A DNA stretch of 64,000 nucleotides from Thermococcus camini (lineage in GTDB: Archaea; Methanobacteriota_B; Thermococci; Thermococcales; Thermococcaceae). The number at the start of each line of letters is the position of its first letter. Position 1 is the stretch's first letter. The stretch is taken from the NCBI RefSeq assembly GCF_904067545.1, contig NZ_LR881183.1, positions 748,277 to 812,276 of the forward strand, in the 5' to 3' direction. The position numbers and the translations under genes were made by a program. Shown piece after piece: positions 1-64,000 of this stretch. The notes under the pieces were generated by a model. That model did not search any database and was not told where the DNA came from. It saw only the letters and a list, made by a program, of their open reading frames with translations.

Positions 1-270
1 CGGGATGCCGTTCCCCTTAATCTCGGGACACTTGATGACAAAGAGCGTGACCACCAACGCGCCGAGCGTTGGCAGGAGTATGCAACCGATATTAAAGCTT
101 CCCACCTCGTAGGAAACCCGGGGGAGAAGCCACTCGAAGAAAAACCTGTGAACCACTCCTATGAATACCCTAAAGACTATCGCCCCCAAACCGCCCACCA
201 GGCCGGCCAGAATGGAGAAGGCCATTACTATGCCCCATTTCCTGAGGTACGCCCCGTCTCCTGAGGTCAT
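1..270 (-). CDS. ClC-type chloride channel/transporter, N-terminal part (cut by window edge)
   Basis: Reading the minus strand from the ATG at 270 gives 90 open codons running off the window start. The protein begins MTSGDGAYLRKW, has a first membrane helix (about residues 14-34) rich in Gly and Ala, a second hydrophobic stretch (about 58-78), and ends in KGNGIP. That last motif matches the GxGIP selectivity-filter loop of ClC channels and proton/chloride exchangers, which are integral inner-membrane proteins. The rest of the gene is outside the window, so channel versus exchanger cannot be told. It is divergent from the gene at 346. Confidence 0.75.
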   Translation of the reverse strand, partial: MTSGDGAYLRKWGIVMAFSILAGLVGGLGAIVFRVFIGVVHRFFFEWLLPRVSYEVGSFNIGCILLPTLGALVVTLFVIKCPEIKGNGIP

Positions 271-302
271 CAAATGGGGGTTGACGTCCCAAATAAAAAG
301 CT

Positions 303-316
303 TAAGCTTTTATACC
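303..316 (+). promoter_or_regulatory. TATA box of the gene at 346
   Basis: The AT-rich run TTAAGCTTTTATA lies about 30-40 bases before the ATG at 346. It makes starts further upstream in the same frame (for example 274, which precedes the box) unlikely. Confidence 0.5.
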
Positions 317-345
317 TCCTTCCCGAACCTCCACCGGTGGAAACT

Positions 346-813
346 ATGAAGGTTGAAGGATTCGTTGCTTCCCTTAGAAACGCCGAGACAATCGGCGGGC
401 TGTTTAAGATACTCGCGGAGAAAGGGCCAATCGTCGAGCTCGACGGGAAGAGGTTTCTCATCGTCGTTGAGGGTGACTTCGGGGGCAGAAAGTTCTGGAC
501 CGAGATAAACGGCGAGAAGGCCAACCAGGCTTTGGGTGATGCGATGCTCAACTCCTCAAGCTTCCCATTCAAGTGCAAACGCCCCTACACCGGCGGAAAC
601 GTCATCTTCGTGGAGTTCGATGACATCGAGGTTGAAGAGTTCCTCGTTGCGTACCGCGACCCCGAATACGGCATCTTCTACCGTGTCAGGAACGGAGGGG
701 CTGAGGAGATAACAAAGGAAGAATACGAGAAACTGCTTCCCGAGATGCCCGAGTTCAAAATAAAGTCCATGAGCGAGGAGGAAATGAGCGCCATGGGGGC
801 GTTCTTCGGCTGA
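346..813 (+). CDS. Uncharacterised Thermococcales protein, 155 aa
   Basis: I do not recognise a named family. The product is soluble and acidic with no signal peptide or membrane helix. It has alternating beta-like and helical segments, and a Met/Glu-rich tail (MSEEEMSAMGAFFG). The frame stays open upstream to 274, but the TATA box at 303-316 and the GGTGG at 336-340, just before the ATG, favour the start at 346. It ends 20 bases before the end of the convergent antiporter gene. Function unknown. Confidence 0.7.
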   Translation: MKVEGFVASLRNAETIGGLFKILAEKGPIVELDGKRFLIVVEGDFGGRKFWTEINGEKANQALGDAMLNSSSFPFKCKRPYTGGNVIFVEFDDIEVEEFLVAYRDPEYGIFYRVRNGGAEEITKEEYEKLLPEMPEFKIKSMSEEEMSAMGAFFG

Positions 814-833
814 GGCAGAAAAGAGAAAAAGGC

Positions 834-2153
834 TCATCCGGAGCCCTTCAGTTCTTTTATCCTCTTCTTTGTGTTCTCTATCCTCTCCACCTTTGCACTG
901 GCCTTCTGTGCCCTCGTTGTCTCTATCTCTTCCTTAAACGCCCACTTGAGGAGTGGCGGCGTTATCAGCACCGAGACCGTTATGAATATCAGGGTCGCCG
1001 CTATGAACTCCGGGGCGTGCTCGGGGCTTATCGCTCCCCCGTGTATCGCCACCATCAGGTCAACGAGCGCAACCTCGGTCCTCGGAACCGAACCGATGCC
1101 CATCTGGAGCGACATCCAGAGGTTCTTCCTGGTGAAGAGGAAAGCCCTTCCGCGCCCCCATGCGGTTATCCACGCTCCCAGTCCCCTTCCGAAGACCTTT
1201 CCGAAGACAGCAACGGTAGTGAGGACCGCGGCAAGGATAAGGGCGTTGGCGTTCTCGAAGACCGTAAGGTTGAGCATCGCTCCCGTGTGGACAAAGAAGA
1301 ACGGTATCAGCAGGCCGTAGCCGATGGCCTTCACGTCCTCCATGAGGCGCTTTCCTTCTGGCAGTTTTGAGAGGACGAGGCCCATCATGAACGCACCCTC
1401 TATTGCAGCCGCGAACCAGCCTTCAGCTAAAGCCGCGAAGAGGAACATCATCCCGAGAACCACTCCGAGGATTCCCTTCTCCACGTGAAGTCTCTCGGCG
1501 AATTTTATGTAATAATCGACGAGGAACCACCAGATGACCCCGGTGAGAATGAAGAACGCCACGATTTTAACCGAGAGCTCCAGAAGGCCGCCGCTTCCGA
1601 CGGCGAAGATGACGAGGGCTATGCCCAGAAAATCGTCCATGACGCTCGCGCTCAGAGAAGCTGCTCCAACCTCACTCTTGAGAACGCCCAGATCCATCAT
1701 CACCCTGACGGTCAGGCCGATGCTCGTCGCGGTCAGCAGGACACCGCCGGCAAAGGCTTCCCTGCTCGGGTAACCCATCTCCAAGAGGGCGAACCAGCCG
1801 AGGGCGAGGGGAACAAAGACACCGAGAACCGTCGAGACCGTTGCGGTAAGTCCCGTCTTCTTGAGCTGTTCAATGTCTGCATCGAGGGCACCGAGAAACA
1901 GGAGGAATATTATACCCAGCTTGGCGAGGAAGTTGGCCACCACGGTCATGTCCGTGGCAAACCCCTCGCCGCTGACTATCGGCAGGTACTGGGGCGCAAC
2001 GATACCGAAGTAAACCAGGTTTCCGAGTATCATTCCCATCAGCAGCTCTCCGAGGACTCCCGGGAGCTCGTAGCGTTCGATGATGCTGTCCCCTATCTTC
2101 GCGAGGATGAGCGAAATTCCAAGGGCGAAGAGCAGCCATGTCACGCTTTCCAT
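834..2153 (-). CDS. Cation/proton antiporter, CPA2 (NapA/KefB-like) family
   Basis: A 439-residue integral membrane protein with about 12-13 hydrophobic segments. It carries the Asp pair in SVMDDFLGI (about residue 170), the ion-binding signature of electrogenic CPA2 antiporters such as NapA, and a short charged cytoplasmic tail (KVERIENTKKRIKELKGSG). Such proteins exchange Na+ or K+ for protons across the cytoplasmic membrane. The start follows GGTGGTGCCCA. The gene overlaps the end of the upstream CBS-domain gene by 13 bases, so the two are probably co-translated, with the CBS protein as a candidate regulator. Which cation it carries cannot be read from the sequence. Confidence 0.9.
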   Translation of the reverse strand: MESVTWLLFALGISLILAKIGDSIIERYELPGVLGELLMGMILGNLVYFGIVAPQYLPIVSGEGFATDMTVVANFLAKLGIIFLLFLGALDADIEQLKKTGLTATVSTVLGVFVPLALGWFALLEMGYPSREAFAGGVLLTATSIGLTVRVMMDLGVLKSEVGAASLSASVMDDFLGIALVIFAVGSGGLLELSVKIVAFFILTGVIWWFLVDYYIKFAERLHVEKGILGVVLGMMFLFAALAEGWFAAAIEGAFMMGLVLSKLPEGKRLMEDVKAIGYGLLIPFFFVHTGAMLNLTVFENANALILAAVLTTVAVFGKVFGRGLGAWITAWGRGRAFLFTRKNLWMSLQMGIGSVPRTEVALVDLMVAIHGGAISPEHAPEFIAATLIFITVSVLITPPLLKWAFKEEIETTRAQKASAKVERIENTKKRIKELKGSG

Positions 2154-2635
2154 TGGGCACCACCTACCCGGAGCAGTCTCAGGAGTTCGTCTATCAGTAT
2201 GCGCAGACTCACCTCTCCCACCAGCCTGCCGTCCTTTACGACCGCCAGCACCTGAATCCGGTATTTACGCATCTTTGTGAGAGCATCAAGGACTGTGGCG
2301 TCTTCCTCCACCGTCAGCACGTGCCTCTCCGCAACGTCTTCCGCCCTTGTAGCTCCGCCGAGCATAGATTTCATGGTTTTGCTCGTCATTCCCAGCTTGA
2401 ACCTGTGAGCTTCAGGCGGCAGAAGGACGTCTATGACGTCTATGTAGCGGATAACCCCGACCAGCTTCATGTTTTCCCTGCTCTCTACCACCCAGACATG
2501 GTGTCTGGTTCTGAGTATCTTGAGGACGCTGAGGATGTCAGAATCGGCCGTCACCACGGGCATCGTTTCGAATCTCGGCATTATGTCGGCCAGTTTAAGT
2601 GAGTGGAATCTCTCAAGGGCGGACTCGACTTCCAT
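2141..2635 (-). CDS. CBS-domain protein, probable regulator of the adjoining antiporter
   Basis: About 164 residues made of two CBS motifs: residues about 15-70 (IMPRFETMPVVTADSDILSVLKIL) and about 95-160 (VAERHVLTVEEDATVLDALTKM). CBS pairs bind adenine nucleotides and often gate transporters. The gene overlaps the antiporter downstream, which supports a regulatory partnership. I place the start at 2635 because GGTGGT lies just upstream of that ATG. An in-frame ATG at 2647 would add four residues and cannot be excluded, since the TATA box at 2670-2679 would place the transcript start close to it. Confidence 0.85.
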   Translation of the reverse strand: MEVESALERFHSLKLADIMPRFETMPVVTADSDILSVLKILRTRHHVWVVESRENMKLVGVIRYIDVIDVLLPPEAHRFKLGMTSKTMKSMLGGATRAEDVAERHVLTVEEDATVLDALTKMRKYRIQVLAVVKDGRLVGEVSLRILIDELLRLLRVGGAQWKA

Positions 2636-2669
2636 TACCACCACCATTTCCAGCTGGTGGAAAAAGTTC

Positions 2670-2679
2670 TATTTAAGGC
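2670..2679 (-). promoter_or_regulatory. TATA box for the CBS/antiporter operon
   Basis: On the minus strand this reads CTTAAATAGA, about 30-40 bases before the start codon of the CBS gene. The rest of the 290-base gap to 2926 shows only the TATA box of the next gene. Confidence 0.5.
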
Positions 2680-2868
2680 TTTGTGGGTCGAACGCGACAC
2701 CGGGGCAACGTTTAGAACATTGTACCAATAAAGATAACAGCGGTAGGAGCTAATGGCGGCTGGGAGCACAGGTAGGAAGATGGACGTGAGGGGTTGCAAA
2801 TTTCCTGTTAGAACAAGAGGGTTTTTACATCGACTCTGATTGGTCTGGATATTCCCCAGTTTTGGCCG

Positions 2869-2880
2869 ATAATTATATAA
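2869..2880 (+). promoter_or_regulatory. TATA box of the membrane-protein gene at 2927
   Basis: AATTATATAAGC lies about 47 bases before the ATG at 2927, which is preceded by GGTGAT. Confidence 0.5.
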
Positions 2881-2926
2881 GCTTTGATTGATTACGGGAG
2901 TTATGTGGTGTTATTTGGTGATTTGA

Positions 2927-3616
2927 ATGCGGGCGTGGGAGAAAGGAGTGATAATGGGTGCCAGGGTCATCGTTTTTCTTGGTCTGATCAGCGCTCTAAG
3001 TTACGGAAAAACGGATCAAATCTATGCCGCCGTGACTGGCTTCGTCTCACTCTTTGTACCCAGCTTTGTCAGATGGGTTTATTCCAAGCCAAGCCGAAAG
3101 ATATGGCCGTGGGTCAGCCCCTTCTACAACGACAGCATCTACGCCCTCTTCGCGATATTCATGGCGGCCCACATAACTTTTCTCAACGTCCCCTTCCTCC
3201 AGCTCGACCTGTACAACCAGTTCTGGAAGGGTGCTGACATACCGAGCCACTACCTTGGCGGCCTCGTGACGTGGGTTATATTCAACGAGGTCGTTCTGGA
3301 ATCGTCAAGAACCTACAACCTCCACTGGAGTTCGCTGAGAATAGTCTCCATAAGCCTCCTGGCCCTTGTTCTCGTTGGGGTTGCCTGGGAGTTCTTTGAG
3401 GTGGCCCTCCAGCCGGACATGCCCTGGCTCTACGAGAGTCTGAGGAATAAGACCCAGGACGTTGTTATGGAGCTGCTCGGCTTTGGAACGGGAATACTTA
3501 TGGTCTTCAAGCTGGAGTACCCGTACTCCATGAAGAAGCCCCTCGAAAACGCTCCCGTGGGGTTTGGGACCACGTCCGTTGATATACTTCCCCAGCCGGA
3601 CCACGTGAAAGAATGA
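2927..3616 (+). CDS. Integral membrane protein resembling the DUF2238/YjdF group, 229 aa
   Basis: Several membrane helices are visible (about residues 10-50, 65-90, 105-120, 135-155 and 175-190). A WEFFEVAL motif is followed about 25 residues later by KTQDVVMELLGFGTG. This spacing resembles the WEFxE...DTxxDM pattern of DUF2238 (YjdF-like) membrane proteins, whose role is unknown. The start is supported by GGTGAT five bases upstream. It is convergent with the agmatinase gene, leaving only 6 bases between them. The family assignment is tentative. Confidence 0.7.
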   Translation: MRAWEKGVIMGARVIVFLGLISALSYGKTDQIYAAVTGFVSLFVPSFVRWVYSKPSRKIWPWVSPFYNDSIYALFAIFMAAHITFLNVPFLQLDLYNQFWKGADIPSHYLGGLVTWVIFNEVVLESSRTYNLHWSSLRIVSISLLALVLVGVAWEFFEVALQPDMPWLYESLRNKTQDVVMELLGFGTGILMVFKLEYPYSMKKPLENAPVGFGTTSVDILPQPDHVKE

Positions 3617-3622
3617 AAGAGC

Positions 3623-4489
3623 TCAGGGCCTTCTCGTTCCCATTGCTCCTATGAAGTAGAACAGCAGCTTTGCCGCCGTCAGCGCGGTAACGTCACCAAG
3701 CTCGCTCCCCGCGACCTCCATTATATCAAAACCTGCTATCCTCTTGTTCTCCACGAGCCACTCAACGGCTTCGACAACATCCCAGAACCCCAAACCCCCG
3801 GCTTCGGGGGTTCCGGTGGATGGAACCAGGGAAAGGTCGAACACATCGATATCAACCGAGAGGTAGATAGGCTCCGGGAGAGGCTTCACCAGCTCAACGA
3901 AGGCTTCGAAGTCGTAGTCCCTCGCGTGAACCCAGGCTATGCCTTCCCTCTCCGCGTACTCGACCTCCTCCCTCGTGCCGCTCCTTATTCCAAACATCGC
4001 CTCCCTGACTCCCAGCTCGCTTATTCTCCTAGCCACGCAGGCGTGGTTGTAGGGGTTGTCCTCGTAGCTCTCGCGAAGGTCAAGGTGTGCATCGAAGACG
4101 ACGTAGCTGGCCGGCTTAAGCGCCTCAACCGCCCCCAGGGTCTGGGAGTGCTCGCCGCCCAGGAGTATCGGGGTGGCGCTGGGGTTGACGCGCTTGAGCT
4201 CCTTGATGGTCTCCATCACTCTGTCCGCGGTCTTACGGGGGTCGCCGGCGACAACTGCAACGTCGCCTATGTCTGCTATGGGGAATTCGGCTATATCTAC
4301 GTCGTAGTCGAGGATGTAGCTCTCGAGGTTGAGCGTTGCGTGCCTGATGAGGGTTGGCCCGAACCTCGCCCCGGGCTTGAAGCTGGTCGTTCCGTCGAAG
4401 GGTACTCCCAGGATAACAAATTTGGCCTCTTCAGGCTCAGCAAGTGGAAATTCAAGCTTAAGCGTCTCGCAGGTGTACAGGAAGTCCAT
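3623..4489 (-). CDS. speB: Agmatinase / aminopropylagmatine ureohydrolase
   Basis: A 288-residue arginase-superfamily enzyme. The binuclear Mn-binding residues are all present: GGEHS (His114), DAHLD (Asp133, His135, Asp137) and DIDVFD (Asp213, Asp215). In Thermococcales this family releases urea from agmatine or N1-aminopropylagmatine on the way to putrescine and spermidine. The start has a GGAGGTG site. It lies 65 bases downstream of the aIF5A gene on the same strand, so both could share a transcript. That fits polyamine use in aIF5A modification. Substrate preference between the two agmatine forms is inferred from the family. Confidence 0.92.
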   Translation of the reverse strand: MDFLYTCETLKLEFPLAEPEEAKFVILGVPFDGTTSFKPGARFGPTLIRHATLNLESYILDYDVDIAEFPIADIGDVAVVAGDPRKTADRVMETIKELKRVNPSATPILLGGEHSQTLGAVEALKPASYVVFDAHLDLRESYEDNPYNHACVARRISELGVREAMFGIRSGTREEVEYAEREGIAWVHARDYDFEAFVELVKPLPEPIYLSVDIDVFDLSLVPSTGTPEAGGLGFWDVVEAVEWLVENKRIAGFDIMEVAGSELGDVTALTAAKLLFYFIGAMGTRRP

Positions 4490-4554
4490 ACTCGCACCTC
4501 CAGGGAGAATTGGAGCGTCCTCTTAAAAGGTTGCGGGAAATAGAAGAGAAAAGC

Positions 4555-4965
4555 TCACTCGCCCTTGAGCCTCATTATCTTAATCCTGCCGAGGGTCTCC
4601 CAGTACTCGACATTGATGCCTTCCTTGAGCTGGTCCTTAACTTCGTCAGCGACGCCGCCCTCGATCGGGATGTCGAAGAGCTCGTAGGTCTCCATGTCCA
4701 TGATCTGGACGGTGTCCGGGGTCATGGCGATGATCTGAGCGGTTCTCTTGTCGATGATCGGAACGTCAACCTCGGCGCTGGTGGGCTTGACAATGCTCCT
4801 GACCTTGCCGTCGAAGATTCCAACGGCCTCAATCCTGGCCTTGGCTGAACCGTGCTTTCCGGGCGAGGAAACGGTTATGTTGCCGATCCTGCAGGGCTCA
4901 CCGTCGATGAGGATGTACCTTCCGGGCTTGAGCTTGCTAACCTGAACCTTGGTCTTGTCTCCCAT
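4555..4965 (-). CDS. eif5A: Translation initiation/elongation factor aIF5A
   Basis: 136 residues with the KOW-like SH3 domain first and an OB fold second. The modification loop [12 protein letters not shown] (Lys37) is the site of deoxyhypusine/hypusine addition, which takes its aminobutyl group from spermidine in eukaryotes and archaea. The factor helps ribosomes through difficult peptide bonds. A TATA box (TTTTTTAAAGA, about 5010-5022) and GGAGGT at about 4972-4977 precede the ATG at 4965. Confidence 0.95.
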
Positions 4966-5039
4966 TTTTCAGACCTCCCATAAGCGTTCTAAAACCGATT
5001 GGGAAGGGTCTTTAAAAAATTTTTGAATAAAGGAAAGAA

Positions 5040-6419
5040 TTAGCGGCGGGCCTTCAGCAGCATGCCGTTCATGAGCACCGGCACGAGGAGCACGAGACCC
5101 AGCACCGCACCGATCTTCACCGGCATCTTCGGGGCGGTGAGCGAGTAGTAGAGGGCCGCCAGCCCGCTGACGAATAGGAGCAGCATCACAGCTGAGACTA
5201 CCGCTTTATTGTGCGTCAGCTCGGAGGAAAGCAGCGGGTAGCTCTCGACCACAGCCATGAGCGCCGCCACGGCAAATGGCACAACAACGAACATCGTCCT
5301 GACGTCGCCCACCACCATGGCGCCGGCCACTATCATGCCGATGATGCCCACAAAACCCAGGCTCTGGTTTCTCCCCAGCTGCATGACCTCGGAGAGCATC
5401 TGGCTGCCCATCTCGATGAGGATGATTATGGTCGTGAGGCCCGCAAGGTAGAGGGACAGCATCAGGAGCGCTATGAGGGTCGTGTCGTTGGGTACGTTGC
5501 CCCTCAGGACGACCGGTATCGAGTAGAAGACCTCTATCGAGTCCATCGGGCTCTTTTCGCTGTTGGTGGTGTAGTCCTTGAGGTCGTTGAACTTCATGAA
5601 AAGCTTCATTGATTCATCGGCGGGGATGTTCGGGTTCTGGAACGCCTCACCGTAGGCCTGGTAGGCGGCACCCAGGGAGTAGGCGACGGTGAAAGCCGCG
5701 GCGAGGCTCAGGATTATCTGGAGAACGAAAACCGCTGCGAGAACCTTTCTAAGGTCAAGCTCCTCCGGGGTGAAACTACCCAGGACGTAGTAAACCCCCG
5801 CGCCAAGACCGAAGGAGATGAAGACGGAAACGACCATGAAGAGGACTCCCCTCATGGTCAGGGGCAGGTCAAAGGAGGTTATTGAGGATACCGCACCCTC
5901 CATGTACTGGGCCGCCTGTGGCGCGGTGACCATGCTGAGCGCCTGGTTCCTGATCATGAACGCCGAAGCGAGGGCGAAAAGAACGAAGAGTATCGAGATG
6001 ACCGAGATGAACTCAAGGGTTCTGCCTTTTGCCATTACGAGCATCAGAACAGAGAGCAGTATCGTTCCGAGGGCCAGGATGGGGATGTACATCGAGCCCA
6101 TTCCGAAGATGAGGGCGAGGCCGTAGGAGGAGTAGTAGGTGGTGACACCGAGCATTATCATCAGGAACATCATCAGGCTGAATATCAGTGCGGGAGTCCT
6201 GGATATCTTGAAGAACAGCTCGTATATGAGGTAGCGGGTCTTTTTGGTGCTCTCCGCCTCGCTGTATATCAGGAACATTGCCACCAGCATCGGGATGAGT
6301 GAAATCAGGAATCCTTTGAGCCCGAAGGTTATGTAGTACTTCGGCAGAACCAGGAAGTTCCATATTCCAAGGACGTATCCGGCGATTAAGAACGCCATCA
6401 GGAAGCTTATTTTTCGCAT
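5040..6419 (-). CDS. Neurotransmitter:sodium symporter (NSS/SNF)-like transporter
   Basis: A 459-residue protein with about 11-12 membrane helices. Its first helix carries GYVLGIWNFLVLP and a following GLKGFLISLIP. This matches the unwound TM1 and TM2 pattern of LeuT-type NSS transporters in a divergent form. LAGLTTIIILIEM later matches the TM7/TM8 region. Such proteins import amino acids or related solutes with Na+. The frame is open further upstream, but the ATG at 6419 follows GGGGGTGTCAATCC and starts directly into TM1. A TATA box (TTTTTATATTTT) sits at about 6485-6497. Substrate unknown; the sequence is distant from well-studied members. Confidence 0.75.
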   Translation of the reverse strand: MRKISFLMAFLIAGYVLGIWNFLVLPKYYITFGLKGFLISLIPMLVAMFLIYSEAESTKKTRYLIYELFFKISRTPALIFSLMMFLMIMLGVTTYYSSYGLALIFGMGSMYIPILALGTILLSVLMLVMAKGRTLEFISVISILFVLFALASAFMIRNQALSMVTAPQAAQYMEGAVSSITSFDLPLTMRGVLFMVVSVFISFGLGAGVYYVLGSFTPEELDLRKVLAAVFVLQIILSLAAAFTVAYSLGAAYQAYGEAFQNPNIPADESMKLFMKFNDLKDYTTNSEKSPMDSIEVFYSIPVVLRGNVPNDTTLIALLMLSLYLAGLTTIIILIEMGSQMLSEVMQLGRNQSLGFVGIIGMIVAGAMVVGDVRTMFVVVPFAVAALMAVVESYPLLSSELTHNKAVVSAVMLLLFVSGLAALYYSLTAPKMPVKIGAVLGLVLLVPVLMNGMLLKARR

Positions 6420-6520
6420 GGATTGACACCCCCATAGTTGCCTTTGTGGTGTTATTTCCAAGTGCCAAAAAATTAAGCATAGACAAAATATAAAAACATT
6501 ATGTAGCTTTTTCGCTTTTT

Positions 6521-8246
<1,726 letters not shown>

Positions 8247-8272
8247 GGTAACACCCTTAGTAACTTGGCGAA

Positions 8273-8284
8273 GGTATATATAAG
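8273..8284. promoter_or_regulatory. Shared divergent TATA element
   Basis: TATATATAAG lies in a 58-base gap between divergent start codons at 8246 (minus) and 8305 (plus). It is symmetrical enough to read as a TATA box on both strands and lies roughly 22-28 bases from each start codon. No second box was seen for either gene. Confidence 0.5.
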
Positions 8285-8304
8285 CCCTGCTCCTACTCTT
8301 TCTA

Positions 8305-8883
8305 ATGCAGATAAAACTCCCGCTCTTCCGGAAAAAAGTCCTAGAGCTACTGTCATCCACCGACGAAACGAAGGTCATGCACATCAGCGACACCCCAGAG
8401 AGCGCCTACCGCTTCATCGGGGGACTCCTCGAGAGGACTCATCCCGAGTACGTTATCCACACTGGCGACCTCGTGGACAACATAAAACTTGAGCGGAGAC
8501 CCGACATGAAGCCGCTCTACATTGGGGCGGTGAGAAAGCTGGCCCGCGTCCTCAAGAACCCCGGGATGGAACTCTACGTGGTCCCCGGCAACGAGGATGA
8601 GCCTGAGGTAGTCCGGGAGTTCTTCGGGGAAAGCGTCGTCGAGCCCGGAACCATCGTTGAGATAGAAGGCATGAGGTTCGCCCTCGGCCACACGTGGAGG
8701 GAGGTGGCCGGCCTGGACGCCGATTTCAGACTTTACGGCCACAACTTTAAGCTGATAGACCGGGGGCTGAACGGCGTTCTCGGCGTTAACTTTGTCCTTC
8801 TGCCGAGCGGGAAGACCTACCGGGTGAAGTATCCCGGCGGGACGGATTTCGACAGGGGATATAAGATGTGGAGGGGTATATGA
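8305..8883 (+). CDS. Calcineurin-like metallophosphoesterase, 192 aa
   Basis: The metallophosphoesterase motifs occur in order: HISDTPES (Asp replaces a usual position near the first metal ligand), GDLVDN, GNEDEP (in place of GNHE/D), GHTW and GHNF. It is a compact cytosolic phosphatase or nucleotidase of unknown substrate. The ATG at 8305 is about 22 bases from the TATA box and has no clear Shine-Dalgarno site, so the message is probably leaderless. The next gene begins inside its stop codon region (ATGA overlap at 8880), which points to an operon. Confidence 0.85.
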   Translation: MQIKLPLFRKKVLELLSSTDETKVMHISDTPESAYRFIGGLLERTHPEYVIHTGDLVDNIKLERRPDMKPLYIGAVRKLARVLKNPGMELYVVPGNEDEPEVVREFFGESVVEPGTIVEIEGMRFALGHTWREVAGLDADFRLYGHNFKLIDRGLNGVLGVNFVLLPSGKTYRVKYPGGTDFDRGYKMWRGI

Positions 8884-9857
8884 TGAAGGTTCTCCGCTTT
8901 GGACCGTCCATAATCTTCCTTCGAACGCCCAAGGGGGAGGCCGTCAAAGCGGCAATCTCCCAGGTCTTCGGTGTTGAGGAGATGCCCACCGATGAGGCCA
9001 TAAGGAACAGCAACGAGTTTGAGACGATAGTCTTCGTCACCGATGAGTGGGAAAAGGAAACCATCCCGCCCGAAACGGCATTCCTTTTGAGCTGTCACGC
9101 ACCGGTCGTTCTGAGCACCGTCGTGAACAGAAAGCTCCCGGTGGAAAAGGTTCACGTTGAGGGCACGCTGATCCTCATGAGGGTTCCGGACAGGGTTCAG
9201 GAGGGGCTTGAACTTCTGGCTAAAAAGTACGGCGGGGAGATCATGGACATAAGAACCGCTTTCGATGAGGGTGAAGCGGGGGACACGATAATCGGCGTGA
9301 CGAGGAGAAAACTCAACTCCCCTATCGGACCCGAAGAGATCGAAGGAGCAGTTCTTATACACAGGGATTTTCTCAACGTCTACCGTGAGCTGAGCATCGA
9401 CGCCCCAATACTCCTCCTCCGGCTGATGCCCGAGTGGAAGGAGATCACCATCAAAATCTACGACACCGACAAGCGCTACGAGGAGAACATAGAGCGCCTT
9501 ATGATGGTCATAGAGGATCTCGACCTCGGCTTCGTCGTTGGCGAGGGCTGGGACTGGGACTACCCGAGGCCCTTCATGCGAGTTCCCGTCTACAAGCTCA
9601 AGCTCCTGACGTGGGAAGACCCGGTGCGCGTTAAGTTCCTGCTGAAGGGCATCGAGTACGTCGGCTACAAGAGACTCTGCGACATAGACGTTTTCGTCGA
9701 GGGGAAGAAGATTCACTGGACCGCCCTCGGGAAGTACGATTCCAAGTTCGAGCTGGCCAAAAAAGCTCGGGAAGAGCTGGAGAAGAACCTCAGTGGGGAC
9801 GTTTTGAAGAGGCTTAGGGAACTCGAAGAGAGGCTTGCGGCAGAATCGAAGGAATGA
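8880..9857 (+). CDS. Uncharacterised conserved protein, 325 aa, translationally coupled to a phosphoesterase
   Basis: The ATG at 8880 overlaps the TGA of the phosphoesterase gene and follows GGAGGGGTAT. ATG 8883 is an alternative. The product is soluble and mixed alpha/beta, with a charged helical C-terminal tail (about residues 285-325, many Glu/Lys/Arg) likely to form a coiled coil. A Trp/Asp-rich segment GEGWDWDYPRPFM lies about two-thirds along. I recognise no family. Coupling to the phosphoesterase suggests a shared task, but no reaction can be named. Confidence 0.8.
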   Translation: MMKVLRFGPSIIFLRTPKGEAVKAAISQVFGVEEMPTDEAIRNSNEFETIVFVTDEWEKETIPPETAFLLSCHAPVVLSTVVNRKLPVEKVHVEGTLILMRVPDRVQEGLELLAKKYGGEIMDIRTAFDEGEAGDTIIGVTRRKLNSPIGPEEIEGAVLIHRDFLNVYRELSIDAPILLLRLMPEWKEITIKIYDTDKRYEENIERLMMVIEDLDLGFVVGEGWDWDYPRPFMRVPVYKLKLLTWEDPVRVKFLLKGIEYVGYKRLCDIDVFVEGKKIHWTALGKYDSKFELAKKAREELEKNLSGDVLKRLRELEERLAAESKE

Positions 9858-9869
9858 TCTGGAGGCCAA

Positions 9870-10799
9870 TCAAAGCTTTTTGATCTTTGCCACGAAGAAG
9901 CCGCTCGTCCCGTGCCTGTCGGGGTAGAAGCGTCTGGCCTTTTTTATCTCCTCACTCAGCTCGATTCCAAAGGGCATCGTTAGAGCCGGCTCGCCGTAGC
10001 GAAGCGGGAGCAGTTCAACGTCGAAGTTATCAAGAACCCACTGGATCACGAACTCGTTTTCCTCGGGCTCAAGGGAGCAGGTGGAGTAGACGAGGGTTCC
10101 TCCCTTCTTGAGGACTTCGAGGGCCTTCTCGATGAGCTTCATCTGCAGACCCTGGCAGAACTTGACGTCTTCCATCGTCCTGTTGACCTTCCTCTCGGGG
10201 TTCTTGTGAATCGTTCCAGACCCTGTACACGGGGCGTCGAGGAGTATCCTGTCGAACTCGACGCCGAGTTCATCTATGTGGAGCGAAGATTTGTGGATGA
10301 GTACTGTGTTGGTAACGCCGAGCCTTGAGAGGTTCAGCCTCGTCTCCTTCAGCCTATCTTCGCCAACGTCGAAGGCGTAAACGATGCCCTCGTTCTCCAT
10401 CAGCTGGGCGAGGTAAGAAGTTTTACCTCCCGGTGCCGCCGCCATGTCAGCAACGACTTCTCCCGGCTTGGGCTCAAGTGCCACCGGCGGATACATCGAG
10501 CTGGCCTCCTGAATGTAAAGGAGACCGCTGAGGTACTCGGGCGTTGAGGTTATCGAGAAAGGTTCCTTTGTGAGGCAGAAGCCTTCCCTCGCCCAGGGAA
10601 TCTTCCTGAACTGAAAGCCCTTCTTGTTGAGGAGTTTTGTGAGCTTTGGAACCTCTATCCTGAGCGTGTTTACGCGGAAGCACCTCGGCAGAGGCTTTTC
10701 CATCGCCTCAGCTATGCTTAATGCCCTCTTGCCCCAGAGGGCATAATACCTCTCCGCGAAGGTCTTCGAGTAGCCGAGGGAAAACAACTTTTCCAGCAT
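9870..10799 (-). CDS. RNA (cytosine-C5)-methyltransferase, NOL1/NOP2/Sun (Trm4-like) family
   Basis: 309 residues. The methyltransferase domain has the S-adenosylmethionine loop MAAAPGGKTSYL (about 119-130) and the two catalytic-cysteine motifs LLDAPCTGSG (Cys191) and VYSTCSLEPEENE (Cys241), which together define m5C RNA methylases. The N-terminal 100 residues form the usual RNA-binding part (FRVNTLR). Archaeal members modify tRNA; an rRNA target is possible. A TATA box (CCTTTTAAACC, about 10818-10829) and GGGGAG precede the start. It ends 12 bases from the convergent gene at 8880-9857. Confidence 0.9.
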   Translation of the reverse strand: MLEKLFSLGYSKTFAERYYALWGKRALSIAEAMEKPLPRCFRVNTLRIEVPKLTKLLNKKGFQFRKIPWAREGFCLTKEPFSITSTPEYLSGLLYIQEASSMYPPVALEPKPGEVVADMAAAPGGKTSYLAQLMENEGIVYAFDVGEDRLKETRLNLSRLGVTNTVLIHKSSLHIDELGVEFDRILLDAPCTGSGTIHKNPERKVNRTMEDVKFCQGLQMKLIEKALEVLKKGGTLVYSTCSLEPEENEFVIQWVLDNFDVELLPLRYGEPALTMPFGIELSEEIKKARRFYPDRHGTSGFFVAKIKKL

Positions 10800-10863
10800 G
10801 GTGGGGAGTTGGGGGAGGGGTTTAAAAGGTTCTCCCTGAGTTATTTCTCATTTTTAGCAAGGA

Positions 10864-10932
10864 TTAAGCAGGAGGTGCCTAAATAGATTGCATATAATCT
10901 ACCGAAAGTCTTTTAAGCAGGAGGTGCCTAAA
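10864..10932 (+). repeat. Two perfect 20-bp direct repeats carrying a ribosome binding site
   Basis: TTAAGCAGGAGGTGCCTAAA occurs at 10864-10883 and again, identical, at 10913-10932, a 49-base period. The second copy supplies the GGAGGTG site for the GTG start at 10933. The first copy is followed by TAG and no open frame. CATATAAT between them (10890-10897) may be the TATA box. Confidence 0.75.
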
Positions 10933-11250
10933 GTGGCCCTTTCAGACCATCTATTGCCTGGAGAAGATATAAGGTTCCAAAGCAAAAGCCTTGTGGAGTA
11001 CGGCGGGAGCAGGTACCAAGTCATTGTAACTAACAAGAGGATAATACTCTACGCCCAGAGGGGCTTGGTATTCAAAAGTGATGACGTGGTGACGTTTAAA
11101 CTCGAAGATGTTCAGGGAATCAAATACAAGGAGCAGGGAATAATCGGGAAAAAGGGAATCGTTGAAATACATGCCAAGACCAAGGCCATCCTTACAGGGC
11201 CTGTTTCTGAAATGAAAAGTCTTTACCAGCAGCTCTTAGGATTCTTGTGA
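10933..11250 (+). CDS. Small PH-like (bacterial pleckstrin homology) domain protein, 105 aa
   Basis: The product begins at a GTG: VALSDHLLPGEDIRFQSKSLVEYGG, then VIVTNKRIILYAQ, beta-rich repeats and a final amphipathic helix (SEMKSLYQQLLGFL). This resembles single-domain bacterial PH-like folds, where LLPGE and TNKRIIL are typical. It has no signal peptide or membrane helix, so it is probably cytosolic. GGAGGTG seven bases before the GTG decides the start; an upstream in-frame ATG at 10888 lies within the probable TATA box. Its partner is unknown. It ends 21 bases from the convergent ATPase gene. Confidence 0.65.
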   Translation: MALSDHLLPGEDIRFQSKSLVEYGGSRYQVIVTNKRIILYAQRGLVFKSDDVVTFKLEDVQGIKYKEQGIIGKKGIVEIHAKTKAILTGPVSEMKSLYQQLLGFL

Positions 11251-11271
11251 ATTTTTGCACTATCTTAAATC

Positions 11272-12591
11272 TTACATCGACCTCCCGCTCTTCTTCAGGC
11301 CAAGGAGGTACAGCGAGACGGGAACGGTGTCTTTACCAAGCTCATCCTTCGAGACGTAAAGGGTCGGGAACGGGTAGCGTTTTCTTTTCACCTTTCCATA
11401 TTTCACCTCGATTCCGAAGAACTTTCCCCCCTCCCGCACAACGAGGTCGCATTCCTTGTTCCTGTCATAGTAAAATCCGGCGAAGGAGTGCTTTTCCCGG
11501 AGTATTGGCTCCTCGATGTGCCAGATGACATGAGAGGCAACGATGTTCTCGACAAGCCATTCAACGTTTCCCTCAACGAACTCAAGGGGGTTTTCACCGA
11601 GATAAACCGCCAGTGCCGTCGCTATGAGGGGGCTCTGGAAGACTATCTTTTTCTCCTTCCGGTGAGCGTGCCTCTTTTTGGCTATGTCCCAGGCCTCAAG
11701 GGTGTAAATAACCCTCGCGCTCTCAAGGGTCGAGAGATACTCCCTAACGGTCGGGTGGGAAACTCCGACTTCTCCAGCGAGGGTTACGTAATCAATACGG
11801 TTGCCCTTCAGCCTGAAAATCGCCTCCAGGAGTTCCCTCGCAATCTCTTCATTCTTTCCGGATTTGGCAATTTCGCCGAGAACCAGCCTTATTATCTCCT
11901 CGTATCGCTCTTCCCCGACGGTTCCAGAGCTTTTGTAGTCTAAAACTGCCTCCGGAAAACCCCCGGTAAGAATGTACGCGTAGAACAGCCCCTCAAGCTC
12001 CTCGTACCAGGGGAAAACGTTATCAACGGCTGGTTCGTTGTAGGGAAAAGACACGTCCGGCAGTTCGGGGTTCATAAACCTCGCGAATTCCCTGAAATTG
12101 AGAGGGTTGAAGTAGTACTCGTTCCCCTCAATGCCCCTTCCGGGCAAAAGTTCCGCCTCCCTCTTCAGCTCGACCGGATTTGAACCGGTGGCAACAGTGG
12201 TTACGCCATCTTCACCGAGTTCCTTGAGGAGGAGACGCCAGCCGTCGAGGTACGTTATCTCGTCGAGGAAGACGTAAAGCTCCCCCTGTCTTACCCTCAG
12301 CTCGTCTATGAAGCCCTTGACTTCTCTCCTCCTGAACCTGTCGCAGGGTATATAAACGACCCTCCTGGGAGCTACACCCTCTGAAATCAGCCTTTTTATC
12401 ATGGTCTTAATGTAAAAGCTCTTGCCGGCACGGCGAATTCCTCTGAGGAGCGTTACGGAACCTTCCTTTATCACGATTTCCTTTCTGGGGATTACCTCTT
12501 TCACACGTGAGAGGTTTGGGTCTTCCCTCTCCCAGTCTGCGCCCTTCCACCAGGAGTTGTGCCTGACGAGTTTGACTATCTTAACCGCCAT
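11272..12591 (-). CDS. AAA_14/DUF4143-type ATP-binding protein (first of three in the island)
   Basis: 439 residues. It has a Walker A GIRRAGKS (51-58), a Walker B YVFLDEITYLDGW (about 107-119) and sensor-like VATGSNP. A winged-helix-like segment (YVTLAGEVGVSHPTVREYLSTL, about residues 268-289) follows. A C-terminal DUF4143 part contains CDLVVREGGKFFGIEVKYGK, the pattern of a PD-(D/E)xK nuclease-like core. These archaeal ATPases are abundant, variable and of unknown role; links to DNA or mobile elements are often suspected. Its start codon abuts a five-fold 32-bp-period palindrome array with a TATA box in the first spacer, so it is probably tightly regulated, perhaps by its own HTH. Confidence 0.85.
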   Translation of the reverse strand: MAVKIVKLVRHNSWWKGADWEREDPNLSRVKEVIPRKEIVIKEGSVTLLRGIRRAGKSFYIKTMIKRLISEGVAPRRVVYIPCDRFRRREVKGFIDELRVRQGELYVFLDEITYLDGWRLLLKELGEDGVTTVATGSNPVELKREAELLPGRGIEGNEYYFNPLNFREFARFMNPELPDVSFPYNEPAVDNVFPWYEELEGLFYAYILTGGFPEAVLDYKSSGTVGEERYEEIIRLVLGEIAKSGKNEEIARELLEAIFRLKGNRIDYVTLAGEVGVSHPTVREYLSTLESARVIYTLEAWDIAKKRHAHRKEKKIVFQSPLIATALAVYLGENPLEFVEGNVEWLVENIVASHVIWHIEEPILREKHSFAGFYYDRNKECDLVVREGGKFFGIEVKYGKVKRKRYPFPTLYVSKDELGKDTVPVSLYLLGLKKSGRSM

Positions 12592-12592
12592 G

Positions 12593-12740
12593 TGTGAAAG
12601 TACGCTTTCATAACTTATAAGATTTGTGAAAGCAGACTTTCACAAAACGCCCCTTTTATGAAAGTCCACTTTCATATATTGCACCGTTTATGAAAGCCTG
12701 CTTTCACAAAATGCCCTTTTTGTGGGTATGCGCTCTCATA
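12593..12740. promoter_or_regulatory. Array of five 20-bp palindromes at an exact 32-bp period
   Basis: Sites at 12593-12612, 12625-12644, 12657-12676, 12689-12708 and 12721-12740 follow TRTGAAAG-N4-CTTTCAYA. Sites 2 and 3 are perfect palindromes, 1 and 4 differ only at the Y/R position, and 5 is degenerate. Spacers are always 12 bases. Spacer 1 (12613-12624) holds a TATA box for the ATPase gene starting at 12591, so sites 1 and 2 flank its core promoter. A 32-base step is about three helical turns, placing all sites on one face of DNA. Confidence 0.9.
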
Positions 12741-12896
12741 AAACGGCACTTCCTGAGGGCTCAGATATGGTGAAGGGCTGTGGAAAAGGCAGGAAAACTC
12801 AGAGGTGCCTTAAGGCTTCCTCCGCTTTTTTGAACTTCCATTCTTATCGCAAGGGAAATATCCTGTCTGTGAGTTCCTCTATCTTTCCTTCGTATG

Positions 12897-12934
<38 letters not shown>

Positions 12935-12992
12935 AAGAGAAAAGTCATTCGCATTCAGCTCACGAGAACATATAAAACGGTTGCCTGCCGGC

Positions 12993-14279
12993 TCAGGTGA
13001 AACCCATCAAAAACCTCCACAGGGGGATCATCTCTATGGTGGTGTCCTTTCCGTTTACCCTGCCCGCCACGTCCCATGTAATCAGCAGGGCGTTTTTAAA
13101 GCCGAATTCTCTCGAAGCTTTTCTGAGAGCGTTCACCTCACGCTTAAACGTTTCTTCTCCGCTGATATCGTAGCTCACCTGGATCAGCGTCTCCTCTTCA
13201 GGCAGGACGAAATCAACCTCCCAGTTCTTCCCGAGGGCATAATTAACTTCCTTTCTCCTCCGGAGGAGCTCGATGAAAACGGCGTTTTCCATAAGCCTCC
13301 CCATGTTCTCGCTGAACTTCACGCTCAGAAACGTCAAAAAGGACGTATCAACGAAGTATATCTTTCTGGGGTGCTGCATCCTGAGCCTCACCTTGGGGGA
13401 ATACACCTCAAGGGGAAATGCAAAGTAGCACTCCTCAAGGTACCTCAGGTAGCTGGCGAGCGTTGATTTGGATATTGAGTAGCCCATGCTCCTCATTGTT
13501 TTGGCGGTTTTACTCAGGCTCACGTACTCGGAGTTAAGGAGAAGTCGGATGAAGGTTCTGAGCTCTTCCGGATTTCTGATTGAGTACCTCTCCACGACAT
13601 CGAGGGCTATTACCGTGTTGAAGTAGTCCCGGACGATTAACCCCTTGACCCTCACGTCGCTGGTTAGAACGACCTCCGGAAAGCCTCCATAGAGGAGGTA
13701 CTCCCTCAGCAGGTTGAGCAAGACGGGTTTTTTTGGGCTGAAGTCCAACCTCTCAGGTATTTCAAAACCCTTGAACCTCAGGAACTCCCGGAAGCTCAGG
13801 GGAAAAACCTCGAACGTCAGAGCCCTGCCCCTGAGTGAGGTGGGGATTTCTCTGCTGGAGAGCTTTGAGGATGAGCCGCTTAAGAAAAGCCTCACGTCTC
13901 TCCTCGAATCATGGACTCTCCTCACCCACGAGTCCCAGCCCGGAATGTTCTGTATCTCGTCCAGAAAGAGGTACAGCCTGTCCTTTTTCCCGTAGAGCTC
14001 CTCTATCGTTGGTATGAGCTCCGTTAGAGTTTCGGTTCTCTTTTCGAGCCTTTCATCTTCAAAGTTGATGTAGAATATTTCCTCCCTCGGAGCTTTTTTT
14101 GACAGCTCGTTGATGAGCTGGAACATCAGGTACGTTTTGCCTGACCTCCGACAGCCGGCAAAGGTTACAACCTTTTTCGGTTTATCCGGTATCAGGGAGA
14201 CATCAAAGTCCCTCTCGACGAGCTCAGGCGTCCAGGTTTCCTGCCACTCCACCAAAACCTTGGCCAAATCCTCCCTCAT
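12993..14279 (-). CDS. AAA_14/DUF4143-type ATP-binding protein (second of three in the island)
   Basis: 428 residues with Walker A GCRRSGKT (42-49), Walker B LYLFLDEIQNIPGW, sensor LFLSGSSSKLSS, and the family hallmark FPLSFREFLRFKGFE. A helix-turn-helix-like stretch (SLSKTAKTMRSMGYSISKST) precedes the DUF4143 C-terminal domain. There, WEVDFVLPEEETLIQVSYD retains the nuclease-like D...Q/E-x-K shape only in part (no clear ExK). Role unknown. It is on the same strand as the ATPases on each side but separated by over 130 bases and with its own promoter palindrome, so the three are paralogous neighbours and not one operon. Confidence 0.85.
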   Translation of the reverse strand: MREDLAKVLVEWQETWTPELVERDFDVSLIPDKPKKVVTFAGCRRSGKTYLMFQLINELSKKAPREEIFYINFEDERLEKRTETLTELIPTIEELYGKKDRLYLFLDEIQNIPGWDSWVRRVHDSRRDVRLFLSGSSSKLSSREIPTSLRGRALTFEVFPLSFREFLRFKGFEIPERLDFSPKKPVLLNLLREYLLYGGFPEVVLTSDVRVKGLIVRDYFNTVIALDVVERYSIRNPEELRTFIRLLLNSEYVSLSKTAKTMRSMGYSISKSTLASYLRYLEECYFAFPLEVYSPKVRLRMQHPRKIYFVDTSFLTFLSVKFSENMGRLMENAVFIELLRRRKEVNYALGKNWEVDFVLPEEETLIQVSYDISGEETFKREVNALRKASREFGFKNALLITWDVAGRVNGKDTTIEMIPLWRFLMGFT

Positions 14280-14300
14280 GGGTACCAGTACTCCCTCATC

Positions 14301-14342
14301 ATTTATAAACCTTGTCCAATATACTGGACAGCCATTTATAAA
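14301..14342 (-). promoter_or_regulatory. Twin TATA boxes flanking an 18-bp palindrome
   Basis: ATTTATAAA occurs at 14301-14309 and 14334-14342, 33 bases apart. Between them lies TGTCCA-N6-TGGACA (14313-14330). The nearer TATA box is about 25 bases from the ATPase start at 14279. The palindrome would sit over the BRE/TATA side and could act as an operator. Confidence 0.6.
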
Positions 14343-14479
14343 TTGCTGTTCTGCACGGTTACCCCTCCCGAAATCAGAATGCTGTAGGAAAAGTATTATA
14401 CTCTGCCAGCATCATTTTTAGCAGCCAATGTTCGTGGACAGAGAGAAGGAGCCTGAGTTCTTCCCAGTTAATCAACTCC

Positions 14480-15847
14480 TCAAATAAGCCTTTCGAAATC
14501 CCTCAAATCCCAGACCAAGTATTCGTCCCTTAGCTCTTCCTTTCCTTCAACCTCCTTCGCCACGAGACCGTAGCCCTTCTCCCAGTCCTCGAGACCGACA
14601 AGCCCGGCCTTCCGCTCCAGATCCTTCAAGATTTCCCGTGCTTCCCTCTCTTTCAGCTCTTTCCACTTCACTTCCACGAAGAGAACTTTTTTCTCCCTCT
14701 CATTCAGCACCACAATGTCAATCTCCTCCCCTTTATGCCACCACCTTCCAATTCTTGTGAACCTGAAGGGAATCTTTCCAGTCCTGTTGAGCTCAACTAA
14801 GAACTGCCTCGCTATTTCCTCGAAAACGAAGCCAAGGTATTCATTAAACTTGGGCTTGATGTCTCCAACAACATCAAAGCCCATCTCGATCTCGCTTTTC
14901 CTCGGATAGACGAAGCGGAACCAGAAGTTGAAGAGCCTGTCGGTTATTTTGTAGATGCCCCTTCCCCGTCCCACGACGGGCTTTTCCTCGCTTATGTATC
15001 CCATCTCCTTAAGGACGTTGAGGTACTTGCCGAGCGAGTTAAGGTCAACCTTAGCTCTGTCGGCTATCTGGCCGAAGCGGTTGTAGCCGAGTGCTATCGC
15101 CCTCAGTATGGAGAAGTACCTCGAAACATCCCTCAGCTCCTGTTTAAGAAGGTATTTTGGCTCATCATAGTATTTCGCACCCTTCGACAGCAGAAGAACT
15201 CTTAGATTGTCCCAGAAGTCAAGCTCTGGATTGTAATCAGCCCAGTACTGTGGGACTCCTCCAAAGACGGAACAGACGTGGACGGCCTCCTCGGTGCTTA
15301 GGGGGTGGAACTTCCTTACGTTGAAAAAGTCCATTTCCTCAACTTTCCACGCTCCGGTTCTTCTTCCGTATATCGGTGACTTTGCTGAAAGAACGCCCTC
15401 CATGAACGAAACCAGCGAACCGCAGAGGACCAGCATTATCTTTGTATTAGAGAGATGCATATCCCAGTACTTTTGAAGGACGCTGAGAAAGTCCCTTTGG
15501 GCTTTCGCTATATATTGAACCTCATCTATCACCACGACGAGCCTTTCAGAGCTTTTTCCCGCGAGATAAGTGAAGAAAGCCCTCCAGTTCTGAAGTGGAT
15601 TCTCCCTGAGGAACGGGTCTTTGAAATACTCGGCGAGCCTTTCGGAGAAGTCGTCGAGGATGGTCTCGCTCTCCTCGGCGAGCAGATAGACCCCATCAAC
15701 TTCGGAAAGGAACTTCTGAAGGAGGTACGTCTTACCTATCCTCATCCGTCCGTAGAGGATTATCAGCTCGGGCCTTTCAGAGTGGTATCTTTCACGCAGG
15801 AACTCAAGCTCTGACTCCCGGTCAATAAACTTACTCACGAGTATCAT
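14480..15847 (-). CDS. Archaeal ATPase with DUF234 C-terminal domain (third of three in the island)
   Basis: 455 residues. The N-terminal P-loop reads LYGRMRIGKTYL (Walker A 33-40), followed by VVVIDEVQYIAKAQRD (Walker B) and VLCGSLVSFMEG (sensor). A winged-helix segment (YNRFGQIADRAKVDLNSLGKYL) follows. The C-terminal DUF234 part has GEEIDIVVLNEREKKVLFVEVKWK, a PD-(D/E)xK nuclease-like D...ExK core that appears intact. Molecular role unknown. The start ATG lies at the centre of a 37-bp concentric palindrome. Of the three island ATPases this one is the most distant in sequence. Confidence 0.85.
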   Translation of the reverse strand: MILVSKFIDRESELEFLRERYHSERPELIILYGRMRIGKTYLLQKFLSEVDGVYLLAEESETILDDFSERLAEYFKDPFLRENPLQNWRAFFTYLAGKSSERLVVVIDEVQYIAKAQRDFLSVLQKYWDMHLSNTKIMLVLCGSLVSFMEGVLSAKSPIYGRRTGAWKVEEMDFFNVRKFHPLSTEEAVHVCSVFGGVPQYWADYNPELDFWDNLRVLLLSKGAKYYDEPKYLLKQELRDVSRYFSILRAIALGYNRFGQIADRAKVDLNSLGKYLNVLKEMGYISEEKPVVGRGRGIYKITDRLFNFWFRFVYPRKSEIEMGFDVVGDIKPKFNEYLGFVFEEIARQFLVELNRTGKIPFRFTRIGRWWHKGEEIDIVVLNEREKKVLFVEVKWKELKEREAREILKDLERKAGLVGLEDWEKGYGLVAKEVEGKEELRDEYLVWDLRDFERLI

Positions 15848-15863
15848 ACTTTAGAGTAAGTTT
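15827..15863. promoter_or_regulatory. 37-bp concentric palindrome centred on a start codon
   Basis: AAACTTACTC at 15827-15836 is matched by GAGTAAGTTT at 15854-15863, and inside lies AGTATCATACT (15840-15850), a second palindrome with the same centre (15845). The ATG of the DUF234 ATPase occupies 15847-15845. With a weak TATA box near 15868-15878, the transcript would start close to the ATG, so a protein bound here could block transcription start. Confidence 0.7.
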
Positions 15864-15918
15864 CTCTGTTCATAAGCATTTCTTTATTGAACTTCAGAAC
15901 CGGAAAAATAGAAGAGAA

Positions 15919-16866
15919 TCAGACCTTTATCCCGCCCATGACAAGGGCCATCACTGCCTTCTGGGCGTGGAGCCTGTTCTCCGCTTCATCAAAGACGACG
16001 CTGTTCGGGGAGTCAACGACGTCGTCGGTGACCTCCTCTCCCCTGTGGGCAGGGAGGCAGTGCATGAAGATGTAGTCCGGCTTGGCGTGCTTGACGAGAT
16101 CCCTGTTGACTTGGAACGGCTGGAATATCTTCCTCCTCTCCTCGGCCTCGGCCTCCTGGCCCATTGACGCCCAGACGTCGGTGTAGATGACGTCCGCATC
16201 TTTAACCGCCTGAACCGGGTCGTGGAGGAGCTCGAAGCTGCCATCGCTCTCGGCCGCGTTCTGCTCTGCCCACTTGATTACGCGCTTGTCCGGCTCGTAG
16301 CCCTCAGGAGTTGCAACGACGACGTTGGCACCGAGCTTAGTCCCGGCTATCATGAGTGAGTGTGCCACGTTGTTGCCGTCGCCGACGTAGACTATCTTGA
16401 GGCCGGCTATGCGACCCTTCTTCTCGAGAATGGTCTGGTAGTCAGCTAAAGCCTGGCACGGGTGGGAGAAGTCAGACAGACCGTTGATGACCGGGACGCT
16501 GGCGTACTTTGCTAAGTCCTCGACGTCCCTGTGGGCGTAAACCCTTGCCATCATTCCGTCCACGTACCTGCTGAGGACGCGGGCGGTGTCGGCGATGGTC
16601 TCGCCCCTCCTCAGCTGTAGGTCGTTCGCGTTGAGGTAGAGGCCGTAGCCGCCGAGCTGGTAGATGCCGACCTCGAAGGAGATCCTCGTTCTGGTTGAGG
16701 GCTTCTGGAAGATCATGGCCAGGGTCTTGCCCTCAAGAACGCGGTGCGGCTTGCCTATTTTGTTCCAGATCTTCATCATCTCGGCCGTCTTGAGAATAGT
16801 CTCAATCTCCTCCCTCGTAAAGTCCTGAAGGCAGAGAACATCCCTTCCAGCGAGGCTAACCACCAT
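15919..16866 (-). CDS. argF: Ornithine carbamoyltransferase
   Basis: 315 residues starting MVVSLAGRDVLCLQDF, the same length and opening as the P. furiosus enzyme. The carbamoyl-phosphate loop STRTR is at 57-61; HPCQALAD and the ornithine/catalytic HCLP motif are present. The enzyme makes citrulline from ornithine and carbamoyl phosphate, in arginine synthesis or, reversed, in the agmatine/arginine deiminase direction. I use the ATG at 16866, preceded by GGTGATGCAC, not the GTG at 16875. A TATA box (TATTAAAACC) lies at about 16896-16905. No other arg gene is adjacent. Confidence 0.96.
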   Translation of the reverse strand: MVVSLAGRDVLCLQDFTREEIETILKTAEMMKIWNKIGKPHRVLEGKTLAMIFQKPSTRTRISFEVGIYQLGGYGLYLNANDLQLRRGETIADTARVLSRYVDGMMARVYAHRDVEDLAKYASVPVINGLSDFSHPCQALADYQTILEKKGRIAGLKIVYVGDGNNVAHSLMIAGTKLGANVVVATPEGYEPDKRVIKWAEQNAAESDGSFELLHDPVQAVKDADVIYTDVWASMGQEAEAEERRKIFQPFQVNRDLVKHAKPDYIFMHCLPAHRGEEVTDDVVDSPNSVVFDEAENRLHAQKAVMALVMGGIKV

Positions 16867-17056
16867 GTGCATCACCGTCTAAAGCTGGGGCCCGGTTTTA
16901 ATAACCCTTTCGTCGGAGAAAGGCTGCTAGTGCTGAAATCTTTTGAGCATTAATGCACGCGGCCTTTCTAAATGTAATGTCTGAAGGGATGAACCTCCCC
17001 ACTTGCGGTACTTCCAATATTGATGTGTCATACTTTTATGGCAATGGGTGGAAAAC

Positions 17057-17066
17057 CTTTTAAATA
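17057..17066 (+). promoter_or_regulatory. TATA box of the DUF996 gene at 17101
   Basis: CTTTTAAATAG lies about 35-44 bases before the GTG start, followed by GAGGTGAT just ahead of it. The remaining 16867-17050 gap shows no other feature apart from the argF promoter. Confidence 0.5.
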
Positions 17067-17100
17067 GTTATGAAGATATTTGTCTTTGAGGTGATTACCC

Positions 17101-17616
17101 GTGGGTGATTTGAAAAATGCCAAAATGATGGGTGGCATAGGTGCCATCCTGACCGTTGTTGGCCTCGGCTTCATAGGATTCATCCTGAAGCTCTTGGCCG
17201 TCAAGAACATCGCCGAGGCCACCGGGAGGGAGGAGATCTTCAGCAAGTACCTCTGGGCGGCGATACTGAACATACTGGCCAGCCTGATACTCGTGGGAAC
17301 TATGTTTAGCTCGATGTTCAGTGCCGCGAAGTCACCCGAGTTCGGCCTGGGCATGATGGGCGTTGGGGGCATTATCGCAGTGATTCTCATGATAGTCGGT
17401 GTGTGGTTCATGAAGCAGAGCTACGACATGATATCCGAAGAGACAGGGGTGGGGATGTTCCACACGGTAGCGCTGCTTTACATCGTCGGCGCAATCCTAA
17501 TGATAATTCTGATAGGCGGGCTGCTCATTGTCATAGCGGCAATCCTGGAGATAATCGCGTTCTTCTCACTGCCGGACCAGATATCCAGGCAGGTTGAAGA
17601 GCCAGCACCTATTTAG
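17101..17616 (+). CDS. DUF996-family membrane protein, 171 aa
   Basis: Starts at GTG after GAGGTGATTACCC. Four to five membrane helices are visible: about residues 12-36, 55-75, 85-107, and a last long pair 120-158. Between the first two helices is the soluble loop AVKNIAEATGREEIFSKY, matching the layout of the two DUF996 genes at 53519-54820. Function unknown; the family occurs in archaeal membranes. T-rich stretches follow the stop codon at 17620-17660. Confidence 0.75.
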   Translation: MGDLKNAKMMGGIGAILTVVGLGFIGFILKLLAVKNIAEATGREEIFSKYLWAAILNILASLILVGTMFSSMFSAAKSPEFGLGMMGVGGIIAVILMIVGVWFMKQSYDMISEETGVGMFHTVALLYIVGAILMIILIGGLLIVIAAILEIIAFFSLPDQISRQVEEPAPI

Positions 17617-17617
17617 C

Positions 17618-17663
17618 CTGTTTAGTTTTTTGTCCCCCATTTCCTTTTTCGATTTTTTAATGG
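17618..17663 (+). terminator. T-rich intrinsic terminator region
   Basis: Three oligo-T tracts (TTTTTTG, TTTTTCG, ATTTTTTAA) directly follow the stop codon of the DUF996 gene, the usual archaeal termination signal. Confidence 0.45.
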
Positions 17664-17724
17664 GTTATTTTGACCCCGAGGTAAACCTAATAAACCCGGG
17701 CCTCTTCTATCTCCGGTGGCGCGA

Positions 17725-18462
17725 ATGGGGGATGGGATCAGGGTTACCCTTGTCAATTATACAAAAAAACCTCTCGAAACTGTCACTTGGGCGGCACTCA
17801 TAAGCTACTGGGACGGGTGGAAAAGCGAGGCCTTCGAGCGGATTACCGAGAAGGACGTTCGGATGCATCTGCCCCGGGTTTTGGGCTACGGCCATGAATC
17901 AATCCTTGAGCACGCTGTTCTCACCTTCGCGATCGAGGGATGTTCTCGCGTTTGCAGTCACCAGCTCATAAGGCACAGAATAGCAAGCTACACGCAGCAG
18001 AGCCAGCGCTACATCGTGTTGAACCCTGAAGATATCGAAGAGACCTTCGTTATCCCGGAGTCCCTAAAGAACGATCCAGAGCTTCTTGCTGAATGGAAGG
18101 CTCTCATGAAGCGTTCGATAGAGCTGTACAAAAAGACTATCGAGCGGGGAGGCCATCAGGAGGACGCGCGCTTCATCCTTCCTCAGGCGGTGAGGACAAA
18201 GATCGTTATGACTGTGAACCTCCGCGAGCTGAAGCACTTCTTCGGTCTGAGAACCTGTGAGAGGGCCCAGTGGGAGATAAGAGAGGTTGCCTGGAAGATG
18301 CTTGAGGAGATCGCCAAAAACGACGAGCTGAGACCGATTATCAAGTGGGCAAAGCTTGGACCGAGGTGTATTCAGCTCGGCTACTGCCCTGAGAAGGAGC
18401 TCATGCCCCCCGGCTGCTGGAAGAGGACGAAGGAGAGGTGGAAGAGAATAGCAGGAATATAA
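17725..18462 (+). CDS. thyX: FAD-dependent thymidylate synthase ThyX
   Basis: 245 residues containing the ThyX signature RHRIASYTQQSQRY (RHR at 83-85, Ser88), which binds dUMP and FAD. The enzyme makes dTMP from dUMP using methylene-tetrahydrofolate (or the archaeal pterin) and NADPH. The ATG at 17725 follows GGTGG by five bases; a GTG at 17716 is inside that ribosome binding site. The ACT-domain gene starts 27 bases downstream with GGAGGG, so the two are likely co-transcribed. Confidence 0.96.
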   Translation: MGDGIRVTLVNYTKKPLETVTWAALISYWDGWKSEAFERITEKDVRMHLPRVLGYGHESILEHAVLTFAIEGCSRVCSHQLIRHRIASYTQQSQRYIVLNPEDIEETFVIPESLKNDPELLAEWKALMKRSIELYKKTIERGGHQEDARFILPQAVRTKIVMTVNLRELKHFFGLRTCERAQWEIREVAWKMLEEIAKNDELRPIIKWAKLGPRCIQLGYCPEKELMPPGCWKRTKERWKRIAGI

Positions 18463-18489
18463 TCCGTTCCGGCCTTTGGAGGGCAGACA

Positions 18490-19146
18490 ATGAACCCTGG
18501 AAAACCCAGCATAGCTGAGATTGTGCGGGACGAGATAATGAGGCGCCTCTTTGTGAGGGAGTGCATGCGCCTCGGCATCGTTAATTACAGTGCCCTTGCG
18601 AGGATACTCATAGCTGACTCCGGCCTGGATGCATCCATCCCCGCGGTTAAGATGGCCCTGATCCGCCTAGGGGAGGAGCTCAGGGATGAGAGGTCCCTCC
18701 TGGAGGAGCGGGTGGGGAGCGTTGTTGGAAACAGCATCATAGAACTACAATCCGATGTCAGCGTGATAACCGTCTCAAAGGAACACCTTGTCAGGGCCGT
18801 GAAGGATCTGCTGGAAATAATGAGCAAATCGAGGTTCTTCCAGCTGACCCAGACCAGGGACACGTTCACGATCGTCATCGCGAGTGAGGATGAGGCGAAG
18901 GTTCTTGGCCTTGTGAAGGAAGTTGTTGGCATACTGAGGGACCAGACCGCCCTGACTGTGGTCAGCCCCGAGGACATAATTGAAACCCCCGGGGTTGTTG
19001 TGTTCATGACCTCTGCGCTGGCCGCGAACGGGATAAACATAACCCAGGTGATCTCCTGCCACAAGGACACGATTTTTGTTATTGATCGGGAAGAAGCGCC
19101 GAGGGCGTACCAGGTCCTGGAAAGGATCATACGCGGGATGAGGTAA
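18490..19146 (+). CDS. ACT-domain regulatory protein with N-terminal helical/HTH segment, 218 aa
   Basis: The first 75 residues are helical and resemble a winged-helix (IVNYSALARILIADSGLDASIPAVKMALIRL). Two ACT-like regions follow: about 88-140 and 148-216. The second, TPGVVVFMTSALAANGINITQVISCHKDTIFVI, resembles aspartokinase-type ACT domains that bind amino acids. It has no catalytic domain, so it is probably a ligand-sensing regulator. It follows thyX closely; whether it regulates folate, thymidylate or amino-acid genes is unknown. Confidence 0.75.
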   Translation: MNPGKPSIAEIVRDEIMRRLFVRECMRLGIVNYSALARILIADSGLDASIPAVKMALIRLGEELRDERSLLEERVGSVVGNSIIELQSDVSVITVSKEHLVRAVKDLLEIMSKSRFFQLTQTRDTFTIVIASEDEAKVLGLVKEVVGILRDQTALTVVSPEDIIETPGVVVFMTSALAANGINITQVISCHKDTIFVIDREEAPRAYQVLERIIRGMR

Positions 19147-19287
19147 TTCTGTTCCAAATAAAACAGGTTTCTGCTTTTCTGATATATTTGTTACAAAAGT
19201 AATAAAAATGTTTTTTGTTAGCCCACACCGGTGCCGCTTGTTCCGGCATACCAAACGAAATTTGCCAAAGATGGGAGGGATCGGATC

Positions 19288-20916
19288 ATGTCGGACTTTG
19301 GAGTACTCTCACTCCTGCCACCTCTCGTGGCCATCGGTCTCGCCATCCTGACCAAAAGGGTTCTCTTCGCCCTGTTCTTCGGAGTGTGGGTTGGTGGACT
19401 GTTGGTGGCGGGAGGAAACCCCGTAGGAGCCACGACTGAGACCCTAAAGTGGATAGTCTTTAACATAGCGTCCGCCTGGGAGGAGAACGGGCAGATCGTC
19501 ACTGACCTGTGGAACACGAGGATTCTCCTCTTCGATGCACTCATTGGCGCCGGGGTCGCGCTGATATACAAGGCCGGCGGCATGAACGCCATAGCGAAGG
19601 CGGTGACGCGGAAGGTTAAAACGAGCCGTGCAGCCTCGCTGATGGCGGCTATCTTCGGAACGATAATATTCTTCGACGACTACACCAACACCATCATCGT
19701 CGGCAACACAATGAGGCCCATCACGGACAGGGCGAGGGTCTCCAGGGAGTTCTTAGCTTACGCTGATGATTCCACAGCCGCGCCGGTGGCGGTTCTGGCG
19801 GTCGTCTCCACCTGGATCGGTTACGAGCTCGGCCTCCTGAAGGACGCGATAGCGAGCGTCGGTGCGGATATAAGTGCATACTCAGCGTGGTTTGCCAGCT
19901 GGCCCTACAGGTTCTATCCGATTCTGGCGGTCATCCTCGTTTACCTCGTTGCCGCCACCCACAGGCACTACGGCCCGATGCTCCACGCTGAGTACCGCGC
20001 CAGGACCGGGGGCAAAGTCCTCCGCGACGGGGCGCAGCCGATGATGACGACGGAGGTGGACGTTGGAATGCCCCTAGAAGGCAGGGAAAGCGTCTGGGTA
20101 TTTATACTGCCCGTTGCGGCCCTTGTCCTTATGACGTTCCTCGGCCTGTGGGTTACCGGCGGAGGCAGCGCCGCTTACACCAATGGTGGCTTCCAGGAGG
20201 TTCTCTCCAACGCGGACTCAACGTGGGCACTCGTCTGGGGTTCTTTCTCCATGGTCATCGTCGCAATGGTTCTCGTTCTGGCGATGAGGATAATGAGCCT
20301 CGAGGATGTCGAGCACACCCTTGTTGCAGGAATGAAGCAGATGCACTTCGCCATGATGATACTCATCCTCGCGTGGAGCATCAAGAGCGCCTGCGACGCG
20401 GTTGGTACTGCGGACTATATAGTTAGCGTCGCATCGAACGTTCTTTCGCCCGGGTTGGTCCCCTTCGTCGTCTTTGTGGTGGCGGCGTCCATCTCCTTCA
20501 CGACGGGGACGAGCTGGGGAACCTTCGCGATAATGATGCCGATAGCGGTTCCACTATCCTACGGGCTCAGCGGGAGCTTTGGACCGGTCGTCTACGCAAG
20601 CATCGCCTCGGTCTTTGCCGGCGGCGTTTTCGGGGACCACTGTTCACCGATTAGTGACACAACCATCATGAGCTCCATGTTCTCGGGCTGCGATCACATC
20701 GACCACGTGAACACCCAGATACCTTACGCCCTCACCGCGGGCTTCGTCGGCGCTGTCGTGCTCCTGCTCTTTGCCGCGGGGCTGAGGAACGGCTGGTTGC
20801 TGCTAGCCATCGCGGTGCCGCTGCTCGCTGTGCTCCATCGTCTCCTCAGTGGATGGTACGGCAAAAAGGCCGGAATCCCGCACGGAAAGGTCTATCTCTA
20901 CACTGTGGGGGATTGA
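19288..20916 (+). CDS. Na+/H+ antiporter, NhaC family
   Basis: 542 residues, about 12 membrane helices. Strong NhaC-type signatures are present: IIFFDDYTNTIIVGNTMRPITD, STAAPVAVLAVVSTW, SFTTGTSWGTFAIMMPIAVPL and GDHCSPISDTTIMSS. It exchanges Na+ for protons at the cytoplasmic membrane; some family members instead take up organic acids or lysine. The start at 19288 (MSDFGVLSLLPP) is chosen for GGAGGGATC upstream, removing a polar 19-residue extension. A terminator-like T run follows at 20917-20935. Confidence 0.9.
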   Translation: MSDFGVLSLLPPLVAIGLAILTKRVLFALFFGVWVGGLLVAGGNPVGATTETLKWIVFNIASAWEENGQIVTDLWNTRILLFDALIGAGVALIYKAGGMNAIAKAVTRKVKTSRAASLMAAIFGTIIFFDDYTNTIIVGNTMRPITDRARVSREFLAYADDSTAAPVAVLAVVSTWIGYELGLLKDAIASVGADISAYSAWFASWPYRFYPILAVILVYLVAATHRHYGPMLHAEYRARTGGKVLRDGAQPMMTTEVDVGMPLEGRESVWVFILPVAALVLMTFLGLWVTGGGSAAYTNGGFQEVLSNADSTWALVWGSFSMVIVAMVLVLAMRIMSLEDVEHTLVAGMKQMHFAMMILILAWSIKSACDAVGTADYIVSVASNVLSPGLVPFVVFVVAASISFTTGTSWGTFAIMMPIAVPLSYGLSGSFGPVVYASIASVFAGGVFGDHCSPISDTTIMSSMFSGCDHIDHVNTQIPYALTAGFVGAVVLLLFAAGLRNGWLLLAIAVPLLAVLHRLLSGWYGKKAGIPHGKVYLYTVGD

Positions 20917-20935
20917 TTCCTTTTTTCTTTCTCCC
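20917..20935 (+). terminator. T-rich terminator after the NhaC gene
   Basis: TTCCTTTTTTCTTTCTC begins at the stop codon of the antiporter gene. Confidence 0.45.
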
Positions 20936-20995
20936 GCATCGGGTTCCAAACCAACGGTTTAAGAAACGCTTTTTATATCTCTTTCTATGGTTTCT

Positions 20996-21703
20996 ATGGG
21001 GATAAACGTGAAAACGAAGAGCTGGGAAGTTGAAATCTCTCACCCGTGGGACAGCCTTCAGGTTATCCTCAGCGAGCCTGAGAAAACCCTCCCATTCTTC
21101 CCGTACTTCGAGGATATCCGGGGCGACAGGGTTCGCTTCAAAGTGCCCCGCTTCATCTTCAACTTCGGCTACGAGTTCAAACTAACCGTGGGATTCCAGG
21201 AACACCGTGCCGTTTACACGTTCACCGGGGATAAGGGAATACTGACAATAACTTTCGAGATAGGGGGAGAGAAGCTCAGGGTAACCGCGAGCTGGGCCGG
21301 CTTTGGGGAGGCGCTGATGGGCAGACCGTTGGAGAACTTCGCCAGGGGTATAGCCGAGGCCATTAGGGACTTCTGCAGTGCCCAGGCAAGCTGTCCCAGG
21401 GCGAGGATACAGAACGGCAAGGGCGTCGTTGAGAGGATAACCCCGGAAACCGCCCCTGCTCTGATAAAAAGGGTCTCTTGGGAGCTCAAAGGGGAGGACT
21501 TTATTATTGAGGGGCGGGCGGAGGATGGAACGTTTTTATCCGCCGCTGTCCGTGGAGGAAAGCTCACCCGGCTTACTGTTAGGGATCCCGAGGGCAAAAA
21601 GAGCATTATCGAGGCTGATATTCCCGTGCTGGAGCTAGGAGGAGACCTCTTCGAGGGGCTGCCCCTCAACAGGGAGTTCACAATAGAAGTTAAGAGGGCT
21701 TAA
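20996..21703 (+). CDS. Uncharacterised Thermococcales protein, about 235 aa
   Basis: The product is soluble and beta-rich. The first half (HPWDSLQVILSEPEKTLPFFPYFEDIRGDRVRFK ... RGIAEAIRDFC) has the strand-strand-long helix pattern of SRPBCC/START-like lipid-binding folds; this is inference from pattern only. A pair of Cys (CSAQASC) sits mid-protein. TATA (TTTTTATATC) is at 20970-20979, so the in-frame ATG at 20987 is too close. The ATG at 20996 (possibly leaderless) or GTG 21008 is more likely. It ends overlapping the convergent HIT gene by four bases. Confidence 0.65.
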   Translation: MGINVKTKSWEVEISHPWDSLQVILSEPEKTLPFFPYFEDIRGDRVRFKVPRFIFNFGYEFKLTVGFQEHRAVYTFTGDKGILTITFEIGGEKLRVTASWAGFGEALMGRPLENFARGIAEAIRDFCSAQASCPRARIQNGKGVVERITPETAPALIKRVSWELKGEDFIIEGRAEDGTFLSAAVRGGKLTRLTVRDPEGKKSIIEADIPVLELGGDLFEGLPLNREFTIEVKRA

Positions 21704-22200
21704 AGCCCTGCCTCCCCCACTATTTCATCTATCGCCTTCTTCAGCTCGTCGTAGGCTTCTTCCAGCGACTCGGGGATTACCTTGGTGTCCGCTATCACCG
21801 GCATGAAGTTGGTGTCGCCGTTCCAGCGCGGGACGATGTGGAGGTGCACGTGGTCGTCTATTCCGGCGCCGGCAACCCTGCCGAGGTTCACGCCCATGTT
21901 GAAGCCGTGGGGGTTCATGGTTCTCCTCAGGGCCTTTATCATGAGCTGGGAGAGCCTCGTTATTTCAAGAAGCTCCTCCTCGGTCAGGTCTTCCCACTTC
22001 CCGACGTGTCTATAGGGAGCTATCATGACGTGCCCGGGATTGTACGGGTAGTTGTTCATGATTATGAAACAGTGCTTCCCGCGGTAGAGAATGAGCCTCT
22101 CCCTGTCGCGGTTTTCCTTTGGGAAGTCACAGAAAATGCAACCATCGTGTTTGGGTGAGCGTATGTACTCGATCCTCCATGGTGCCCAAAGGGTTTTCAT
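21700..22200 (-). CDS. HIT-family nucleotide hydrolase/transferase (Fhit/Ap4A-like)
   Basis: 166 residues with the histidine triad DHVHLHIVPRW (His117, 119, 121) and an N-terminal CIFC pair that, in related proteins, helps bind zinc. NYPYNPGHVMIAPYRHV is typical of the GalT/Fhit/Ap4A phosphorylase branch. The enzyme would cleave dinucleoside polyphosphates or nucleotide phosphoramidates in the cytosol. Its GAGGT site precedes the ATG at 22200. Confidence 0.92.
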   Translation of the reverse strand: MKTLWAPWRIEYIRSPKHDGCIFCDFPKENRDRERLILYRGKHCFIIMNNYPYNPGHVMIAPYRHVGKWEDLTEEELLEITRLSQLMIKALRRTMNPHGFNMGVNLGRVAGAGIDDHVHLHIVPRWNGDTNFMPVIADTKVIPESLEEAYDELKKAIDEIVGEAGL

Positions 22201-22312
22201 AACCTCACCTCCAGTGGGAGAAACGGGGGTAGGTTAAAAGCTTTTTTGAGGTGGGCATGATCATCCAACAAAGCTTTTAACTCCACCCTTCTACTCACCC
22301 CAGGTGATAGAT

Positions 22313-23548
22313 ATGAAGCAGAGAAAGGGACTTCTTATAATCCTCGATGGTCTCGGAGACAGGCCGATAGAGGAGTTCGGGGGAAAGACCCCACTGGAGT
22401 ACGCGGACACTCCGAACATGGACAGGCTCGCCAGGATGGGAATCCTCGGCCAGCAGGATCCGATAAAGCCCGGTCAGCCGGCCGGAAGCGATACCGCCCA
22501 CCTGAGCATCTTCGGCTACGACCCCTACAAGGTTTACCGCGGCAGGGGCTATCTCGAGGCGATGGGAGTGGGCCTCGACCTGAGTGAGGACGACTTAGCT
22601 TTCCGCGTGAATTTCGCCACCATCGAGAACGGAGTCATCACCGACAGGAGGGCTGGCAGGATAAGCACGGAAGAAGCGCACGAGCTGGCGAGGGCCATTC
22701 AGGAGAACGTTAAGCTTCCGGTTGAGTTCATCTTTGTAGGGGCCACAGGCCACAGAGCCGTTCTGGTCCTCAGGGGCATGGCCTCTGGCTATAAAGTCGG
22801 CGAGAACGACCCCCACGAGGCCGGAAAACCACCGCACAAGTTCACCTGGGAGGACGAGGAGAGCAGGAAAGTTGCCGAAATCCTTGAGGAGTTCGTCCAG
22901 AAGGCCCATGAGGTTCTTGAAAAGCACCCGGTCAATGAGAAGCGCAGGAAGGAGGGCAAGCCGGTAGCTAACTACCTGCTCATCCGCGGTGCCGGAACCT
23001 ACCCGGACATACCTATGAAGTTCACCGAGCAGTGGAAGGTAAAGACAGCGGCAGTTGTTGCGGTTTCCCTCGTCAAGGGCGTCGCAAGGGCCATAGGCTT
23101 CGACATATACACGCCAGAGGGCGCGACTGGGGAATACAACACCGACGAGATGGCGAAGGCAAGGAAGGTCGTTGAGCTGCTCAAGGGCTACGACTTTGTC
23201 TTCCTACACTTCAAGCCGACCGATGCAGCGGGCCACGACAACAACCCGAGGCTCAAGGTCGAGATGATAGAGAAGGCCGACAGGATGATAGGCTACATTA
23301 TCGACAGCATCGACCTCGAAGACGTCGTCATCGCCATCACCGGTGACCACAGTACGCCCTGTGAGGTCATGAACCACAGCGGCGATCCGGTTCCGGTTCT
23401 CATCGCAGGTGGTGACGTCAGGGCCGATCACACCGAGAGCTTCGGCGAGCGCGAGTGCATGCGCGGCGGCCTCGGCAGGATAAAGGGCCACGATATCGTA
23501 CCGGTGATGATGGACCTCATGAACCGCTCCGAGAAGTTTGGGGCCTGA
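22313..23548 (+). CDS. apgM: 2,3-bisphosphoglycerate-independent phosphoglycerate mutase, archaeal type
   Basis: 411 residues of the alkaline phosphatase superfamily. Motifs: LLIILDGLGDRP (Asp12, metal), AGSDTAHLSIFGYDP (Ser59, the phosphorylated nucleophile), FLHFKPTDAAGHDNN and AITGDHSTPC (C-terminal metal ligands). It interconverts 3- and 2-phosphoglycerate in the modified Embden-Meyerhof pathway. The start at 22313 follows AGGTGATAGAT; GTG 22304 lies in that site. No TATCAC-N5-GTGATA glycolytic operator was seen upstream. The next two genes follow in the same order as PF1959-PF1961 in P. furiosus, as I recall that locus. Confidence 0.95.
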   Translation: MKQRKGLLIILDGLGDRPIEEFGGKTPLEYADTPNMDRLARMGILGQQDPIKPGQPAGSDTAHLSIFGYDPYKVYRGRGYLEAMGVGLDLSEDDLAFRVNFATIENGVITDRRAGRISTEEAHELARAIQENVKLPVEFIFVGATGHRAVLVLRGMASGYKVGENDPHEAGKPPHKFTWEDEESRKVAEILEEFVQKAHEVLEKHPVNEKRRKEGKPVANYLLIRGAGTYPDIPMKFTEQWKVKTAAVVAVSLVKGVARAIGFDIYTPEGATGEYNTDEMAKARKVVELLKGYDFVFLHFKPTDAAGHDNNPRLKVEMIEKADRMIGYIIDSIDLEDVVIAITGDHSTPCEVMNHSGDPVPVLIAGGDVRADHTESFGERECMRGGLGRIKGHDIVPVMMDLMNRSEKFGA

Positions 23549-23646
23549 TTCAATCCCTCTTTTGTTTCTCAGGTTTGTCCACTCATCTAAGCGTTAAGAC
23601 GCAAACCTTAATAAGTTCGGAAACCTAAGGCTTTTAGGTGTCAGCC

Positions 23647-24465
23647 ATGAAAGACCTAAAGGTTATCGGTGATGATAAAGTTACTTCTATAGGTCTTGGG
23701 ACGTGGGGTATAGGAGGTTATGAAAGCCCAGACTACTCCCGCGACAGAGAGAGCGTTGAGGTTCTGAGATACGGCCTTGAGCTGGGGATTAATCTCATCG
23801 ACACAGCTGAATTCTACGGGGCCGGTCACAGCGAAGAACTCGTTGGAAAGGCGATAAAGGGCTTTGACAGGGAAGAGCTTTTCATAATCAGCAAGATATG
23901 GCCGAGTCACTTCGGCTACAGTCAAGCCAAGAAGGCCGCGAGAGGGAGTATAAAAAGGCTCGGCACCTACATAGACTTCTACCTTCTCCACTGGCCCGGT
24001 GACAGCTGGAGGAAGATAGAGGAAACCCTCCACGCTCTGGAGGAACTCGTTGATGAAGGATTGATTCGTTACATCGGCGTGAGCAACTTCGACCTTGAGC
24101 TATTAAAACGCTCCCAGGAGGCCATGAGGAGGCACGAGATAGTCGCCAACGAGGTGAAGTATTCTCTCAGAGATAGATGGCCCGAAACGAGCGGCCTTCT
24201 CGACTACATGAAGCGCGAAAAAATAGCGCTCATAGCCTACACCCCCCTCGAAAAAGGCTCGCTCGCGAGGAACCCCTGCCTGGAGGAAATTGGAAAGAAA
24301 TACGGGAAGACCTCTGCCCAGGTCGCCCTCAACTACCTCATCTGGGAGGAGAACGTTGTTGCAATTCCAAAGGCCGGCAGGAAGGAGCACGTCGAGGAGA
24401 ACGCCGGTGCGATGGAGTGGAGACTTTCGAAGGAAGATAGGGAAAAGGCAAGGGGGTGCGTCTGA
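23647..24465 (+). CDS. Aldo/keto reductase, AdhD-like alcohol dehydrogenase
   Basis: 272 residues forming a TIM-barrel AKR. The catalytic tetrad is complete: Asp52 and Tyr57 (DTAEFYG), Lys83 (ISKIWP) and His115 (LLHWPGD); the GVSNF and IPKAG cofactor motifs are also there. The P. furiosus neighbour AdhD is a thermostable secondary-alcohol dehydrogenase, so this is probably its orthologue. The start at 23647 follows AGGTGTCAGCC, with a TATA box (ACCTTAATAAG) at about 23606-23616. The stop overlaps the first base of the next gene, so both are in one operon. Confidence 0.9.
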   Translation: MKDLKVIGDDKVTSIGLGTWGIGGYESPDYSRDRESVEVLRYGLELGINLIDTAEFYGAGHSEELVGKAIKGFDREELFIISKIWPSHFGYSQAKKAARGSIKRLGTYIDFYLLHWPGDSWRKIEETLHALEELVDEGLIRYIGVSNFDLELLKRSQEAMRRHEIVANEVKYSLRDRWPETSGLLDYMKREKIALIAYTPLEKGSLARNPCLEEIGKKYGKTSAQVALNYLIWEENVVAIPKAGRKEHVEENAGAMEWRLSKEDREKARGCV

Positions 24466-26321
24466 TGTTCGCCTATCAGAACAAAATCGCTCGCGTTAAC
24501 CTGAGCAGGGGAAAGGTCACCTACGAGGAACTGCCCGATGAGATAATCAGGAAGTTCATAGGTGGCAAAGGCCTCGGCTACTATCTGATTTACCGCGAGG
24601 TTCCACCCGGCACGGATCCACTCAGTCCAGCGAACAAGTTCGTCTTCGCTCCGGGAGGATTAACCGGCCTGGTGCCGGGTTCAAGCAAGGTCATAGCGGT
24701 GAGCAAGAGTCCGGAGACGAGACTTATCAGTGATTCAAGCGGTGGAGACGCCTTTGGCCCAAAGCTCAAGGGCCATTTCGATGCCCTAATCATCGAGGGA
24801 AAGAGTGAGGAGCCAGTTTATCTCTACGTTCACGATGGAGAAGTCGAGATTAGGGACGCGAGCCACCTCTGGGGCAGGGGCAACTACGAAGTGGCTAAAG
24901 AGCTGTGGAAGGAGCACCTGAAGGCGAGCATGGCCCTAATAGGCCCCGCCGGAGAGAATCTGAGCAGAATAGCCAACGTCATCTACGACACCGAGAGAGC
25001 CAGCGGGAGGGGCGGTCTCGGAGCGGTTCTCGGAAGCAAGAGGGTCAAAGCAGTTGTAGTCGAACCCGGCGAGAAGCCCAAGGTGACCAACCCCGAGGAG
25101 TTCCAGAGGCTATGGCAGAGCTTTTACGACCACTTCGCCACCGACCCCAAGTACGAGCACACGAGGAACTACGGAACGAGCGACGCCTTAAGGAGCGCCG
25201 CCTCGCTCGGAATGAGCCCGGCTTACAACTTCTCAAGGCCCTACATCCCGGACGAGCTGGCGAGCAAGTTAGCTGGAGACGAGGTCAAGAAGTATGAAGT
25301 TGAGCCGGAATGGTTTGTCCACGGCAAGAGCTGTCCGATAAAGTGCGCCCGCTACGTTGAGGTGGAATACAAAGGTAGGAAAATCCGCGTCAAGCCCGAA
25401 TACGAGAGCATAGCGATGCTCGGAGCGGCTACCGGCGTCTTCAACTTCCCGGCGGTGGCTTACTTCAACTGGCTCGTGAACGACCTCGGGTTAGATAGCA
25501 TAGCGACAGGGGCCACCATCGGTTGGTTCTTCGAGATGGTCGAGCGCGGGCTTGTGAGCGAAGAAGAAATCGGCTTCCCAGTCAAGGGCTTTGGCGACGA
25601 GAAGGCTGAGGAGAAGCTCATCATGCTGATGGCGGAGAGAAAGGGCATCGGCGCGGTTCTGGCGGACGGTGTTAAGCGCGCCTGCGAGCGCTTAGGTAGG
25701 GGCTGCGAGTTCGCCGTCCAAGTGAAGGGCATGGAGAGCCCCGCCTGGGATCCGCGCGGAAGGAGAACCTACGCTTTGAGCTACGCCACTGCCGACGTTG
25801 GTGCGAGCCACCTCCGCGGTTGGCCGAGGCCGCATCAGCTTCCGGAGCAGGGGCCGGCAAAGGAACTGGTGCCCTCGATGATAGAGGGCAGGGACGAGAG
25901 CTACATCACCGACATGCTCGGAACATGTAAGTTCGTCCCCTACAAGATGGAGGAGTTAGCCAGGCTCTATTCCCTTGCCACCGGCGAGGAGTGGACCGTT
26001 GAGAAGCTCAGGAAAGTGGCTCAAGCGGTCGAGAGCATTGCCAGGATACACGACGCCCTCGACTGGGTAACCCCGCCGATGGACGACACGGTTCCGCCGC
26101 GCTGGTGGGAGCCAGAGCCAGAAGGCCCTGCAAAGGGCAATAAGGCCTTCATAGACTACAACGACTTCCTTGAGGCGAGGAGGGAGTTCTACAGGCTCAG
26201 AGGCTGGCACGAGGAGCTCGGCGTTCCGTTGCCTGGGACGATGGAAGAGCTCGGCTATCCTGAGTTTAAGGGAGATGCTGAGAGGGCGTTGGAGGTGGTG
26301 AAGAGGAGAGTGGGGCTTTGA
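24465..26321 (+). CDS. wor4: Tungsten-containing aldehyde:ferredoxin oxidoreductase family protein, WOR4-like
   Basis: 618 residues across the AOR N-terminal and C-terminal domains (GGKGLGYYLIYREVPPGTDPLSPANKFVFAPG is cut here only for reading; key is the GGKGLG turn). Pterin-binding segments RASGRGGLGAVLGSK and SPAWDPRGR are present. Iron-sulfur ligands Cys290, Cys294 and Cys488 remain, but the position of the first Cys of the usual CxxCxxxC is Gly287. The enzyme class oxidises aldehydes with ferredoxin. P. furiosus WOR4, encoded next to AdhD, is reported to hold a three-iron cluster, which fits. The ATG at 24465 overlaps the upstream stop. Natural substrate unknown. Confidence 0.9.
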   Translation: MFAYQNKIARVNLSRGKVTYEELPDEIIRKFIGGKGLGYYLIYREVPPGTDPLSPANKFVFAPGGLTGLVPGSSKVIAVSKSPETRLISDSSGGDAFGPKLKGHFDALIIEGKSEEPVYLYVHDGEVEIRDASHLWGRGNYEVAKELWKEHLKASMALIGPAGENLSRIANVIYDTERASGRGGLGAVLGSKRVKAVVVEPGEKPKVTNPEEFQRLWQSFYDHFATDPKYEHTRNYGTSDALRSAASLGMSPAYNFSRPYIPDELASKLAGDEVKKYEVEPEWFVHGKSCPIKCARYVEVEYKGRKIRVKPEYESIAMLGAATGVFNFPAVAYFNWLVNDLGLDSIATGATIGWFFEMVERGLVSEEEIGFPVKGFGDEKAEEKLIMLMAERKGIGAVLADGVKRACERLGRGCEFAVQVKGMESPAWDPRGRRTYALSYATADVGASHLRGWPRPHQLPEQGPAKELVPSMIEGRDESYITDMLGTCKFVPYKMEELARLYSLATGEEWTVEKLRKVAQAVESIARIHDALDWVTPPMDDTVPPRWWEPEPEGPAKGNKAFIDYNDFLEARREFYRLRGWHEELGVPLPGTMEELGYPEFKGDAERALEVVKRRVGL

Positions 26322-26327
26322 GGCCCC

Positions 26328-26754
26328 TCACTTTTCCATTACCTTCCACACCCTCTCCCATTCTGATATTACCTCCTGGACAATGCTCCTATTTGCCGGC
26401 TCAAACCCGAGCACGCTCCAGTCGGTCGTGTTTATGACGACGCGGTAGTAGGTTCCATTGACTGAGTAACACGTTGAGCCGATGCATTTAATCGTGTAGT
26501 TGGCGTAGACGATGGCCGTTGCAGTTTCGTTGGGCCAGGCACAAAGAGTGATCCCCCTACACTGCCAGTCCGGGTTCTGCTGGTAGCAGTGGTCAAGGCC
26601 GTGGAGGCTATTTTATCCAGAAAAATCATATAGTCGGAAGAGAGATGTCCTGGTCGTTGTGGGTGTTGAAATCTTCCCAGAGCAAGCCTAATCCTAACGC
26701 CAGCAGCAAAAGAACAAAAAATGCAAGCAAGTGACTGCGTTTTGGGTTGTTCAT
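26328..26754 (-). pseudogene. Frame-disrupted small secreted or membrane-anchored Cys-rich protein
   Basis: The ATG at 26754 follows GGTGAAGGGT and opens a signal peptide or anchor (MNNPKRSHLLAFFVLLLLALG...). This frame ends at a TGA after about 43 codons. From about 26600 a different frame continues convincingly to the stop at 26328: CYQQNPDW, QCRGITLCAW, CIGSTCYSVNGTYYRVV, WERVWKVMEK. The net shift is one base, and an A-run near 26607-26610 is a plausible slip site. So this looks like one gene broken by indels, in an operon with the secreted-protein gene 29 bases upstream. Sequencing error is the main alternative. Confidence 0.6.
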
Positions 26755-26783
26755 ACCCTTCACCAGTATTGTTTTTTGGGTTT

Positions 26784-27281
26784 CTATGTCCCTTTAAGTC
26801 CCCCTCCTATTTTGACAACTGCCGGGGCTATACAGGTGCCATTCTTGTTTTTTATCTCGATATCTTTACCGAAGGTGGATTTGACCGGGGAGTTGCAGGG
26901 GAATACTTTGCCATTGTGTTCCTCAAAAAACCGGAGATATTCCTTTACCTGCGTTTCGTTTGCCGGAACCAGCTTTACACTCATGTTTTCGAGATCAAAG
27001 AAGGCCAGATAAGTCCTGTTTTTCACCTCTACTATGCCCTCCATACGGAGTACCCTGCACTTCGGGCTGAGCTTCGTGCATGTACTCCCATCAACCCAGT
27101 AAGTAAGCTGTGGCTTAAGGGAGAAGTTGCTCAGGTTTGCGTCATAGAGCATGTTCAATGCAATGTCAGGGGCGAGGGTGGGGGAGTTGGGCTTTGGACC
27201 CCGTGTCTCGTGGCCTATGATATGGAATGCAAGAAGGAGCGAGGCCACAACAGCGATTGGTACCAGGTATCTTTTTCTCAT
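26784..27281 (-). CDS. Small secreted/anchored protein, 165 aa, function unknown
   Basis: The N-terminus MRKRYLVPIAVVASLLLAFHIIG is a signal peptide or membrane anchor. The remainder is extracellular-type, with four Cys (STCTKLSPKC, PCNS, GTCIAP) that could form two disulfides and several N-glycosylation-like NxT/S sites. No family recognised. The start at 27281 is preferred over GTG 27290; TATA TTTTTAATACC lies at about 27307-27318. It precedes the broken Cys-rich gene, and the pair looks like a small surface-protein operon. Confidence 0.65.
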   Translation of the reverse strand: MRKRYLVPIAVVASLLLAFHIIGHETRGPKPNSPTLAPDIALNMLYDANLSNFSLKPQLTYWVDGSTCTKLSPKCRVLRMEGIVEVKNRTYLAFFDLENMSVKLVPANETQVKEYLRFFEEHNGKVFPCNSPVKSTFGKDIEIKNKNGTCIAPAVVKIGGGLKGT

Positions 27282-27331
27282 GGAGACCACAGTTACAACT
27301 TAGAAAAGGGTATTAAAAATGTGTCGGAAAA

Positions 27332-28057
27332 TCAGCCCTTCAAAAATGCCTCAACTAAATTCCTCGTCTCGTTGAAGGCCTCGAGCGGAACTCCCTTGGG
27401 CAGGCCGCCTATTTCCCCATTGACACCCTTCAAAACTCCCTCTCCGGCACCGAGGAACATGCCCTCGCTGACTATTCCCCTGAAGTTCGCAGGCGGAAGC
27501 AGGGCAACGGCGACGCGGTTTCCTTCCTTAACGCTCAAGTCGTTGGTAACGACTGTTATCGCCCTGTCGCCGATGTTCACGTTGGTAACCAACAAGCGGT
27601 CGGCGTTCGGGTGCTTGCCGACGCTCATCACTTCCCCGACCTTGATATCCACCGCGATGACCGGGTCGTTTATCTTGCCGAGGGCGAGACGCTTGTCGAG
27701 GCCGAGTATCGTGTTCAGGAAGAACCTGACCTTGGCCACCTGCTCCTCGACCTTTTCGCGCTCGCTCTTATCCGCCAGGCTGATGAACTTGTGGTGCCAG
27801 TCCTCGCCACCAAGGGCCTCGATTATACCGCTGGCCTTCTCCTTCAAAGCTTTCATCTGCGGGGTCTCAATCAATTCCTTCGGCTCCACGTAGCTGTACC
27901 TCATCGCCTGTATCTCCGGGATCATCTCCTTCGCCAGCTGAATCGCTCCCTTCTTGTTCCACTTCCCCTTGAATTTGGCTCCTTCTATCGTCTTCAGGAA
28001 CAGCTCCACCGCCTTCTCCGCCACCAGTAAGCGGTAATCCTTGCTCGTGTCCCACAT
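27332..28057 (-). CDS. tRNA-binding OB-fold (EMAP/Arc1p-like) protein
   Basis: 241 residues. The N-terminal 125 are helical; the C-terminal 110 form the tRNA-binding OB fold found in the MetRS C-terminus, Arc1p and EMAPII. Characteristic segments are [25 protein letters not shown] and [23 protein letters not shown]. Such proteins bind tRNA elbows and may assist MetRS. The start at 28057 follows GGAGGGTGAGAGTT. The upstream gene reads on through 191 bases of this one in another frame, an unusually large overlap. Confidence 0.88.
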
Positions 28058-29099
28058 AACTCTCACCCTCCAGTGCCTCCAAAACCCTGTTCTTAACGCT
28101 TTCGTCCCTTATTCCCTCGGCTATCGAACGGGCCTTGGCTTTGTCACCCCAGCGGGCATACGCTAGAGCCACCTCGCCGAGGAGCTCGGACGCTATCTTA
28201 TCGTCCCTGATAACCCCAGCCAGAATCAGTGGCTCCTCCAGGAAGCCTATGCGGAGGAAGCGCCTCGCTATTCCATCAAGCTCTCTGTCAGTTGGCCTGA
28301 ACTTACCCACGAAGACTATCTCAAGGGCATCGTCGAAGACCCTCCTGCCGAGCTTCGGCTGCTCGTGGAGGTAGAGCCAGTAGGCCAGCTCGAGCATGGC
28401 TATTGCTCTTCCCTCAAGCGGGAGGAAGCGCATCATTGAGATCGCCGGCTCGACCTCTCCCTTATCCAGGAGTTCCTCTACTGCCGTCTTGCCCCTCTTC
28501 AAAACGTCCCTGATGAGCTCTATCTTATCCTCGATATATTTTGCCTGGAGTTTGAAGAATATCGAGGCGTAAACGTCCCGGGCCAGTTCGTAGAACTCAA
28601 TGGCCATTTCGTTGGGTATCTCGTCGGCGCTCTTCTCAATTAACCGGGCGACCTTTATCAGCGACGATGTTGTCGCCGACGACAGCCCCCGCGAGGCCTG
28701 AAGAAGCTCCACAGCCTCCCTGAACAGCTCTAGGCCATCCTTATAGCGGTCCGAGAGGACGAGGTTCCTTGCTATCCCTGCCAGAACCTCCCCTTTAATC
28801 CGCGGGGAGTCTATGCTCCCGGCGATACCTATGGCGTTTTCAAAGTAAGCTTCGGCATCCCCGTCCCTGTCGAGCGTGTAGAGAGCCCTGCCGAGGATAG
28901 AATAAGCTAAAGCCTTCTCCGGCGTTCCGCTTATGGATTCGAGCGTCTCCAGCATGTGGCTCAGGACTTCTTCCCTTGGAAAGGCCGTCAGTACCTCTGT
29001 TAACGCAAGAAGCCGCCGTATTTCATCTCCTATTTCCAGCGCGTTTCTCAGCGCGCTTCTGTAGTCGCCTTTTGAAAGGTAAAGCTCCACGGCCTCCAC
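27867..29099 (-). CDS. Helical-repeat (TPR-like) protein with an anomalous 3' extension
   Basis: About 345 residues of paired amphipathic helices in TPR-like repeats (for example [33 protein letters not shown]), ending naturally near VLEALEGES. The frame then continues 64 codons inside the tRNA-binding gene, giving a Gly/Glu/Asp-rich low-complexity tail that looks like out-of-frame readthrough. A TGA in another frame lies exactly at the boundary (in the GGTGAG of the ribosome binding site), so a one-base indel may have removed the true stop. A GTG at 29099 after GGTGGTTCTC is the probable start. Likely a protein-interaction scaffold. Confidence 0.75.
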
Positions 29100-29149
29100 G
29101 AGAACCACCAACCGCTGGAAATAGGGAACGAAAGTAAAAAAGGCTATCG

Positions 29150-29476
29150 CTATCCCTTGACCTTTTTATCCCACTGTTCGAGCATCGTGTCGAGCGCTAA
29201 AAGGCTGTTGAGCCTAAGGCGAACCTTCTGGTTCTCCCAGTCTATTGATCCATTGAACTCGTTGAGGAGCTCGAAAACCTTTTTGGCCTCTTTTTCTGGA
29301 AGGTTCCTTCCGTAGAACTCCTCACCGCAGTGAGGACACTTGAAGACGAAGCCCTCGAAGGTTTGAACGAACTTTTCACGGTCTTTGAAAACCTCCCCCG
29401 CGTTCTCAAGGGTTAGCATCTGCTCGATCAGTTCACCCCAGTCGAGGGGTTTACCGCAGAGCGGGCACTTTGCCAT
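29150..29476 (-). CDS. Small zinc-ribbon protein, 108 aa
   Basis: Two CxxC pairs, CPLC (residues 4-7) and CPHC (about 47-50), form a probable zinc ribbon, followed by a helical C-terminal half (EKEAKKVFELLNEFNGS). It starts MAKCPLCGKPLDW. It lies one base from the stop codon of the DHH phosphoesterase gene upstream on the same strand, so it belongs to that operon. Function unknown; nucleic-acid or protein binding are both possible. Confidence 0.75.
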   Translation of the reverse strand: MAKCPLCGKPLDWGELIEQMLTLENAGEVFKDREKFVQTFEGFVFKCPHCGEEFYGRNLPEKEAKKVFELLNEFNGSIDWENQKVRLRLNSLLALDTMLEQWDKKVKG

Positions 29477-29477
29477 A

Positions 29478-30461
29478 TCAATCAGCCTCCCTCAAAAACC
29501 TCTCAATCTCCTTCAGGATGAGCTTTATAGCCTCGTCAAGGTTCTTTTTCCCGTTCGCCCCGGCGGCGCCGGCATGGCCTCCGCCCGAGCCGTCTATAAC
29601 CGGCCCGACCTTCTCCATGATTTTGCCGAGGTGGAGGCCTTTCTTGACGAGGTTCTCCTTGGCCCTCGCGGAAATCCGAACCCCTTTCTTCTCACTTCCC
29701 ACAACCGCTATGTCTGCACCGAGGTTTAGAAACGTTTTGCATGCCAAGGACTCGTAGGCAGAAACCTTTGAGACCGCTATGAGGTACTTCCTGAACTTTT
29801 TGAGTTCAAGCCTCTGGCAGGCCTTGAGGATGGCCATTCTCTTCGCCTGATCGATGTTCTCGCCGCTGACTGGAGAGACAAGCTGGAAAATCTCGCCCAT
29901 CGGGATTGGAAAGTGCTCCAGCATCTCGCTTACCGCCTTGAAAGTCTTCACGTTCGCGAAGCGGAAGTTTGCCGTGTCGGTGACTATTCCGGCGAGGAGT
30001 GCTCTAACGGCGGTCTCATCGTAGAAGCCAAAATATTTGAACAGCTCCCAGACTATCTCTGCCGTGGATGTGCGTGAGGAGTCAACGACGGATATATCCG
30101 CCTTGATCGGCTTCTCCTTCTCAGCATGGTGATCGATGACGATAACGGTCTTACCGCGCGGAATCTCGATGGGTTCTAGCTGTTCCAGCGAGGAGGTGTC
30201 GAAGATTATGACAACGTCTTCCTTAACAAGGGGGTCCTTCTCTAGCGGAACGGGTGAGAGCGTTAACAGTCTCTTCGCGTAGGAGGAGACGCTCTGGGCG
30301 ACGCCTATTCTCACGCTTTTAACGCCCAGGGATTTGAGGTAGATGGCAAAGGCTATCGCCGAACCAAGGGAATCAGGGTCGGCGTTGTGGTGGCAGAGGA
30401 GGAGGAAGGACTTGCCCTTTGACCCCTGAAGGAAGCGCTTAAGCTTGAGTTTTCCCTTCAT
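29478..30461 (-). CDS. DHH-family phosphoesterase (NrnA/RecJ-like)
   Basis: 327 residues. DHH motifs in order: CHHNADPDSLGS, FDTSSLEQL, VIDHHAEK, then the DHHA1 domain with DGSGGGHAGAAGA. This two-domain architecture is that of NrnA-type oligonucleotidases and archaeal RecJ-like exonucleases. It probably hydrolyses short RNA or DNA oligonucleotides with Mn2+. The start at 30461 follows GGGAGAT. It overlaps the end of the DUF3194 gene by 23 bases. Confidence 0.88.
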   Translation of the reverse strand: MKGKLKLKRFLQGSKGKSFLLLCHHNADPDSLGSAIAFAIYLKSLGVKSVRIGVAQSVSSYAKRLLTLSPVPLEKDPLVKEDVVIIFDTSSLEQLEPIEIPRGKTVIVIDHHAEKEKPIKADISVVDSSRTSTAEIVWELFKYFGFYDETAVRALLAGIVTDTANFRFANVKTFKAVSEMLEHFPIPMGEIFQLVSPVSGENIDQAKRMAILKACQRLELKKFRKYLIAVSKVSAYESLACKTFLNLGADIAVVGSEKKGVRISARAKENLVKKGLHLGKIMEKVGPVIDGSGGGHAGAAGANGKKNLDEAIKLILKEIERFLREAD

Positions 30462-30771
30462 CCGCAATCTCCCTCAGCTTTCTCTCGACGACCGCGTAAG
30501 CCTTCTCAACGGCTTCGTCTATTAGCCCCTCAACGTCCACCTTCACGAAAATGGGAACCTCAAGGTAGACCTCAACCTCAAGGTCGAGGGTTTCCTCTCT
30601 GTTTATCCTCATCGTGACCTCTATATCCTTGACATCACTTCTGTTGAGGACGTCGAAGACGTGCTTGATTATCGTCTCCTGAGCGAGCTCGCCGACCTCT
30701 ATGAGCTGCCCCTCGCTCAGCTCCGGCAGACCGATGTTGATGACCCTCCTTCCGCTGGCTCCCTCGTCCAT
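30439..30771 (-). CDS. DUF3194-family protein, 110 aa
   Basis: Alpha/beta protein with an acidic first half (LPELSEGQLIEVGELAQETIIKHVF) and beta strands (IEVTMRINREETLDLEVEVYLEVP). This matches DUF3194, a small archaeal family commonly placed beside prefoldin beta. Function unknown. The start at 30771 (ATG) is preferred over GTG 30774. It lies 29 bases downstream of the prefoldin gene on the same strand, in an operon with the DHH and zinc-ribbon genes. Confidence 0.75.
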   Translation of the reverse strand: MDEGASGRRVINIGLPELSEGQLIEVGELAQETIIKHVFDVLNRSDVKDIEVTMRINREETLDLEVEVYLEVPIFVKVDVEGLIDEAVEKAYAVVERKLREIADEGKTQA

Positions 30772-30800
30772 CACTATCCCCCCAAATGAAAGAGAAGAGG

Positions 30801-31151
30801 TCAGCCCGCAGTGGGGCGAAGTGAGCTCTGTATCTTTGCCGTCAGCTCCTTGAGCTTCTCGTTGAGCTTCTTTTCCTGCCTCTCAAGGGCACTGAGGCGA
30901 ACCTCAAGGGTCTCGACCTTTTCTTTCAGCTCTTCCAGGGCCTTGGCCTTCTCCGTCTTGACGATGAGAGTCCCAACGGTCTTGTAGATAACCGTTCCAT
31001 CCTCGACCTTCTCGATCTCCTCCAAGGCCTTCTTTGCCTCGGTGAGCTCAAGCTGAACCTTCTGCTTCTGCTGAATGACGAGCTGGAGCTGCTGCTGGTA
31101 GCTCTCGAGCTGACCGAGCATGGCCTGAACCTGGGGCGGAATGTTCTGCAT
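30801..31151 (-). CDS. pfdB: Prefoldin beta subunit
   Basis: 116 residues with two long coiled-coil helices (about 8-45 and 75-112) joined by a short beta hairpin (DGTVIYKTVGTLIVKTEK), the prefoldin beta plan. With the alpha subunit it forms a hexameric jellyfish-shaped chaperone that passes unfolded proteins to the thermosome. The start at 31151 (MQNIPPQVQAM) follows GGAGGTG. Confidence 0.95.
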   Translation of the reverse strand: MQNIPPQVQAMLGQLESYQQQLQLVIQQKQKVQLELTEAKKALEEIEKVEDGTVIYKTVGTLIVKTEKAKALEELKEKVETLEVRLSALERQEKKLNEKLKELTAKIQSSLRPTAG

Positions 31152-31260
31152 GACACACACCTCCGTAATCGTAATGCCGGGTTAGAGTAAGGGGCGGGCT
31201 TTAAATAGTTTAGGGAACAAATTAAAAGAGAAAACAACAGAACCACGGAGGGAAGTAGGG

Positions 31261-32361
31261 CTATGTAAAGTTCCATACCCAATCAATGGTTACTGAGCCG
31301 GTCCAATGGTCATCAAACCAGCTCCTGCGATTGTATGTCCATTCAACAGACGCGGTTAGTTTTTGGTGAACAGTTGTTGAAGAAATAGGAACATGGGTTA
31401 TAAACTGGTATCCCGGCTCCAGCTTGACCCAGCTGTCGGCATAGCTCTCAGCTTCATTCCTGTTGAATGTGTATGTCCACCTTACCCAGTCCTCGTTGGT
31501 ATCAACTTGAATTTTGAAAAGCTTAATTACCTGCTGTATTCTAATGGAAGCCCCTCCCGTGCCGAGGGTATATGAGATGGTGGACTGAGCCTTAGAGTTG
31601 TATTCGTTAACATCGTGGCTGGGACCAAAGTCAGCTAGGTTGAAAATGTTGTTGCCATCAGGCTTCACATTAGCGGTAATTTTAACAGTGTCAATCTGCC
31701 ATTTTCCAGTTCCGCTGTCGCCGTAGAGGTAATGACCCGACCAGACATAGGTTATCATATCAACAACTCTATAGTCCTTTTTTGAGTCTGTGTCGGCAAG
31801 CCTGTACACTTCCCAGACGAGTTTGAGCTTACCGTGAGGCTTCCAGTCGTCATTAGAACTCCACTCGATCGTGCTCTCAATATGAGCGCTAACTGTGGCT
31901 ACGGATTCTGGAGTATAAGTCCCTCCGGACTTTCCATTAATAACCGTACGCCACGAGAAATTAGAGGGTTCAACCTTCAGAGTTATGTCCTTGTCCCAGT
32001 CTATTTTTGAAAACTCTTTTCTGGCTTCAGAGAGAAACCTAGTAGGATCCTTGACATTAGTACCGGCGTATACGAAGAACTTTCCATCAGGAAGAATTCT
32101 CACTGCATACATAGTGTTTCCTTGGAACAAGGGAGCGTAAGGAAGAACTCCCATATTGACGAGAGACTTCAAAGTATGAGTGTCAACTAGCACAAAGCTT
32201 CCGCGGTTCAACGTTGAAACAACTTCGTGAATCCCCTGCTTAGGTAGGATATCCACAGAACTACTGGCTCTAGTTGAGGTATCTGCTTGAGGATGCGCTG
32301 AAGCAAAAAACAAGCTTCCAACTAAGATACCCAGTACAAACCATACTATTTTTTGTCTCAT
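31261..32361 (-). CDS. AT-rich secreted protein of unknown function, 366 aa
   Basis: The N-terminus MRQKIVWFVLGILVGSLFFASA is a signal peptide. The mature part is beta-rich with many Trp, Thr and Ser residues and no Cys, ending TIDWVWNFT, and has no recognised domain. GGAGGGGATTAG precedes the ATG; an AT-rich promoter (CATTTAAATACT) is at about 32407-32418. Base composition and codon use (AGA, ATA, TCA, TTG) look more AT-rich than the flanking informational genes. That suggests acquisition between pcc1 and pfdB. Probably a cell-surface or exported protein. Confidence 0.75.
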   Translation of the reverse strand: MRQKIVWFVLGILVGSLFFASAHPQADTSTRASSSVDILPKQGIHEVVSTLNRGSFVLVDTHTLKSLVNMGVLPYAPLFQGNTMYAVRILPDGKFFVYAGTNVKDPTRFLSEARKEFSKIDWDKDITLKVEPSNFSWRTVINGKSGGTYTPESVATVSAHIESTIEWSSNDDWKPHGKLKLVWEVYRLADTDSKKDYRVVDMITYVWSGHYLYGDSGTGKWQIDTVKITANVKPDGNNIFNLADFGPSHDVNEYNSKAQSTISYTLGTGGASIRIQQVIKLFKIQVDTNEDWVRWTYTFNRNEAESYADSWVKLEPGYQFITHVPISSTTVHQKLTASVEWTYNRRSWFDDHWTGSVTIDWVWNFT

Positions 32362-32441
32362 CTAATCCCCTCCAGCAGGCCATCAACCAAAATAATATTG
32401 ATAATAGTATTTAAATGTTCCAGGATATGTAGCGAAGATTC

Positions 32442-32666
32442 TTAAACCTCAAGCGAGTCCATAGCGACCTTAATCCATCTCAGATAGGAGTTCAGCGTAC
32501 CTCTCAGAGCGGAGTTGTCCCGGGCGAGAAAGCGGATTATTATTCTGTCCCCCTCGCGGAGAAACTCTATCTTACTCCTTCGATAGGGCACGCTCTCGTG
32601 CTCGTAGAGGACGCTTTCATAAACTATTCTCGCAGTCTCCTCGTCGGGAAAGGAGAGCTCGATCAT
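32442..32666 (-). CDS. pcc1: KEOPS complex subunit Pcc1
   Basis: About 74 residues (MIELSFPDEETARIVYESVLYEH ... ALRGTLNSYLRWIKVAMDSLEV), matching the Pcc1 fold and its conserved ALRGTxNSYLRW block. Pcc1 is the dimerising subunit of KEOPS, which makes t6A37 in tRNA with Kae1, Bud32 and Cgi121. The ATG at 32666 overlaps the stop of the Brix gene (ATGA). An upstream in-frame ATG at 32717 would add 17 residues; homologues have a few more N-terminal residues than my choice, so the start is not certain. Confidence 0.88.
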   Translation of the reverse strand: MIELSFPDEETARIVYESVLYEHESVPYRRSKIEFLREGDRIIIRFLARDNSALRGTLNSYLRWIKVAMDSLEV

Positions 32667-33301
32667 TCCTTCGATTGACCAGGTTTTTTCTTTAGAAGAG
32701 CCTCTTTGTAGTCCCATCTCCGCCCGTCCTCCATTATCCAGATCTTGACGCTTATGAGCGGGCCAACGGCCTTCTCCTTATTAACGTCCAGGCGATAGAA
32801 GTTCACCGCCATTCCGCGCGGATGCCTCTCGATGACGCTCAGAACGTCGGTGTTGTACCTGTCGGCTATTCCGAGGAGCGAGCGCTCCTTTCTCGGCACG
32901 AACTTCCCGCCGGTAAGCTCGGCAAAGACCTGGGCGAAGGCAACGTGGTCGAGGCCGACGCGCTTTGCTGTGGTCACAACAAGCGGCATCTCCTCGCGTA
33001 TGGGCCTTATATCCCTGAAACCAATCTCACGCTGGAGCTTTATGCCGTGGAGGTACAGGTAGCCGAGATAGCCCCAGTCCTCGGGGTCAACCCTGATAAA
33101 GGTCATCTTAAGCGGGTTGCCCTTCCAGACGTTGACTATCAGAAGCCTCTCGTAATTCCTGTCGTATGCTTCCATGAGTAAATCCTGTATCGTCTTCTTT
33201 CCCCGGGTCAGGTAAAGCGAGTTGGGGAAGACCCTCTCCAGGTCGTGGCCGAAGCTCCTCGTCCTCCTCGTGGGTCTGTGGGAAGTCGTTATCAGCATCA
33301 T
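32663..33301 (-). CDS. Brix-domain ribosome biogenesis protein (Imp4-like)
   Basis: 212 residues starting MMLITTSHRPTRRTRSFGHDL, with LTRGKKTIQDLLMEA, the highly conserved YGYLYLHGIKLQRE-type centre, and KIWIMEDGRRWDYKEAL at the end. This is the archaeal Brix protein, related to Imp4/Rpf1/Brx1, which binds pre-rRNA in ribosome assembly. The start at 33301 follows GAGGGCC. It is in the same-strand series L37Ae - rpoP - Brix - pcc1. Confidence 0.92.
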   Translation of the reverse strand: MMLITTSHRPTRRTRSFGHDLERVFPNSLYLTRGKKTIQDLLMEAYDRNYERLLIVNVWKGNPLKMTFIRVDPEDWGYLGYLYLHGIKLQREIGFRDIRPIREEMPLVVTTAKRVGLDHVAFAQVFAELTGGKFVPRKERSLLGIADRYNTDVLSVIERHPRGMAVNFYRLDVNKEKAVGPLISVKIWIMEDGRRWDYKEALLKKKPGQSKE

Positions 33302-33353
33302 GGCCCTCACTCAAAATTCGTTTAATCGATAAAAGGCTTTCGAAACGAAAGAA

Positions 33354-33503
33354 TCAGATTGCCTTTACGCGCCTGGCCACCCTGGGCCTGGGCTTGTAGA
33401 GTATCTTGCTGCCGCAGTAGGGGCAGCGGACTTCCCTGGTGTTTTCGAGGTCGAGCTCGACCTCCCTTCCACACTTTGCACAGCGGTAAACGGCCATCAC
33501 CAT
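33354..33503 (-). CDS. rpoP: RNA polymerase subunit P (Rpb12/RPC10-like), 49 aa
   Basis: A short gene found by translating the minus strand: it begins MVMAVYRCAKCGREVEL, has CAKC (Cys8, 11) and CPYC (Cys27, 30) as a zinc ribbon, and ends KPRPRVARRVKAI. Length and residues match archaeal RpoP almost throughout. It is a core subunit of RNA polymerase. The ATG at 33503 follows GGTGATAACC; an ATG at 33497 is also possible. Confidence 0.95.
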   Translation of the reverse strand: MVMAVYRCAKCGREVELDLENTREVRCPYCGSKILYKPRPRVARRVKAI

Positions 33504-33536
33504 GGTTATCACCCTAAACTAAGCAAAGGAAAGGGA

Positions 33537-33797
33537 TCAGGCCTTGGAGGCCGTGACACGCTTGGCGACCTTTCCGGCAGGAGTGGTCGGCAGGTAGGCA
33601 CCGCCGGCGAAGGTGGCGCCGCACTTCTGGCACTGCCATATGCCCGTGCTTATCCTCCTGACGGCCTTCCTTCCGCAGACCGGGCAGACGTGCTTCTGCT
33701 TCATCTTGGCCTCAACAGCTGCGACCCTTCTCCTGATCTTAAGACCGTACCTCGGACCGTATCTTCCGGCTGAACCAACCTTAGTAGTCCTTCCCAT
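33537..33797 (-). CDS. rpl37ae: Large-subunit ribosomal protein L37Ae (eL43)
   Basis: 86 residues: [18 protein letters not shown], a basic helix, a zinc ribbon with Cys38, 41, 56 and 59 (CPVC, CQKC), and [12 protein letters not shown] near the end, all standard for eL43. The start at 33797 follows GGGGTGATGCTC. A TATA box (GGTTTATAAAACG) is at about 33855-33867. This is the first gene of the informational group running leftward. Confidence 0.96.
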
Positions 33798-33872
33798 GAG
33801 CATCACCCCTAACTATCAACCGATTTTCACGACTGGAGAGTGTTTCCGGGGACGTTTTATAAACCTTTGCCT

Positions 33873-34956
33873 GGAAACTTTGGGGAGCAAAGTCCCATCA
33901 AAGTTCGCGGTTCCCTCAAACCCGCCGGTTGATGGAAGATTCCCTTATAAAATTTATCCGAGCGCTGAAACTTTGTCGGGCAAAGTTTCATCAAAGTGTG
34001 TGATTGAAGCTTTTGGGAAAAGCTCCACCAAAGAAACTTTTCTTGCGAAAAGTTTCATCAAAGTTTGTGATTCCTCTTCCAAAAGGTGCAGTTGAAAAGG
34101 GTTTGCACTATCAAACTGCCATTTTAAGCTGGAATTCACATTTCACAAGCCTCAAAACAGGGGTTTAAACCATCAAAGCGCTCCAACGGAGCGCGGAAGA
34201 AGCAAACCCACTTAAACAAGGCAATTTCAAAAAGGAATTCTTCACCAAAAACCACACTCAATGAGGCAAACCACCTCAAAAAAGCGCCTCAAAAACGAAT
34301 CGCCAACCTTGATCAAACTCTGCGGGACTGTCGTCCCTTGCGTCGAGCAAAGCTCGACATCGCGCAGGCGAACAAGCTTTAGGAAAGCTTGACCAAAGAA
34401 CGCCCTTTCCCATTCAAAGGAGCAAAAATAGGTTGTGCGCTGATGGATTGGGCAATTCTGAGGCGAGTTTGACATTAAGTAGGAGCTTTTGAATAGTTTC
34501 AGTCCATTTTTGGCGTCCTTTGGACGCCGTTTGAAGAGTGAAACACTCATGGGGGAGCAAATTGGAACGAAACTCCTTTCAAAAATTGCCAATTTTAGAA
34601 CGGGCACTTCATTTTCCGCCAGCGCTGAAGCTTTTGGGAAAAGCTTCACCAAAAGTTTGTGGCTCCACTAAACTTGAACGTGCTTAAGTGTGATTATTCT
34701 AAGTGAAGAGCTTTCAACGCGGAATCCATTCGCTTTACAAGTTAAAAGGGAGTTCTCCCCCATTGACGCCCTCCGGGCGTCGGTTTAAAAACGAACTCCT
34801 CTAAAAAGAGCGTGCCTTAACGAATTCCAACATTCTAAGGCTTAAACTCACACGATAATCACACTTTAGAAACAAGCCCTGAGGAGGAGCCACAAACCTT
34901 GATCAAACTTCGCGCAGGCGAAGTTTGTAAGGGGGGCATTTGAGCTGTCGCCCCCC
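33873..34956. repeat. Gene-free tract with at least twelve short hairpins, several of one family
   Basis: Between L37Ae and 35064 no credible gene is seen. Family-A hairpins have 8-10 bp stems followed by AYCAAAG: 33873-33896, 33966-33990, 34006-34026, 34033-34056, 34373-34391 and 34626-34648. Their stems differ by paired changes (GAAACTTT/AAAGTTTC versus GAAGCTTT/AAAGCTTC). Other stems: 34178-34194, 34324-34337, 34342-34358, 34512-34528, 34536-34548, 34765-34781, 34904-34927 (10 bp) and a GGGGGG/CCCCCC pair at 34931/34951. The short frames inside it lack ribosome sites and family resemblance. Confidence 0.75.
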
Positions 34957-35063
34957 TGGGGGTCCCGACGTCATCGCAACCCCATACTCGTCGGGCAGAT
35001 TTATATTGGTACAAAAAGATAAAAGCCTTCTGGGATTAGCATCATCTATGGGAGGCAAACGGT

Positions 35064-35381
35064 ATGGAAAGGGTATGGGGTTCGGTGTTTCCGCTCGTTT
35101 ACACAATCGTCTTCGCTCTAACAATGAAGCAGTACAGCCTACAGTTCACTCCCCTTATTTCATGGGTTTTTGTCGGCGGGGTGGTTCTCTCTTCTTCGGC
35201 TGGCATTTACCTTGACGGCAGAATGCCTCTAAGAAGTGTCTTCATCTTCGGACTTTTCACGCTAATATGGCTTCTCATTGGAATAAGACACAGTCCACCG
35301 GGCAACTGGTATGTTCTGGGTGGTATATCCGGCTACTTTCTGCTCGCGATTCTCATGCAGAGGACGAGCAAACCCTTATAA
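35064..35381 (+). CDS. Small membrane protein, 105 aa, function unknown
   Basis: Four likely membrane helices (about residues 6-24, 29-47, 55-73 and 80-98) with short loops. No family recognised. GGGAGG precedes the ATG, and TATA GATTTATATTGG lies at about 34997-35008, directly after the hairpin tract. The next gene begins 32 bases downstream but has its own TATA-like CCTTATAAC inside the end of this gene. Confidence 0.65.
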   Translation: MERVWGSVFPLVYTIVFALTMKQYSLQFTPLISWVFVGGVVLSSSAGIYLDGRMPLRSVFIFGLFTLIWLLIGIRHSPPGNWYVLGGISGYFLLAILMQRTSKPL

Positions 35382-35412
35382 CTTCGCCCCCAACTCCAAT
35401 TAGGTGCAGGAC

Positions 35413-35913
35413 ATGGCTGGAACGATAAGTAAGATAATACACTTCCGCGACGAAGAGGAATTTCTCGATGACATGACCGGGATAATGGAGCGCTTCTCGT
35501 ATCTGGCGAGCAAATACGGGCACAATCCCATAGAAGGCCTTCTCCTGTGGGACTACATCGGCGTTCAGGACGAAGAAGGCGTAAAAATTTTCCGCGTGGG
35601 CGAGTTCCCCTACTTCGAGGGGACACTCAGGCTCGACCTCGAAACGCTCCGCGTCATGGAGCGCTACTTCGACGAGATGGAGAGCAAGTGGGACGAGCTC
35701 CGCGTGGAAGACATCGCCTACTTCGTGGAGATGCTGAATGAGGCCCTGGGCAGGGAAATCGTCTTCTACGAGGCCTACGACCTCGGCCTTGACAGGAACA
35801 CTGCCTACATAATCATTAACATCGCGAACCTTCACTATCTGGAGAGCGTTCTCGAGGGGCGGGACAGGGAGATATTTGAGGAAGCCGTTGAGATGCTGAT
35901 GAGATACCTCTGA
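35413..35913 (+). CDS. Uncharacterised acidic protein, 166 aa
   Basis: Soluble, rich in Glu and Asp, mostly helical (EEFLDDMTGIMERFSYLASKYGH; TLRVMERYFDEMESKWDEL). No metal motif, signal peptide or recognised domain. The start at 35413 (MAGTISKIIHF) follows AGGTGCAGGAC; GTG 35404 lies within that site. Function unknown. Confidence 0.7.
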   Translation: MAGTISKIIHFRDEEEFLDDMTGIMERFSYLASKYGHNPIEGLLLWDYIGVQDEEGVKIFRVGEFPYFEGTLRLDLETLRVMERYFDEMESKWDELRVEDIAYFVEMLNEALGREIVFYEAYDLGLDRNTAYIIINIANLHYLESVLEGRDREIFEEAVEMLMRYL

Positions 35914-35980
35914 GCGCCCAATTGCTTAACTGCATAATTAAATAAATGCTGAGTTATGTAATTGCACGGGGGGTGATTGC

Positions 35981-36241
35981 TTGCTCTTCAAGAAGAGGGG
36001 AACCTTTACCGAGGAAGATGCCAGAAAGGTCATCGAAATCGTGAGCAAAAGGCCCAACGAGCGGGAGATAATCATCATGGCGGAGAGGATCACCGATGAG
36101 GCAAAGAGGCGCCTCTGGGACTACGCGAGGGGAGTTCAGCTGATGGCAGACATGACCGGCGAGGAAAGAAAGGTACGGGTCGAGATTCTTGAAGGCTACG
36201 TGAGCAAACACGTTAAGGGCGTTGATGTGGATGGGCTGTGA
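35981..36241 (+). CDS. Small uncharacterised helical protein, 86 aa, with a TTG start
   Basis: The frame opens at TTG 35981 directly after GGGGGGTGATTGC, which is the only well-placed start; no ATG occurs until mid-protein. The product is charged and helical (FTEEDARKVIEIVSKRPNEREI, KRRLWDYARGVQLMADMTGEERK). It lies 9 bases before queE and is probably co-transcribed with it. Family not recognised. Confidence 0.65.
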   Translation: MLFKKRGTFTEEDARKVIEIVSKRPNEREIIIMAERITDEAKRRLWDYARGVQLMADMTGEERKVRVEILEGYVSKHVKGVDVDGL

Positions 36242-36250
36242 GGTGTTGGC

Positions 36251-37012
36251 ATGAAGCTCGTGATGGCCGAGGTCTTCAACAGCTGGCAGGGTGAAGGAGG
36301 GAGCGTTCCCGGAAGTGCCTTCGGCAGGAGGCAGATTTTCGTCCGCTTCGCAGGTTGCGACCTTAACTGTGCCTGGTGCGACTCAAGGGAATACATAGAC
36401 GCCTCTCGCGTTTCCCGCTGGAGATATGAGGTAGAGCCCTTTACAGGGGAGTTCGAGTACAGACCAAACCCTGCGGAGCTCGATGATGTCGTTGATGCCA
36501 TCCTGCGCCTCGATACCGGTGACGTACACTCGGTAAGCTACACGGGCGGCGAGCCCACGCTCCAGATAAGGGCGCTCAAGGCGCTTATGGAGAAAGTGAA
36601 AAGCCTCGGCTTCGACAACTTCCTTGAGACCCACGGCGGCCTTCCGGAGCTGGTTAAGGAAGTGGCACATCTCACGGATTACGCGAGCGTTGACATAAAG
36701 GACGAGACGGCAAAGGCCACAGGGGACTGGAAGGCTTTGGTTCTCCGTGAGGTCGAGAGCATAAGGGTTCTGAAAGAAGCTGGCGCGAAGGCTTACGCTA
36801 AGCTCGTCGTTACGTCTAAAACAAAGCCCGAGAACGTCCGCTGGTACGCTGAACTGTTGAAGGGTTTGGCTCCACTCGTAATCCAGCCGAGGGAGCCGAT
36901 CGAGATAAGTCAGGAGAAGCTCATGGAGCTGTACCGCGAAGCCTCGCTCGTTATGGGCCGGAAGAACGTCGGGCTGAGCTTCCAGGTTCATAAGTACCTC
37001 AACGTGCTTTGA
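36251..37012 (+). CDS. queE: 7-carboxy-7-deazaguanine synthase (radical SAM)
   Basis: 253 residues. The N-terminal WQGEGGSVPGSAFGRRQIFVR and the radical-SAM cluster CDLNCAWC (Cys36, 40, 43; CX3CX2C) are followed by YTGGEPTLQ and FLETHGG, all typical of QueE. It forms the 7-deazapurine core from carboxytetrahydropterin, on the route to archaeosine in tRNA. GAGGTGTTGGC precedes the ATG. Partner genes for preQ0 synthesis are not in this window. Confidence 0.93.
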   Translation: MKLVMAEVFNSWQGEGGSVPGSAFGRRQIFVRFAGCDLNCAWCDSREYIDASRVSRWRYEVEPFTGEFEYRPNPAELDDVVDAILRLDTGDVHSVSYTGGEPTLQIRALKALMEKVKSLGFDNFLETHGGLPELVKEVAHLTDYASVDIKDETAKATGDWKALVLREVESIRVLKEAGAKAYAKLVVTSKTKPENVRWYAELLKGLAPLVIQPREPIEISQEKLMELYREASLVMGRKNVGLSFQVHKYLNVL

Positions 37013-37016
37013 GAGG

Positions 37017-37027
37017 GTTTTTAAAGC
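37017..37027 (+). promoter_or_regulatory. TATA box for the C/D box RNA
   Basis: GTTTTTAAAGC lies about 25 bases before the predicted 5' end of the guide RNA at 37046. Confidence 0.5.
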
Positions 37028-37045
37028 TCCTCCCCAACTTCTCCC

Positions 37046-37102
37046 GGCGATGATGACATTGGCCTTTGGGGTGAGTGATGCCCGGGATCGACGGCCTGAG
37101 CC
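37046..37102 (+). ncRNA. C/D box 2'-O-methylation guide sRNA
   Basis: A 57-base unit has a C box ATGATGA at 37050-37056 and a D box CTGA at 37096-37099. A GGC/GCC terminal stem closes it (37046-37048 with 37100-37102). Internal D'/C'-like elements lie at about 37071-37080 (GTGA, TGATG). Spacing and size match Thermococcales C/D sRNAs, which guide fibrillarin to rRNA or tRNA. The guides are the roughly 12 bases before each D-type box; the D guide reads GGGATCGACGGC. It has its own TATA box, and targets were not determined. Confidence 0.75.
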
Positions 37103-37165
37103 TCCGTCAAATTTTTAAATCTCCCCCCTTTTAGTAACCCACGGAAAGATTAAGGGGGTGGTGCC

Positions 37166-38491
37166 ATGCCAGTAATTGAGGAAGTTACCGCACCGAGGAG
37201 CTTTGAGAGGATTGGAAGCCACTCCCACATAAGGGGCCTTGGCCTCGACGAGAACGGAAAGGCCAGGTTCATGGGAGATGGGATGGTCGGACAGGTCAAG
37301 GCGAGGGAAGCGGCTGGAATAGCCGTTGAGCTCATCAAGCGCGGCAAGCTCGCCGGAAAGGGAATTCTCCTCGTCGGCCCGACGGGGAGCGGTAAGACGG
37401 CGATAGCCATGGGCATAGCGAGGGAGCTCGGTGAAGATGTTCCCTTCGTCCAGATAGCAGGGAGCGAGATTTACTCTGCCGAGGTCAAGAAGACCGAGTT
37501 CCTGAAGGAAGCTTTGAGGAGGGCCATAGGCGTAAGGATAAGCGAGGAGAGAAAGGTCTACGAGGGTGAGATAAGGGAGATTAAAATCAACAGGACGAAG
37601 CACCCGTTCAACCCCTACGTCGAGATTCCTGAGAGCGTCATCATAACCCTCCGCACGAAGGATGACGAGAAGACGATTAGGGCAGGACGGGAGATAGCCT
37701 ACCAGCTGCTTGAGATGGGCGTCGAGGAGGGCGACGTCATACAGATTGACGCGGAAACAGGAAGGATTTCGAAAATAGGCACCACCAAAGAGGAGGAGGG
37801 CCTGTTCTTCAAGAGGAAAGTGAACCTGCCGAGCGGCCCGGTTCTCAAGATAAAGGAGTTCACTTACACAGTAACCCTCCACGACCTCGACGTTGCCAAC
37901 GCCCGCGGAAACATCTTCGGCCTGCTCTTCAGCACGGGGGCGGAGATAAGCGACGAGATAAGGCAGAGGGTTGACGAGACCGTCAAGAAGTGGATCGAAG
38001 AGGGGAAAGCCAGCCTCGTGCCGGGTGTTCTCTTCATTGACGAGGTTCACATGCTCGACATCGAGGCGTTCTCCTTCCTGGCCAGAGCCATGGAGAGCGA
38101 GCTGGCGCCGATCCTAATCCTCGCGACGAACCGCGGAAGGACGAAGATAAGGGGCACCGACCTTGAGGCCCCGCACGGCATTCCGATAGATATGCTCGAC
38201 AGGCTGCTCATAATCAACACCGAGCCCTACAGGAAGGAGGAAATTCGCGAGATAGTCAAGATAAGGGCGAAGGAAGAGAAGATCGAGGTCAGCGAGGATG
38301 CCATCGAGTACCTCGCGGAGCTCGGCGAGAAGACGAGCCTGCGCTACGCGGTGCAGCTCCTTGCGCCAGCCAGTGTTCTTGCCAGGGGCGGAAGGGTTGA
38401 GAGGGAGAACATCGAAAAAGCTAAGGAGTATTTCGCCGACCTCAGGAGGAGCATGGAGTTCGTGGAAAAGCTTGAGGGAATGCTTCAGTAA
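37166..38491 (+). CDS. RuvB-like/TIP49 AAA+ ATPase
   Basis: 441 residues. Walker A is GPTGSGKT (about 73-80) and Walker B LFIDEVHMLD (about 290-299). Between them is the TIP49-specific inserted OB-fold domain (about 125-240). ATNRGRTKIRGTD and the C-terminal sensor region complete the AAA+ core. It is the archaeal homologue of eukaryotic RuvBL1/2 (chromatin and box C/D snoRNP assembly) and not of bacterial RuvB. The neighbouring C/D sRNA gene makes a role in sRNP assembly worth noting, though this is inference. A TATA box (AATTTTTAAATC) is at about 37109-37120. Confidence 0.9.
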   Translation: MPVIEEVTAPRSFERIGSHSHIRGLGLDENGKARFMGDGMVGQVKAREAAGIAVELIKRGKLAGKGILLVGPTGSGKTAIAMGIARELGEDVPFVQIAGSEIYSAEVKKTEFLKEALRRAIGVRISEERKVYEGEIREIKINRTKHPFNPYVEIPESVIITLRTKDDEKTIRAGREIAYQLLEMGVEEGDVIQIDAETGRISKIGTTKEEEGLFFKRKVNLPSGPVLKIKEFTYTVTLHDLDVANARGNIFGLLFSTGAEISDEIRQRVDETVKKWIEEGKASLVPGVLFIDEVHMLDIEAFSFLARAMESELAPILILATNRGRTKIRGTDLEAPHGIPIDMLDRLLIINTEPYRKEEIREIVKIRAKEEKIEVSEDAIEYLAELGEKTSLRYAVQLLAPASVLARGGRVERENIEKAKEYFADLRRSMEFVEKLEGMLQ

Positions 38492-38532
38492 AACTTTTAA
38501 GCTTTAATCTTTTAACTTTTCCCGGTGATAAA

Positions 38533-39135
38533 GTGTTGCCGGGGTTTTGGGGGAAGAGGCTCTTCGTTTTTCCGGTGGTTCTGGCACTTTTGGGGTTCCT
38601 GCCCTATGGTGGGCCCGCACTGACCTACATCCAGCTCAACGGAACTTTCTCCGGCGGTATCGTGGTTCCAGCAGCGATAGCAGGCGAGGTCACTGATTAC
38701 TTCGAAGGACTCAACGCCACTCTTTACTCGTTCGAGGCGGGAGTTACCGGGGACGAGATGAACGCCAGCATAACCCTCCTCGCCCTGAGGCTTTCCCCAC
38801 CGCACGAACCGGTGGACTTCGAGGTTATCGTAAACGCCCGTCCGATAAAAGGCACCACCTACGTCTCCTACGCCGAGAGAATTCCGGTGTGCATCGAGTA
38901 CGGTGGGCGCAGGTACAGGGCGTTTTTGACGGTAAATCCCGTGCATGAGGTTAAGGCTTCGGGAAGCTGGGGCCAGGATTACCTTAACGGCGCCTCAAAC
39001 TCTACCCTAATGGCGTTGGGTGACCTGAGGCTGATTCTCAGGGTTGAAGAATCGGAGCACTATGTCTTTTCGATCATAACCCCGGAGAACTTTGAAGTAG
39101 CCGCTGGTGGACTGGTGCTTGGGGGGAAAACATGA
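38533..39135 (+). CDS. Exported protein with N-terminal membrane segment, 200 aa
   Basis: Begins at GTG after GGTGATAAA. Residues about 8-30 are a signal peptide or anchor (KRLFVFPVVLALLGFLPYGG), and the rest is beta-rich and extracellular-type with NxT/S sites (NGTF, NATL, NASI). No recognised domain. Its last four bases overlap the start of the next gene, a three-helix membrane protein, so the pair is coupled. Confidence 0.65.
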   Translation: MLPGFWGKRLFVFPVVLALLGFLPYGGPALTYIQLNGTFSGGIVVPAAIAGEVTDYFEGLNATLYSFEAGVTGDEMNASITLLALRLSPPHEPVDFEVIVNARPIKGTTYVSYAERIPVCIEYGGRRYRAFLTVNPVHEVKASGSWGQDYLNGASNSTLMALGDLRLILRVEESEHYVFSIITPENFEVAAGGLVLGGKT

Positions 39136-39425
39136 GGCGCCTCCTCATTGCCCTTCCGTTTCTCGTTTTGGGTCTTTTCTACCTGTTCATGGAACTCAGA
39201 ATGGACTACCTCATGGTGGTTCTCCTCGGCTGGCTCACCTTTGCCCTTGAGTATCGCTATGGCAGCGAGAGCAAGGAAGGAGAAGAGCTTGTTGCCTTCA
39301 GCGTCTCGGCCTCAATAGTTATTGCTCCCCTCCACATGACCTTTGCAGAAGTCTTCGCTGCCTTTATCTTCCTGATGGAGGTTGCAAGTCTGTTCGCAAA
39401 GTTCAAGCTGTTTAGTCGTTCATGA
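39132..39425 (+). CDS. Small membrane protein, 97 aa, coupled to the exported protein
   Basis: ATGA overlap with the upstream gene. Three hydrophobic helices (about residues 3-20, 24-42 and 55-90 with a break). No family recognised. Its 3' end overlaps the convergent PIN-domain gene by 14 bases. Confidence 0.65.
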   Translation: MRRLLIALPFLVLGLFYLFMELRMDYLMVVLLGWLTFALEYRYGSESKEGEELVAFSVSASIVIAPLHMTFAEVFAAFIFLMEVASLFAKFKLFSRS

Positions 39426-40407
39426 TTTCCATCAGCTTCCTGCTGAGCTTCAGGTGGAACTCGAACTCGTGATATGCCCTGTTCTCCGTCGGGAAGACAA
39501 GCTTCAGCTCGTTCAGTCCCTGCTTCCCCCCAAACTCGCCGAACACAGTTATCCCGTTCACCTCGATGACGCCGAAGACCGCCGCGAGGTTGAAGAGGAG
39601 CGTCCTGAGCTGGTAAGCGGTAACGTCGTGCCTCCCAAGCTCTCTGCGCGGATACTTGAAGAGGAAGTACTCTAAACCTTCCATCTCGGCAACATCTGTT
39701 ATCGCTATGTCCGCCGTAAGGAAGACGAGCAGGGTGGGCGTCATGTTGTCGTAGTGCTTGAGGGATTTCACTATTATCTCGTCGTTGTTGTGGGCTGGCT
39801 CCTTGACGCTCTCCGCTATGATTATCCTGTCCTTTAGCCTCTCGAACTCCTTTAGGGCTATGTAAGCCGCTTTCCTGCTCCTCTTCGTCCTCCTGTTGCT
39901 GAACTCCTTCAGCAGGCTTCCATTCCTCACCTCGCGCCTCATCTCTTCAAGCTCTCTGTGCCTGTACTTGTAGTTCATCGCGTTTTCAATCTCCTTCTTC
40001 ACGCCTTCCGCCACGACTATCTGATACCTGTCAAGGGGTCGGAAGCCCGAGATGAAACGGTGGTAGAAAAGGTTCGTGTCGGGGGCAAAGGCGACGCCCT
40101 TTTTGAGCCTCTCGTAGAGCTCAAGGTTCTGGAGGAACTCGTCCACGTTGTCGTAGAGGATTATGCCCGAGGAGATAAAGCACTCGTAGAAGTCGGTGTA
40201 GGTGGGCAGTTCGTGGGAGAGGTACTCAGGAACCTTTGCGTTGAATTCCCTTTTGCCAGCGATGGCCTCAACGCGGTAGCCCGTCTCTATCGGCTTTGCC
40301 CTCAGAAGGGGGAGGTCATAGAGGGGATAGCTCACACTAATCTCACCAAGGACGTTCATAAGGATCTGGAGCTCGGGTTTTTCAATAACCTCAATAGGAG
40401 ACCGCAT
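39412..40407 (-). CDS. PIN-domain ribonuclease-like protein, 331 aa
   Basis: The PIN acidic set is visible: FAPDTNLF (Asp110), GVKKEIE (Glu139), NNDEII (Asp209) and TADIAITD (Asp233, Asp238). A basic linker (NRRTKRSRKA, 171-180) and about 90 C-terminal residues follow. The N-terminal 105 residues are a separate unassigned domain. PIN proteins are Mg/Mn-dependent RNases. The start at 40407 follows GGTGATAAAG and overlaps the end of the CARF-like gene by 17 bases, so translation is coupled and a functional pair is likely. Confidence 0.8.
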   Translation of the reverse strand: MRSPIEVIEKPELQILMNVLGEISVSYPLYDLPLLRAKPIETGYRVEAIAGKREFNAKVPEYLSHELPTYTDFYECFISSGIILYDNVDEFLQNLELYERLKKGVAFAPDTNLFYHRFISGFRPLDRYQIVVAEGVKKEIENAMNYKYRHRELEEMRREVRNGSLLKEFSNRRTKRSRKAAYIALKEFERLKDRIIIAESVKEPAHNNDEIIVKSLKHYDNMTPTLLVFLTADIAITDVAEMEGLEYFLFKYPRRELGRHDVTAYQLRTLLFNLAAVFGVIEVNGITVFGEFGGKQGLNELKLVFPTENRAYHEFEFHLKLSRKLMEIMND

Positions 40408-40873
40408 CTTTATCACCCAGGAAGTTCTTGAGACGCTGCATGTGGATGGGTATCATCATATAGGGCCTGTCCGGGAAGTCCATGTCGAGGAGTGCCATGT
40501 AGATTATCCCCTCCACTGGGAACTCCCTGAGCTGAACCACGGCAGCGGTGGCGAGGGCCTTCCGTCCGGACGTTATGTCCAGGTCGATGGTGTATCCTTC
40601 CCTCTCAAGTCTCTGAAAGAGCTCCTTGAACTTTCTGTCGGCCTCAAGGAAGCTGTTGTCGGGGATTATGATGGCCTCGATCTCGGGAGTGAAGTTATAG
40701 GCCCGCGAGATTGCCTTTAATGCCTCCACAACTCTGGGGAGCTTTTTGCGATACGTCTCTTCCGTGAATATGAAGACCCGGTCCGGTTTACTCCCCCTTG
40801 AGACGACCGCGTAGTAGGTATTTACCAGTGCCCATTCCGAGCGGCCGAGCAGGGTTATGTAGGCAATCTTCAT
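40391..40873 (-). CDS. Stand-alone CARF-like (Rossmann) ligand-sensing protein, 160 aa
   Basis: The pattern is that of CRISPR-associated Rossmann-fold sensors: strand 1 KIAYITLLG with a following helix, DRVFIFTEE, AIIIPDNSF, then LDITSGRKALATAAV (Asp99, Thr101, Gly103, Lys105) and GIIYMALLD. The DxTxGxK loop binds cyclic oligoadenylate in known CARF proteins. No effector domain is fused and no cas genes are in the window. The start at 40873 forms an ATGA overlap with the membrane protein upstream. The CARF assignment is by pattern and needs a profile search. Confidence 0.65.
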   Translation of the reverse strand: MKIAYITLLGRSEWALVNTYYAVVSRGSKPDRVFIFTEETYRKKLPRVVEALKAISRAYNFTPEIEAIIIPDNSFLEADRKFKELFQRLEREGYTIDLDITSGRKALATAAVVQLREFPVEGIIYMALLDMDFPDRPYMMIPIHMQRLKNFLGDKDAVSY

Positions 40874-41319
40874 AAACCACGCCCCCACACGTACGCTAAA
40901 GCACCGTAGGCTATCGCTAAGATGAATGGCACGGCTGAGATTCGCCCCTTGACGGTTCCGTAGGCGAGAAGGAAAGGAACCAGTGCCATCACAAAGTACT
41001 CAGCGCCCCATGCCTCGTAAATTCCAAAGCCTGTAACGGCAAAGAGGAAAAGCAGGGATGCAACCACCCCTGCGGGAACGGTTAAAACCGTGAGCATGAG
41101 GGCATCAACCGCTTTGCCCGATTTTCTCTCTGGGATTAAGACTATCCAGAAAAGGAAGGCCAAAACGGTGAAGTGTAGAAGCAGTTGTAGGAACTCCACG
41201 TCAAGGTTCGGCTCTCCCCTCGCGGGCAGGTAGTAGAAGAGAGCCGCCCCAAAGGCATAGACGAGCGTCATGATGAGCGAGATTCCCCACTTTACCAGGG
41301 AAGAGCTGTCCATTTTCAT
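40870..41319 (-). CDS. Membrane protein, 149 aa, in the CARF/PIN operon
   Basis: Four to five membrane helices (about residues 10-32, 42-62, 72-95, 103-118 and 124-142) with little outside the membrane. No family recognised. GGTGTGAACGG precedes the ATG at 41319. It lies 12 bases after the DUF2284 gene and overlaps the CARF-like start by four bases, so it is part of a coupled four-gene series. Confidence 0.7.
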   Translation of the reverse strand: MKMDSSSLVKWGISLIMTLVYAFGAALFYYLPARGEPNLDVEFLQLLLHFTVLAFLFWIVLIPERKSGKAVDALMLTVLTVPAGVVASLLFLFAVTGFGIYEAWGAEYFVMALVPFLLAYGTVKGRISAVPFILAIAYGALAYVWGRGL

Positions 41320-41331
41320 CCGTTCACACCT

Positions 41332-41793
41332 TCATTCAATTAGCACCATCCCGTACAAAACGCTTTCGGAGAAGTCGATTTTCACGAGCCTTCCAATCTC
41401 GATGCCGATGGCGTCTATGCTCGGCCTGACCTTGGTTGGAAGCTTGCACGGCTCGCCCCTCTCGAAGGGGCAGTCGTCGCAGAGGTTGCAGTTTCCGGGA
41501 AACAGGGCTGTTGCATACATTTTTCCCTCTTTAAACAGTTCTTCCTCTCGTCTCAGGAGGTACAGCAGAACCTCTCTCTTGTCCTCCTCAAAGCGTGCCA
41601 TATCTATCTCGAACTTGATTATGAAGGCCCTCTTGAAGGAATGAACCCACTCCTTCGCTTCTCTCCAGTCAGGAACGTGGGGCGGACAGCTCGGCCTTTT
41701 CCCATACATCGGGCAGGAGCGGCACTTCCAGACCGGCCTGGGCGAGACGACTATCTCATCGGCTGGAATTTCCCTCTCCCACAGTACCTTCAT
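41332..41793 (-). CDS. DUF2284-family Cys-rich metal-binding protein
   Basis: 153 residues. The first Cys group is CRSCPMYGKRPSCPPHVP (four Cys in about 12 residues counting the flanks) and the second CNLCDDCPFERGEPC. This is the DUF2284 pattern, predicted to hold an iron-sulfur or zinc centre. Reaction unknown. It heads the series DUF2284 - membrane protein - CARF-like - PIN. A TATA box (GATTTTTAAGCT) lies at about 41827-41838. Confidence 0.85.
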   Translation of the reverse strand: MKVLWEREIPADEIVVSPRPVWKCRSCPMYGKRPSCPPHVPDWREAKEWVHSFKRAFIIKFEIDMARFEEDKREVLLYLLRREEELFKEGKMYATALFPGNCNLCDDCPFERGEPCKLPTKVRPSIDAIGIEIGRLVKIDFSESVLYGMVLIE

Positions 41794-42016
41794 GGGGCAT
41801 CAAGGGAAAATGGAGAAGGAGCTTAAAAATCAATTCATGGTTCACGCAACGTTTGTCTTCTTCCTTGAGTGGATATGGCATCTCCCGGCCACTTCACGCT
41901 GGTATCGGCCAGTATTTCTGGCAGGCTTCGCTCCCATCATCAACACCACAATGTTGTTGCTATTGATAAAGTATTGGGCCGAAATCTTTTTACGTTCTGT
42001 CGAGTATACTATTTAC

Positions 42017-42571
42017 ATGAGATGGTTAGCGCCGCTCCTAGTGGTTTTGTTGGCCCTGAGCGGGGGATGCATATCTTCAAAGGATTCCGGAGGGGATGTT
42101 AGGATGGATCTTGAGGTTGGTTCCATATTTCACGACGGGGATACCATACCCGTTGAGTTCACGTGCGACGGGGAGAACGTTAACCCCCCGATATTCATAG
42201 GGCACATAGACCCCGATGTCAAGAGCCTGGTTATCATCATGGACGACCCCGACGCTCCCGGAGGAACCTTCACCCACTGGATAGCGTGGAACATTCCCCC
42301 GCTTGGGGAGATTCCCAAAGGCGTGCCCCCTCAGCCCGAGGTTGATGCTCCCGTGCACGTTGTTCAGGGGCGTAATGACTTCGGAAGGATAGGCTACGGT
42401 GGGCCGTGCCCACCGAGAGGCCATGGAGTGCATCACTACCACTTCAAGGTTTATGGTCTCGACACGACCCTCAACCTAAAACCCGGCTCAAGCAGGAAAG
42501 AACTGGAACGGGCCATGGAAGGCCACGTTATCCAGTGGGGAGAGCTCGTCGGGCTCTACGAGAGGAAGTGA
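42017..42571 (+). CDS. PEBP/YbhB-family lipoprotein, 184 aa
   Basis: Signal peptide MRWLAPLLVVLLALSGGC with a lipobox (Cys18), so a membrane-anchored exterior protein. The mature part is the phosphatidylethanolamine-binding protein fold: FTCDGENVNPPI, MDDPDAPGGTFTHWIAWNIPP and YGGPCPPRGHGVHHYHFKVYGLD. The ligand is unknown. The frame is open far upstream, but a TATA-like TCTTTTTACG at 41984-41994 and the signal peptide fix the start near 42017, with little or no leader. Confidence 0.85.
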   Translation: MRWLAPLLVVLLALSGGCISSKDSGGDVRMDLEVGSIFHDGDTIPVEFTCDGENVNPPIFIGHIDPDVKSLVIIMDDPDAPGGTFTHWIAWNIPPLGEIPKGVPPQPEVDAPVHVVQGRNDFGRIGYGGPCPPRGHGVHHYHFKVYGLDTTLNLKPGSSRKELERAMEGHVIQWGELVGLYERK

Positions 42572-42573
42572 CT

Positions 42574-42831
42574 CTACCCTTTCTTTTCCATCAGCTTTAC
42601 GGTGAGGTTTATAGCGCTCTGGAACGCTGCCAGGAAGTTCAGGGCGAAGAATATCCAGTCCCCTATCAGGTACGAGTACACCGTGAGCAGCGTCGAGGCC
42701 GTTACGTAGATCAGTATGAACTGCAGGTTGAGGGGGCATTTCCTGGTCTTTATGGTCTCCCAGGTCTGGGGAACCCACGAGCTCACCAGGAGAAGCATTC
42801 CTATGAGTCCTATTATCGCGCCACCTTCCAT
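42574..42831 (-). CDS. SemiSWEET/PQ-loop small membrane protein, 85 aa
   Basis: Three helices with the PQ-loop motif VPQTWETIKTRKCPLNLQFIL after the first. The size and single repeat are those of SemiSWEET transporters, which work as dimers and move sugars or other small solutes. The start at 42831 follows GGGTGAGAAAA. It ends two bases from the convergent lipoprotein gene. Confidence 0.8.
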   Translation of the reverse strand: MEGGAIIGLIGMLLLVSSWVPQTWETIKTRKCPLNLQFILIYVTASTLLTVYSYLIGDWIFFALNFLAAFQSAINLTVKLMEKKG

Positions 42832-42931
42832 TTTTCTCACCCGGACGGGAAACGGGAGAACCTAAAAAAGCCTTGTGGATTGTTGCGTGTTAAATTTTCA
42901 AAAATGTCGCGGGAAAATAGGCAAATTCGAG

Positions 42932-43396
42932 CTAAAGCTGGCTGGCTAGTCTGGACATTGCCCACGTCTTAACATCGTCGTCCATTATGCCGTTAATTAT
43001 CTCCATGGCCTCGGCAACCTTTCCCTCCTTGGTGAGGGCCAGCGCCACCTCCGCCTCGACCTTTGACCTGTTGGAAAGGTCGGTTATGTACTTGGATATT
43101 CTCATGGCTTCGTCGGGCTTTCCGAGGTTCAGGAATTCGAAGGCTAGGCTCATGAGAGCCTTTGTGCTCTCCTCGTGGTTTTCTATATCGAGGGCAGCCT
43201 TCACCGCTCTCTCCAAGGCCTTCCCGTAGTCCCGGTCCTTCCGCGCAACCTCAATGACTATATGCGAGAATGCCTTGGAGCGAATAACCCTGTCAGGTAT
43301 CCCCTCCGCCATTTGAAGCGCTTCCCCGGTCTTTCCAGAGTTGACGAGTTTAAGAACCGCTTCATACAGTGCCCTGGAGCGGTACCACTCCTGCAT
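42932..43396 (-). CDS. Helical-repeat (TPR-like) protein, 154 aa
   Basis: Four to five pairs of amphipathic helices with the repeated LA-x-G-K-x-x-EAM pattern (GKTGEALQMAEGIPDR, GKPDEAMRISKYITD, GKVAEAMEIINGIMDD). It is soluble and likely a protein-interaction module. It resembles the repeats of the 29099-27867 protein in style. No partner suggested by context. Confidence 0.7.
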   Translation of the reverse strand: MQEWYRSRALYEAVLKLVNSGKTGEALQMAEGIPDRVIRSKAFSHIVIEVARKDRDYGKALERAVKAALDIENHEESTKALMSLAFEFLNLGKPDEAMRISKYITDLSNRSKVEAEVALALTKEGKVAEAMEIINGIMDDDVKTWAMSRLASQL

Positions 43397-43517
43397 GATT
43401 ATCCCCTAACATCCTTGACGCCAGAGGATTTAAGCGTTCTGTTCGGATAGCTTCAACCGAGATTGAATGGGAGCAAGGTTTTATAACCTCCGGGGATAAG
43501 TTTAGATGGGTGATTTG

Positions 43518-44096
43518 ATGAAAAAATTTGGGATAGTGCTCCTCCTCATTCTCCTCGTCGGCTTTGGGGCCGGCTGTATCTCGGACTCAGGCAGCTCGAA
43601 TACGGGATCTTCAACTCAAACAACCTCTCCGGGCCAGGAATACGTGGTCGTGAATGGGACGAGAATATACCTCAACGACATTCATTTCTACATGTACGGC
43701 ATGAAGACCTGCCCCCACTGCCACAGAATGAGGGAGGAGATTCCCAAGGCTTACGGGAACGACAGCCTGACCTACTATGAGCTGGTTGGAAACGAGGAAA
43801 ACACGAAGCTCTTCCAGCAGGTTTACCAGCTGACGGGAATTCAGGGGGTTCCGGCGATAGCGATAACGTACAACGGGACGATATACGCGATAATAGAGGG
43901 CGAGTTCAACGTGACCGCCACTCCCAAGATACTAGCAACGGCGATGCAGAACAACGGGACTTTCCTGGTGGTTGGGGGCAAGGTCTATCTCCTTCCATGG
44001 GACAAAGATGACGCCAGAGAAACCCTTAATAGACTCCATGAAATCTTCGTCGAGCACAGAATGCCGTCATGGAATGCAAACTCCACTTCCGGCTGA
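43518..44096 (+). CDS. Thioredoxin-fold lipoprotein with CPHC active site
   Basis: Signal peptide MKKFGIVLLLILLVGFGAGC with lipobox Cys20, a Ser/Thr-rich linker (21-40), then a thioredoxin-like domain with CPHC (Cys65, Cys68) and GIQGVPAIAI (cis-Pro). It would act outside the cell membrane on protein or small-molecule disulfides. The start at 43518 follows GGTGATTTG; TATA AAGGTTTTATAACC is at about 43473-43486. The CcdA-like gene follows 65 bases downstream on the same strand and is its probable electron source. Confidence 0.85.
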   Translation: MKKFGIVLLLILLVGFGAGCISDSGSSNTGSSTQTTSPGQEYVVVNGTRIYLNDIHFYMYGMKTCPHCHRMREEIPKAYGNDSLTYYELVGNEENTKLFQQVYQLTGIQGVPAIAITYNGTIYAIIEGEFNVTATPKILATAMQNNGTFLVVGGKVYLLPWDKDDARETLNRLHEIFVEHRMPSWNANSTSG

Positions 44097-44161
44097 GCTA
44101 CCTTTCGTTCTCAACTTTTTGTTTTAGAAAGCCACAAAAAGACCCGGGATAACTTTCTACC

Positions 44162-44890
44162 ATGAGAAGTGAGGTAAAGGGTCTGGCGATAATCCTTCTG
44201 GCCTCTTTTGGGGTTAGCTCCCTGGCGCTGTGGGCACTGGGCATGGTGGACTTCATACCCAAGTTCTTCGCTTTAGCTATGAGCGACTCCATAAATCCGT
44301 GCACCTTCGTCATATACACCATGCTCCTCATAGCCCTCTCGGTCAGGGAGGTATCGAAGAGAAGGCTTTACCTCATCGGAGCTGCCTTCATCGCGGCCGT
44401 TTACGTCTCCTACTACCTCCTTGGAGTCGGCCTGCTGTACTTCGCCGGCTACCTGCCCCTCTGGGTCGCTGGAGTTGCGGCGATAGTATTCGGTGCCTAC
44501 ACGATAATAACCGGCCTGATGGAGAAGTCCCGGGTCGGGGACAAGAGCAAGATCAGGAGGAAGATATTCAGCAGCGACGCGACAGCCATAGGCGCTTTTA
44601 CGCTTGGAGTTATAGTCTCAACTACGCTGTTGCCCTGCTCGGCCGGCAGCTACCTCGTCTATGCGATAATAATCTCCAAGGCCGGGAAAGCACTTGCGTT
44701 CCTCCTCCTGGCGCTCTACAACCTCGTCTTCGTCCTACCACTGGTCGTCATACTGCTCGCCATGGGGAGCGTCACCGAGAGCAAGAGCTTCTCCCAGGCC
44801 ATGGTGCGGCACAGCAGAGAGCTCTCGGTCATAGCCGGGTTACTGCTGATTGCCATCGGAGTCTGGGTTCTTGCGGGCGCTTCACTTTAG
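44162..44890 (+). CDS. CcdA/DsbD-family transmembrane thiol electron carrier
   Basis: 242 residues, six membrane helices. The two conserved membrane Cys sit in DSINPCTFVIYT (Cys47) and TTLLPCSAGSYL (Cys159), the CcdA arrangement. Such proteins carry reducing power from cytosolic thioredoxin to exterior thiol proteins. The flanking CPHC lipoprotein and the CPYC protein (overlapping 3' end) fit an outside-membrane-inside relay. Cytochrome c maturation, the classic CcdA role, is unlikely in this organism. Confidence 0.88.
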   Translation: MRSEVKGLAIILLASFGVSSLALWALGMVDFIPKFFALAMSDSINPCTFVIYTMLLIALSVREVSKRRLYLIGAAFIAAVYVSYYLLGVGLLYFAGYLPLWVAGVAAIVFGAYTIITGLMEKSRVGDKSKIRRKIFSSDATAIGAFTLGVIVSTTLLPCSAGSYLVYAIIISKAGKALAFLLLALYNLVFVLPLVVILLAMGSVTESKSFSQAMVRHSRELSVIAGLLLIAIGVWVLAGASL

Positions 44891-45229
44891 GCCGAGCTTT
44901 TCCCTCACCTTTCTCTCGAATTCCCCAAAGTTCGGAACCCCTATGAACTCCACCCCGTTGTCTATGAGTATCGTTGGAGTGCCCATTATGTTGTGCTCCA
45001 TGGCCTTCCTCTGGCCTTCGGGAGTGGCCACGCTCAGTTCCCTCGCTACGACTTCCTCGTATTTTTTCCCAAGCTCCTGAGCCATTGCCCAGGCTATCGG
45101 GCAGTAGGGACAGCCGGGCGACGTTATGACCTCAATGACTACCTTTCTCTTTGGCTTGACCTCTATCATGCCGGCCCTCTTCATGAGTTCGAGCATCTTC
45201 TTTCTCCTTATCATCTCAAGCTCGTCCAT
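44882..45229 (-). CDS. Glutaredoxin/thioredoxin-like protein, 115 aa
   Basis: A helical, basic N-terminal extension (residues 1-29, IRRKKMLELMKRAGM) is followed by a thioredoxin-fold domain with CPYC (Cys40, Cys43) and the cis-Pro loop GTPTILIDNG. It has no signal peptide, so is cytosolic. It is convergent with the CcdA gene and overlaps it by nine bases. A likely cytosolic thiol donor or sulfur-metabolism redoxin; the partner is inferred from context only. Confidence 0.85.
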   Translation of the reverse strand: MDELEMIRRKKMLELMKRAGMIEVKPKRKVVIEVITSPGCPYCPIAWAMAQELGKKYEEVVARELSVATPEGQRKAMEHNIMGTPTILIDNGVEFIGVPNFGEFERKVREKLGLK

Positions 45230-45301
45230 CCCCTCACCCCCGTCAGAAAAGAGAAGTGAGGGGATTTAAAAAGAAATTTTTGAAAGAGAGTTCATGGGAC
45301 A

Positions 45302-45871
45302 CTAATCACTAGTGGCGAGGTGAATGGCCAGCAGTATCGCAAAGAGCACGGCAAGGGCTATGTGGACTTTCTTCCAGTGGCCCAGTATGCCCACGAACCT
45401 CTTTGCCATTTTCCTGTCGTGCTTCTTCGCCGCGAGGAGAACCTTTCCATGTATGTACCTGCCGATGAACCCGTTCAGGTTCAGCAGAACCAGCACGATG
45501 CCCATCGCCAGTCCGGTGCCTCCGGTAAGTCCCCCATAGTTGGCGCATGAGAAGAAGTGGATGAAGACGAGAGCCGTTCCCGTTATGGTGAGGACGTGGT
45601 GAATGGTAATGGGGTACACTGGACCGAAAATCGTCATATATGGGTGCTCCGGCCTTATCTCAAAGCCCCACTCACTGGACTTCTTGTGGACTACGACGAG
45701 CTTTCTCTTGGTCAGGGAGTAGTAGACGACGCCAACCGCTATCATTGCCACTCCTGCCACCGCGAGGGACGTGTAGCCTGCTTCGTACTCGTTTTCTTCG
45801 CCGTCACCGTCAGCTAAAACAAGAGGGGCCATCAGAATGATCAAAAGAAGGAAAACGAGAGCCCGCTTCAC
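45302..45871 (-). CDS. Membrane protein resembling b-type cytochrome/ferric-reductase domains, 189 aa
   Basis: Starts at GTG 45871 after GAGGTGGT with a signal-like helix (VKRALVFLLLIILMAPLVLA), a short acidic exterior loop, then about four membrane helices. His residues lie in paired helices: TIHHVLTITGTALVFIHFF, GRYIHGKVLL and GHWKKVHIALAVLFAILLAIHLA. This layout resembles di-heme cytochrome b561/YedZ-type domains. Thermococcales are generally held to lack cytochromes, so heme binding is uncertain and the similarity may be structural only. It lies 11 bases after the unknown gene upstream and is likely in one operon with it. Confidence 0.6.
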   Translation of the reverse strand: MKRALVFLLLIILMAPLVLADGDGEENEYEAGYTSLAVAGVAMIAVGVVYYSLTKRKLVVVHKKSSEWGFEIRPEHPYMTIFGPVYPITIHHVLTITGTALVFIHFFSCANYGGLTGGTGLAMGIVLVLLNLNGFIGRYIHGKVLLAAKKHDRKMAKRFVGILGHWKKVHIALAVLFAILLAIHLATSD

Positions 45872-45881
45872 CAACACCACC

Positions 45882-46694
45882 TCAGAGGGAACCACTCCCG
45901 AGGCCGCATATCTTGGCGAACGGACAGACCGAGCAGTCCTCGGTGTAGGGCTTGAGGTAGGGCTCACCCTTGACCGCTTTGGTTATCTCCTTCGCCCTCT
46001 CCATTGCCTCGTCGTCCCCCTCAAGGACGAGGGTGACGCTTCCTTCAGCTCCGCCCGCTCCGCCGGCCGCTATCGGTATGGCCTCGACACCTGCCAGAAT
46101 CCTGTACGCTTCCACCTCGGTAACCGGGTGGGAGTGGGGTATCGGCACGAGGGCGGAGTAAAGCCCGGTTCCCCAGTCGAAGGAGTAGATACCGGTGAGC
46201 TTGGCACTCTCCTCGACCGGCGTCGGCACGAACTTTTCAAGGCTGATCGGCGTTATTGTGAAGACCCCCTTGGTTATTGTCCATCCGAAGGTCTTCCCTA
46301 TGGTTCCGCCGTCGGGAGCGGCGGCGAAAACAGCGACGTTCCAGTTGATGTCTATCGCGTTGGCACCTTTGATAAAGACGTCCTTCGGCCCCATCCTCTT
46401 GAGGGCCTCAAGCGGCTCATCAAAGGGCTCGCCCTTGTAGAGGACGAGGTGCTTGGGCCAGGTGGCCTTTGGAGTAACGCAGGTTCTGCCCTTGCTTATT
46501 ACTCCAACCGTCCACTTCTCCTTCTCTATCTTCTCGCCTAGTATTTCCTCGGCCACGTAGGCTGCTGTCGTGCCGGTGGCAATGTAAACAAATCCGTGCT
46601 TGAGGGCGTGCTGGACTTCGGGCATTGCCACAACTGCCTTGGCGATGAGCCTCTTGCTCTCGGGCGGGGTGAGGGTTACAAGGGCTCTTTTCAT
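45882..46694 (-). CDS. Uncharacterised conserved protein with C-terminal Cys cluster, 270 aa
   Basis: Alpha/beta soluble protein beginning MKRALVTLTPPESKRLIAKAVV, with Gly-rich IATGTTAAYVAEEILGE and AAAPDGGTIGKTFGW, and GGAGGAEGSVTLVLEG late. The C-terminus CSVCPFAKICGLGSGSL contains three closely spaced Cys that could bind a metal or iron-sulfur centre. I do not recognise the family. The start at 46694 follows GAGGTGATTGGG. It is the first gene of a pair with the cytochrome-b-like protein, which hints at redox work. Confidence 0.75.
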   Translation of the reverse strand: MKRALVTLTPPESKRLIAKAVVAMPEVQHALKHGFVYIATGTTAAYVAEEILGEKIEKEKWTVGVISKGRTCVTPKATWPKHLVLYKGEPFDEPLEALKRMGPKDVFIKGANAIDINWNVAVFAAAPDGGTIGKTFGWTITKGVFTITPISLEKFVPTPVEESAKLTGIYSFDWGTGLYSALVPIPHSHPVTEVEAYRILAGVEAIPIAAGGAGGAEGSVTLVLEGDDEAMERAKEITKAVKGEPYLKPYTEDCSVCPFAKICGLGSGSL

Positions 46695-46766
46695 CCCAAT
46701 CACCTCCATTAAAATCGGCGTCGAAAGGTATTAAACCTTCCCTTAGAGCACCCTAGAAGCCTTAGT

Positions 46767-47153
46767 TCAGCCGAAAAGTTCAAGGCACACGTTGCATTCC
46801 GCGGGATTTGTCTCGGGGTCAATTTTTGAATGGAACTGACAGACGTAGCCCTTTCCAAGCATCTCAACGGAGATTTCTACGAGCCTCTTGTGTATTTCAT
46901 ACTCACTCGGTTTTTTCTCAATGATCTCGTCGGCAAATGAACGAAGCTCGTTATCGATGTCTGGAAACTGGGAAACGTCCATCAAAGCGCCCCTGTTCAT
47001 CCGAAGATAGCGGGAAACCGCCGACTGGGTTATGTGGAGAAGCCGGGCTATCTCGGTCTGCTTCAGGCCGTTTTCGTAGAGTATCTCAACGAGCCTCCGC
47101 CTGAGTGAGGGATACACGTAGCGCGAGGCCACTTCAAAGGCGTTGGTCTTCAT
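46767..47153 (-). CDS. Helix-turn-helix regulator with C-terminal Cys/His motif, 128 aa
   Basis: The HTH lies at about residues 29-51 (KQTEIARLLHITQSAVSRYLRMN). The C-terminus CQFHSKIDPETNPAECNVC has three Cys and one His, a possible iron-sulfur or zinc sensing site. It is probably a redox- or metal-responsive repressor. TATA (GGTTTAAATATTCC) is at about 47173-47186. Directly downstream of the TATA box is TTTATGACGCGTGG (forward strand, 47161-47174), nearly repeated at the next promoter, suggesting self-regulation. Confidence 0.82.
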   Translation of the reverse strand: MKTNAFEVASRYVYPSLRRRLVEILYENGLKQTEIARLLHITQSAVSRYLRMNRGALMDVSQFPDIDNELRSFADEIIEKKPSEYEIHKRLVEISVEMLGKGYVCQFHSKIDPETNPAECNVCLELFG

Positions 47154-47160
47154 GGTATCC

Positions 47161-47186
47161 TTTATGACGCGTGGAATATTTAAACC
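47161..47186 (-). promoter_or_regulatory. TATA box with adjoining GTCAT operator candidate (HTH gene promoter)
   Basis: Forward-strand TTTATGACGCGTGG at 47161-47174 followed by AATATTTAAACC. A 12-of-14 match (TTTATGACGTGCGG) lies at 47675-47688 in the promoter of the DUF2249 gene, in the same position relative to its TATA box. Confidence 0.5.
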
Positions 47187-47656
47187 TTTTCCAGGGCCTT
47201 AAGCTCCTCCATCATTTCCTTAAAGCGCTCGTCGCTCATTCCAATGAGCTTCTTTGCTTGCCTCAAGTTTATCGTCCTCGCGAGGGTCTTCCTCATCATG
47301 GAGTTCTCAAGGGGCGAAAATCCATACTTCACGAGTATTTTAAGTGATTCTGGGTAGGCCTTCAGGAGTTTAGCCACGTTGGTTTCCTCCGTTATCTCCT
47401 CAAGCTTATCGTCGCACTCCTTGGCCTCTATGCTAAGTTCCCTTGATTCTTCAGTTTTGGTGACCTTAAACAAAAAGAACCCCGAGACCTCGCCGACCTC
47501 TATCTCGTAGCCGGCATCCTCAAGTTTCGGGAGCAGATCAACGAAGGGCTTATCACCGATTACTTCAAGCGTTTCCCCTACTTCGAGCTTGGGGAGGGCT
47601 TCCATTATCATAACCGCCGGCTGGGGCGGTTTCAAACCCCGAACGTCGAGCATCAT
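47180..47656 (-). CDS. DUF2249-DUF1858 two-domain protein, 158 aa
   Basis: Residues 1-70 are a TusA/SirA-like DUF2249 domain (LDVRGLKPPQPAVMIMEAL) in which the usual catalytic Cys of TusA is absent. Residues about 88-150 match DUF1858 (ITEETNVAKLLKAYPESLKILVKYGF). Such combinations occur with hemerythrin-like and nitric-oxide or oxygen response proteins in anaerobes. It is divergent from the DUF438-hemerythrin-PAS gene, which supports a shared stress role. The start follows GGTGAAGAATA. Confidence 0.82.
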   Translation of the reverse strand: MMLDVRGLKPPQPAVMIMEALPKLEVGETLEVIGDKPFVDLLPKLEDAGYEIEVGEVSGFFLFKVTKTEESRELSIEAKECDDKLEEITEETNVAKLLKAYPESLKILVKYGFSPLENSMMRKTLARTINLRQAKKLIGMSDERFKEMMEELKALEKV

Positions 47657-47674
47657 TATTCTTCACCGTTCAAT

Positions 47675-47754
47675 TTTATGACGTGCGGCATATAAACTTT
47701 GTTGGGCAGATATGCCCAGCAATGCTTATAAAAGCAGGATATGACATCTGTCAT
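47675..47754. promoter_or_regulatory. Divergent promoter with two inverted repeats
   Basis: Elements in order: TTTATGACGTGCGG at 47675-47688; TATA (minus) at 47689-47697; the palindrome TGGGCA-GATA-TGCCCA at 47703-47718; TATA (plus, CTTATAAAAG) at 47724-47734; and ATGAC-N4-GTCAT at 47741-47754 near the transcript start of the DUF438 gene. The half site GTCAT recurs downstream of all three TATA boxes in this cluster. Confidence 0.6.
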
Positions 47755-47767
47755 GAAGGTGATAAAG

Positions 47768-49108
47768 ATGACTGAGTTGCTGAAGAACCGGGAGCAGAAA
47801 AAAGAAGCCTTAAAGGCCCTTCTCCTCAGGATTCACAATGGTGAAGATGTTAATAAACTCAAGGAAGAATTCAGAGCAGTTCTCAGCGGCATTTCACCCC
47901 TTGAGATTCCGCTCATCGAGCAGGAGCTCGTTAAAGAGGGAATCTCGGCGAAGGAGATAGCAAAGATGTGCGACCTGCACGTCGAACTCTTCCGTGAAGC
48001 CGTTAGGGGAACGGAGGAGCTTGAGGAGAGGGATTTGCCTGAGGGACACCCGCTCAAGACGCTCTACCTCGAAAACAAGGAGATAATGAAGGACGCCGAG
48101 ATGCTCAACCTCTACGCGAGGACTTTGGCGACTACCAAAGATGAGCGCATGAAAGCTGAAATCCTCGGTGTCTTGGAGGAGATAGTGGGCAACCTCAGAA
48201 AGGTCGGCTTCACCCACTACAACAGGGAGGAGATGCTTACCTTCCCGTACATCGAGCGGAGAGGTCTTACTGCAATAGCCACCGTCCTGTGGACGAAGCA
48301 CGATGAAATCAGGTTCATGATAAAGCATCTGGCGGAACTCTTGAGGAAACGGAACGAGATGCCCTGGGAGGAGTTCGTTGAGAAGTTCAAGACTAAAGCC
48401 GGTGAAGCGGCCTTCGCCCTCAGCGACATGGTTTTCAGGGAGAACAACATCTACTACCCCACCCTTAAAGCCCTCCTCTCAGACGGAGAATGGAAGGCGA
48501 TAAGATTGCAGGAGGATGAAATCGGCTATTACAAGGTCAACCCGCCTGCCTGGGACCCCGGTGAGGACGTTAAACCGCTCCATCCATGGGAAATCAACCC
48601 TGAACTAAGCGTTGAGGAACTTTTGAACCTTCCAAAGGAAGTTCAGCAGGCCCTGAAAGGCCGTCCTCTGGAGTTTGACAAAAGCCAGCTGAAGCGCGAG
48701 GGCGACATCGACCTCGGAACCGGCTACGTGAACCTTGAGGAACTCAAGGCGATATTCGAGGCCCTTCCGGTTGACGTGACTTTCATCGACAAGGACGACC
48801 GCGTTAGGTTCTTCTCTTCCGGAGAGAGGATATTCGACAGGACACTTTCGGTGCTCGGAAGGCCGGTTCAGCTCTGTCACCCGCCGAAGAGCGTCCACAT
48901 CGTCAATAAGATACTCAGGGCATTCAAGGAGGGCAGGAAGAGCGAGGCAACGTTCTGGCTCAGGCTCGGGCCGAAGTACGTTTACATAAAATACGTGCCC
49001 CTCTTTGACAGGGACGGAAACTACATCGGGACGCTTGAAATGACGATGGATATCGAACCGTATAAAAGGATTGAAGGCGAGAAGAGACTGCTGGACTGGA
49101 GGGACTGA
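47768..49108 (+). CDS. DUF438-hemerythrin-PAS domain protein, 446 aa
   Basis: Domain order: DUF438 (about 5-70), a hemerythrin-like HHE helical bundle (about 95-240, with HYNREEM, WTKHDEIRFMIKHL and other His/Glu pairs for a di-iron site), then a PAS domain (about 320-440, LPVDVTFIDKDDRVRFFSSGERIF). It is probably a soluble sensor or scavenger of oxygen or nitric oxide. The start at 47768 follows GGTGATAAAG. It is divergent from the DUF2249-DUF1858 gene across a palindromic promoter. Confidence 0.88.
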   Translation: MTELLKNREQKKEALKALLLRIHNGEDVNKLKEEFRAVLSGISPLEIPLIEQELVKEGISAKEIAKMCDLHVELFREAVRGTEELEERDLPEGHPLKTLYLENKEIMKDAEMLNLYARTLATTKDERMKAEILGVLEEIVGNLRKVGFTHYNREEMLTFPYIERRGLTAIATVLWTKHDEIRFMIKHLAELLRKRNEMPWEEFVEKFKTKAGEAAFALSDMVFRENNIYYPTLKALLSDGEWKAIRLQEDEIGYYKVNPPAWDPGEDVKPLHPWEINPELSVEELLNLPKEVQQALKGRPLEFDKSQLKREGDIDLGTGYVNLEELKAIFEALPVDVTFIDKDDRVRFFSSGERIFDRTLSVLGRPVQLCHPPKSVHIVNKILRAFKEGRKSEATFWLRLGPKYVYIKYVPLFDRDGNYIGTLEMTMDIEPYKRIEGEKRLLDWRD

Positions 49109-49109
49109 G

Positions 49110-50186
49110 ATGAGGGGTGACCCCGAGGTATTTCGAAAACGTGTGGAGCGCTTTCAGGAACTCCTCAGGAAGAACGAGATAGACGGGGCGGTCATAAGAA
49201 CCCTCTCCAGCTTCATCTACTTCACCGGCACCAAGTGGCTCCGGCCGAGCCTCCTCATCCCTGCCAAGGGAGAGCCGGTCGTTTACGTTGTCAAAGGCGA
49301 AGCGGAGCTTTTCCGGGAGAAGAGCTGGATTGAAAACGTCGTGGAGTTTCAGAAGGTGGAAGACATGATGGCCGGCGTCGTGAGCTGGATACACCGCAAC
49401 GGCATGAGCCGAGTTGGTCTCGAATTCGGAATAGAGCGCGACGCCTATCTGATATTCCTCAAGATATTCGAGCGCCTCAACCCATCAATCGAGATAGTCG
49501 ACGTCCTAGAACTCACGATGGGCATGCGCATGATAAAGGACGAGTGGGAGCTGGACAACATCAGGAAGGCCGGAAAGATAGCCGCTAATGGAATGAGAGT
49601 AGCGGAGGATGTCATAAAGCCCGGCCTCAGCGAGCTTGAGATAGCGGCAGAGGTGGTCAGGGAGCTCATGCTGAACGGTAGCGAAGACCCCAAAGTTTAC
49701 GTCTCCGTAACGCCGAGGGCGCACGCTGAGCCCTTCCGCGACCTGAAAGTTCCGGAGAATGGAATCGTCACCGTCGTTATCGGGGCCGACTGGAACCACT
49801 ACTACGCCAACATGGCGAGGACCTTCGTCGTTGGAGACCCTGGCGAGAGGGCTAAGAGAGCCATTGAGGTCAAAGAAGAGGCCTACAGGCTTGCACTGGA
49901 GGAGACAAAGGTAGGAGTGCCAATCAACGCCGTTGAGAAGAAGCTCGCGAGCTTCTTTAAAGAGAAGGGCTTTGGAGAAGCTTACATAGCCGGATACACC
50001 CATGGCGTTGGTCTGCTCATAGAGGAGCCACCGATAGCGACGATAGTCGTCCCGCAGAGGGCCGCGAAAGTTCAGGAGAACATGGTTCTGACGGTTATCC
50101 ATTCGCCGCTGATGATTCCTGAGGGGGCGATAAAGCACGAGGATACCTACATAGTGAAGAGGAACGGACTGGAGAGGGTGACCTAA
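49110..50186 (+). CDS. M24-family metallopeptidase (Xaa-Pro dipeptidase/aminopeptidase P-like)
   Basis: 358 residues: a creatinase-like N-terminal domain (about 1-130) and a pita-bread catalytic domain. The usual M24 ligands appear altered: VVTVVIGADWNHYYANMARTF has an Asp where expected, GYTHGVGLLIEEPP supplies the His, and the later Glu positions are IHSPLMIPEGAIKHEDTYIV. Proline dipeptidase activity is therefore likely but not certain. It starts one base after the stop of the DUF438 gene with GGAGGG upstream, so they are co-transcribed. Its 3' end overlaps the Lrp gene by four bases. Confidence 0.82.
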   Translation: MRGDPEVFRKRVERFQELLRKNEIDGAVIRTLSSFIYFTGTKWLRPSLLIPAKGEPVVYVVKGEAELFREKSWIENVVEFQKVEDMMAGVVSWIHRNGMSRVGLEFGIERDAYLIFLKIFERLNPSIEIVDVLELTMGMRMIKDEWELDNIRKAGKIAANGMRVAEDVIKPGLSELEIAAEVVRELMLNGSEDPKVYVSVTPRAHAEPFRDLKVPENGIVTVVIGADWNHYYANMARTFVVGDPGERAKRAIEVKEEAYRLALEETKVGVPINAVEKKLASFFKEKGFGEAYIAGYTHGVGLLIEEPPIATIVVPQRAAKVQENMVLTVIHSPLMIPEGAIKHEDTYIVKRNGLERVT

Positions 50187-50644
50187 AACACCCTCGCGTA
50201 GCCCCACTTCCGCACGCTCGTCAGGATTGACGTTTCCGTGCTCCTTATCCCCTCTATTCTTCCGAGCTTCTCGATGAGGAAGCTCTCCAGCTCCTGGAGG
50301 TCCTTAACGGTTACCTGCATGAGTATGTCGTGCGCCCCGGTTGCTATGCCCAGGACGTCCACCTCAGGGAGCTTGCTGAGCTCTTCCGCCGCTTTCTTCA
50401 CCCACCTCGGCTCAACATCAACGGCTATGAAGGCGACGATTGAGTAGCCTGCCTTGAATGGATTTATTAAGGCTGAGAACTTCCTGATGATGCCCTTTTC
50501 GACGAGCTTCTTCACGCGCAACCTAACCGTCGATTCCGGAACCTTTAGACGTCTGGCTATCTCTGAGTAGCTGGCCCTTCCGTCCTCCTGGAGGATGTGG
50601 AGTATCATCCTGTCCAGTTCGTCAAGATGCTCATCAGTACGCAT
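50183..50644 (-). CDS. Lrp/AsnC-family transcription regulator
   Basis: 153 residues: HTH at about 8-55 (LDELDRMILHILQEDGRASYSEIARRLKVPESTVRLRVKKL) and a RAM/ACT-like ligand domain (about 68-150). These proteins form octamers and sense amino acids. It is divergent from a class III aminotransferase gene across a 117-base region holding repeated TGCGAAATT elements, so it most likely controls that gene and itself. TATA (AAAAGTTAAAAGG) is at about 50679-50691. Confidence 0.92.
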   Translation of the reverse strand: MRTDEHLDELDRMILHILQEDGRASYSEIARRLKVPESTVRLRVKKLVEKGIIRKFSALINPFKAGYSIVAFIAVDVEPRWVKKAAEELSKLPEVDVLGIATGAHDILMQVTVKDLQELESFLIEKLGRIEGIRSTETSILTSVRKWGYARVF

Positions 50645-50693
50645 TTTCTCACCTCAATTTTTGTCGATATTTTGCTATCCTTTTAACTTTTTC

Positions 50694-50724
50694 TGCGAAA
50701 TTAGCAAAATTTATGCGAAATTGC
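50694..50724. promoter_or_regulatory. Probable Lrp operator: TGCGAAATT repeats
   Basis: TGCGAAATTAGC at 50694-50705 and TGCGAAATTGC at 50714-50724 are direct repeats exactly 20 bases apart, two helical turns, between the divergent start codons at 50644 and 50762. The spacing suits an oligomeric Lrp-type protein. Confidence 0.6.
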
Positions 50725-50761
50725 TATTAATTTCAAACGCGTATAGCAGTGCGGTGAGAGC

Positions 50762-52105
50762 ATGAACTATCCCCGAAGGAAGGATGAAGTTCTGGAGCGC
50801 TATTCGAGAGTTTTTCCGAGGTCTTCAAGGGTCACCTATGCCCCCATTGTGGGCGTTAAAGCCCAGAACGCCCGCGTCTGGGACATCGAGGGAAGGGAAT
50901 ATATAGACTTCCTGAGCGACGCGGCGGTTCAGAACGTCGGCCACAACAACCCCAGGGTTGTCCAAGCAATAAAAGACCAGGCGGAAAGGCTTATTCACTT
51001 CACCTTCATCTACGGCTTCCCGGTTGAGCCTCTACTCTTGGCTGAAAAGCTGGCCGAGATAGCACCGATTGAAAGTCCCAAGGTCAGCTTCGGCATGAGC
51101 GGGAGCGATGCCAACGATGGGGCGATAAAGCTCGCGCGGGCCTACACTGGGAGGAGAACGATTTTGAGCTACCTGCGAAGCTACTACGGTGCAACCTACG
51201 GTGCCATGAGTATAACGGGCCTTGACTTCGAGGTCCGCTCCAAGGTCGGCGAGCTCAGCGGGATCCACTACATCCCCTACCCCAACTGCTACCGCTGTCC
51301 CTTCGGGAAGGAGCCGAAGACATGTAAGATGGAGTGCGTCTCCTACCTCAAGGAGAAGTTCGAGGGAGAGGTTTACGCCGAAGGAACCGCCGCCCTCTTC
51401 GCCGAGCCGATACAGGGCGATGCTGGAATGGTAGTTCCTCCGGAGGACTACTTCAGGGAGGTGAAGAAAATCCTCGATGAGCACGGGATTCTCCTCATAG
51501 TGGACGAGGTTCAGAGCGGCATGGGGAGAACCGGCAAATGGTTCGCGATAGAGCACTTCGGGGTAAAGCCAGATGTCATAACGCTCGCTAAACCCCTCGG
51601 CGGGGGTTTGCCCATAAGCGCGATAATAGGGCGCTCCGATGTTATGGACTCTCTGCCGTCTCTGGGCCACACGTTCACACTGAGCGGCAACCCCGTGACG
51701 AGCAGGGCAGCTTTGGCGGTTATCGAGGAGATCGAGGAGAAGGACCTGCTCAGGAGGGCGAAGAAGCTCGGGAAATACACCAAAAAACGACTGGAGAAGA
51801 TGAAGAAGGAGCACGAGCTCATAGGTGACGTTCGGGGCCTTGGCCTGATGCTCGGCGTTGACCTCGTCAAGGACAGAGAAACCAAAGAGCGGGCCTACGA
51901 GGAGGCGAGGAAGGTAGTTTGGCGCGCCTACGAGCTCGGCTTAGTTCTTGCGTTCCTCCAGGGCAACGTGCTGAGGATTCAGCCGCCCCTCACGATAGAG
52001 GAGGAACTCCTGGAGGAAGGCCTCAACAGGTTGGAACAGGCCATAGCCGATGTTGAGGAGGGCAGGGTTCCGGACGATGTCCTGACGAAGGTTCAGGGCT
52101 GGTGA
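50762..52105 (+). CDS. Class III PLP-dependent aminotransferase or amino-acid racemase
   Basis: 447 residues of fold-type I PLP enzymes: [31 protein letters not shown] and the PLP-lysine motif [16 protein letters not shown] Cys-rich insertion ([18 protein letters not shown]) is typical of the archaeal subgroup. That subgroup includes ornithine aminotransferases and broad-specificity amino-acid racemases from Pyrococcus and Thermococcus, and sequence alone does not tell which. The divergent Lrp-type regulator suggests amino-acid control. The start is the ATG at 50762 after GGTGAGAGC. Confidence 0.88.
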
Positions 52106-52181
52106 TTGACATTTTTCTGTCCATTTTTTCAGTTTCCGAAATCTTTTTAAACAAACTTTTACACAGGTTGAGCGGGCTTCA

Positions 52182-53483
52182 ATGGAAACCCTTGAAACCA
52201 TGAAAGGACCGGTACTGAAGGTTGGAATCGAGGATAAGGTTGAACCTTCAAAGGCTTTGGTTTTTGGCCTTCAGCACGTTCTCGCGATGTTCGGTGCCAC
52301 CGTCACCGTTCCCCTGGTTGTGGGGGGTGCAGTTGGCCTGAATGGCGACCAGATAGCCCTCATGATACAGGCCGTTCTGCTGGCGATGGGCATCGCAACG
52401 CTGCTCCAGACGACGATGGGTTCGCGCTACCCGATAGTGCAGGGCTCAAGCTTCGCCTTCATTCCGGGGCTGATAGCTATAGGCTCTTCCCTCGGAATGG
52501 CCGCGGTACAGGGTGCGCTGATCGTTGGGGGCCTGATAGAGGCTGCCATCGGATGGTTCGGGATAATCGGAAAGGTCAGGAAGCTCTTCACCCCGCTGGT
52601 CACAGGGGTTACGATAACGCTGATAGGCTTCAGCCTGGCCGACGTGGCGGTAAAGAACTTCTTCAACTTCTACGCCGACCCCTCAGGGGGAACTATCATC
52701 AAGGCCACCCTGGTGGCAATGATAACCTTCCTGACGACGGTCTTCGTGGCCCTTAGGGCGAGTGGGAGCTTGAAGGCGATGCCCGTCGTTGTCGGTGCAG
52801 CTGTCGGCTACATCGTGAGCGTTCCCCTCGGCCTCGCGGACTTTGAACTGGTGAAGAGCCTGCCGGTTGTGAGCATCCCAAGGCCCTTCCCGTGGGGCAG
52901 TCCGGTCTTTGACACAACCGCAATAATCCTGCTCCTCTTCGCCTTCATGGTGAGCATCATAGAGAGCGTCGGGGACTACCACGCGATAGCGGCCGTTACG
53001 GGCTCGGAGGTAACGGGTAAGCACATAGCGAGGGGAATAGGCAGCGAAGGCCTGGCCTGTTCGATAGCGGGCCTCCTCGGAGCGTGCGGGACGACGAGCT
53101 ACTCCGAGAACATAGGCGTCGTTGCGCTCACCAAGGTCGGTAGCAGGTACGTGGTGCAGATGGGGGCGATTATTCTAATATTCCTCTCCCTGCTCCCGAA
53201 GTTTGCCGGAATCCTCGCCTCAATGCCCGCTCCCGTTCTTGGGGGATTAACTCTGGCGCTCTACGGAATGATAAGCGTTACCGGTCTGAGGCTGATAAAG
53301 GAGAGGGTCGAGTTTACTGACAGGAACACGCTGATACTGGCCGCCGCACTGATAGCCGGCCTCGGCGCACCACAGCTCCCGGCGGAGTTCCTGGCGGCGT
53401 TTCCAAAGGTCGTAGCAAGCATCTTAGAGTCAGGAATGGCGGTTGGAGCTTTGACTGCGATAGTCCTTGAGAGAATCCTCTGA
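52182..53483 (+). CDS. Uracil/xanthine permease, NCS2 family
   Basis: 433 residues, about 14 membrane segments. It carries the NCS2 markers QHVLAMFGATVTVPLV (TM1), YPIVQGSSFAFIPG (TM3) and ESVGDYHAIAAVTG (TM8, Glu and Asp-Tyr-His). UraA-type members import uracil with protons; xanthine/urate members share the fold. TATA (ATCTTTTTAAAC) lies at about 52140-52151 and there is no clear Shine-Dalgarno site, so the message may be leaderless or short-leadered. Confidence 0.92.
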   Translation: METLETMKGPVLKVGIEDKVEPSKALVFGLQHVLAMFGATVTVPLVVGGAVGLNGDQIALMIQAVLLAMGIATLLQTTMGSRYPIVQGSSFAFIPGLIAIGSSLGMAAVQGALIVGGLIEAAIGWFGIIGKVRKLFTPLVTGVTITLIGFSLADVAVKNFFNFYADPSGGTIIKATLVAMITFLTTVFVALRASGSLKAMPVVVGAAVGYIVSVPLGLADFELVKSLPVVSIPRPFPWGSPVFDTTAIILLLFAFMVSIIESVGDYHAIAAVTGSEVTGKHIARGIGSEGLACSIAGLLGACGTTSYSENIGVVALTKVGSRYVVQMGAIILIFLSLLPKFAGILASMPAPVLGGLTLALYGMISVTGLRLIKERVEFTDRNTLILAAALIAGLGAPQLPAEFLAAFPKVVASILESGMAVGALTAIVLERIL

Positions 53484-53518
53484 CTCCCTTTAAATTTTTA
53501 AAGAAAAGCAGGGAGAGC

Positions 53519-54154
53519 TTAGACTATCGGGGAGTCCATGGGCATGTCCGATGGCTTCTCTTCCAGCTCCTTCGGCATGTTGGAGAAGCCCAGTATGACG
53601 AATATCCTGCCTATGAACATAAGCAGGAAGCCAACGAGGATTATGGCAGTCATCGCCCCCCACTTGTACCAGTTAGAGGCATCACGGAACTCCTTTGTTC
53701 CGGTTATCTCGTACATTGCTCCCCAGGTCTTCATCTCGAAGTACGCAACGACTATCATTACCACCAGGAAGAACAGAAAGACGCCGGCTATCACGAAGGT
53801 AGGCGCGCTGTGCTGGACTCCATGGGGAGGCACTACAACGGTCTCCCCCTCAGGTGTTATTACTGAAGAGTGCGTCTCTTCGATAACACCGAAGCCACTG
53901 AACGCAAAGAGGCTCGTGAAGACCACGATGGCAAATATAACAGCCACCACTATCGCGGAGATGAAGGCAAGGAGGTAGTACTTGAAGGGCCTGTCATCTT
54001 TGACCTTGTCCCCAATTCCTTTGAGCGCGACCAGCACCAAAATAAATCCTACCAGAGCAAGCACGCTTCCCAGGTACGGGACGAAGCCCCCGACCAGGGC
54101 CAGTATAGAGCCCCACAGTCCAAGATTTTTCTCACTGCTGATGTCTATTCCCAC
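53519..54154 (-). CDS. DUF996-family membrane protein, 211 aa
   Basis: About five membrane helices, with ALKGIGDKVKDDRPFKYYLLAF after the second and a WGAMYEITGTKEFRDASNWYKWG loop before the last two. It begins at GTG 54154 after GGTGGTGTCC. It is clearly paralogous to the next gene (54218-54820), with a shared NLG-x-x-GS start, LKG-GDK-KDDRPF-YYL block and final helix. A central exterior loop (about 95-120) is unique to this copy. Function unknown. Confidence 0.8.
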   Translation of the reverse strand: MGIDISSEKNLGLWGSILALVGGFVPYLGSVLALVGFILVLVALKGIGDKVKDDRPFKYYLLAFISAIVVAVIFAIVVFTSLFAFSGFGVIEETHSSVITPEGETVVVPPHGVQHSAPTFVIAGVFLFFLVVMIVVAYFEMKTWGAMYEITGTKEFRDASNWYKWGAMTAIILVGFLLMFIGRIFVILGFSNMPKELEEKPSDMPMDSPIV

Positions 54155-54217
54155 GGACACCACCGGAAATAAAAACGGCGTTCCTTCTTAAAAAGCTTAC
54201 CTGAAAAAGTGGGAAAT

Positions 54218-54820
54218 TCAGAGGGCGTTTATAGTTTCGGTCTGGGGCTTTCCTTCCAGCTCCTCCGGCAGCTTCGCGAAAGCTATTATCTGGTAGATGG
54301 CCGCAACGAAGAGGAGTAGAATTCCAACGAGGAGTATCGCGGTTATTGCCCCCCACTTTATGAACGTTGCAGTTTTGTCGAACTCCTCAACGCCCGTAAG
54401 TTCGTAGGTGACCCTCCAGGTCTTTACGGCGTAGTAGATGCCGACCACGACTGCGGCTAATATGAGGGCCAGCCCGAGGAATATCATCCCCATGCCCAGG
54501 GCCCCCAGAACCTGCTCAGGGGTTTCGTTGAAGGTCATGCCGGTGCTTGCCATTGCAACGATGCCTACCGCCATGAAGATTATCGCAATGACCGCTATGC
54601 CTATCGTAGCTATCACCGAGTAGAGGTAGTACCTGAAGGGTCTATCGTCTTTGAGCTTGTCGCCGAGGCCTTTCAGCGCTATCAGCACGAGTATTTCCCC
54701 GACCAGCGATAAACCTCCAGCCACCATCCCCCAGTAGGGGATGACGCCGGTAAAGCTCCCAACGAGGACCAGAACCGAACCTATAATCCCGAGATTCCTC
54801 TCGCTCCTCAGCTCCACCAT
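54218..54820 (-). CDS. DUF996-family membrane protein, 200 aa (tandem paralogue)
   Basis: Five membrane helices with the same landmarks as the downstream paralogue: SERNLGIIGSVLVLVG, ALKGLGDKLKDDRPFRYYLYS, and TYELTGVEEFDKTATFIKWGA before the last helices. The ATG at 54820 follows GGTGGTCAC. The two genes are separated by 63 bases with the same orientation, so they arose by tandem duplication. Function unknown; they sit between the permease and the MBS operon. Confidence 0.8.
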   Translation of the reverse strand: MVELRSERNLGIIGSVLVLVGSFTGVIPYWGMVAGGLSLVGEILVLIALKGLGDKLKDDRPFRYYLYSVIATIGIAVIAIIFMAVGIVAMASTGMTFNETPEQVLGALGMGMIFLGLALILAAVVVGIYYAVKTWRVTYELTGVEEFDKTATFIKWGAITAILLVGILLLFVAAIYQIIAFAKLPEELEGKPQTETINAL

Positions 54821-54901
54821 GTGACCACCGGAGGTTAGTTGGGATTAAAACTTTAAAAGGTTACGCCGGATACTGTCCGGGAGAAAAGGGAGAAAAGGAA
54901 T

Positions 54902-55612
54902 TTACTCCTTCTTCTCCACCTCGGCCTTCTCGCCTGATGCTTCATTCTTCCCGGCCGGCTTGGGGGCCTCTTTCTTTTCCGGAGCCTTGGCAGGCTTAGC
55001 CGCTGGCTTTGCTGGCGTAGGTTTCTTAGGCGGCCTCAGGCCGTAGCCGAGTATCTTGAACTCTATCTTGGAGCCATCGCGGAGGTGGTAGATGTGTGTG
55101 CCGTCCTCGCGCTTCTCGATTCTCTCGACCGGGAAGCGGTAGTCCCCGAACTTCTCGTTCAGCTCCTTCATCTTGTCCGGGTGTATGGGCACCCAGTCGT
55201 AGAGCTCCAGGTCCTCCTCAAAGCCGCCGGTGGTCAGGTAGTAGTTCTCGGTGAAGCCCAGCGCTCCCGTCGGGCAGACGTCAACGCAGAACTGGCAGAA
55301 GGTGCACCTTCCGTAGTCCACCTTCGGGTGCGGCCTCTTCTCCATCTTGCCGTCCACTTCTATCCAGGTCATCTCTATGGCCCTCGCCGGGCATATCTGG
55401 CCGCAGAAGTTACAGCCGACGCAGGTCTTCCAGTTCAGCGTGTGGAATCCCCTGTACTTTGGTGCCGGCTCTATCTTCTCGAAGGGTATCTTTATCGTGA
55501 CCGGCTTCTTGAAGAGGTACTTGATGCCCATCCACGGCTTGACGAATGACTTCTTGAGCTTGACCTTCTCCTCGCCGACGATCCTAACCTTTGGCTTCTC
55601 AACGCTCTCCAT
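54902..55612 (-). CDS. mbsN: MBS complex ferredoxin-like subunit MbsN (NuoI-like)
   Basis: 236 residues with two four-cysteine [4Fe-4S] motifs: CVGCNFCGQIC (Cys64, 67, 70, 74) and CTFCQFCVDVC (Cys103, 106, 109, 113). It relays electrons from ferredoxin to the NuoB/NuoD-like subunits on the cytosolic side. The C-terminal 45 residues are a low-complexity Lys/Pro/Ala/Glu tail. It is the last gene of the operon. The ATG at 55612 after GGTGATGAAG is preferred over 55618, which lies in the ribosome site. Confidence 0.9.
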   Translation of the reverse strand: MESVEKPKVRIVGEEKVKLKKSFVKPWMGIKYLFKKPVTIKIPFEKIEPAPKYRGFHTLNWKTCVGCNFCGQICPARAIEMTWIEVDGKMEKRPHPKVDYGRCTFCQFCVDVCPTGALGFTENYYLTTGGFEEDLELYDWVPIHPDKMKELNEKFGDYRFPVERIEKREDGTHIYHLRDGSKIEFKILGYGLRPPKKPTPAKPAAKPAKAPEKKEAPKPAGKNEASGEKAEVEKKE

Positions 55613-55617
55613 CTTCA

Positions 55618-56802
55618 TCACCTGTCTATGTCCGGCGGGCAGTTGTCAAGGGTCTTGAGGATGACCGGAACGTCCGCCAGGCGCGCTCCCTTCAACAGCT
55701 CCTCAAGCACGGTAACACCGTGGCTCTGGCTCGGTCCGCGAACGTGGACGCGGTACGGCTTGTGGGTTCCGTCACTGACAACGTAGGCACCGAAGTCACC
55801 CTTCGTGCTCTCAACGTGGGCGTAGGCATCTCCCTTCGGCGGCTTGAACCTCGGCAGGGCCTTTAAGCGGGCGTCCTTCACCATGTACGGCCCACTCGGC
55901 GGCCCCATGTCAAGGAGCTGCTCGAGGATGTAGAGGTCCTGCTCCATCTCGTACCTCCTCACGAGGACCCTCGCGAGACTGTCGCCCTCCTTTAGGACTG
56001 GCACCTCGAACTCGAGCTCTGGATAGAACAGATACGGGTCGTCCTTCCTGACGTCGTAGGGGACTCCTGTGGCTCTAAGGTTCGGCCCGGTGACGGCATG
56101 CTTGAGAGCAAAGCGCTTGTCCATTACACCGACTCCCTCAGTCCTCTCAAAGGTGATGTAGTTGTCAAAGAGTATCTCGTCGAAGTCCTTCATCTTGCCC
56201 TTGAGGTACTCGACGGTGTCCCTGAGCTGTCTTAACCACTTGTCTCCAGGTATATCCCTTCTAACACCTCCCGGCACGGTGTAGATGTGATAAACCCTGC
56301 CGCCGGTGAGCTCCTCGAAGAGGCGCATAAAGCGCTCACGATAAGCTGCCGCCCACTGGCCCGCTGTGTAGAGACCTATCTCGTTTCCAAAGCCCATAAT
56401 CCAGAACATCCAGGCGCTCATCCTGGCCATCTCGAGGACTACCGTCCTTATCCACTGGGCCCTCTCCGGAACCTCCCAGCCGACTATCTCATCAACGGCC
56501 ATGGAGTAGATGTTCTCCGGAACATCGCTCTCGGGAACACATATACGGAGGAGCAGGGCGATGTTGGTGAAGTAGGGCCTCTGCTCTGCGAGCTTCTCGA
56601 AACCGCGGTGGAGGAAACCGGGATTAACGATGGCCCTCTCTATCCTGTTGCCGTCCATCTTCAGGATTATGCTGAAGTTCTCCGTGGCCATGTGCTGTGG
56701 TCCGAAGAACAGCTCGTAGGTGTCCTTGTCTATGGGGTGAAGGTACATGTCGTGGGCCTTTGCCTCGGTTTTAAGCTCCTTCGGGACTTCCAAATTCGCC
56801 AT
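55618..56802 (-). CDS. mbsL: MBS large (NuoD/hydrogenase-like) subunit MbsL
   Basis: 394 residues with the NuoD/hydrogenase large-subunit core (FGPQHMATENFSIILKMDG, NPGFLHRGFEKL). The [NiFe] ligand pairs of true hydrogenases are reduced to single Cys: RICVPES (Cys88) and the last residues DNCPPDIDR (Cys388). That is the mark of the MBX/MBS enzyme, which reduces polysulfide or sulfane sulfur and does not evolve hydrogen. The start at 56802 follows GAGGTGATGATC. It sits between mbsK and mbsN. Confidence 0.92.
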   Translation of the reverse strand: MANLEVPKELKTEAKAHDMYLHPIDKDTYELFFGPQHMATENFSIILKMDGNRIERAIVNPGFLHRGFEKLAEQRPYFTNIALLLRICVPESDVPENIYSMAVDEIVGWEVPERAQWIRTVVLEMARMSAWMFWIMGFGNEIGLYTAGQWAAAYRERFMRLFEELTGGRVYHIYTVPGGVRRDIPGDKWLRQLRDTVEYLKGKMKDFDEILFDNYITFERTEGVGVMDKRFALKHAVTGPNLRATGVPYDVRKDDPYLFYPELEFEVPVLKEGDSLARVLVRRYEMEQDLYILEQLLDMGPPSGPYMVKDARLKALPRFKPPKGDAYAHVESTKGDFGAYVVSDGTHKPYRVHVRGPSQSHGVTVLEELLKGARLADVPVILKTLDNCPPDIDR

Positions 56803-56812
56803 GATCATCACC

Positions 56813-57394
56813 TCATATCACGTAATTGGTCTTGCTCTCGTCGTACCTGTCGAAATCCTCGCCGTAGATACTCTTGACGTAGCCGAGCATGTTGAAGTCC
56901 TTTCTGTGCGGGTGCTTCTCGTACTCCCTCGGCTCGAGGATGAACGGACCGAGCCTCGGGTTGCCCTCGTAGATTATCCCGAAGAACTCGTGGGATTCCC
57001 TCTCATAGGTCTCCGCTACCGGCCATATGTCCCTGACCGTTGGGACCCGCGGATCGTCCCTCGGGATTCTCGTCCTCACGAATGCGTGGACGCCCTCGCT
57101 CACGCTCCAGAGCTGGTAGACGAGCTCAAACTCATTCTCCTTGAGCCAGTCAACGGTGCTTATCTGCATCAGCATCTCGAACTTCTCGCTTGCTAGCTCG
57201 AGGAACTCCTTTATCCTCTCAGCGGGGACCTTGAACTCCACGCGCTTTCTTCTCCTTACGCTGCCCTCGGCGTAGGGTGCCTTCTCAAGCACCTCCGCGA
57301 CGAGCTTTCCTTCCCGGGTGTCGGGGAGCTTCGAAACCTCGTTTTTCTGCTCCTCGACCTTCTCCTCCACTTTGGGCTTCTCGTTCATATCCAT
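56813..57394 (-). CDS. mbsK: MBS subunit MbsK (NuoC-like)
   Basis: 193 residues. The NuoC fold covers about residues 60-190 (FEMLMQISTVDWLKENEFELVYQLW, RDDPRVPTVRDIWPVAETYERESHEFFGIIYEG, LEPREYEKHPHRKDF). A charged N-terminal extension (Glu/Lys-rich, about 1-45) precedes it. The subunit is a cytosolic scaffold next to MbsL. The ATG at 57394 follows GGAGGTGGCTGGC and overlaps the mbsJ end by ten bases, so the longer frame from 57427 is rejected. Confidence 0.9.
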   Translation of the reverse strand: MDMNEKPKVEEKVEEQKNEVSKLPDTREGKLVAEVLEKAPYAEGSVRRRKRVEFKVPAERIKEFLELASEKFEMLMQISTVDWLKENEFELVYQLWSVSEGVHAFVRTRIPRDDPRVPTVRDIWPVAETYERESHEFFGIIYEGNPRLGPFILEPREYEKHPHRKDFNMLGYVKSIYGEDFDRYDESKTNYVI

Positions 57395-57975
57395 GCCAGC
57401 CACCTCCTGGCGTCCTTTTCGCGCCATCCTTCACCGAAGAGCTCGTCTTGGTTCTTCCTGTAGTACTCATAGTTCTCCCTATAGCGCTTCCAGCCATCTG
57501 CCGTTCCGTCTTCTATCTTGCGCATTATCTCCATTATTCCATCCATAACGGCCTCAGCTCTGGGCATGCAGCCCGCTATGGCAACGTCAACCGGCAGGTA
57601 CTTGTCGAACTGCTTGACCACGTTGTAGGAATCCCAGTAAACGCCGCCGTTTATCGGGCAGGAGCCGTGTATGAGGATGTACTTCGGGTCCTGCATCATC
57701 TCGTAGGTTATGATTATCCTCTTGAGGGTCTTCGGCGTTACGTAGCCCGTGATGAGGAACAGGTCACCCATCCTCGGTGCCGGGTTGGGCATTATTCCGA
57801 AGCGCTCGAAGTCGTAGCGAGCAGTGGCCAGCGGCGGCATCTCGATACCGCCGCATCCTGTACAGAAGGCCACTATCCAGAGGCTCTTCTTCCTGGCCCA
57901 CTTGAACAGGGGCTCGAAGAGCTTGAACTCCTGGAGCTCGTAGTTTATGAACTCGTCATTCTTCCTCTCGCTCAT
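57385..57975 (-). CDS. mbsJ: MBS small subunit MbsJ (NuoB-like)
   Basis: 196 residues. The NuoB-type proximal [4Fe-4S] ligands are Cys38 and Cys41 (FCTGCGGIEMP), Cys106 (HGSCPINGG) and Cys136 (IAGCMPRAE). It receives electrons from MbsN and passes them to the site at the MbsL interface. The start at 57975 follows GAGGTGATGTGG. Gene order M-J-K-L-N matches the Thermococcales MBS operon. Confidence 0.93.
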   Translation of the reverse strand: MSERKNDEFINYELQEFKLFEPLFKWARKKSLWIVAFCTGCGGIEMPPLATARYDFERFGIMPNPAPRMGDLFLITGYVTPKTLKRIIITYEMMQDPKYILIHGSCPINGGVYWDSYNVVKQFDKYLPVDVAIAGCMPRAEAVMDGIMEIMRKIEDGTADGWKRYRENYEYYRKNQDELFGEGWREKDARRWLAWI

Positions 57976-57985
57976 CCACATCACC

Positions 57986-58879
57986 TCACACCGTCAGGAG
58001 CACGGCTATTATTCCCAGTATGGTCGGCCACTTCCAGAAGAACTTGGCCGCCTGGTCGATGGTAAAGCGCGGGTAGATGCTGGCCACGAATATCGCTATG
58101 AAGAGCACCGCTATCTGCTTGACCAGCAGCTCAAGCAGGTTGCTGGCTCCGCCGAGGAAGAGCACGGCAAAGAACGCTGTCTCCGCGAAGAGCTGAACCG
58201 CATGCTGGGTGAAGAGCAGTGCCGCGTGCTTGCCGCCGTACTCGACCATCGGACCCATGGAGATTTCCGCCGGAGCGGTGATTATGTCGAAGGGCTCGAG
58301 GCCGAGCATCGCCTGGAAGACTATGTCAAAGACTATCAGTGCCAGGAGCAGCGCAGGAACGAGGATGCTCCATCCCTGAGTCTGCTGAAGGGCCACTATC
58401 TCGCTGAGCTTGAAGGTTCCCCAGTGCTGGATGAGGGCTATCAAGGCGAGACCGTAGGGCAGCTGCATGGCCACCATGGTGAGCAGACCACGCTGGACAC
58501 CGACGGCTGAGTAGGGGTTGCCCGAGCTCATGGCACCGAGCATTATGCCAAGCATCGGTACCTCGAGGAGGTAGGCGACGACGATGAGGTCGGCGTTGCT
58601 GCTGAAGAGCTGGAAGTTGGCGAGGGGGATGAAGAGGAGCGCGGCTATGCTGGCGCCGAGGGCGAATATCGGTCCGAAGTCGTAGATGAAGCCGTGGCTG
58701 ACGCTCTCCTTTTTGCCGAGGAGCTTGAGGGTGTCTATGATCGGCTGGTATATCGGAGGTCCGACACGCCTCTGTATCCTGGCCATTGCCTTTCTCTCAA
58801 TGCCCATGAAGATGAAGCCCATGAAGGTGGCGTATATCAGCATTCCTATGACTTCAAGCACGAGTTTCCAGTCTATCAT
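57986..58879 (-). CDS. mbsM: MBS membrane subunit MbsM (NuoH-like)
   Basis: 297 residues, about eight membrane helices. It has the NuoH/HyfC signature near the first loop (MGIERKAMARIQRRVGPPIYQPIIDTLKLLGKKE) and acidic residues in later helices (LGLEPFDIITAPAEISMGPMVEYGG). It links the peripheral arm to the antiporter-like arm. The ATG at 58879 directly follows the mbsH' stop, with GGGGTGCTGTGA upstream. Confidence 0.93.
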   Translation of the reverse strand: MIDWKLVLEVIGMLIYATFMGFIFMGIERKAMARIQRRVGPPIYQPIIDTLKLLGKKESVSHGFIYDFGPIFALGASIAALLFIPLANFQLFSSNADLIVVAYLLEVPMLGIMLGAMSSGNPYSAVGVQRGLLTMVAMQLPYGLALIALIQHWGTFKLSEIVALQQTQGWSILVPALLLALIVFDIVFQAMLGLEPFDIITAPAEISMGPMVEYGGKHAALLFTQHAVQLFAETAFFAVLFLGGASNLLELLVKQIAVLFIAIFVASIYPRFTIDQAAKFFWKWPTILGIIAVLLTV

Positions 58880-60724
58880 TCACAGCACCCCCCACAGCGC
58901 GAGTATAAGGAGCACTATCACCAGATACCATGAGTAGCTCTGAACGTTGCCGTTGTAGAACGCCTGCCTGAGAGAGTCCGCGAAGTCCTCCGCCATGCCC
59001 GCTAGGCGCTCGTAGAACCTGTCCCAGCTGTACTTGAGCCAGAACTCCAAGGCCTCGGCCAGTGGGCTGTAGAAGTTCTTTCTGATGCTCAGGTTGAACT
59101 CCTCCGTGACCGGGTTACCGGACTGGTAGGTGTTGGTCACGCTTATCTTCCTCACCTTTGCGCCGTAGAGGTATATCAGCCCGGCTATGGCGAGGCCTAT
59201 CGTGAGGACTATCGTCACGAGCAGGGCGTTGTAGGTTCCGGTCGGGGTGACAAGCTTGTAGTAGTCGCCGCCGACTACCTCTCCACCGAGCATCTTGTTG
59301 ATGTACCCCGTGACCAAGCCCGGAGCCACACCGAAGAGCAGGTTCGGGATGGCCAGTATGGTCATGGCTATCAGGAGCGGTAGCGGGGCCTCCTTGACGT
59401 CCTCAAGGTCGCTCGGCCTCTGACCGAACCACACCGCGTAGAGGAACCTGACAACATAGGCAAAGGCCAGGCCGCTTCCGAGGAATATCGCACCGGCAAC
59501 GAGCGGCATGTGGGCGCTTATAGCAGCTTCGTAGATGAGCCACTTGCTGGCGAAGCCCGCCAGCGGCGGGATTCCAGCCAGGCTGAGCACCGCTATCAGA
59601 CCCATCGCGAAGGTGAACGGCATCTTCTCGGCAAGGCCGCCCATGTCCTTGAACTGGGTCTTGCCGGTCTGGAGGATTATGGCGGCCGTGACGAGCCAGA
59701 AGAGGCCCTTGAAGACCGCGTGGCTGAGCACGTGGAAGAGGCCTCCCGCGAATCCCAGGGTGCTTCCGAGACCGAAGGCAAGCAGTATGTAGCCGACCTG
59801 GCCAACGGAGGAGTAGGCGAAGAGCTTCCTGATGTCCTCCTGGAGAACGGCCAGGAAGCTGGCTACCACGACGGTGATGGCACCTATCCAGGCGATTATG
59901 TACGCGAAGACCAGGTGGTCGTGGAAGGTTCCGAAGGCGGCGTAGAGCTTGTAGCCCATGAGGATGTAGAGCAGGAGGAAACCGTAAGCCCCGGCCTTGC
60001 TGAGGGCGCCGCTGAAGAAGGCGGTGTAGCTCTGATCGGTCTCGCTGTAAGCTCCGGGCGCCCAGACGTGGAGCGGGAAGGCACCGGCCTTGACGCCGAA
60101 GGCGGTCAGGAAGAGACCGAATATCACCGCCATCTCCCTGGTCGTTATAGTGCCCATGGCTGCGTCCATGTAGAGCGCCTGCCGGATGGATGCAAAGTCA
60201 AGGGCACCGGTCTTAGCGTAGAGCATTCCAATGGCTATGAGCATGGCATAGGCGCCTATGACGCTGAGCACGAAGTACTTGAGGGACTCGTGCCTGTTCC
60301 TCCTGAGCACCATCATGAAGCTGGCAAAGGTCATGAGCTCCCAGAGCAGGAAGAAGCCCACGAAGTCCTGGCTCAGGAAGACGCCGAGCACTCCTGTGAA
60401 GCTCATCAGGGCGAAGAGCCAGTCGTAGCTCTCCCTCGAGGTGACGGCCATTCCAAAGGCCATCGCGAGGCCGACGAGGGAAGCGACGGCCGCGAAGTAC
60501 CAGCTCATGGTGTTGAGCTGGAACTGGAGGGTGAACCCGCTGACGGTGAGCGAGTACTCGACCGGCTCGCTGAGGACGGTTGAGTAAAGCTTGGCCAGCA
60601 TGGCCAGAGGTACTGCGGCACCGATGATGCCGATTCCCTCCCTGAGACCCCTGATGTCAAGTGCCCATGCGATGACACCGGCAATCAGGGGCGCGAGGAG
60701 GATGATAAGCAGCTCGTTAATCAT
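58880..60724 (-). CDS. mbsH': MBS antiporter-like subunit MbsH' (MrpD/NuoL-like)
   Basis: 614 residues, about 14-16 membrane helices. It carries the proton-channel motif blocks of the NuoL/M/N/MrpD family (VKAGAFPLHVWAPGAYSETDQSYTAFFSGALSKAGAYG; LSHAVFKGLFWL; AGIPPLAGFASKW) and an extra C-terminal amphipathic stretch. The second of two H-type subunits, one of the features separating MBS from the Mbh hydrogenase. Its start overlaps the mbsH stop by four bases. Confidence 0.92.
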   Translation of the reverse strand: MINELLIILLAPLIAGVIAWALDIRGLREGIGIIGAAVPLAMLAKLYSTVLSEPVEYSLTVSGFTLQFQLNTMSWYFAAVASLVGLAMAFGMAVTSRESYDWLFALMSFTGVLGVFLSQDFVGFFLLWELMTFASFMMVLRRNRHESLKYFVLSVIGAYAMLIAIGMLYAKTGALDFASIRQALYMDAAMGTITTREMAVIFGLFLTAFGVKAGAFPLHVWAPGAYSETDQSYTAFFSGALSKAGAYGFLLLYILMGYKLYAAFGTFHDHLVFAYIIAWIGAITVVVASFLAVLQEDIRKLFAYSSVGQVGYILLAFGLGSTLGFAGGLFHVLSHAVFKGLFWLVTAAIILQTGKTQFKDMGGLAEKMPFTFAMGLIAVLSLAGIPPLAGFASKWLIYEAAISAHMPLVAGAIFLGSGLAFAYVVRFLYAVWFGQRPSDLEDVKEAPLPLLIAMTILAIPNLLFGVAPGLVTGYINKMLGGEVVGGDYYKLVTPTGTYNALLVTIVLTIGLAIAGLIYLYGAKVRKISVTNTYQSGNPVTEEFNLSIRKNFYSPLAEALEFWLKYSWDRFYERLAGMAEDFADSLRQAFYNGNVQSYSWYLVIVLLILALWGVL

Positions 60725-62208
60725 GCTCCCACCCCCATCAGTGGAACGTTCTTAATGTACTGGGCCACATTGAAGATGTCGTTTCCAGCCTTCTGGGCGA
60801 TGCTCCAGGCGTAGTCGGGGTAAACGCCTATGACCACCACGAGGGCTGCAAGGAAGAGCAGCATGAGGCTTATTGCCAGTCCCTCGTTTATCCTCTCGCC
60901 CTCTCCGGCGAACCACATTGTGTGTATCAGCCTGAAGTAATAGACCGCCTCCACGACGCTGGCAATGAGCACGACCGCGGCTGCCCAGGCGTAGCCCGCG
61001 CCGAGGGTGGCGAGGAGGATTCTGAGCTTGCTCCAGAATATGTTGAACAGCGGTATCCCCACGGCGGCTATGGCGCCGATGGTTATGGCAAAAGCCGTTA
61101 GAGGCATTCTCTTCCCAAGCCCCTCGAACCTCTCCATCTCCGCCCCACCGAGGGTCACTGCGACGTGCCCGACGGCGAGGAACAGGAGGGCCTTAACTAT
61201 AGCGTGGTTCACCATGTGGAAGACTCCGGCATCGACGCCAGCTTTGCTTCCGAGGGCGAAGGCGAGGGCTATAAGGCCTATCTGGGCTATACTGGAGTAG
61301 GCTATCATTCTCTTGACGTTCCTCTGCCTCAGTGCCGCGAACTCGGCGACGAAGACGGTGAGGGTGGCCATTATTATGAGCAGCTTGAGGACGCTGTGCC
61401 AGCTCTCGACGGCCTGCATGAGGTAGAGCAGCCTGGCCATCGCGTAGAGGCCTGCCTTGACGACGAAGGCCGAGAACATGGCCGTTATTGGGTGCGGCGC
61501 GGCCTGGTATGCGTCTGGCGCCCAGGCGTTGAGCGGGAAGAGCTCGGCCTCAACGGCTAAGCCGAAGACTATAAGCGCCAGCCCAACCTGGGCGACGGTG
61601 GCGTTCATTCCGCCGGCGAGCTGGGCTATCTGGGCCATGTTAAGGGTCCCGAGCGAGCCGTAGATGAGGGCTATGCCGATGAGGAAGAAGCTTGAGCCTA
61701 TTCCTCCGAGGACGATGTACTTCATTGAGGCCTCCGCCGCCTCGCCGGTCTTGTTGTAGGCGGTTAAAGCGTAGGCGCTTATGGCCGTTATCTCCATGAA
61801 GACGAAGAGGTTGAAGATGTCTCCCGTCGCTATCATGCCGGTGGCTCCGAGCATCAGCAGGAGAAACAGCATGGCGTACTTGTCTATCGGCTCGACCTCG
61901 ATAGCTTTGAGGCTGAAGACGGCCATCATGAAGCTGACCGCGGCAACGATGAGCACGAAGAGAGCCGCGAAGTGGCCGATGTAAAGGTTGATTCCAACGG
62001 GCGGTCTCCAGGCGCCGGCCATGACTATTATCGGCTGTCCGGTGGTGTAAACCTGCTGGAAGATCCACGCCGCGATTCCGGTCTGGACTGCGGTGACGGC
62101 TATGAGGTAGTACTTAACGGCCTTCTTTCCGGCGCCCTTTATCAGGGGCACGAAGAAGGCGCTTATGAGGGGCAATGCTATGAGGAGTGAAGCGTACTGC
62201 CCGTTCAT
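60721..62208 (-). CDS. mbsH: MBS antiporter-like subunit MbsH (MrpD-like)
   Basis: 495 residues, 14 helices of the MrpD/NuoN type: EAELFPLNAWAPDAYQAAPHPITAMFSAFVVKAGLYAMARL contains the conserved Glu and Lys of the ion path; VNHAIVKALLFL follows. It would pump Na+ or H+ when coupled to sulfur reduction. Four-base overlaps with mbsG (upstream) and mbsH' (downstream) show tight coupling. Confidence 0.92.
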   Translation of the reverse strand: MNGQYASLLIALPLISAFFVPLIKGAGKKAVKYYLIAVTAVQTGIAAWIFQQVYTTGQPIIVMAGAWRPPVGINLYIGHFAALFVLIVAAVSFMMAVFSLKAIEVEPIDKYAMLFLLLMLGATGMIATGDIFNLFVFMEITAISAYALTAYNKTGEAAEASMKYIVLGGIGSSFFLIGIALIYGSLGTLNMAQIAQLAGGMNATVAQVGLALIVFGLAVEAELFPLNAWAPDAYQAAPHPITAMFSAFVVKAGLYAMARLLYLMQAVESWHSVLKLLIIMATLTVFVAEFAALRQRNVKRMIAYSSIAQIGLIALAFALGSKAGVDAGVFHMVNHAIVKALLFLAVGHVAVTLGGAEMERFEGLGKRMPLTAFAITIGAIAAVGIPLFNIFWSKLRILLATLGAGYAWAAAVVLIASVVEAVYYFRLIHTMWFAGEGERINEGLAISLMLLFLAALVVVIGVYPDYAWSIAQKAGNDIFNVAQYIKNVPLMGVGA

Positions 62209-62549
62209 CCTCTCAACCTCCTTATCTCCTCAACGTTAAGGGTTCCGTACTTTTCGTGGAGTATCATGGCGACGCTAAGGGCCATAGCTGTGGTGGCAAC
62301 GCCTATGACTATTGCCGTGAGAACCAGCGCCTGGGGAATCGGATCAACGGCCTGGTTCGGCCCGATCCCCTCGCTCAGTATGGGCGCGCTCCTTCCGGCA
62401 ACGTAGCCGACGCTGACCAGGAGGAGGTTCACGCCGGTCTCCATTATACTGAGCCCGATGAGCATCTTAAGGAGGTTCTTCTTAACGAGGACGGCGTAGA
62501 GGCCTATCAGTATGAGGGAGATGGCACCGAAGTAGTAGACTGAAATCAT
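62205..62549 (-). CDS. mbsG: MBS subunit MbsG (MrpC/NuoK-like)
   Basis: 114 residues, three membrane helices with the MrpC/NuoK pattern KNLLKMLIGLSIMETGVNLLLV and PIPQALVLTAIVIGVATTAMALSVA. It is part of the Mrp-like antiporter module. Four-base overlaps at both ends. Confidence 0.92.
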   Translation of the reverse strand: MISVYYFGAISLILIGLYAVLVKKNLLKMLIGLSIMETGVNLLLVSVGYVAGRSAPILSEGIGPNQAVDPIPQALVLTAIVIGVATTAMALSVAMILHEKYGTLNVEEIRRLRG

Positions 62550-63253
62550 TCGCTCACCTCCTCCTTGAGCATGTTGTCGATGATTCCGCTCAGCTCGGTG
62601 CCGACCTTGAGGCCGATGATGGTGTAGATTATGGGGATGAATCCTCCGCTGAGGAGCCTGCCGATGTTGTCAACGCCGAAGCCCCAGTCCTGCCATATCC
62701 AGTCGTAGAGGAAGTAGCCACCTATGGCAAGGCCTATGAGGCCGACGAGCACGTAGGCCATTCCGACCGCGCCCTCGGTCTTCTCGAAGGCCCTGTGCGG
62801 TATCTCGTAGGTGGTAAAGGCCATGTAGAGCAGCAGGAACGCGGTGGCTATGGTGGCTCCGCCGGGGAATCCTCCACCTGGGGTGAGGTGTCCGTGGATG
62901 AAGATGTACGCACCGAAGAGCATCACAAACGGCACGAGGAGCCTGGTTCCGGTCGTGAGAACTATTGAGCCCTCGGTCCTGGCAGTCCTCTGCTTCTTCC
63001 TCCTCCAGAGGAGTGCTCCAACTCCGGTTGAGGCTATGAACAGAACGGTGACCTCACCGAGGGTATCGAATCCACGGTAGTTAACGACTATTGCGGTGAC
63101 GGCATTGACCGCGCCGGTCTGTTCCTTAACGTGGTCAAGGTAGTACTGGGCAACGAGCATCCTGTCCTGCCCGAAGGGGACTCCCGCCAGCCCCTGGGCG
63201 ATCCAGTAGCCTATGAGGAGCAGGGAAATTATCGCGAGCGCACGCTTGAGCAT
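62546..63253 (-). CDS. mbsF: MBS subunit MbsF (MrpB C-terminal/MnhB-like)
   Basis: 235 residues, about six to seven membrane helices with the MnhB signature GSIVLTTGTRLLVPFVMLFGAYIFIHGHLTPGGGFPGGATIATAF. It is part of the Na+/H+ antiporter-like module. The ATG at 63253 after GGTGGTGAAA is preferred to the frame start at 63271, which would overlap mbsD. Confidence 0.9.
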   Translation of the reverse strand: MLKRALAIISLLLIGYWIAQGLAGVPFGQDRMLVAQYYLDHVKEQTGAVNAVTAIVVNYRGFDTLGEVTVLFIASTGVGALLWRRKKQRTARTEGSIVLTTGTRLLVPFVMLFGAYIFIHGHLTPGGGFPGGATIATAFLLLYMAFTTYEIPHRAFEKTEGAVGMAYVLVGLIGLAIGGYFLYDWIWQDWGFGVDNIGRLLSGGFIPIIYTIIGLKVGTELSGIIDNMLKEEVSE

Positions 63254-63255
63254 TT

Positions 63256-63540
63256 TCACCACCTCACCCACCAGCCGGGCTTCTCCTCTTCCTCGGTCTC
63301 AAAGCGCTGGGTCCTCTTGATGGCGAAGATGAATATCGCACCGCTGAGCGCTGCGCCTATGGCTGCCTCTGTCATCGCAACGTCCGGAGCCTGCAGCATG
63401 AAGAACAGCAGCGACGCGAATAGACTGACCGCCGCCATTCCAACGGCCGCCGCGAGCAGGTCCCTCCACTCGACGGCAAGTACTGCGGAGATTATCATTA
63501 TGCCCACTATGATGTACTCGATGCAGGTTATGCAGTTCAT
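63256..63540 (-). CDS. mbsD: MBS subunit MbsD (MrpB N-terminal/DUF4040-like)
   Basis: 94 residues, three membrane helices with the DUF4040 block FFMLQAPDVAMTEAAIGAALSGAIF typical of MrpA/MrpB-type antiporter parts, followed by a short charged tail. It overlaps the mbsC stop by four bases. Confidence 0.9.
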   Translation of the reverse strand: MNCITCIEYIIVGIMIISAVLAVEWRDLLAAAVGMAAVSLFASLLFFMLQAPDVAMTEAAIGAALSGAIFIFAIKRTQRFETEEEEKPGWWVRW

Positions 63541-63938
63541 TCCTCACCACCCTCCTCAGCGGGTGTTTCTTCGACTTCCTCCCTCTCCTTGGCCTCCAGG
63601 TGCTCGCGGTACTTATCGACAACGCTGCCCTCCCAGAGGGGTACGCCGCTCTTGTACGCTGCCCTGATGAGGGCGTGGGCGCTTATCGGGTTGGTGAGCA
63701 GCAGGAAGATCGCGATGACCACGGTCTTGGTGAGCCAGGCGGCGCTTCCGAAGTCAGTACCGAGCGCCCAGATGCCAACACCAACCATGACGCCGAGGCT
63801 TCCAAGGGTCGCGCTCTTGGTTGAAGTCTGCATTCTGTTGTACACGTCGGGCATCCTGATGAGACCCAGGGCCGACAGGAAGTAGAAGAACGTTCCTATG
63901 AGGACGAGAGCTTCCCCTATCGCGGTCAGGGCGTTCAT
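63537..63938 (-). CDS. mbsC: MBS subunit MbsC (MrpG-like)
   Basis: 133 residues: three membrane helices with the MrpG signature FYFLSALGLIRMPDVYNRMQTSTKSATLG and PISAHALIRAAYKSG, then an acidic Glu-rich tail (about 108-133). It overlaps the mbsB stop by four bases (ATGA). Confidence 0.9.
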   Translation of the reverse strand: MNALTAIGEALVLIGTFFYFLSALGLIRMPDVYNRMQTSTKSATLGSLGVMVGVGIWALGTDFGSAAWLTKTVVIAIFLLLTNPISAHALIRAAYKSGVPLWEGSVVDKYREHLEAKEREEVEETPAEEGGEE

Positions 63939-64000
63939 AGTCCTCCCTCCATGTAGCGTGCGAAGGCTATGACTCCACCGAAGGCGAGTATCGCGTAGAC
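63935..64000 (-). CDS. mbsB: MBS subunit MbsB (MrpF-like), C-terminal end only
   Basis: Reading from the right window edge in the minus frame gives 21 codons, VYAILAFGGVIAFARYMEGG plus Leu, then TGA at 63937-63935. The end of a membrane helix with this Tyr-Met tail and the ATGA overlap with mbsC identify it as the MrpF-like MbsB of the standard MBS gene order. The rest of the gene, mbsA and the operon promoter lie outside the window. Confidence 0.75.
   Translation of the reverse strand, partial: VYAILAFGGVIAFARYMEGGL

Follow-up and report, generated by a model that had tools for sequence, protein, structure and literature searches.

In archaea, regulators of the Lrp type occupy sites repeated at regular intervals of two or three helical turns, and the operators of Ss-LrpB, Ptr2 and FL11/LrpA combine palindromes in helical register with cooperative dimers and autoregulation (PMC2995911). 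Sites of the TrmB family, according to PMC9426492 and PMC4158304, are palindromes that lie before the BRE/TATA element or at the start site. Here, we analysed a window, the whole 64,000-nucleotide stretch of Thermococcus camini DNA, in which four copies and a decayed fifth of the palindrome TRTGAAAG-N4-CTTTCAYA, with a step of exactly 32 bp, overlie the promoter of ATP1, as we call the gene of a DUF4143 ATPase. The original prediction knew of no described archaeal operator with such a geometry; Lrp-type sites, with regular palindromes two or three turns apart, offer a precedent that the 32-bp step fits (PMC2995911). The ladder site differs from theirs in word and width, being 20 bp long (TGAAA-N6-TTTCA), and the proteins that we link to it, ATP1 and a TrmB-like protein, are not Lrp proteins. 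The word of the Lrp protein FL11 is TGAAANNNTTTCA; as a family match it was rejected because its spacing is wrong. Regularly spaced repeats in an archaeon also recall a CRISPR array, for which we took as the criterion that the repeats be roughly 23-47 bp long and the spacers unrelated to one another. This identity was ruled out: the repeats are 20-bp palindromes, the 12-bp spacers are similar to one another, and the array sits on a TATA box.

The ATPase itself has a described counterpart in the PDC-S01 phage-defence candidates, which combine AAA_14 and DUF4143. PADLOC models of this class match ATP1 and the neighbouring ATPase ATP2 (E=1e-35 and 8e-111), where PDC-S01 is a candidate class only and both proteins are known here by model match. 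ATPases with a DUF4143 domain are common but have received almost no study, and a single paper in the open-licence literature that we searched names the domain, yet these proteins match models of phage-defence candidates.

The ladder at the ATP1 promoter

ATP1 (11272..12591, minus strand) encodes a laterally mobile protein of 439 aa, as judged from its gene tree, with an AAA_14 domain (PF13173, E=4e-21, 75.7 bits, cut-off 27), a predicted winged helix-turn-helix (wHTH) and a DUF4143 domain (PF13635, E=8e-19, 68.3 bits, cut-off 28.1). A structure prediction built from five sequences had a pLDDT of 42 and was set aside. The start codon occupies 12589-12591 and is separated by 1 bp from site 1 (TGTGAAAGTACGCTTTCATA, 12593..12612), which lies between the ATP1 TATA box and the ATG. 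The TATA box, CTTATAAG, is contained in the 12-bp spacer that follows (12613..12624, minus-strand AATCTTATAAGT), at the right position for a near-leaderless transcript, and site 2 (12625..12644) abuts it on the upstream side. Sites 3 (12657..12676), 4 (12689..12708) and 5 (12721..12740) continue the series.

Reading of the sequence and a scripted check agreed that sites 1 to 4 match TRTGAAAGNNNNCTTTCAYA with 0 mismatches. The central two, sites 2 and 3, are perfect palindromes (8/8 arm pairs), the outer two, at 12593 and 12689, pair at 7/8 positions, and site 5 has decayed to 5 mismatches and 4/8 arm pairs; its equivalent in genome G036 is likewise decayed. Thus the original prediction was right about the positions and exact period of the five palindromes, the perfection of the central copies, the decay of the most distal one, and the placement of TATA box and first site relative to the gene. 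Four matches with at most 3 mismatches occur in the window against 0.68 expected from shuffles, and 0 of 100 shuffles reached four. The exact core, TGAAAGNNNNCTTTCA, is found in this ladder and nowhere else in the 2.02-Mb genome; control matches numbered 0.

We propose that the ladder is an operator for repression and autoregulation, with ATP1 as its probable reader and the TrmB-like protein as a second one, a proposal to which we give about an even chance of being correct. Dimers of a winged-helix protein would bind the 20-bp palindromes, with a dimer on site 2 lying over the TATA box at its upstream edge and one on site 1 filling the stretch between TATA and start codon. Occupancy of both would block TBP/TFB or RNA polymerase, and the copies farther upstream could contribute cooperative binding or dosage sensitivity. 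If the reader is ATP1's own winged helix, the outcome would be negative autoregulation. We infer repression because sites 1 and 2 overlie the TATA-ATG region and because the TrmB-like regulator's own palindrome lies at the equivalent place in its promoter.

Distribution, transfer and persistence without ATP1

The ladder lies in an interval flanked on one side by NSUN (9870..10799, minus strand), a NOL1/NOP2/sun RNA methylase gene (TIGR00446, E=2e-91), and on the other by OTC (15919..16875, minus strand), which encodes ornithine carbamoyltransferase (TIGR00658, E=1e-143) and is the other fixed flank. Between NSUN and ATP1 is the gene of a small PH-domain protein (10888..11250, plus strand; PF14470, E=3e-5), found in a few genomes. 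The NSUN-OTC interval (window 9870-16875) is a hotspot in which ATPase genes of the PDC-S01 and PDC-S27 types are gained and lost between species.

At least two sites at a 32-bp step are present in 38 of 94 Thermococcaceae genomes. Of these arrays we read 37; ATP1 accompanies 15 of them and is missing from the other 22. The step recurs in 36 Thermococcaceae arrays besides this one, a count biased by the use of the 32-bp step to find them. Orthologues without the array had been named in the original prediction as the finding that would speak against it; all 15 full-length ATP1 genes (74-100% identity, copies moved to other genera included) have the ladder. Sites 1 and 2 bracket the TATA box at every one of these loci, TTATAA stands at the corresponding spacer position in 15/15, and site 1 is present in 15/15 promoters with a mean of 0.13 mismatches.

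Outside the Thermococcaceae, a two-site pattern scan of genome contigs and viral contigs found no array with at least three sites at the 32-bp step, and the other matches almost all look like chance single sites; two-site matches turned up in L208 and L228, and the 94-genome scan gave one ladder-like match in G092. Searched for at 32-bp steps, as had been proposed, ladders were found within the family; viral contigs hold no ladder of at least three sites. The original prediction also offered, as its other reading, an iteron-like maintenance element of an integrated replicon. Such an element, iteron-like or centromere-like, would suit the fixed step of the tandem sites and the mobility of ATP1, but the ladder is always a promoter element, mostly of 2-4 sites, placed between NSUN and OTC or moving with ATP1. 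Its identified neighbours are NSUN, OTC and ATPases, with no replication or partition gene in evidence next to the ladder, and a plasmid search with ATP1 returned distant matches only, none above 30% identity. We regard a replicon element as extremely improbable.

The ATP1 gene tree mixes genera. In G009, a Pyrococcus-like genome, a fragment of NSUN comes after array and ATP1. This fragment shares 87-88% identity with NSUN of Thermococcus G016/G039 and 71% with G009's own NSUN; the closer match to Thermococcus makes this a clear case of lateral transfer of an array-ATP1 unit. Mapped on the NSUN tree, the distribution of ATP1 takes at least 13 changes to explain and that of the array 22. The transferred unit terminates in the internal NSUN fragment (L091:11340-11700), after which comes the sequence GTTTCCGAAGAACTAAATAG, which we take to be like a Thermococcales CRISPR repeat.

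In the 22 genomes without ATP1 the ladder is kept mostly upstream of the NSUN promoter. Among ATP1-less Thermococcus genomes it occupies a fixed place between NSUN and OTC, around which varied ATPase genes have been gained and lost, and it often consists of three sites that correspond to window sites 4-3-2 and stop immediately before the conserved NSUN promoter GAACCTTTTAAACC. The NSUN-proximal site, equivalent to window site 2, lies about 42 nt before the NSUN ATG. This arrangement raises the possibility that the ladder is an NSUN regulatory element into which ATP1 was inserted later. We find this quite improbable: many genomes have NSUN and no ladder, the ladder travels with ATP1 to other loci, and in the G048/G055/G067 clade, where NSUN and the ladder are kept apart by an inserted lipoprotein-like gene in the members read, the ladder is still conserved. 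That clade disfavours NSUN as sole target. The inserted gene, of about 580 aa, sits at the NSUN start in G048 and G067 (L077:6000-6100, L085 about 9880-10135), and the insertion leaves the array with a truncated NSUN promoter and start.

Ladders without ATP1 might instead be relics that decay after loss of the ATPase and have no present function. Consistent with this, they carry more mismatches per site than arrays with ATP1 (1.07 vs 0.51, p=0.02), a frameshifted ATP1 accompanies a decayed array in G054, single or broken remnants are found in G069, G060 and G037, and G092 holds a relic promoter of a related ATPase. Against it stand the perfect three-site ladders of ATP1-less G036 and G042, and the fixed columns of the palindrome, which vary far less than N4 and spacers in two clades whose lack of ATP1 throughout is a parsimony assumption: 0/42 against 7/36 variable columns in G033/G044/G061 (p=0.003) and 6/56 against 16/52 in G048/G055/G067 (p=0.009). 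We consider that these ladders are functionless relics fairly unlikely. They are probably subject both to selection by a second reader and to slow decay; reading by ATP1 alone does not explain conservation where ATP1 is missing, while a TrmB-like second reader would.

Paired palindromes across the AAA_14/DUF4143 family

Two observations go beyond the original prediction, and the first concerns the relatives of ATP1. We read the promoters of 53 other AAA_14/DUF4143 ATPases. A similar pair of palindromes exceeded a 99% shuffle null in 34 of them, at exactly 34 bp in 30, and the pairs bracket the TATA box as a rule; the remaining 19 showed no pair above the null. Among control genes, pairs were found in 0/151 members of four gene families, 2/54 OTC genes and 9/81 NSUN genes, where ladders occur. 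No description of family-wide paired palindromes was found in the open-licence literature.

The 34-bp spacing bears on the argument that 32 bp, as three helical turns, places all sites on one side of the DNA. That argument is attractive for this ladder and is weakened by the relatives, because 34 bp is 3.24 turns at 10.5 bp per turn; the constant feature may thus be the bracketing of the TATA box, not helical phase.

Each subfamily has its own word: TTGGTAAT-N3-ATTACCAA (type A), TTGATA-N6-TATCAA (type B), TGAGAACT-N3-ACTTCTCA (type C) and TTTGCAGT-N3-ACTGCAAA. Types A, B and C, searched in six or seven genomes each, are essentially private to ATPase promoters. The extra one-mismatch matches to these three words fall mostly within coding regions; one marks a relic type-A promoter, which, at L419:1440-1550 in G092, retains both palindromes with no ATPase gene after them. 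In the alignment the predicted recognition helix is alike within an operator type and different between types, its region reading GSHKTVFSY in A, SHxTVRDY in B, YSYKVVQDY in C, SPHTARDY in D and SHPTVREY in E, the type of ATP1; the aligned region of the TrmB-like protein is SERSVREH, and four type-B rows are other long ORFs and uninformative. Helix and word both track phylogeny, so their agreement, although consistent, does not independently prove contact.

Words that are subfamily-specific and private to ATPases, combined with a type-dependent helix, favour binding by the ATPases themselves, and no regulator partner was found for the private palindromes of the relatives. Because the relatives have TATA-bracketing pairs with subfamily-specific words, essentially private where searched, ATP1 is by analogy the most likely reader of its own ladder. 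The suggestion of an autoregulated switch, plausibly bound by the ATPase's winged helix, thereby gains from the comparison, in which one spacing is fixed while the words change. An operator that is family-wide with a subfamily-specific word allows a direct and cheap test of ATPase binding and silencing, and at least five helix-word pairs are available for reading a winged-helix recognition code.

ATP2 (12993-14279), next to ATP1 in the window, has the palindrome TGTCCAATATACTGGACA at 14313-14330, immediately upstream of its TATA box, and a second inverted repeat adjoins it. This is a different operator word, belonging to another family member.

A TrmB-family regulator with a near-identical palindrome

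The second observation is that a core regulator has, in its own promoter, a 20-bp palindrome much like that of the ladder. Only one other place in the genome matches with fewer than 3 mismatches; it follows closely on the TATA box of a small gene for a winged-helix protein (G000:C1:286988-287329, L252), in the same position relative to TATA as ATP1 site 1. The product has one domain, a TrmB winged helix (PF01978, 36.5 bits, cut-off 25.6), and its closest solved relative is AF2008 (PDB 1sfx, E=6e-21). It is present in 87 of 94 Thermococcaceae genomes, and at E<=1e-12 the genomes from other families of the class yielded no match. Like OxsR, MreA and AF2008 it is a TrmB-family protein with a single wHTH; unlike OxsR it has no cysteine, and therefore cannot be a thiol switch of that kind. 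It is absent from the Thermococcales TrmB members in the tables of PMC4158304 that we consulted.

The palindrome is conserved at the regulator's own promoter, exact in 34 of 70 orthologues and with at most 1 mismatch in 49, against 0 of 1400 shuffles. A pattern designed after both sets of sites had been seen, TATGAARN6YTTCATA, has 27 exact matches in 16 whole genomes, 16 of them at regulator promoters (one per genome) and 11 in ladders; it occurs nowhere else in these genomes, and controls gave 0. The exact word thus points to no further targets in the 16 genomes, and at 2 mismatches this genome holds 20 matches against 11 in the control, near the control level. The link to the ladder gives this core regulator, whose evident targets are few, a predicted target other than its own gene.

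The regulator is likely a second reader of the ladder. Could it be the only one, with host control over ATP1 or, in genomes lacking ATP1, over NSUN? The conserved and equally placed palindrome, the confinement of the common word to two kinds of place in 16 genomes, and the conservation of ladders without ATP1 agree with this. The half-sites are close and not identical, TRTGAAAG in the ladder vs TATGAA(G/A) at the regulator promoter: preferences at positions 7-8 differ, with A at position 7 in 226/232 ladder half-sites vs 48/140 at regulator promoters, which argues against a single reader common to both. Moreover, Pyrococcus-like genomes have an altered word at the regulator's own promoter and an unaltered one in the ladder, and the related ATPases own private palindromes with no regulator partner. 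Exclusive reading by the regulator is accordingly somewhat unlikely in our view.

Returning to joint reading by ATP1 and the regulator, we tentatively envision a mobile family of self-regulating ATPases in which each subfamily has its own helix and word at a fixed spacing around the TATA box, as an interchangeable operator-reader module. One subfamily would have taken up a word close to that of a core regulator of the host and multiplied it to form a ladder, at which host and mobile gene may compete. In the 5' region of the regulator gene (L252:1125-1520; G000:C1:286988-287380), the conserved palindrome is followed by a conserved CATAGGTGGGA.

Follow-up and report, generated by a model that had tools for sequence, protein, structure and literature searches.

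The window, a 64-kb stretch of DNA whose coordinates are used for all positions below, comes from a 2.02-Mb genome in one contig, referred to here as the own genome. Between positions 33841 and 34970 it contains 12 exact hairpins (stem at least 7 bp, loop 3-14), where 300 dinucleotide shuffles give a mean of 1.6 (sd 1.3, maximum 6). Of the 57 such hairpins that the entire window contains, 11 fall in the 1-kb bin from 34001 alone. These figures bear out the count of at least a dozen stems in about 1.1 kb given in a first-pass annotation of this DNA. Its report of a repeated stem-plus-AYCAAAG layout also holds: read directly from the sequence, a stem followed by AYCAAA(G) is found at 33966, 34008, 34033, 34373 and 34626, at 34904 on the opposite strand, and in a degenerate version at 33874. 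That annotation missed that the hairpins are the ends of longer palindromic units, members of a family found behind tRNA genes genome-wide. The tract is a stack of three such units (A, B and C), with remnants, of a Thermococcaceae repeat family. The interval had been described as gene-free. There is indeed no long gene inside the tract, whose longest ORF (136 aa, minus strand) runs across two units, and no tRNA gene within the 64-kb window, but on its right-hand side the interval runs into a conserved small-RNA-like gene. The features are as follows.

33537..33806, minus strand: ribosomal protein L37Ae gene (PF01780, 4.4e-34).
~33856-33863: L37Ae promoter region (TTTATAAA), the other edge of the tract, kept in empty loci.
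33874..34032: older unit-end remnants, comprising a degenerate end (33874-33899) and end hairpins at 33966-33990 and 34008-34024, each with a tail.
34033..34320: unit A, with left end hairpin 34033-34056, centre hairpin 34178-34194 and a tail-to-tail length of 272 bp (34049-34320); mirrored boxes GTGATTCC/CGAATCG, GGTTTGC/GCAAACC, GGAATTC/GAATTC and GGGGTTTAA/CAAACCC, at matching distances from both ends.
34321..34372: right end of unit A with an extra inserted double hairpin, reading GGGACTGTCGTCCC, then GTCGAGC-AAA-GCTCGAC, then GCGCAGGCGAA.
34373..34625: unit B (variant), with an AAGCTTT-type left end hairpin (34373-34391), centre hairpin 34512-34528 and right end 34612-34625 (CCGCCAGCGC, half of a 'type II' end hairpin).
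34626..34927, no strand: unit C, the most complete unit, with end hairpins 34626-34648 and 34904-34927, centre hairpin 34765-34781 and a tail-to-tail length of 271 bp (34641-34911); mirrored boxes GTGGCTCC (34659-34666)/GGAGCCAC (34886-34893), each exactly 18 bp from its end, GGAATCC (34721-34727)/GAATTCC (34822-34828), and GGAGTTC (34749-34755)/GAACTCC (34793-34799).
34929..34996, minus strand: small-RNA-like gene whose 3' end, GCCCCCCTT, is the anchor of the stack.

Unit C is read as the newest of the stack, followed in age by B, then A, then the remnants. Unit A has an 80% identical copy behind tRNA-Pro in the own genome. Extra hairpins like those at 34321..34372 also occur inside the end hairpins behind tRNA-Leu(caa), tRNA-Leu(gag) and tRNA-Lys(ttt), and the insertion point of this ~40-base double hairpin is the same in the copies seen (34321-34372; loci L013, L024, L011 and others).

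A unit is an imperfect palindrome, in which an end hairpin is followed by an AYCAAAG tail, a series of boxes spaced at about 30 bp and a GC-rich hairpin at the centre, after which the same elements recur in mirror image. The whole unit measures ~300 bp and the tail-to-tail distance ~270 bp. When each hairpin end plus tail is joined to the nearest inverted right end, with no upper limit on length, 60 of 84 pairs fall at 260-279 bp, and 11 closely spaced plus/minus pairs among the matches listed from an independent pattern search of the family genomes measure 260-267. A second class of end, 'type II', reads CAGCCCTTTGC...GCGCTGGCGGAA. Removal of similar units from a set of 68 (235-330 bp) left 60 that are non-redundant, with a mean aligned identity of 50%. 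For 53 units of 262-278 bp the length has an sd of 3.3 bp, whilst ungapped spacer identity is 31% against 26% expected from composition. Conservation along the unit peaks at ~13-25, 52, 83 and 112 and at the centre (134), so that successive peaks are roughly 30 bp apart, and the profile has an autocorrelation of 0.46 at lag 29, a value reached by 1.6% of block-shuffled profiles. The boxes hold their places, as judged by medians and quartiles: Box 1 (GTRRYTC) begins at position 18 in the majority of halves, with Box 3 (GAATTC/GGATTC/GAGAAC) at 79-82 and Box 4 (GGGTT and variants) at 106-111. Retention of length and box spacing whilst the sequence drifts points to selection acting on the geometry of the DNA and not on its sequence.

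At 20-30 (z 3.5) and 80-90 (z 6.1) the two arms of a unit resemble each other more closely than they do arms taken from other units; in the spacers the arm-to-arm match is not above that between different units. Box variants co-occur within units, GTGATTCC with GAATTC and a GCGCTCC centre, and GTAGCTCC with GAGAAC and a GACGCCC centre. Since such subfamilies exist, the arm-matching signal derives from few independent events. Folding of the unit interiors is stronger than that of dinucleotide-shuffled sequence (mean z -3.1 for the first 25 of 54 selected units). The idea that the whole unit is one continuous long hairpin or RNA gene was dropped: unit C alone folds well, and across units the spacers mismatch arm to arm.

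The end hairpins are another matter. Among 69 distinct 30-base sequences with four-base loops, chosen by motif with pairing not required and including about a dozen chance motif matches, 84.8% of stem cells are paired. Changes on both sides of the stem number 82 against a shuffle mean of 32.5, with none of 500 shuffles as high, and every slid control lies far below. A wider set of 148 end hairpins has G-C at the first position of the stem in 60 cases and C-G in 49. The paired stem changes seen in the first-pass annotation, and the selection on base pairing that it deduced from them, are therefore supported for the end hairpins. Covarying end stems and well-folding interiors would also be expected if a structured non-coding RNA were made from each unit, and a family of small structured RNAs had been one of the earlier proposals. 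It is poorly supported: the units give no Rfam match at gathering score, arm pairing occurs in discrete boxes, arm matching above that of other units is limited to two blocks with no compensatory changes along the whole stem, and the two strands look alike. We consider an RNA of this kind extremely improbable.

Constraint on the boxes can be followed in place. Over 10 orthologous unit comparisons, in which some loci entered more than once, 57 of 1474 box positions have changed against 82 of 1181 in spacers (odds ratio 0.54, p 4e-4). The G000-G011 pairs account for the effect; for the two remaining genome pairs both rates are low and similar. With paralogues admitted to a looser set, the figures are 117/1627 for boxes and 172/1292 for spacers. 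Because the division into boxes and spacers was taken from the profile of a larger set including some of the same loci, the test lacks full independence, and the lower rate in boxes could be partly due to, or mimicked by, gene conversion. Constraint in place exceeds what is expected of a dead insertion, and a host function may thus be primary.

The tract gives 48 BLASTN matches at ~21 places in the own genome, nearly all directly behind tRNA genes. By a loose motif test that includes type II ends, a unit end lies no more than 7 nt from the CCA in 24 of 46 tRNA genes (ARAGORN predictions in the stretches taken). A stricter test, which asks for a perfect hairpin with a stem of at least 7 bp starting within 8 nt, finds one on the 3' side of 18 of the 46 and on the 5' side of none; the corresponding counts are 17/44 and 0/44 in G011, and 5 and 0 among the 22 tRNAs fetched from G013. 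As for the 22 unoccupied tRNAs of the own genome, another tRNA directly follows five, and behind Arg-ccg a unit end is found ~75 nt away. The stack at 1875 kb in the own genome abuts the C/D box RNA sR36. The rule is not strict: no known RNA gene lies beside the 413-kb stack or the 205.8-kb end in the own genome, and some copies elsewhere stand behind protein genes.

Among the latter, at L133 and L163 a unit end comes after the stop codon and a T-rich stretch of a gene whose product ends in GLGALFG, by eye ribosomal P1/L12-like. Such ends indicate that the 3'-end rule may extend to strongly expressed protein genes. As a separate observation, a PemK/MazF-like toxin gene with its RHH partner and a PIN-domain gene with its RHH partner lie between unit ends behind tRNA-Ile:

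L009 3201-5107 (own genome ~203.7-205.6 kb): toxin and PIN gene pairs between unit ends.

The position behind RNA genes brings transcription into consideration. A unit may act as a two-way terminator or insulator, stopping RNA polymerase both from the side of the small-RNA gene and from the opposite side, with the hairpin next to the RNA helping to form the mature 3' end and units being selected at very active RNA genes. Archaeal intrinsic termination uses T runs, and half-units read inward are rich in T (36%, with A at 24%; each half has on average 2.0 runs of T4 or more and 0.75 of A4 or more; 106 halves). The strictly 3' placement at tRNA genes and the constraint on boxes in place agree with this, and there is a parallel in the palindrome downstream of Methanopyrus kandleri tRNAs, proposed as a 3'-maturation signal (PMC5217627). 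Nevertheless, 22 of 46 tRNA genes do without a unit, some family genomes have almost none, and three-unit stacks with a 270-bp ruler far exceed the needs of a terminator. We treat termination as a serious but unlikely explanation.

The stack in the window has at its right edge a stretch, 34929-34996, which looks like a small-RNA gene and is presumably transcribed. It is found in 76 of 94 Thermococcaceae genomes, across all six genera and including genera without units, in nearly all cases as one full-length match of 84-100% identity; one genome has a partial match alone and another a second, partial match. The predicted fold comprises two hairpins, and comparison with Rfam gives no match. An H/ACA guide RNA was suspected from the TTACA end. 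This reading was dropped because the ACA comes in with the unit, most empty loci being without it, and because Rfam returned nothing. The 3' end of the gene could be located in 27 of the 30 loci fetched, where it is met by a type I end in 13, a type II end in 8 and neither in 6, and the position of unit ends of both types is always identical. As this gene abuts the tract, the window tract follows the same RNA-gene 3'-end rule.

Occupancy differs between relatives. Behind the same tRNA, the own genome, G013 and G011 carry different units or none. Unit C is present at the orthologous locus in G013 and absent from that in G011, where the complete type II end of unit B touches the small-RNA gene directly. 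In G013 a single unit fills the space between the convergent genes for tRNA-Asp and tRNA-Lys, with an end against each, whilst G011 has two units there. G018 and G006 have no such hairpins from the L37Ae promoter to the small-RNA gene; at the G007 locus there is one end, together with a stretch resembling unit B that carries a type II end. In genus g11 many of the ends that follow tRNAs are broken (intact hairpin in 10 of 27 loci fetched), and in genus g10 one of three loci fetched is intact. An apparently clean empty site at tRNA-Ser(cga) in G013 and G011 was discounted as proof of insertion, since the flank resembles a unit interior minus the end hairpin. Between the divergent tRNA-Lys and tRNA-Leu, G011 has ~840 extra bases compared with the own genome and G013 (L099, G011:C1:1522696-1523646).

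Variation in presence and absence, turnover across the family and the many g11 copies with broken hairpins behind tRNAs would all be accounted for if the units were plain, MITE-like copies of a non-autonomous transposon, in varying stages of decay and with no role in the host. Decay alone would hardly be expected, however, to keep the length fixed (sd 3.3 bp over 53 units) whilst spacers fall to 31% identity against 26% by chance, or to leave boxes conserved in orthologous copies, and we regard it as very unlikely.

The family appears to be restricted to the Thermococcaceae, as far as searched. DNA of the tract matches 25 of 25 genomes of the genus searched, with conserved flanks only among the matches listed for three of them (G002, G006 and G018), and 0 of 16 from other genera of the class. 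The refuting condition named in the first-pass annotation, a lack of copies in related genomes, clearly does not hold, copies being abundant and their architecture conserved. A pattern of tRNA 3' end plus AAACTT occurs in 82 of 94 family genomes, at 0 to 19 per genome (reversed control, one match). The tail-box pattern occurs in 63 of 94 (control, none), with 0/9 in genus g9 and 0/7 in g11. When a 26-base pattern was searched against the genomes of 84,980 species, 44 of the 44 stretches matched were named Thermococcus or Thermococcaceae. Of the 45 matches, 17 directly follow a tRNA and one more (L122) follows a visible tRNA 3' end; one is cut off and 26 are elsewhere; these last lie mostly inside stacks, with two behind the gene for the GLGALFG product and one behind another protein gene. 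Viral contigs and plasmid and phage records, queried with one pattern and single units, contain nothing similar, and a mobile vector was rejected on this result. A literature search that covered few subscription papers found no description of the repeat family, which may be in print elsewhere.

Dispersal over ~20 places also invites an architectural interpretation, and a chromosome-organising site had been among the proposals of the first-pass annotation. The phased boxes may nucleate a TrmBL2, histone or SMC-type complex beside highly transcribed RNA genes, acting for example as a roadblock to loop extrusion. Phasing at ~30 bp over ~270 bp and the in-place constraint are consistent with this. 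TrmBL2 reportedly stalls SMC at tens of loci in T. kodakarensis, according to a 2025 report. It is reported to bind both double- and single-stranded DNA (PMC4877046). A copy number running from 0 to ~20 between species of one genus is nevertheless odd for an essential architectural site, and such a site would have no need of exact anchoring a few bases after the CCA. We regard chromosome structuring as improbable.

What is observed is that the units are palindromic and of fixed length, and that they begin at the 3' ends of genes for tRNAs and other small RNAs; that they differ in presence and number between close relatives with their boxes conserved in place; and that they can form stacks in which the copy closest to the RNA gene is the most complete. 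The interpretation that we prefer, and to which we give an even chance, is of a targeted, stacking, non-autonomous element forming a putative symmetric protein-binding platform. What we infer is that an enzyme inserts the units at their targets, that a protein binds the boxes and that the host benefits. A recombinase encoded by the host or by an element would act in trans, placing new units exactly at RNA-gene 3' ends, which we propose are a safe target because both the RNA and the neighbouring gene stay unbroken. A further unit would enter via the end hairpin of the previous one. The mirrored boxes, ~30 bp or about three helical turns apart, would be bound by a protein to give a symmetric complex across ~270 bp, and it is proposed that the unit persists because of this binding. 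The end hairpins, being capable of forming cruciforms, may serve as exchange points at which units are gained, lost or re-tipped. Seen more broadly, the units may constitute a previously undescribed ruler-built, mirror-symmetric platform at RNA-gene 3' ends, a putative two-way transcription stop or chromosome-folding roadblock that can spread and stack; this fuller version is possible but doubtful.

No target-site duplication was visible by eye, either at the far ends of 24 listed units or between empty and occupied small-RNA loci. Nor was a partial tRNA copy or fragment seen by eye at those 24 far ends; two of them lie at a whole convergent tRNA gene.

A number of parallels can be drawn with known systems. 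The REP, BIME and REPIN sequences of enterobacteria and pseudomonads are intergenic palindromic units, found in mosaic arrays and as inverted hairpin pairs with a flanking motif at the 3' ends of transcription units. The units described here resemble them in being many, short, intergenic and palindromic, and in occurring in inverted pairs. They differ in their fixed length of ~300 bp, their boxes phased at 30 bp and their exact anchoring at the 3' ends of small RNAs. Furthermore, the own genome has no match to the Y1 (RAYT-type) transposase family PF01797, which the control search found in 5 of 14 named genomes, and a RAYT-driven REP system was rejected for this genome on that result. The earlier suggestion of a REP-like array thus stands as regards appearance, but not as regards the hairpins, which are the ends of fixed-length palindromic units, or the transposase, which is absent from this genome. 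MITE-type repeats such as ERIC, Correia and RUP are likewise non-coding, palindromic intergenic repeats of fixed length, and here the end hairpins, with their inverted tails, form terminal inverted repeats. Copies within those families stay highly similar in sequence, whereas the interior of these units has diverged with length and box positions kept.

Casposons are archaeal elements with a preference for the 3' end of a tRNA gene or the 3'-distal part of a gene (PMC6614799), and they share with the units insertion at the 3' end of a tRNA gene. The units, by contrast, have no genes inside, no target-site duplication was seen by eye at 24 listed units, and the window tract contains neither a Cas1-type casposase nor a DNA polymerase gene (longest ORF 136 aa). 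The closest published parallel that we have seen is again in M. kandleri, a hyperthermophilic archaeon in which about half of the tRNA genes are followed, at a set distance, by the palindrome CGTTA-N9-TAACG. It is a single palindrome of ~19 bases located ~10 bp downstream, not a long unit, and its authors report it from no other genome (PMC5217627).

In Thermococcales, tRNA genes and the sequences adjacent to them are hot spots of recombination, both for Int-pTN3-type integrases and as endpoints of inversions, and integrase att sites lie inside tRNA genes (PMC5495485). At the units, in contrast, the tRNA genes are intact and no partial copy was seen (by eye, 24 listed units). The units do supply many tRNA genes with short downstream repeats, in places at which Thermococcales chromosomes are known to undergo inversion. 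Downstream synteny is lost at 16 of 43 occupied and 5 of 20 unoccupied tRNAs (comparisons with conserved upstream sequence); the two are not clearly different and a rearrangement hot spot is therefore not claimed.

A gene-dense hyperthermophile genome thus carries, at ~20 places, a non-coding element that keeps its length and box spacing whilst its sequence drifts. Its exact placement behind RNA genes would make the targeting of RNA-gene 3' ends by archaeal elements testable in genetically tractable Thermococcus, as well as the question of how the borders of highly transcribed loci are marked in archaeal chromatin. Behind some tRNAs there is another recurrent module, CAACGAAAGACAAGGGGGCTCCGCCCCCTTATCTCTCTGTACTCTCAAACCCCCG together with a GGGG/CCCC hairpin (L026 ~3030-3105; L102, L106, L109), part of which (GAGAGTACAG) also stands before unit ends in L154 and L157.
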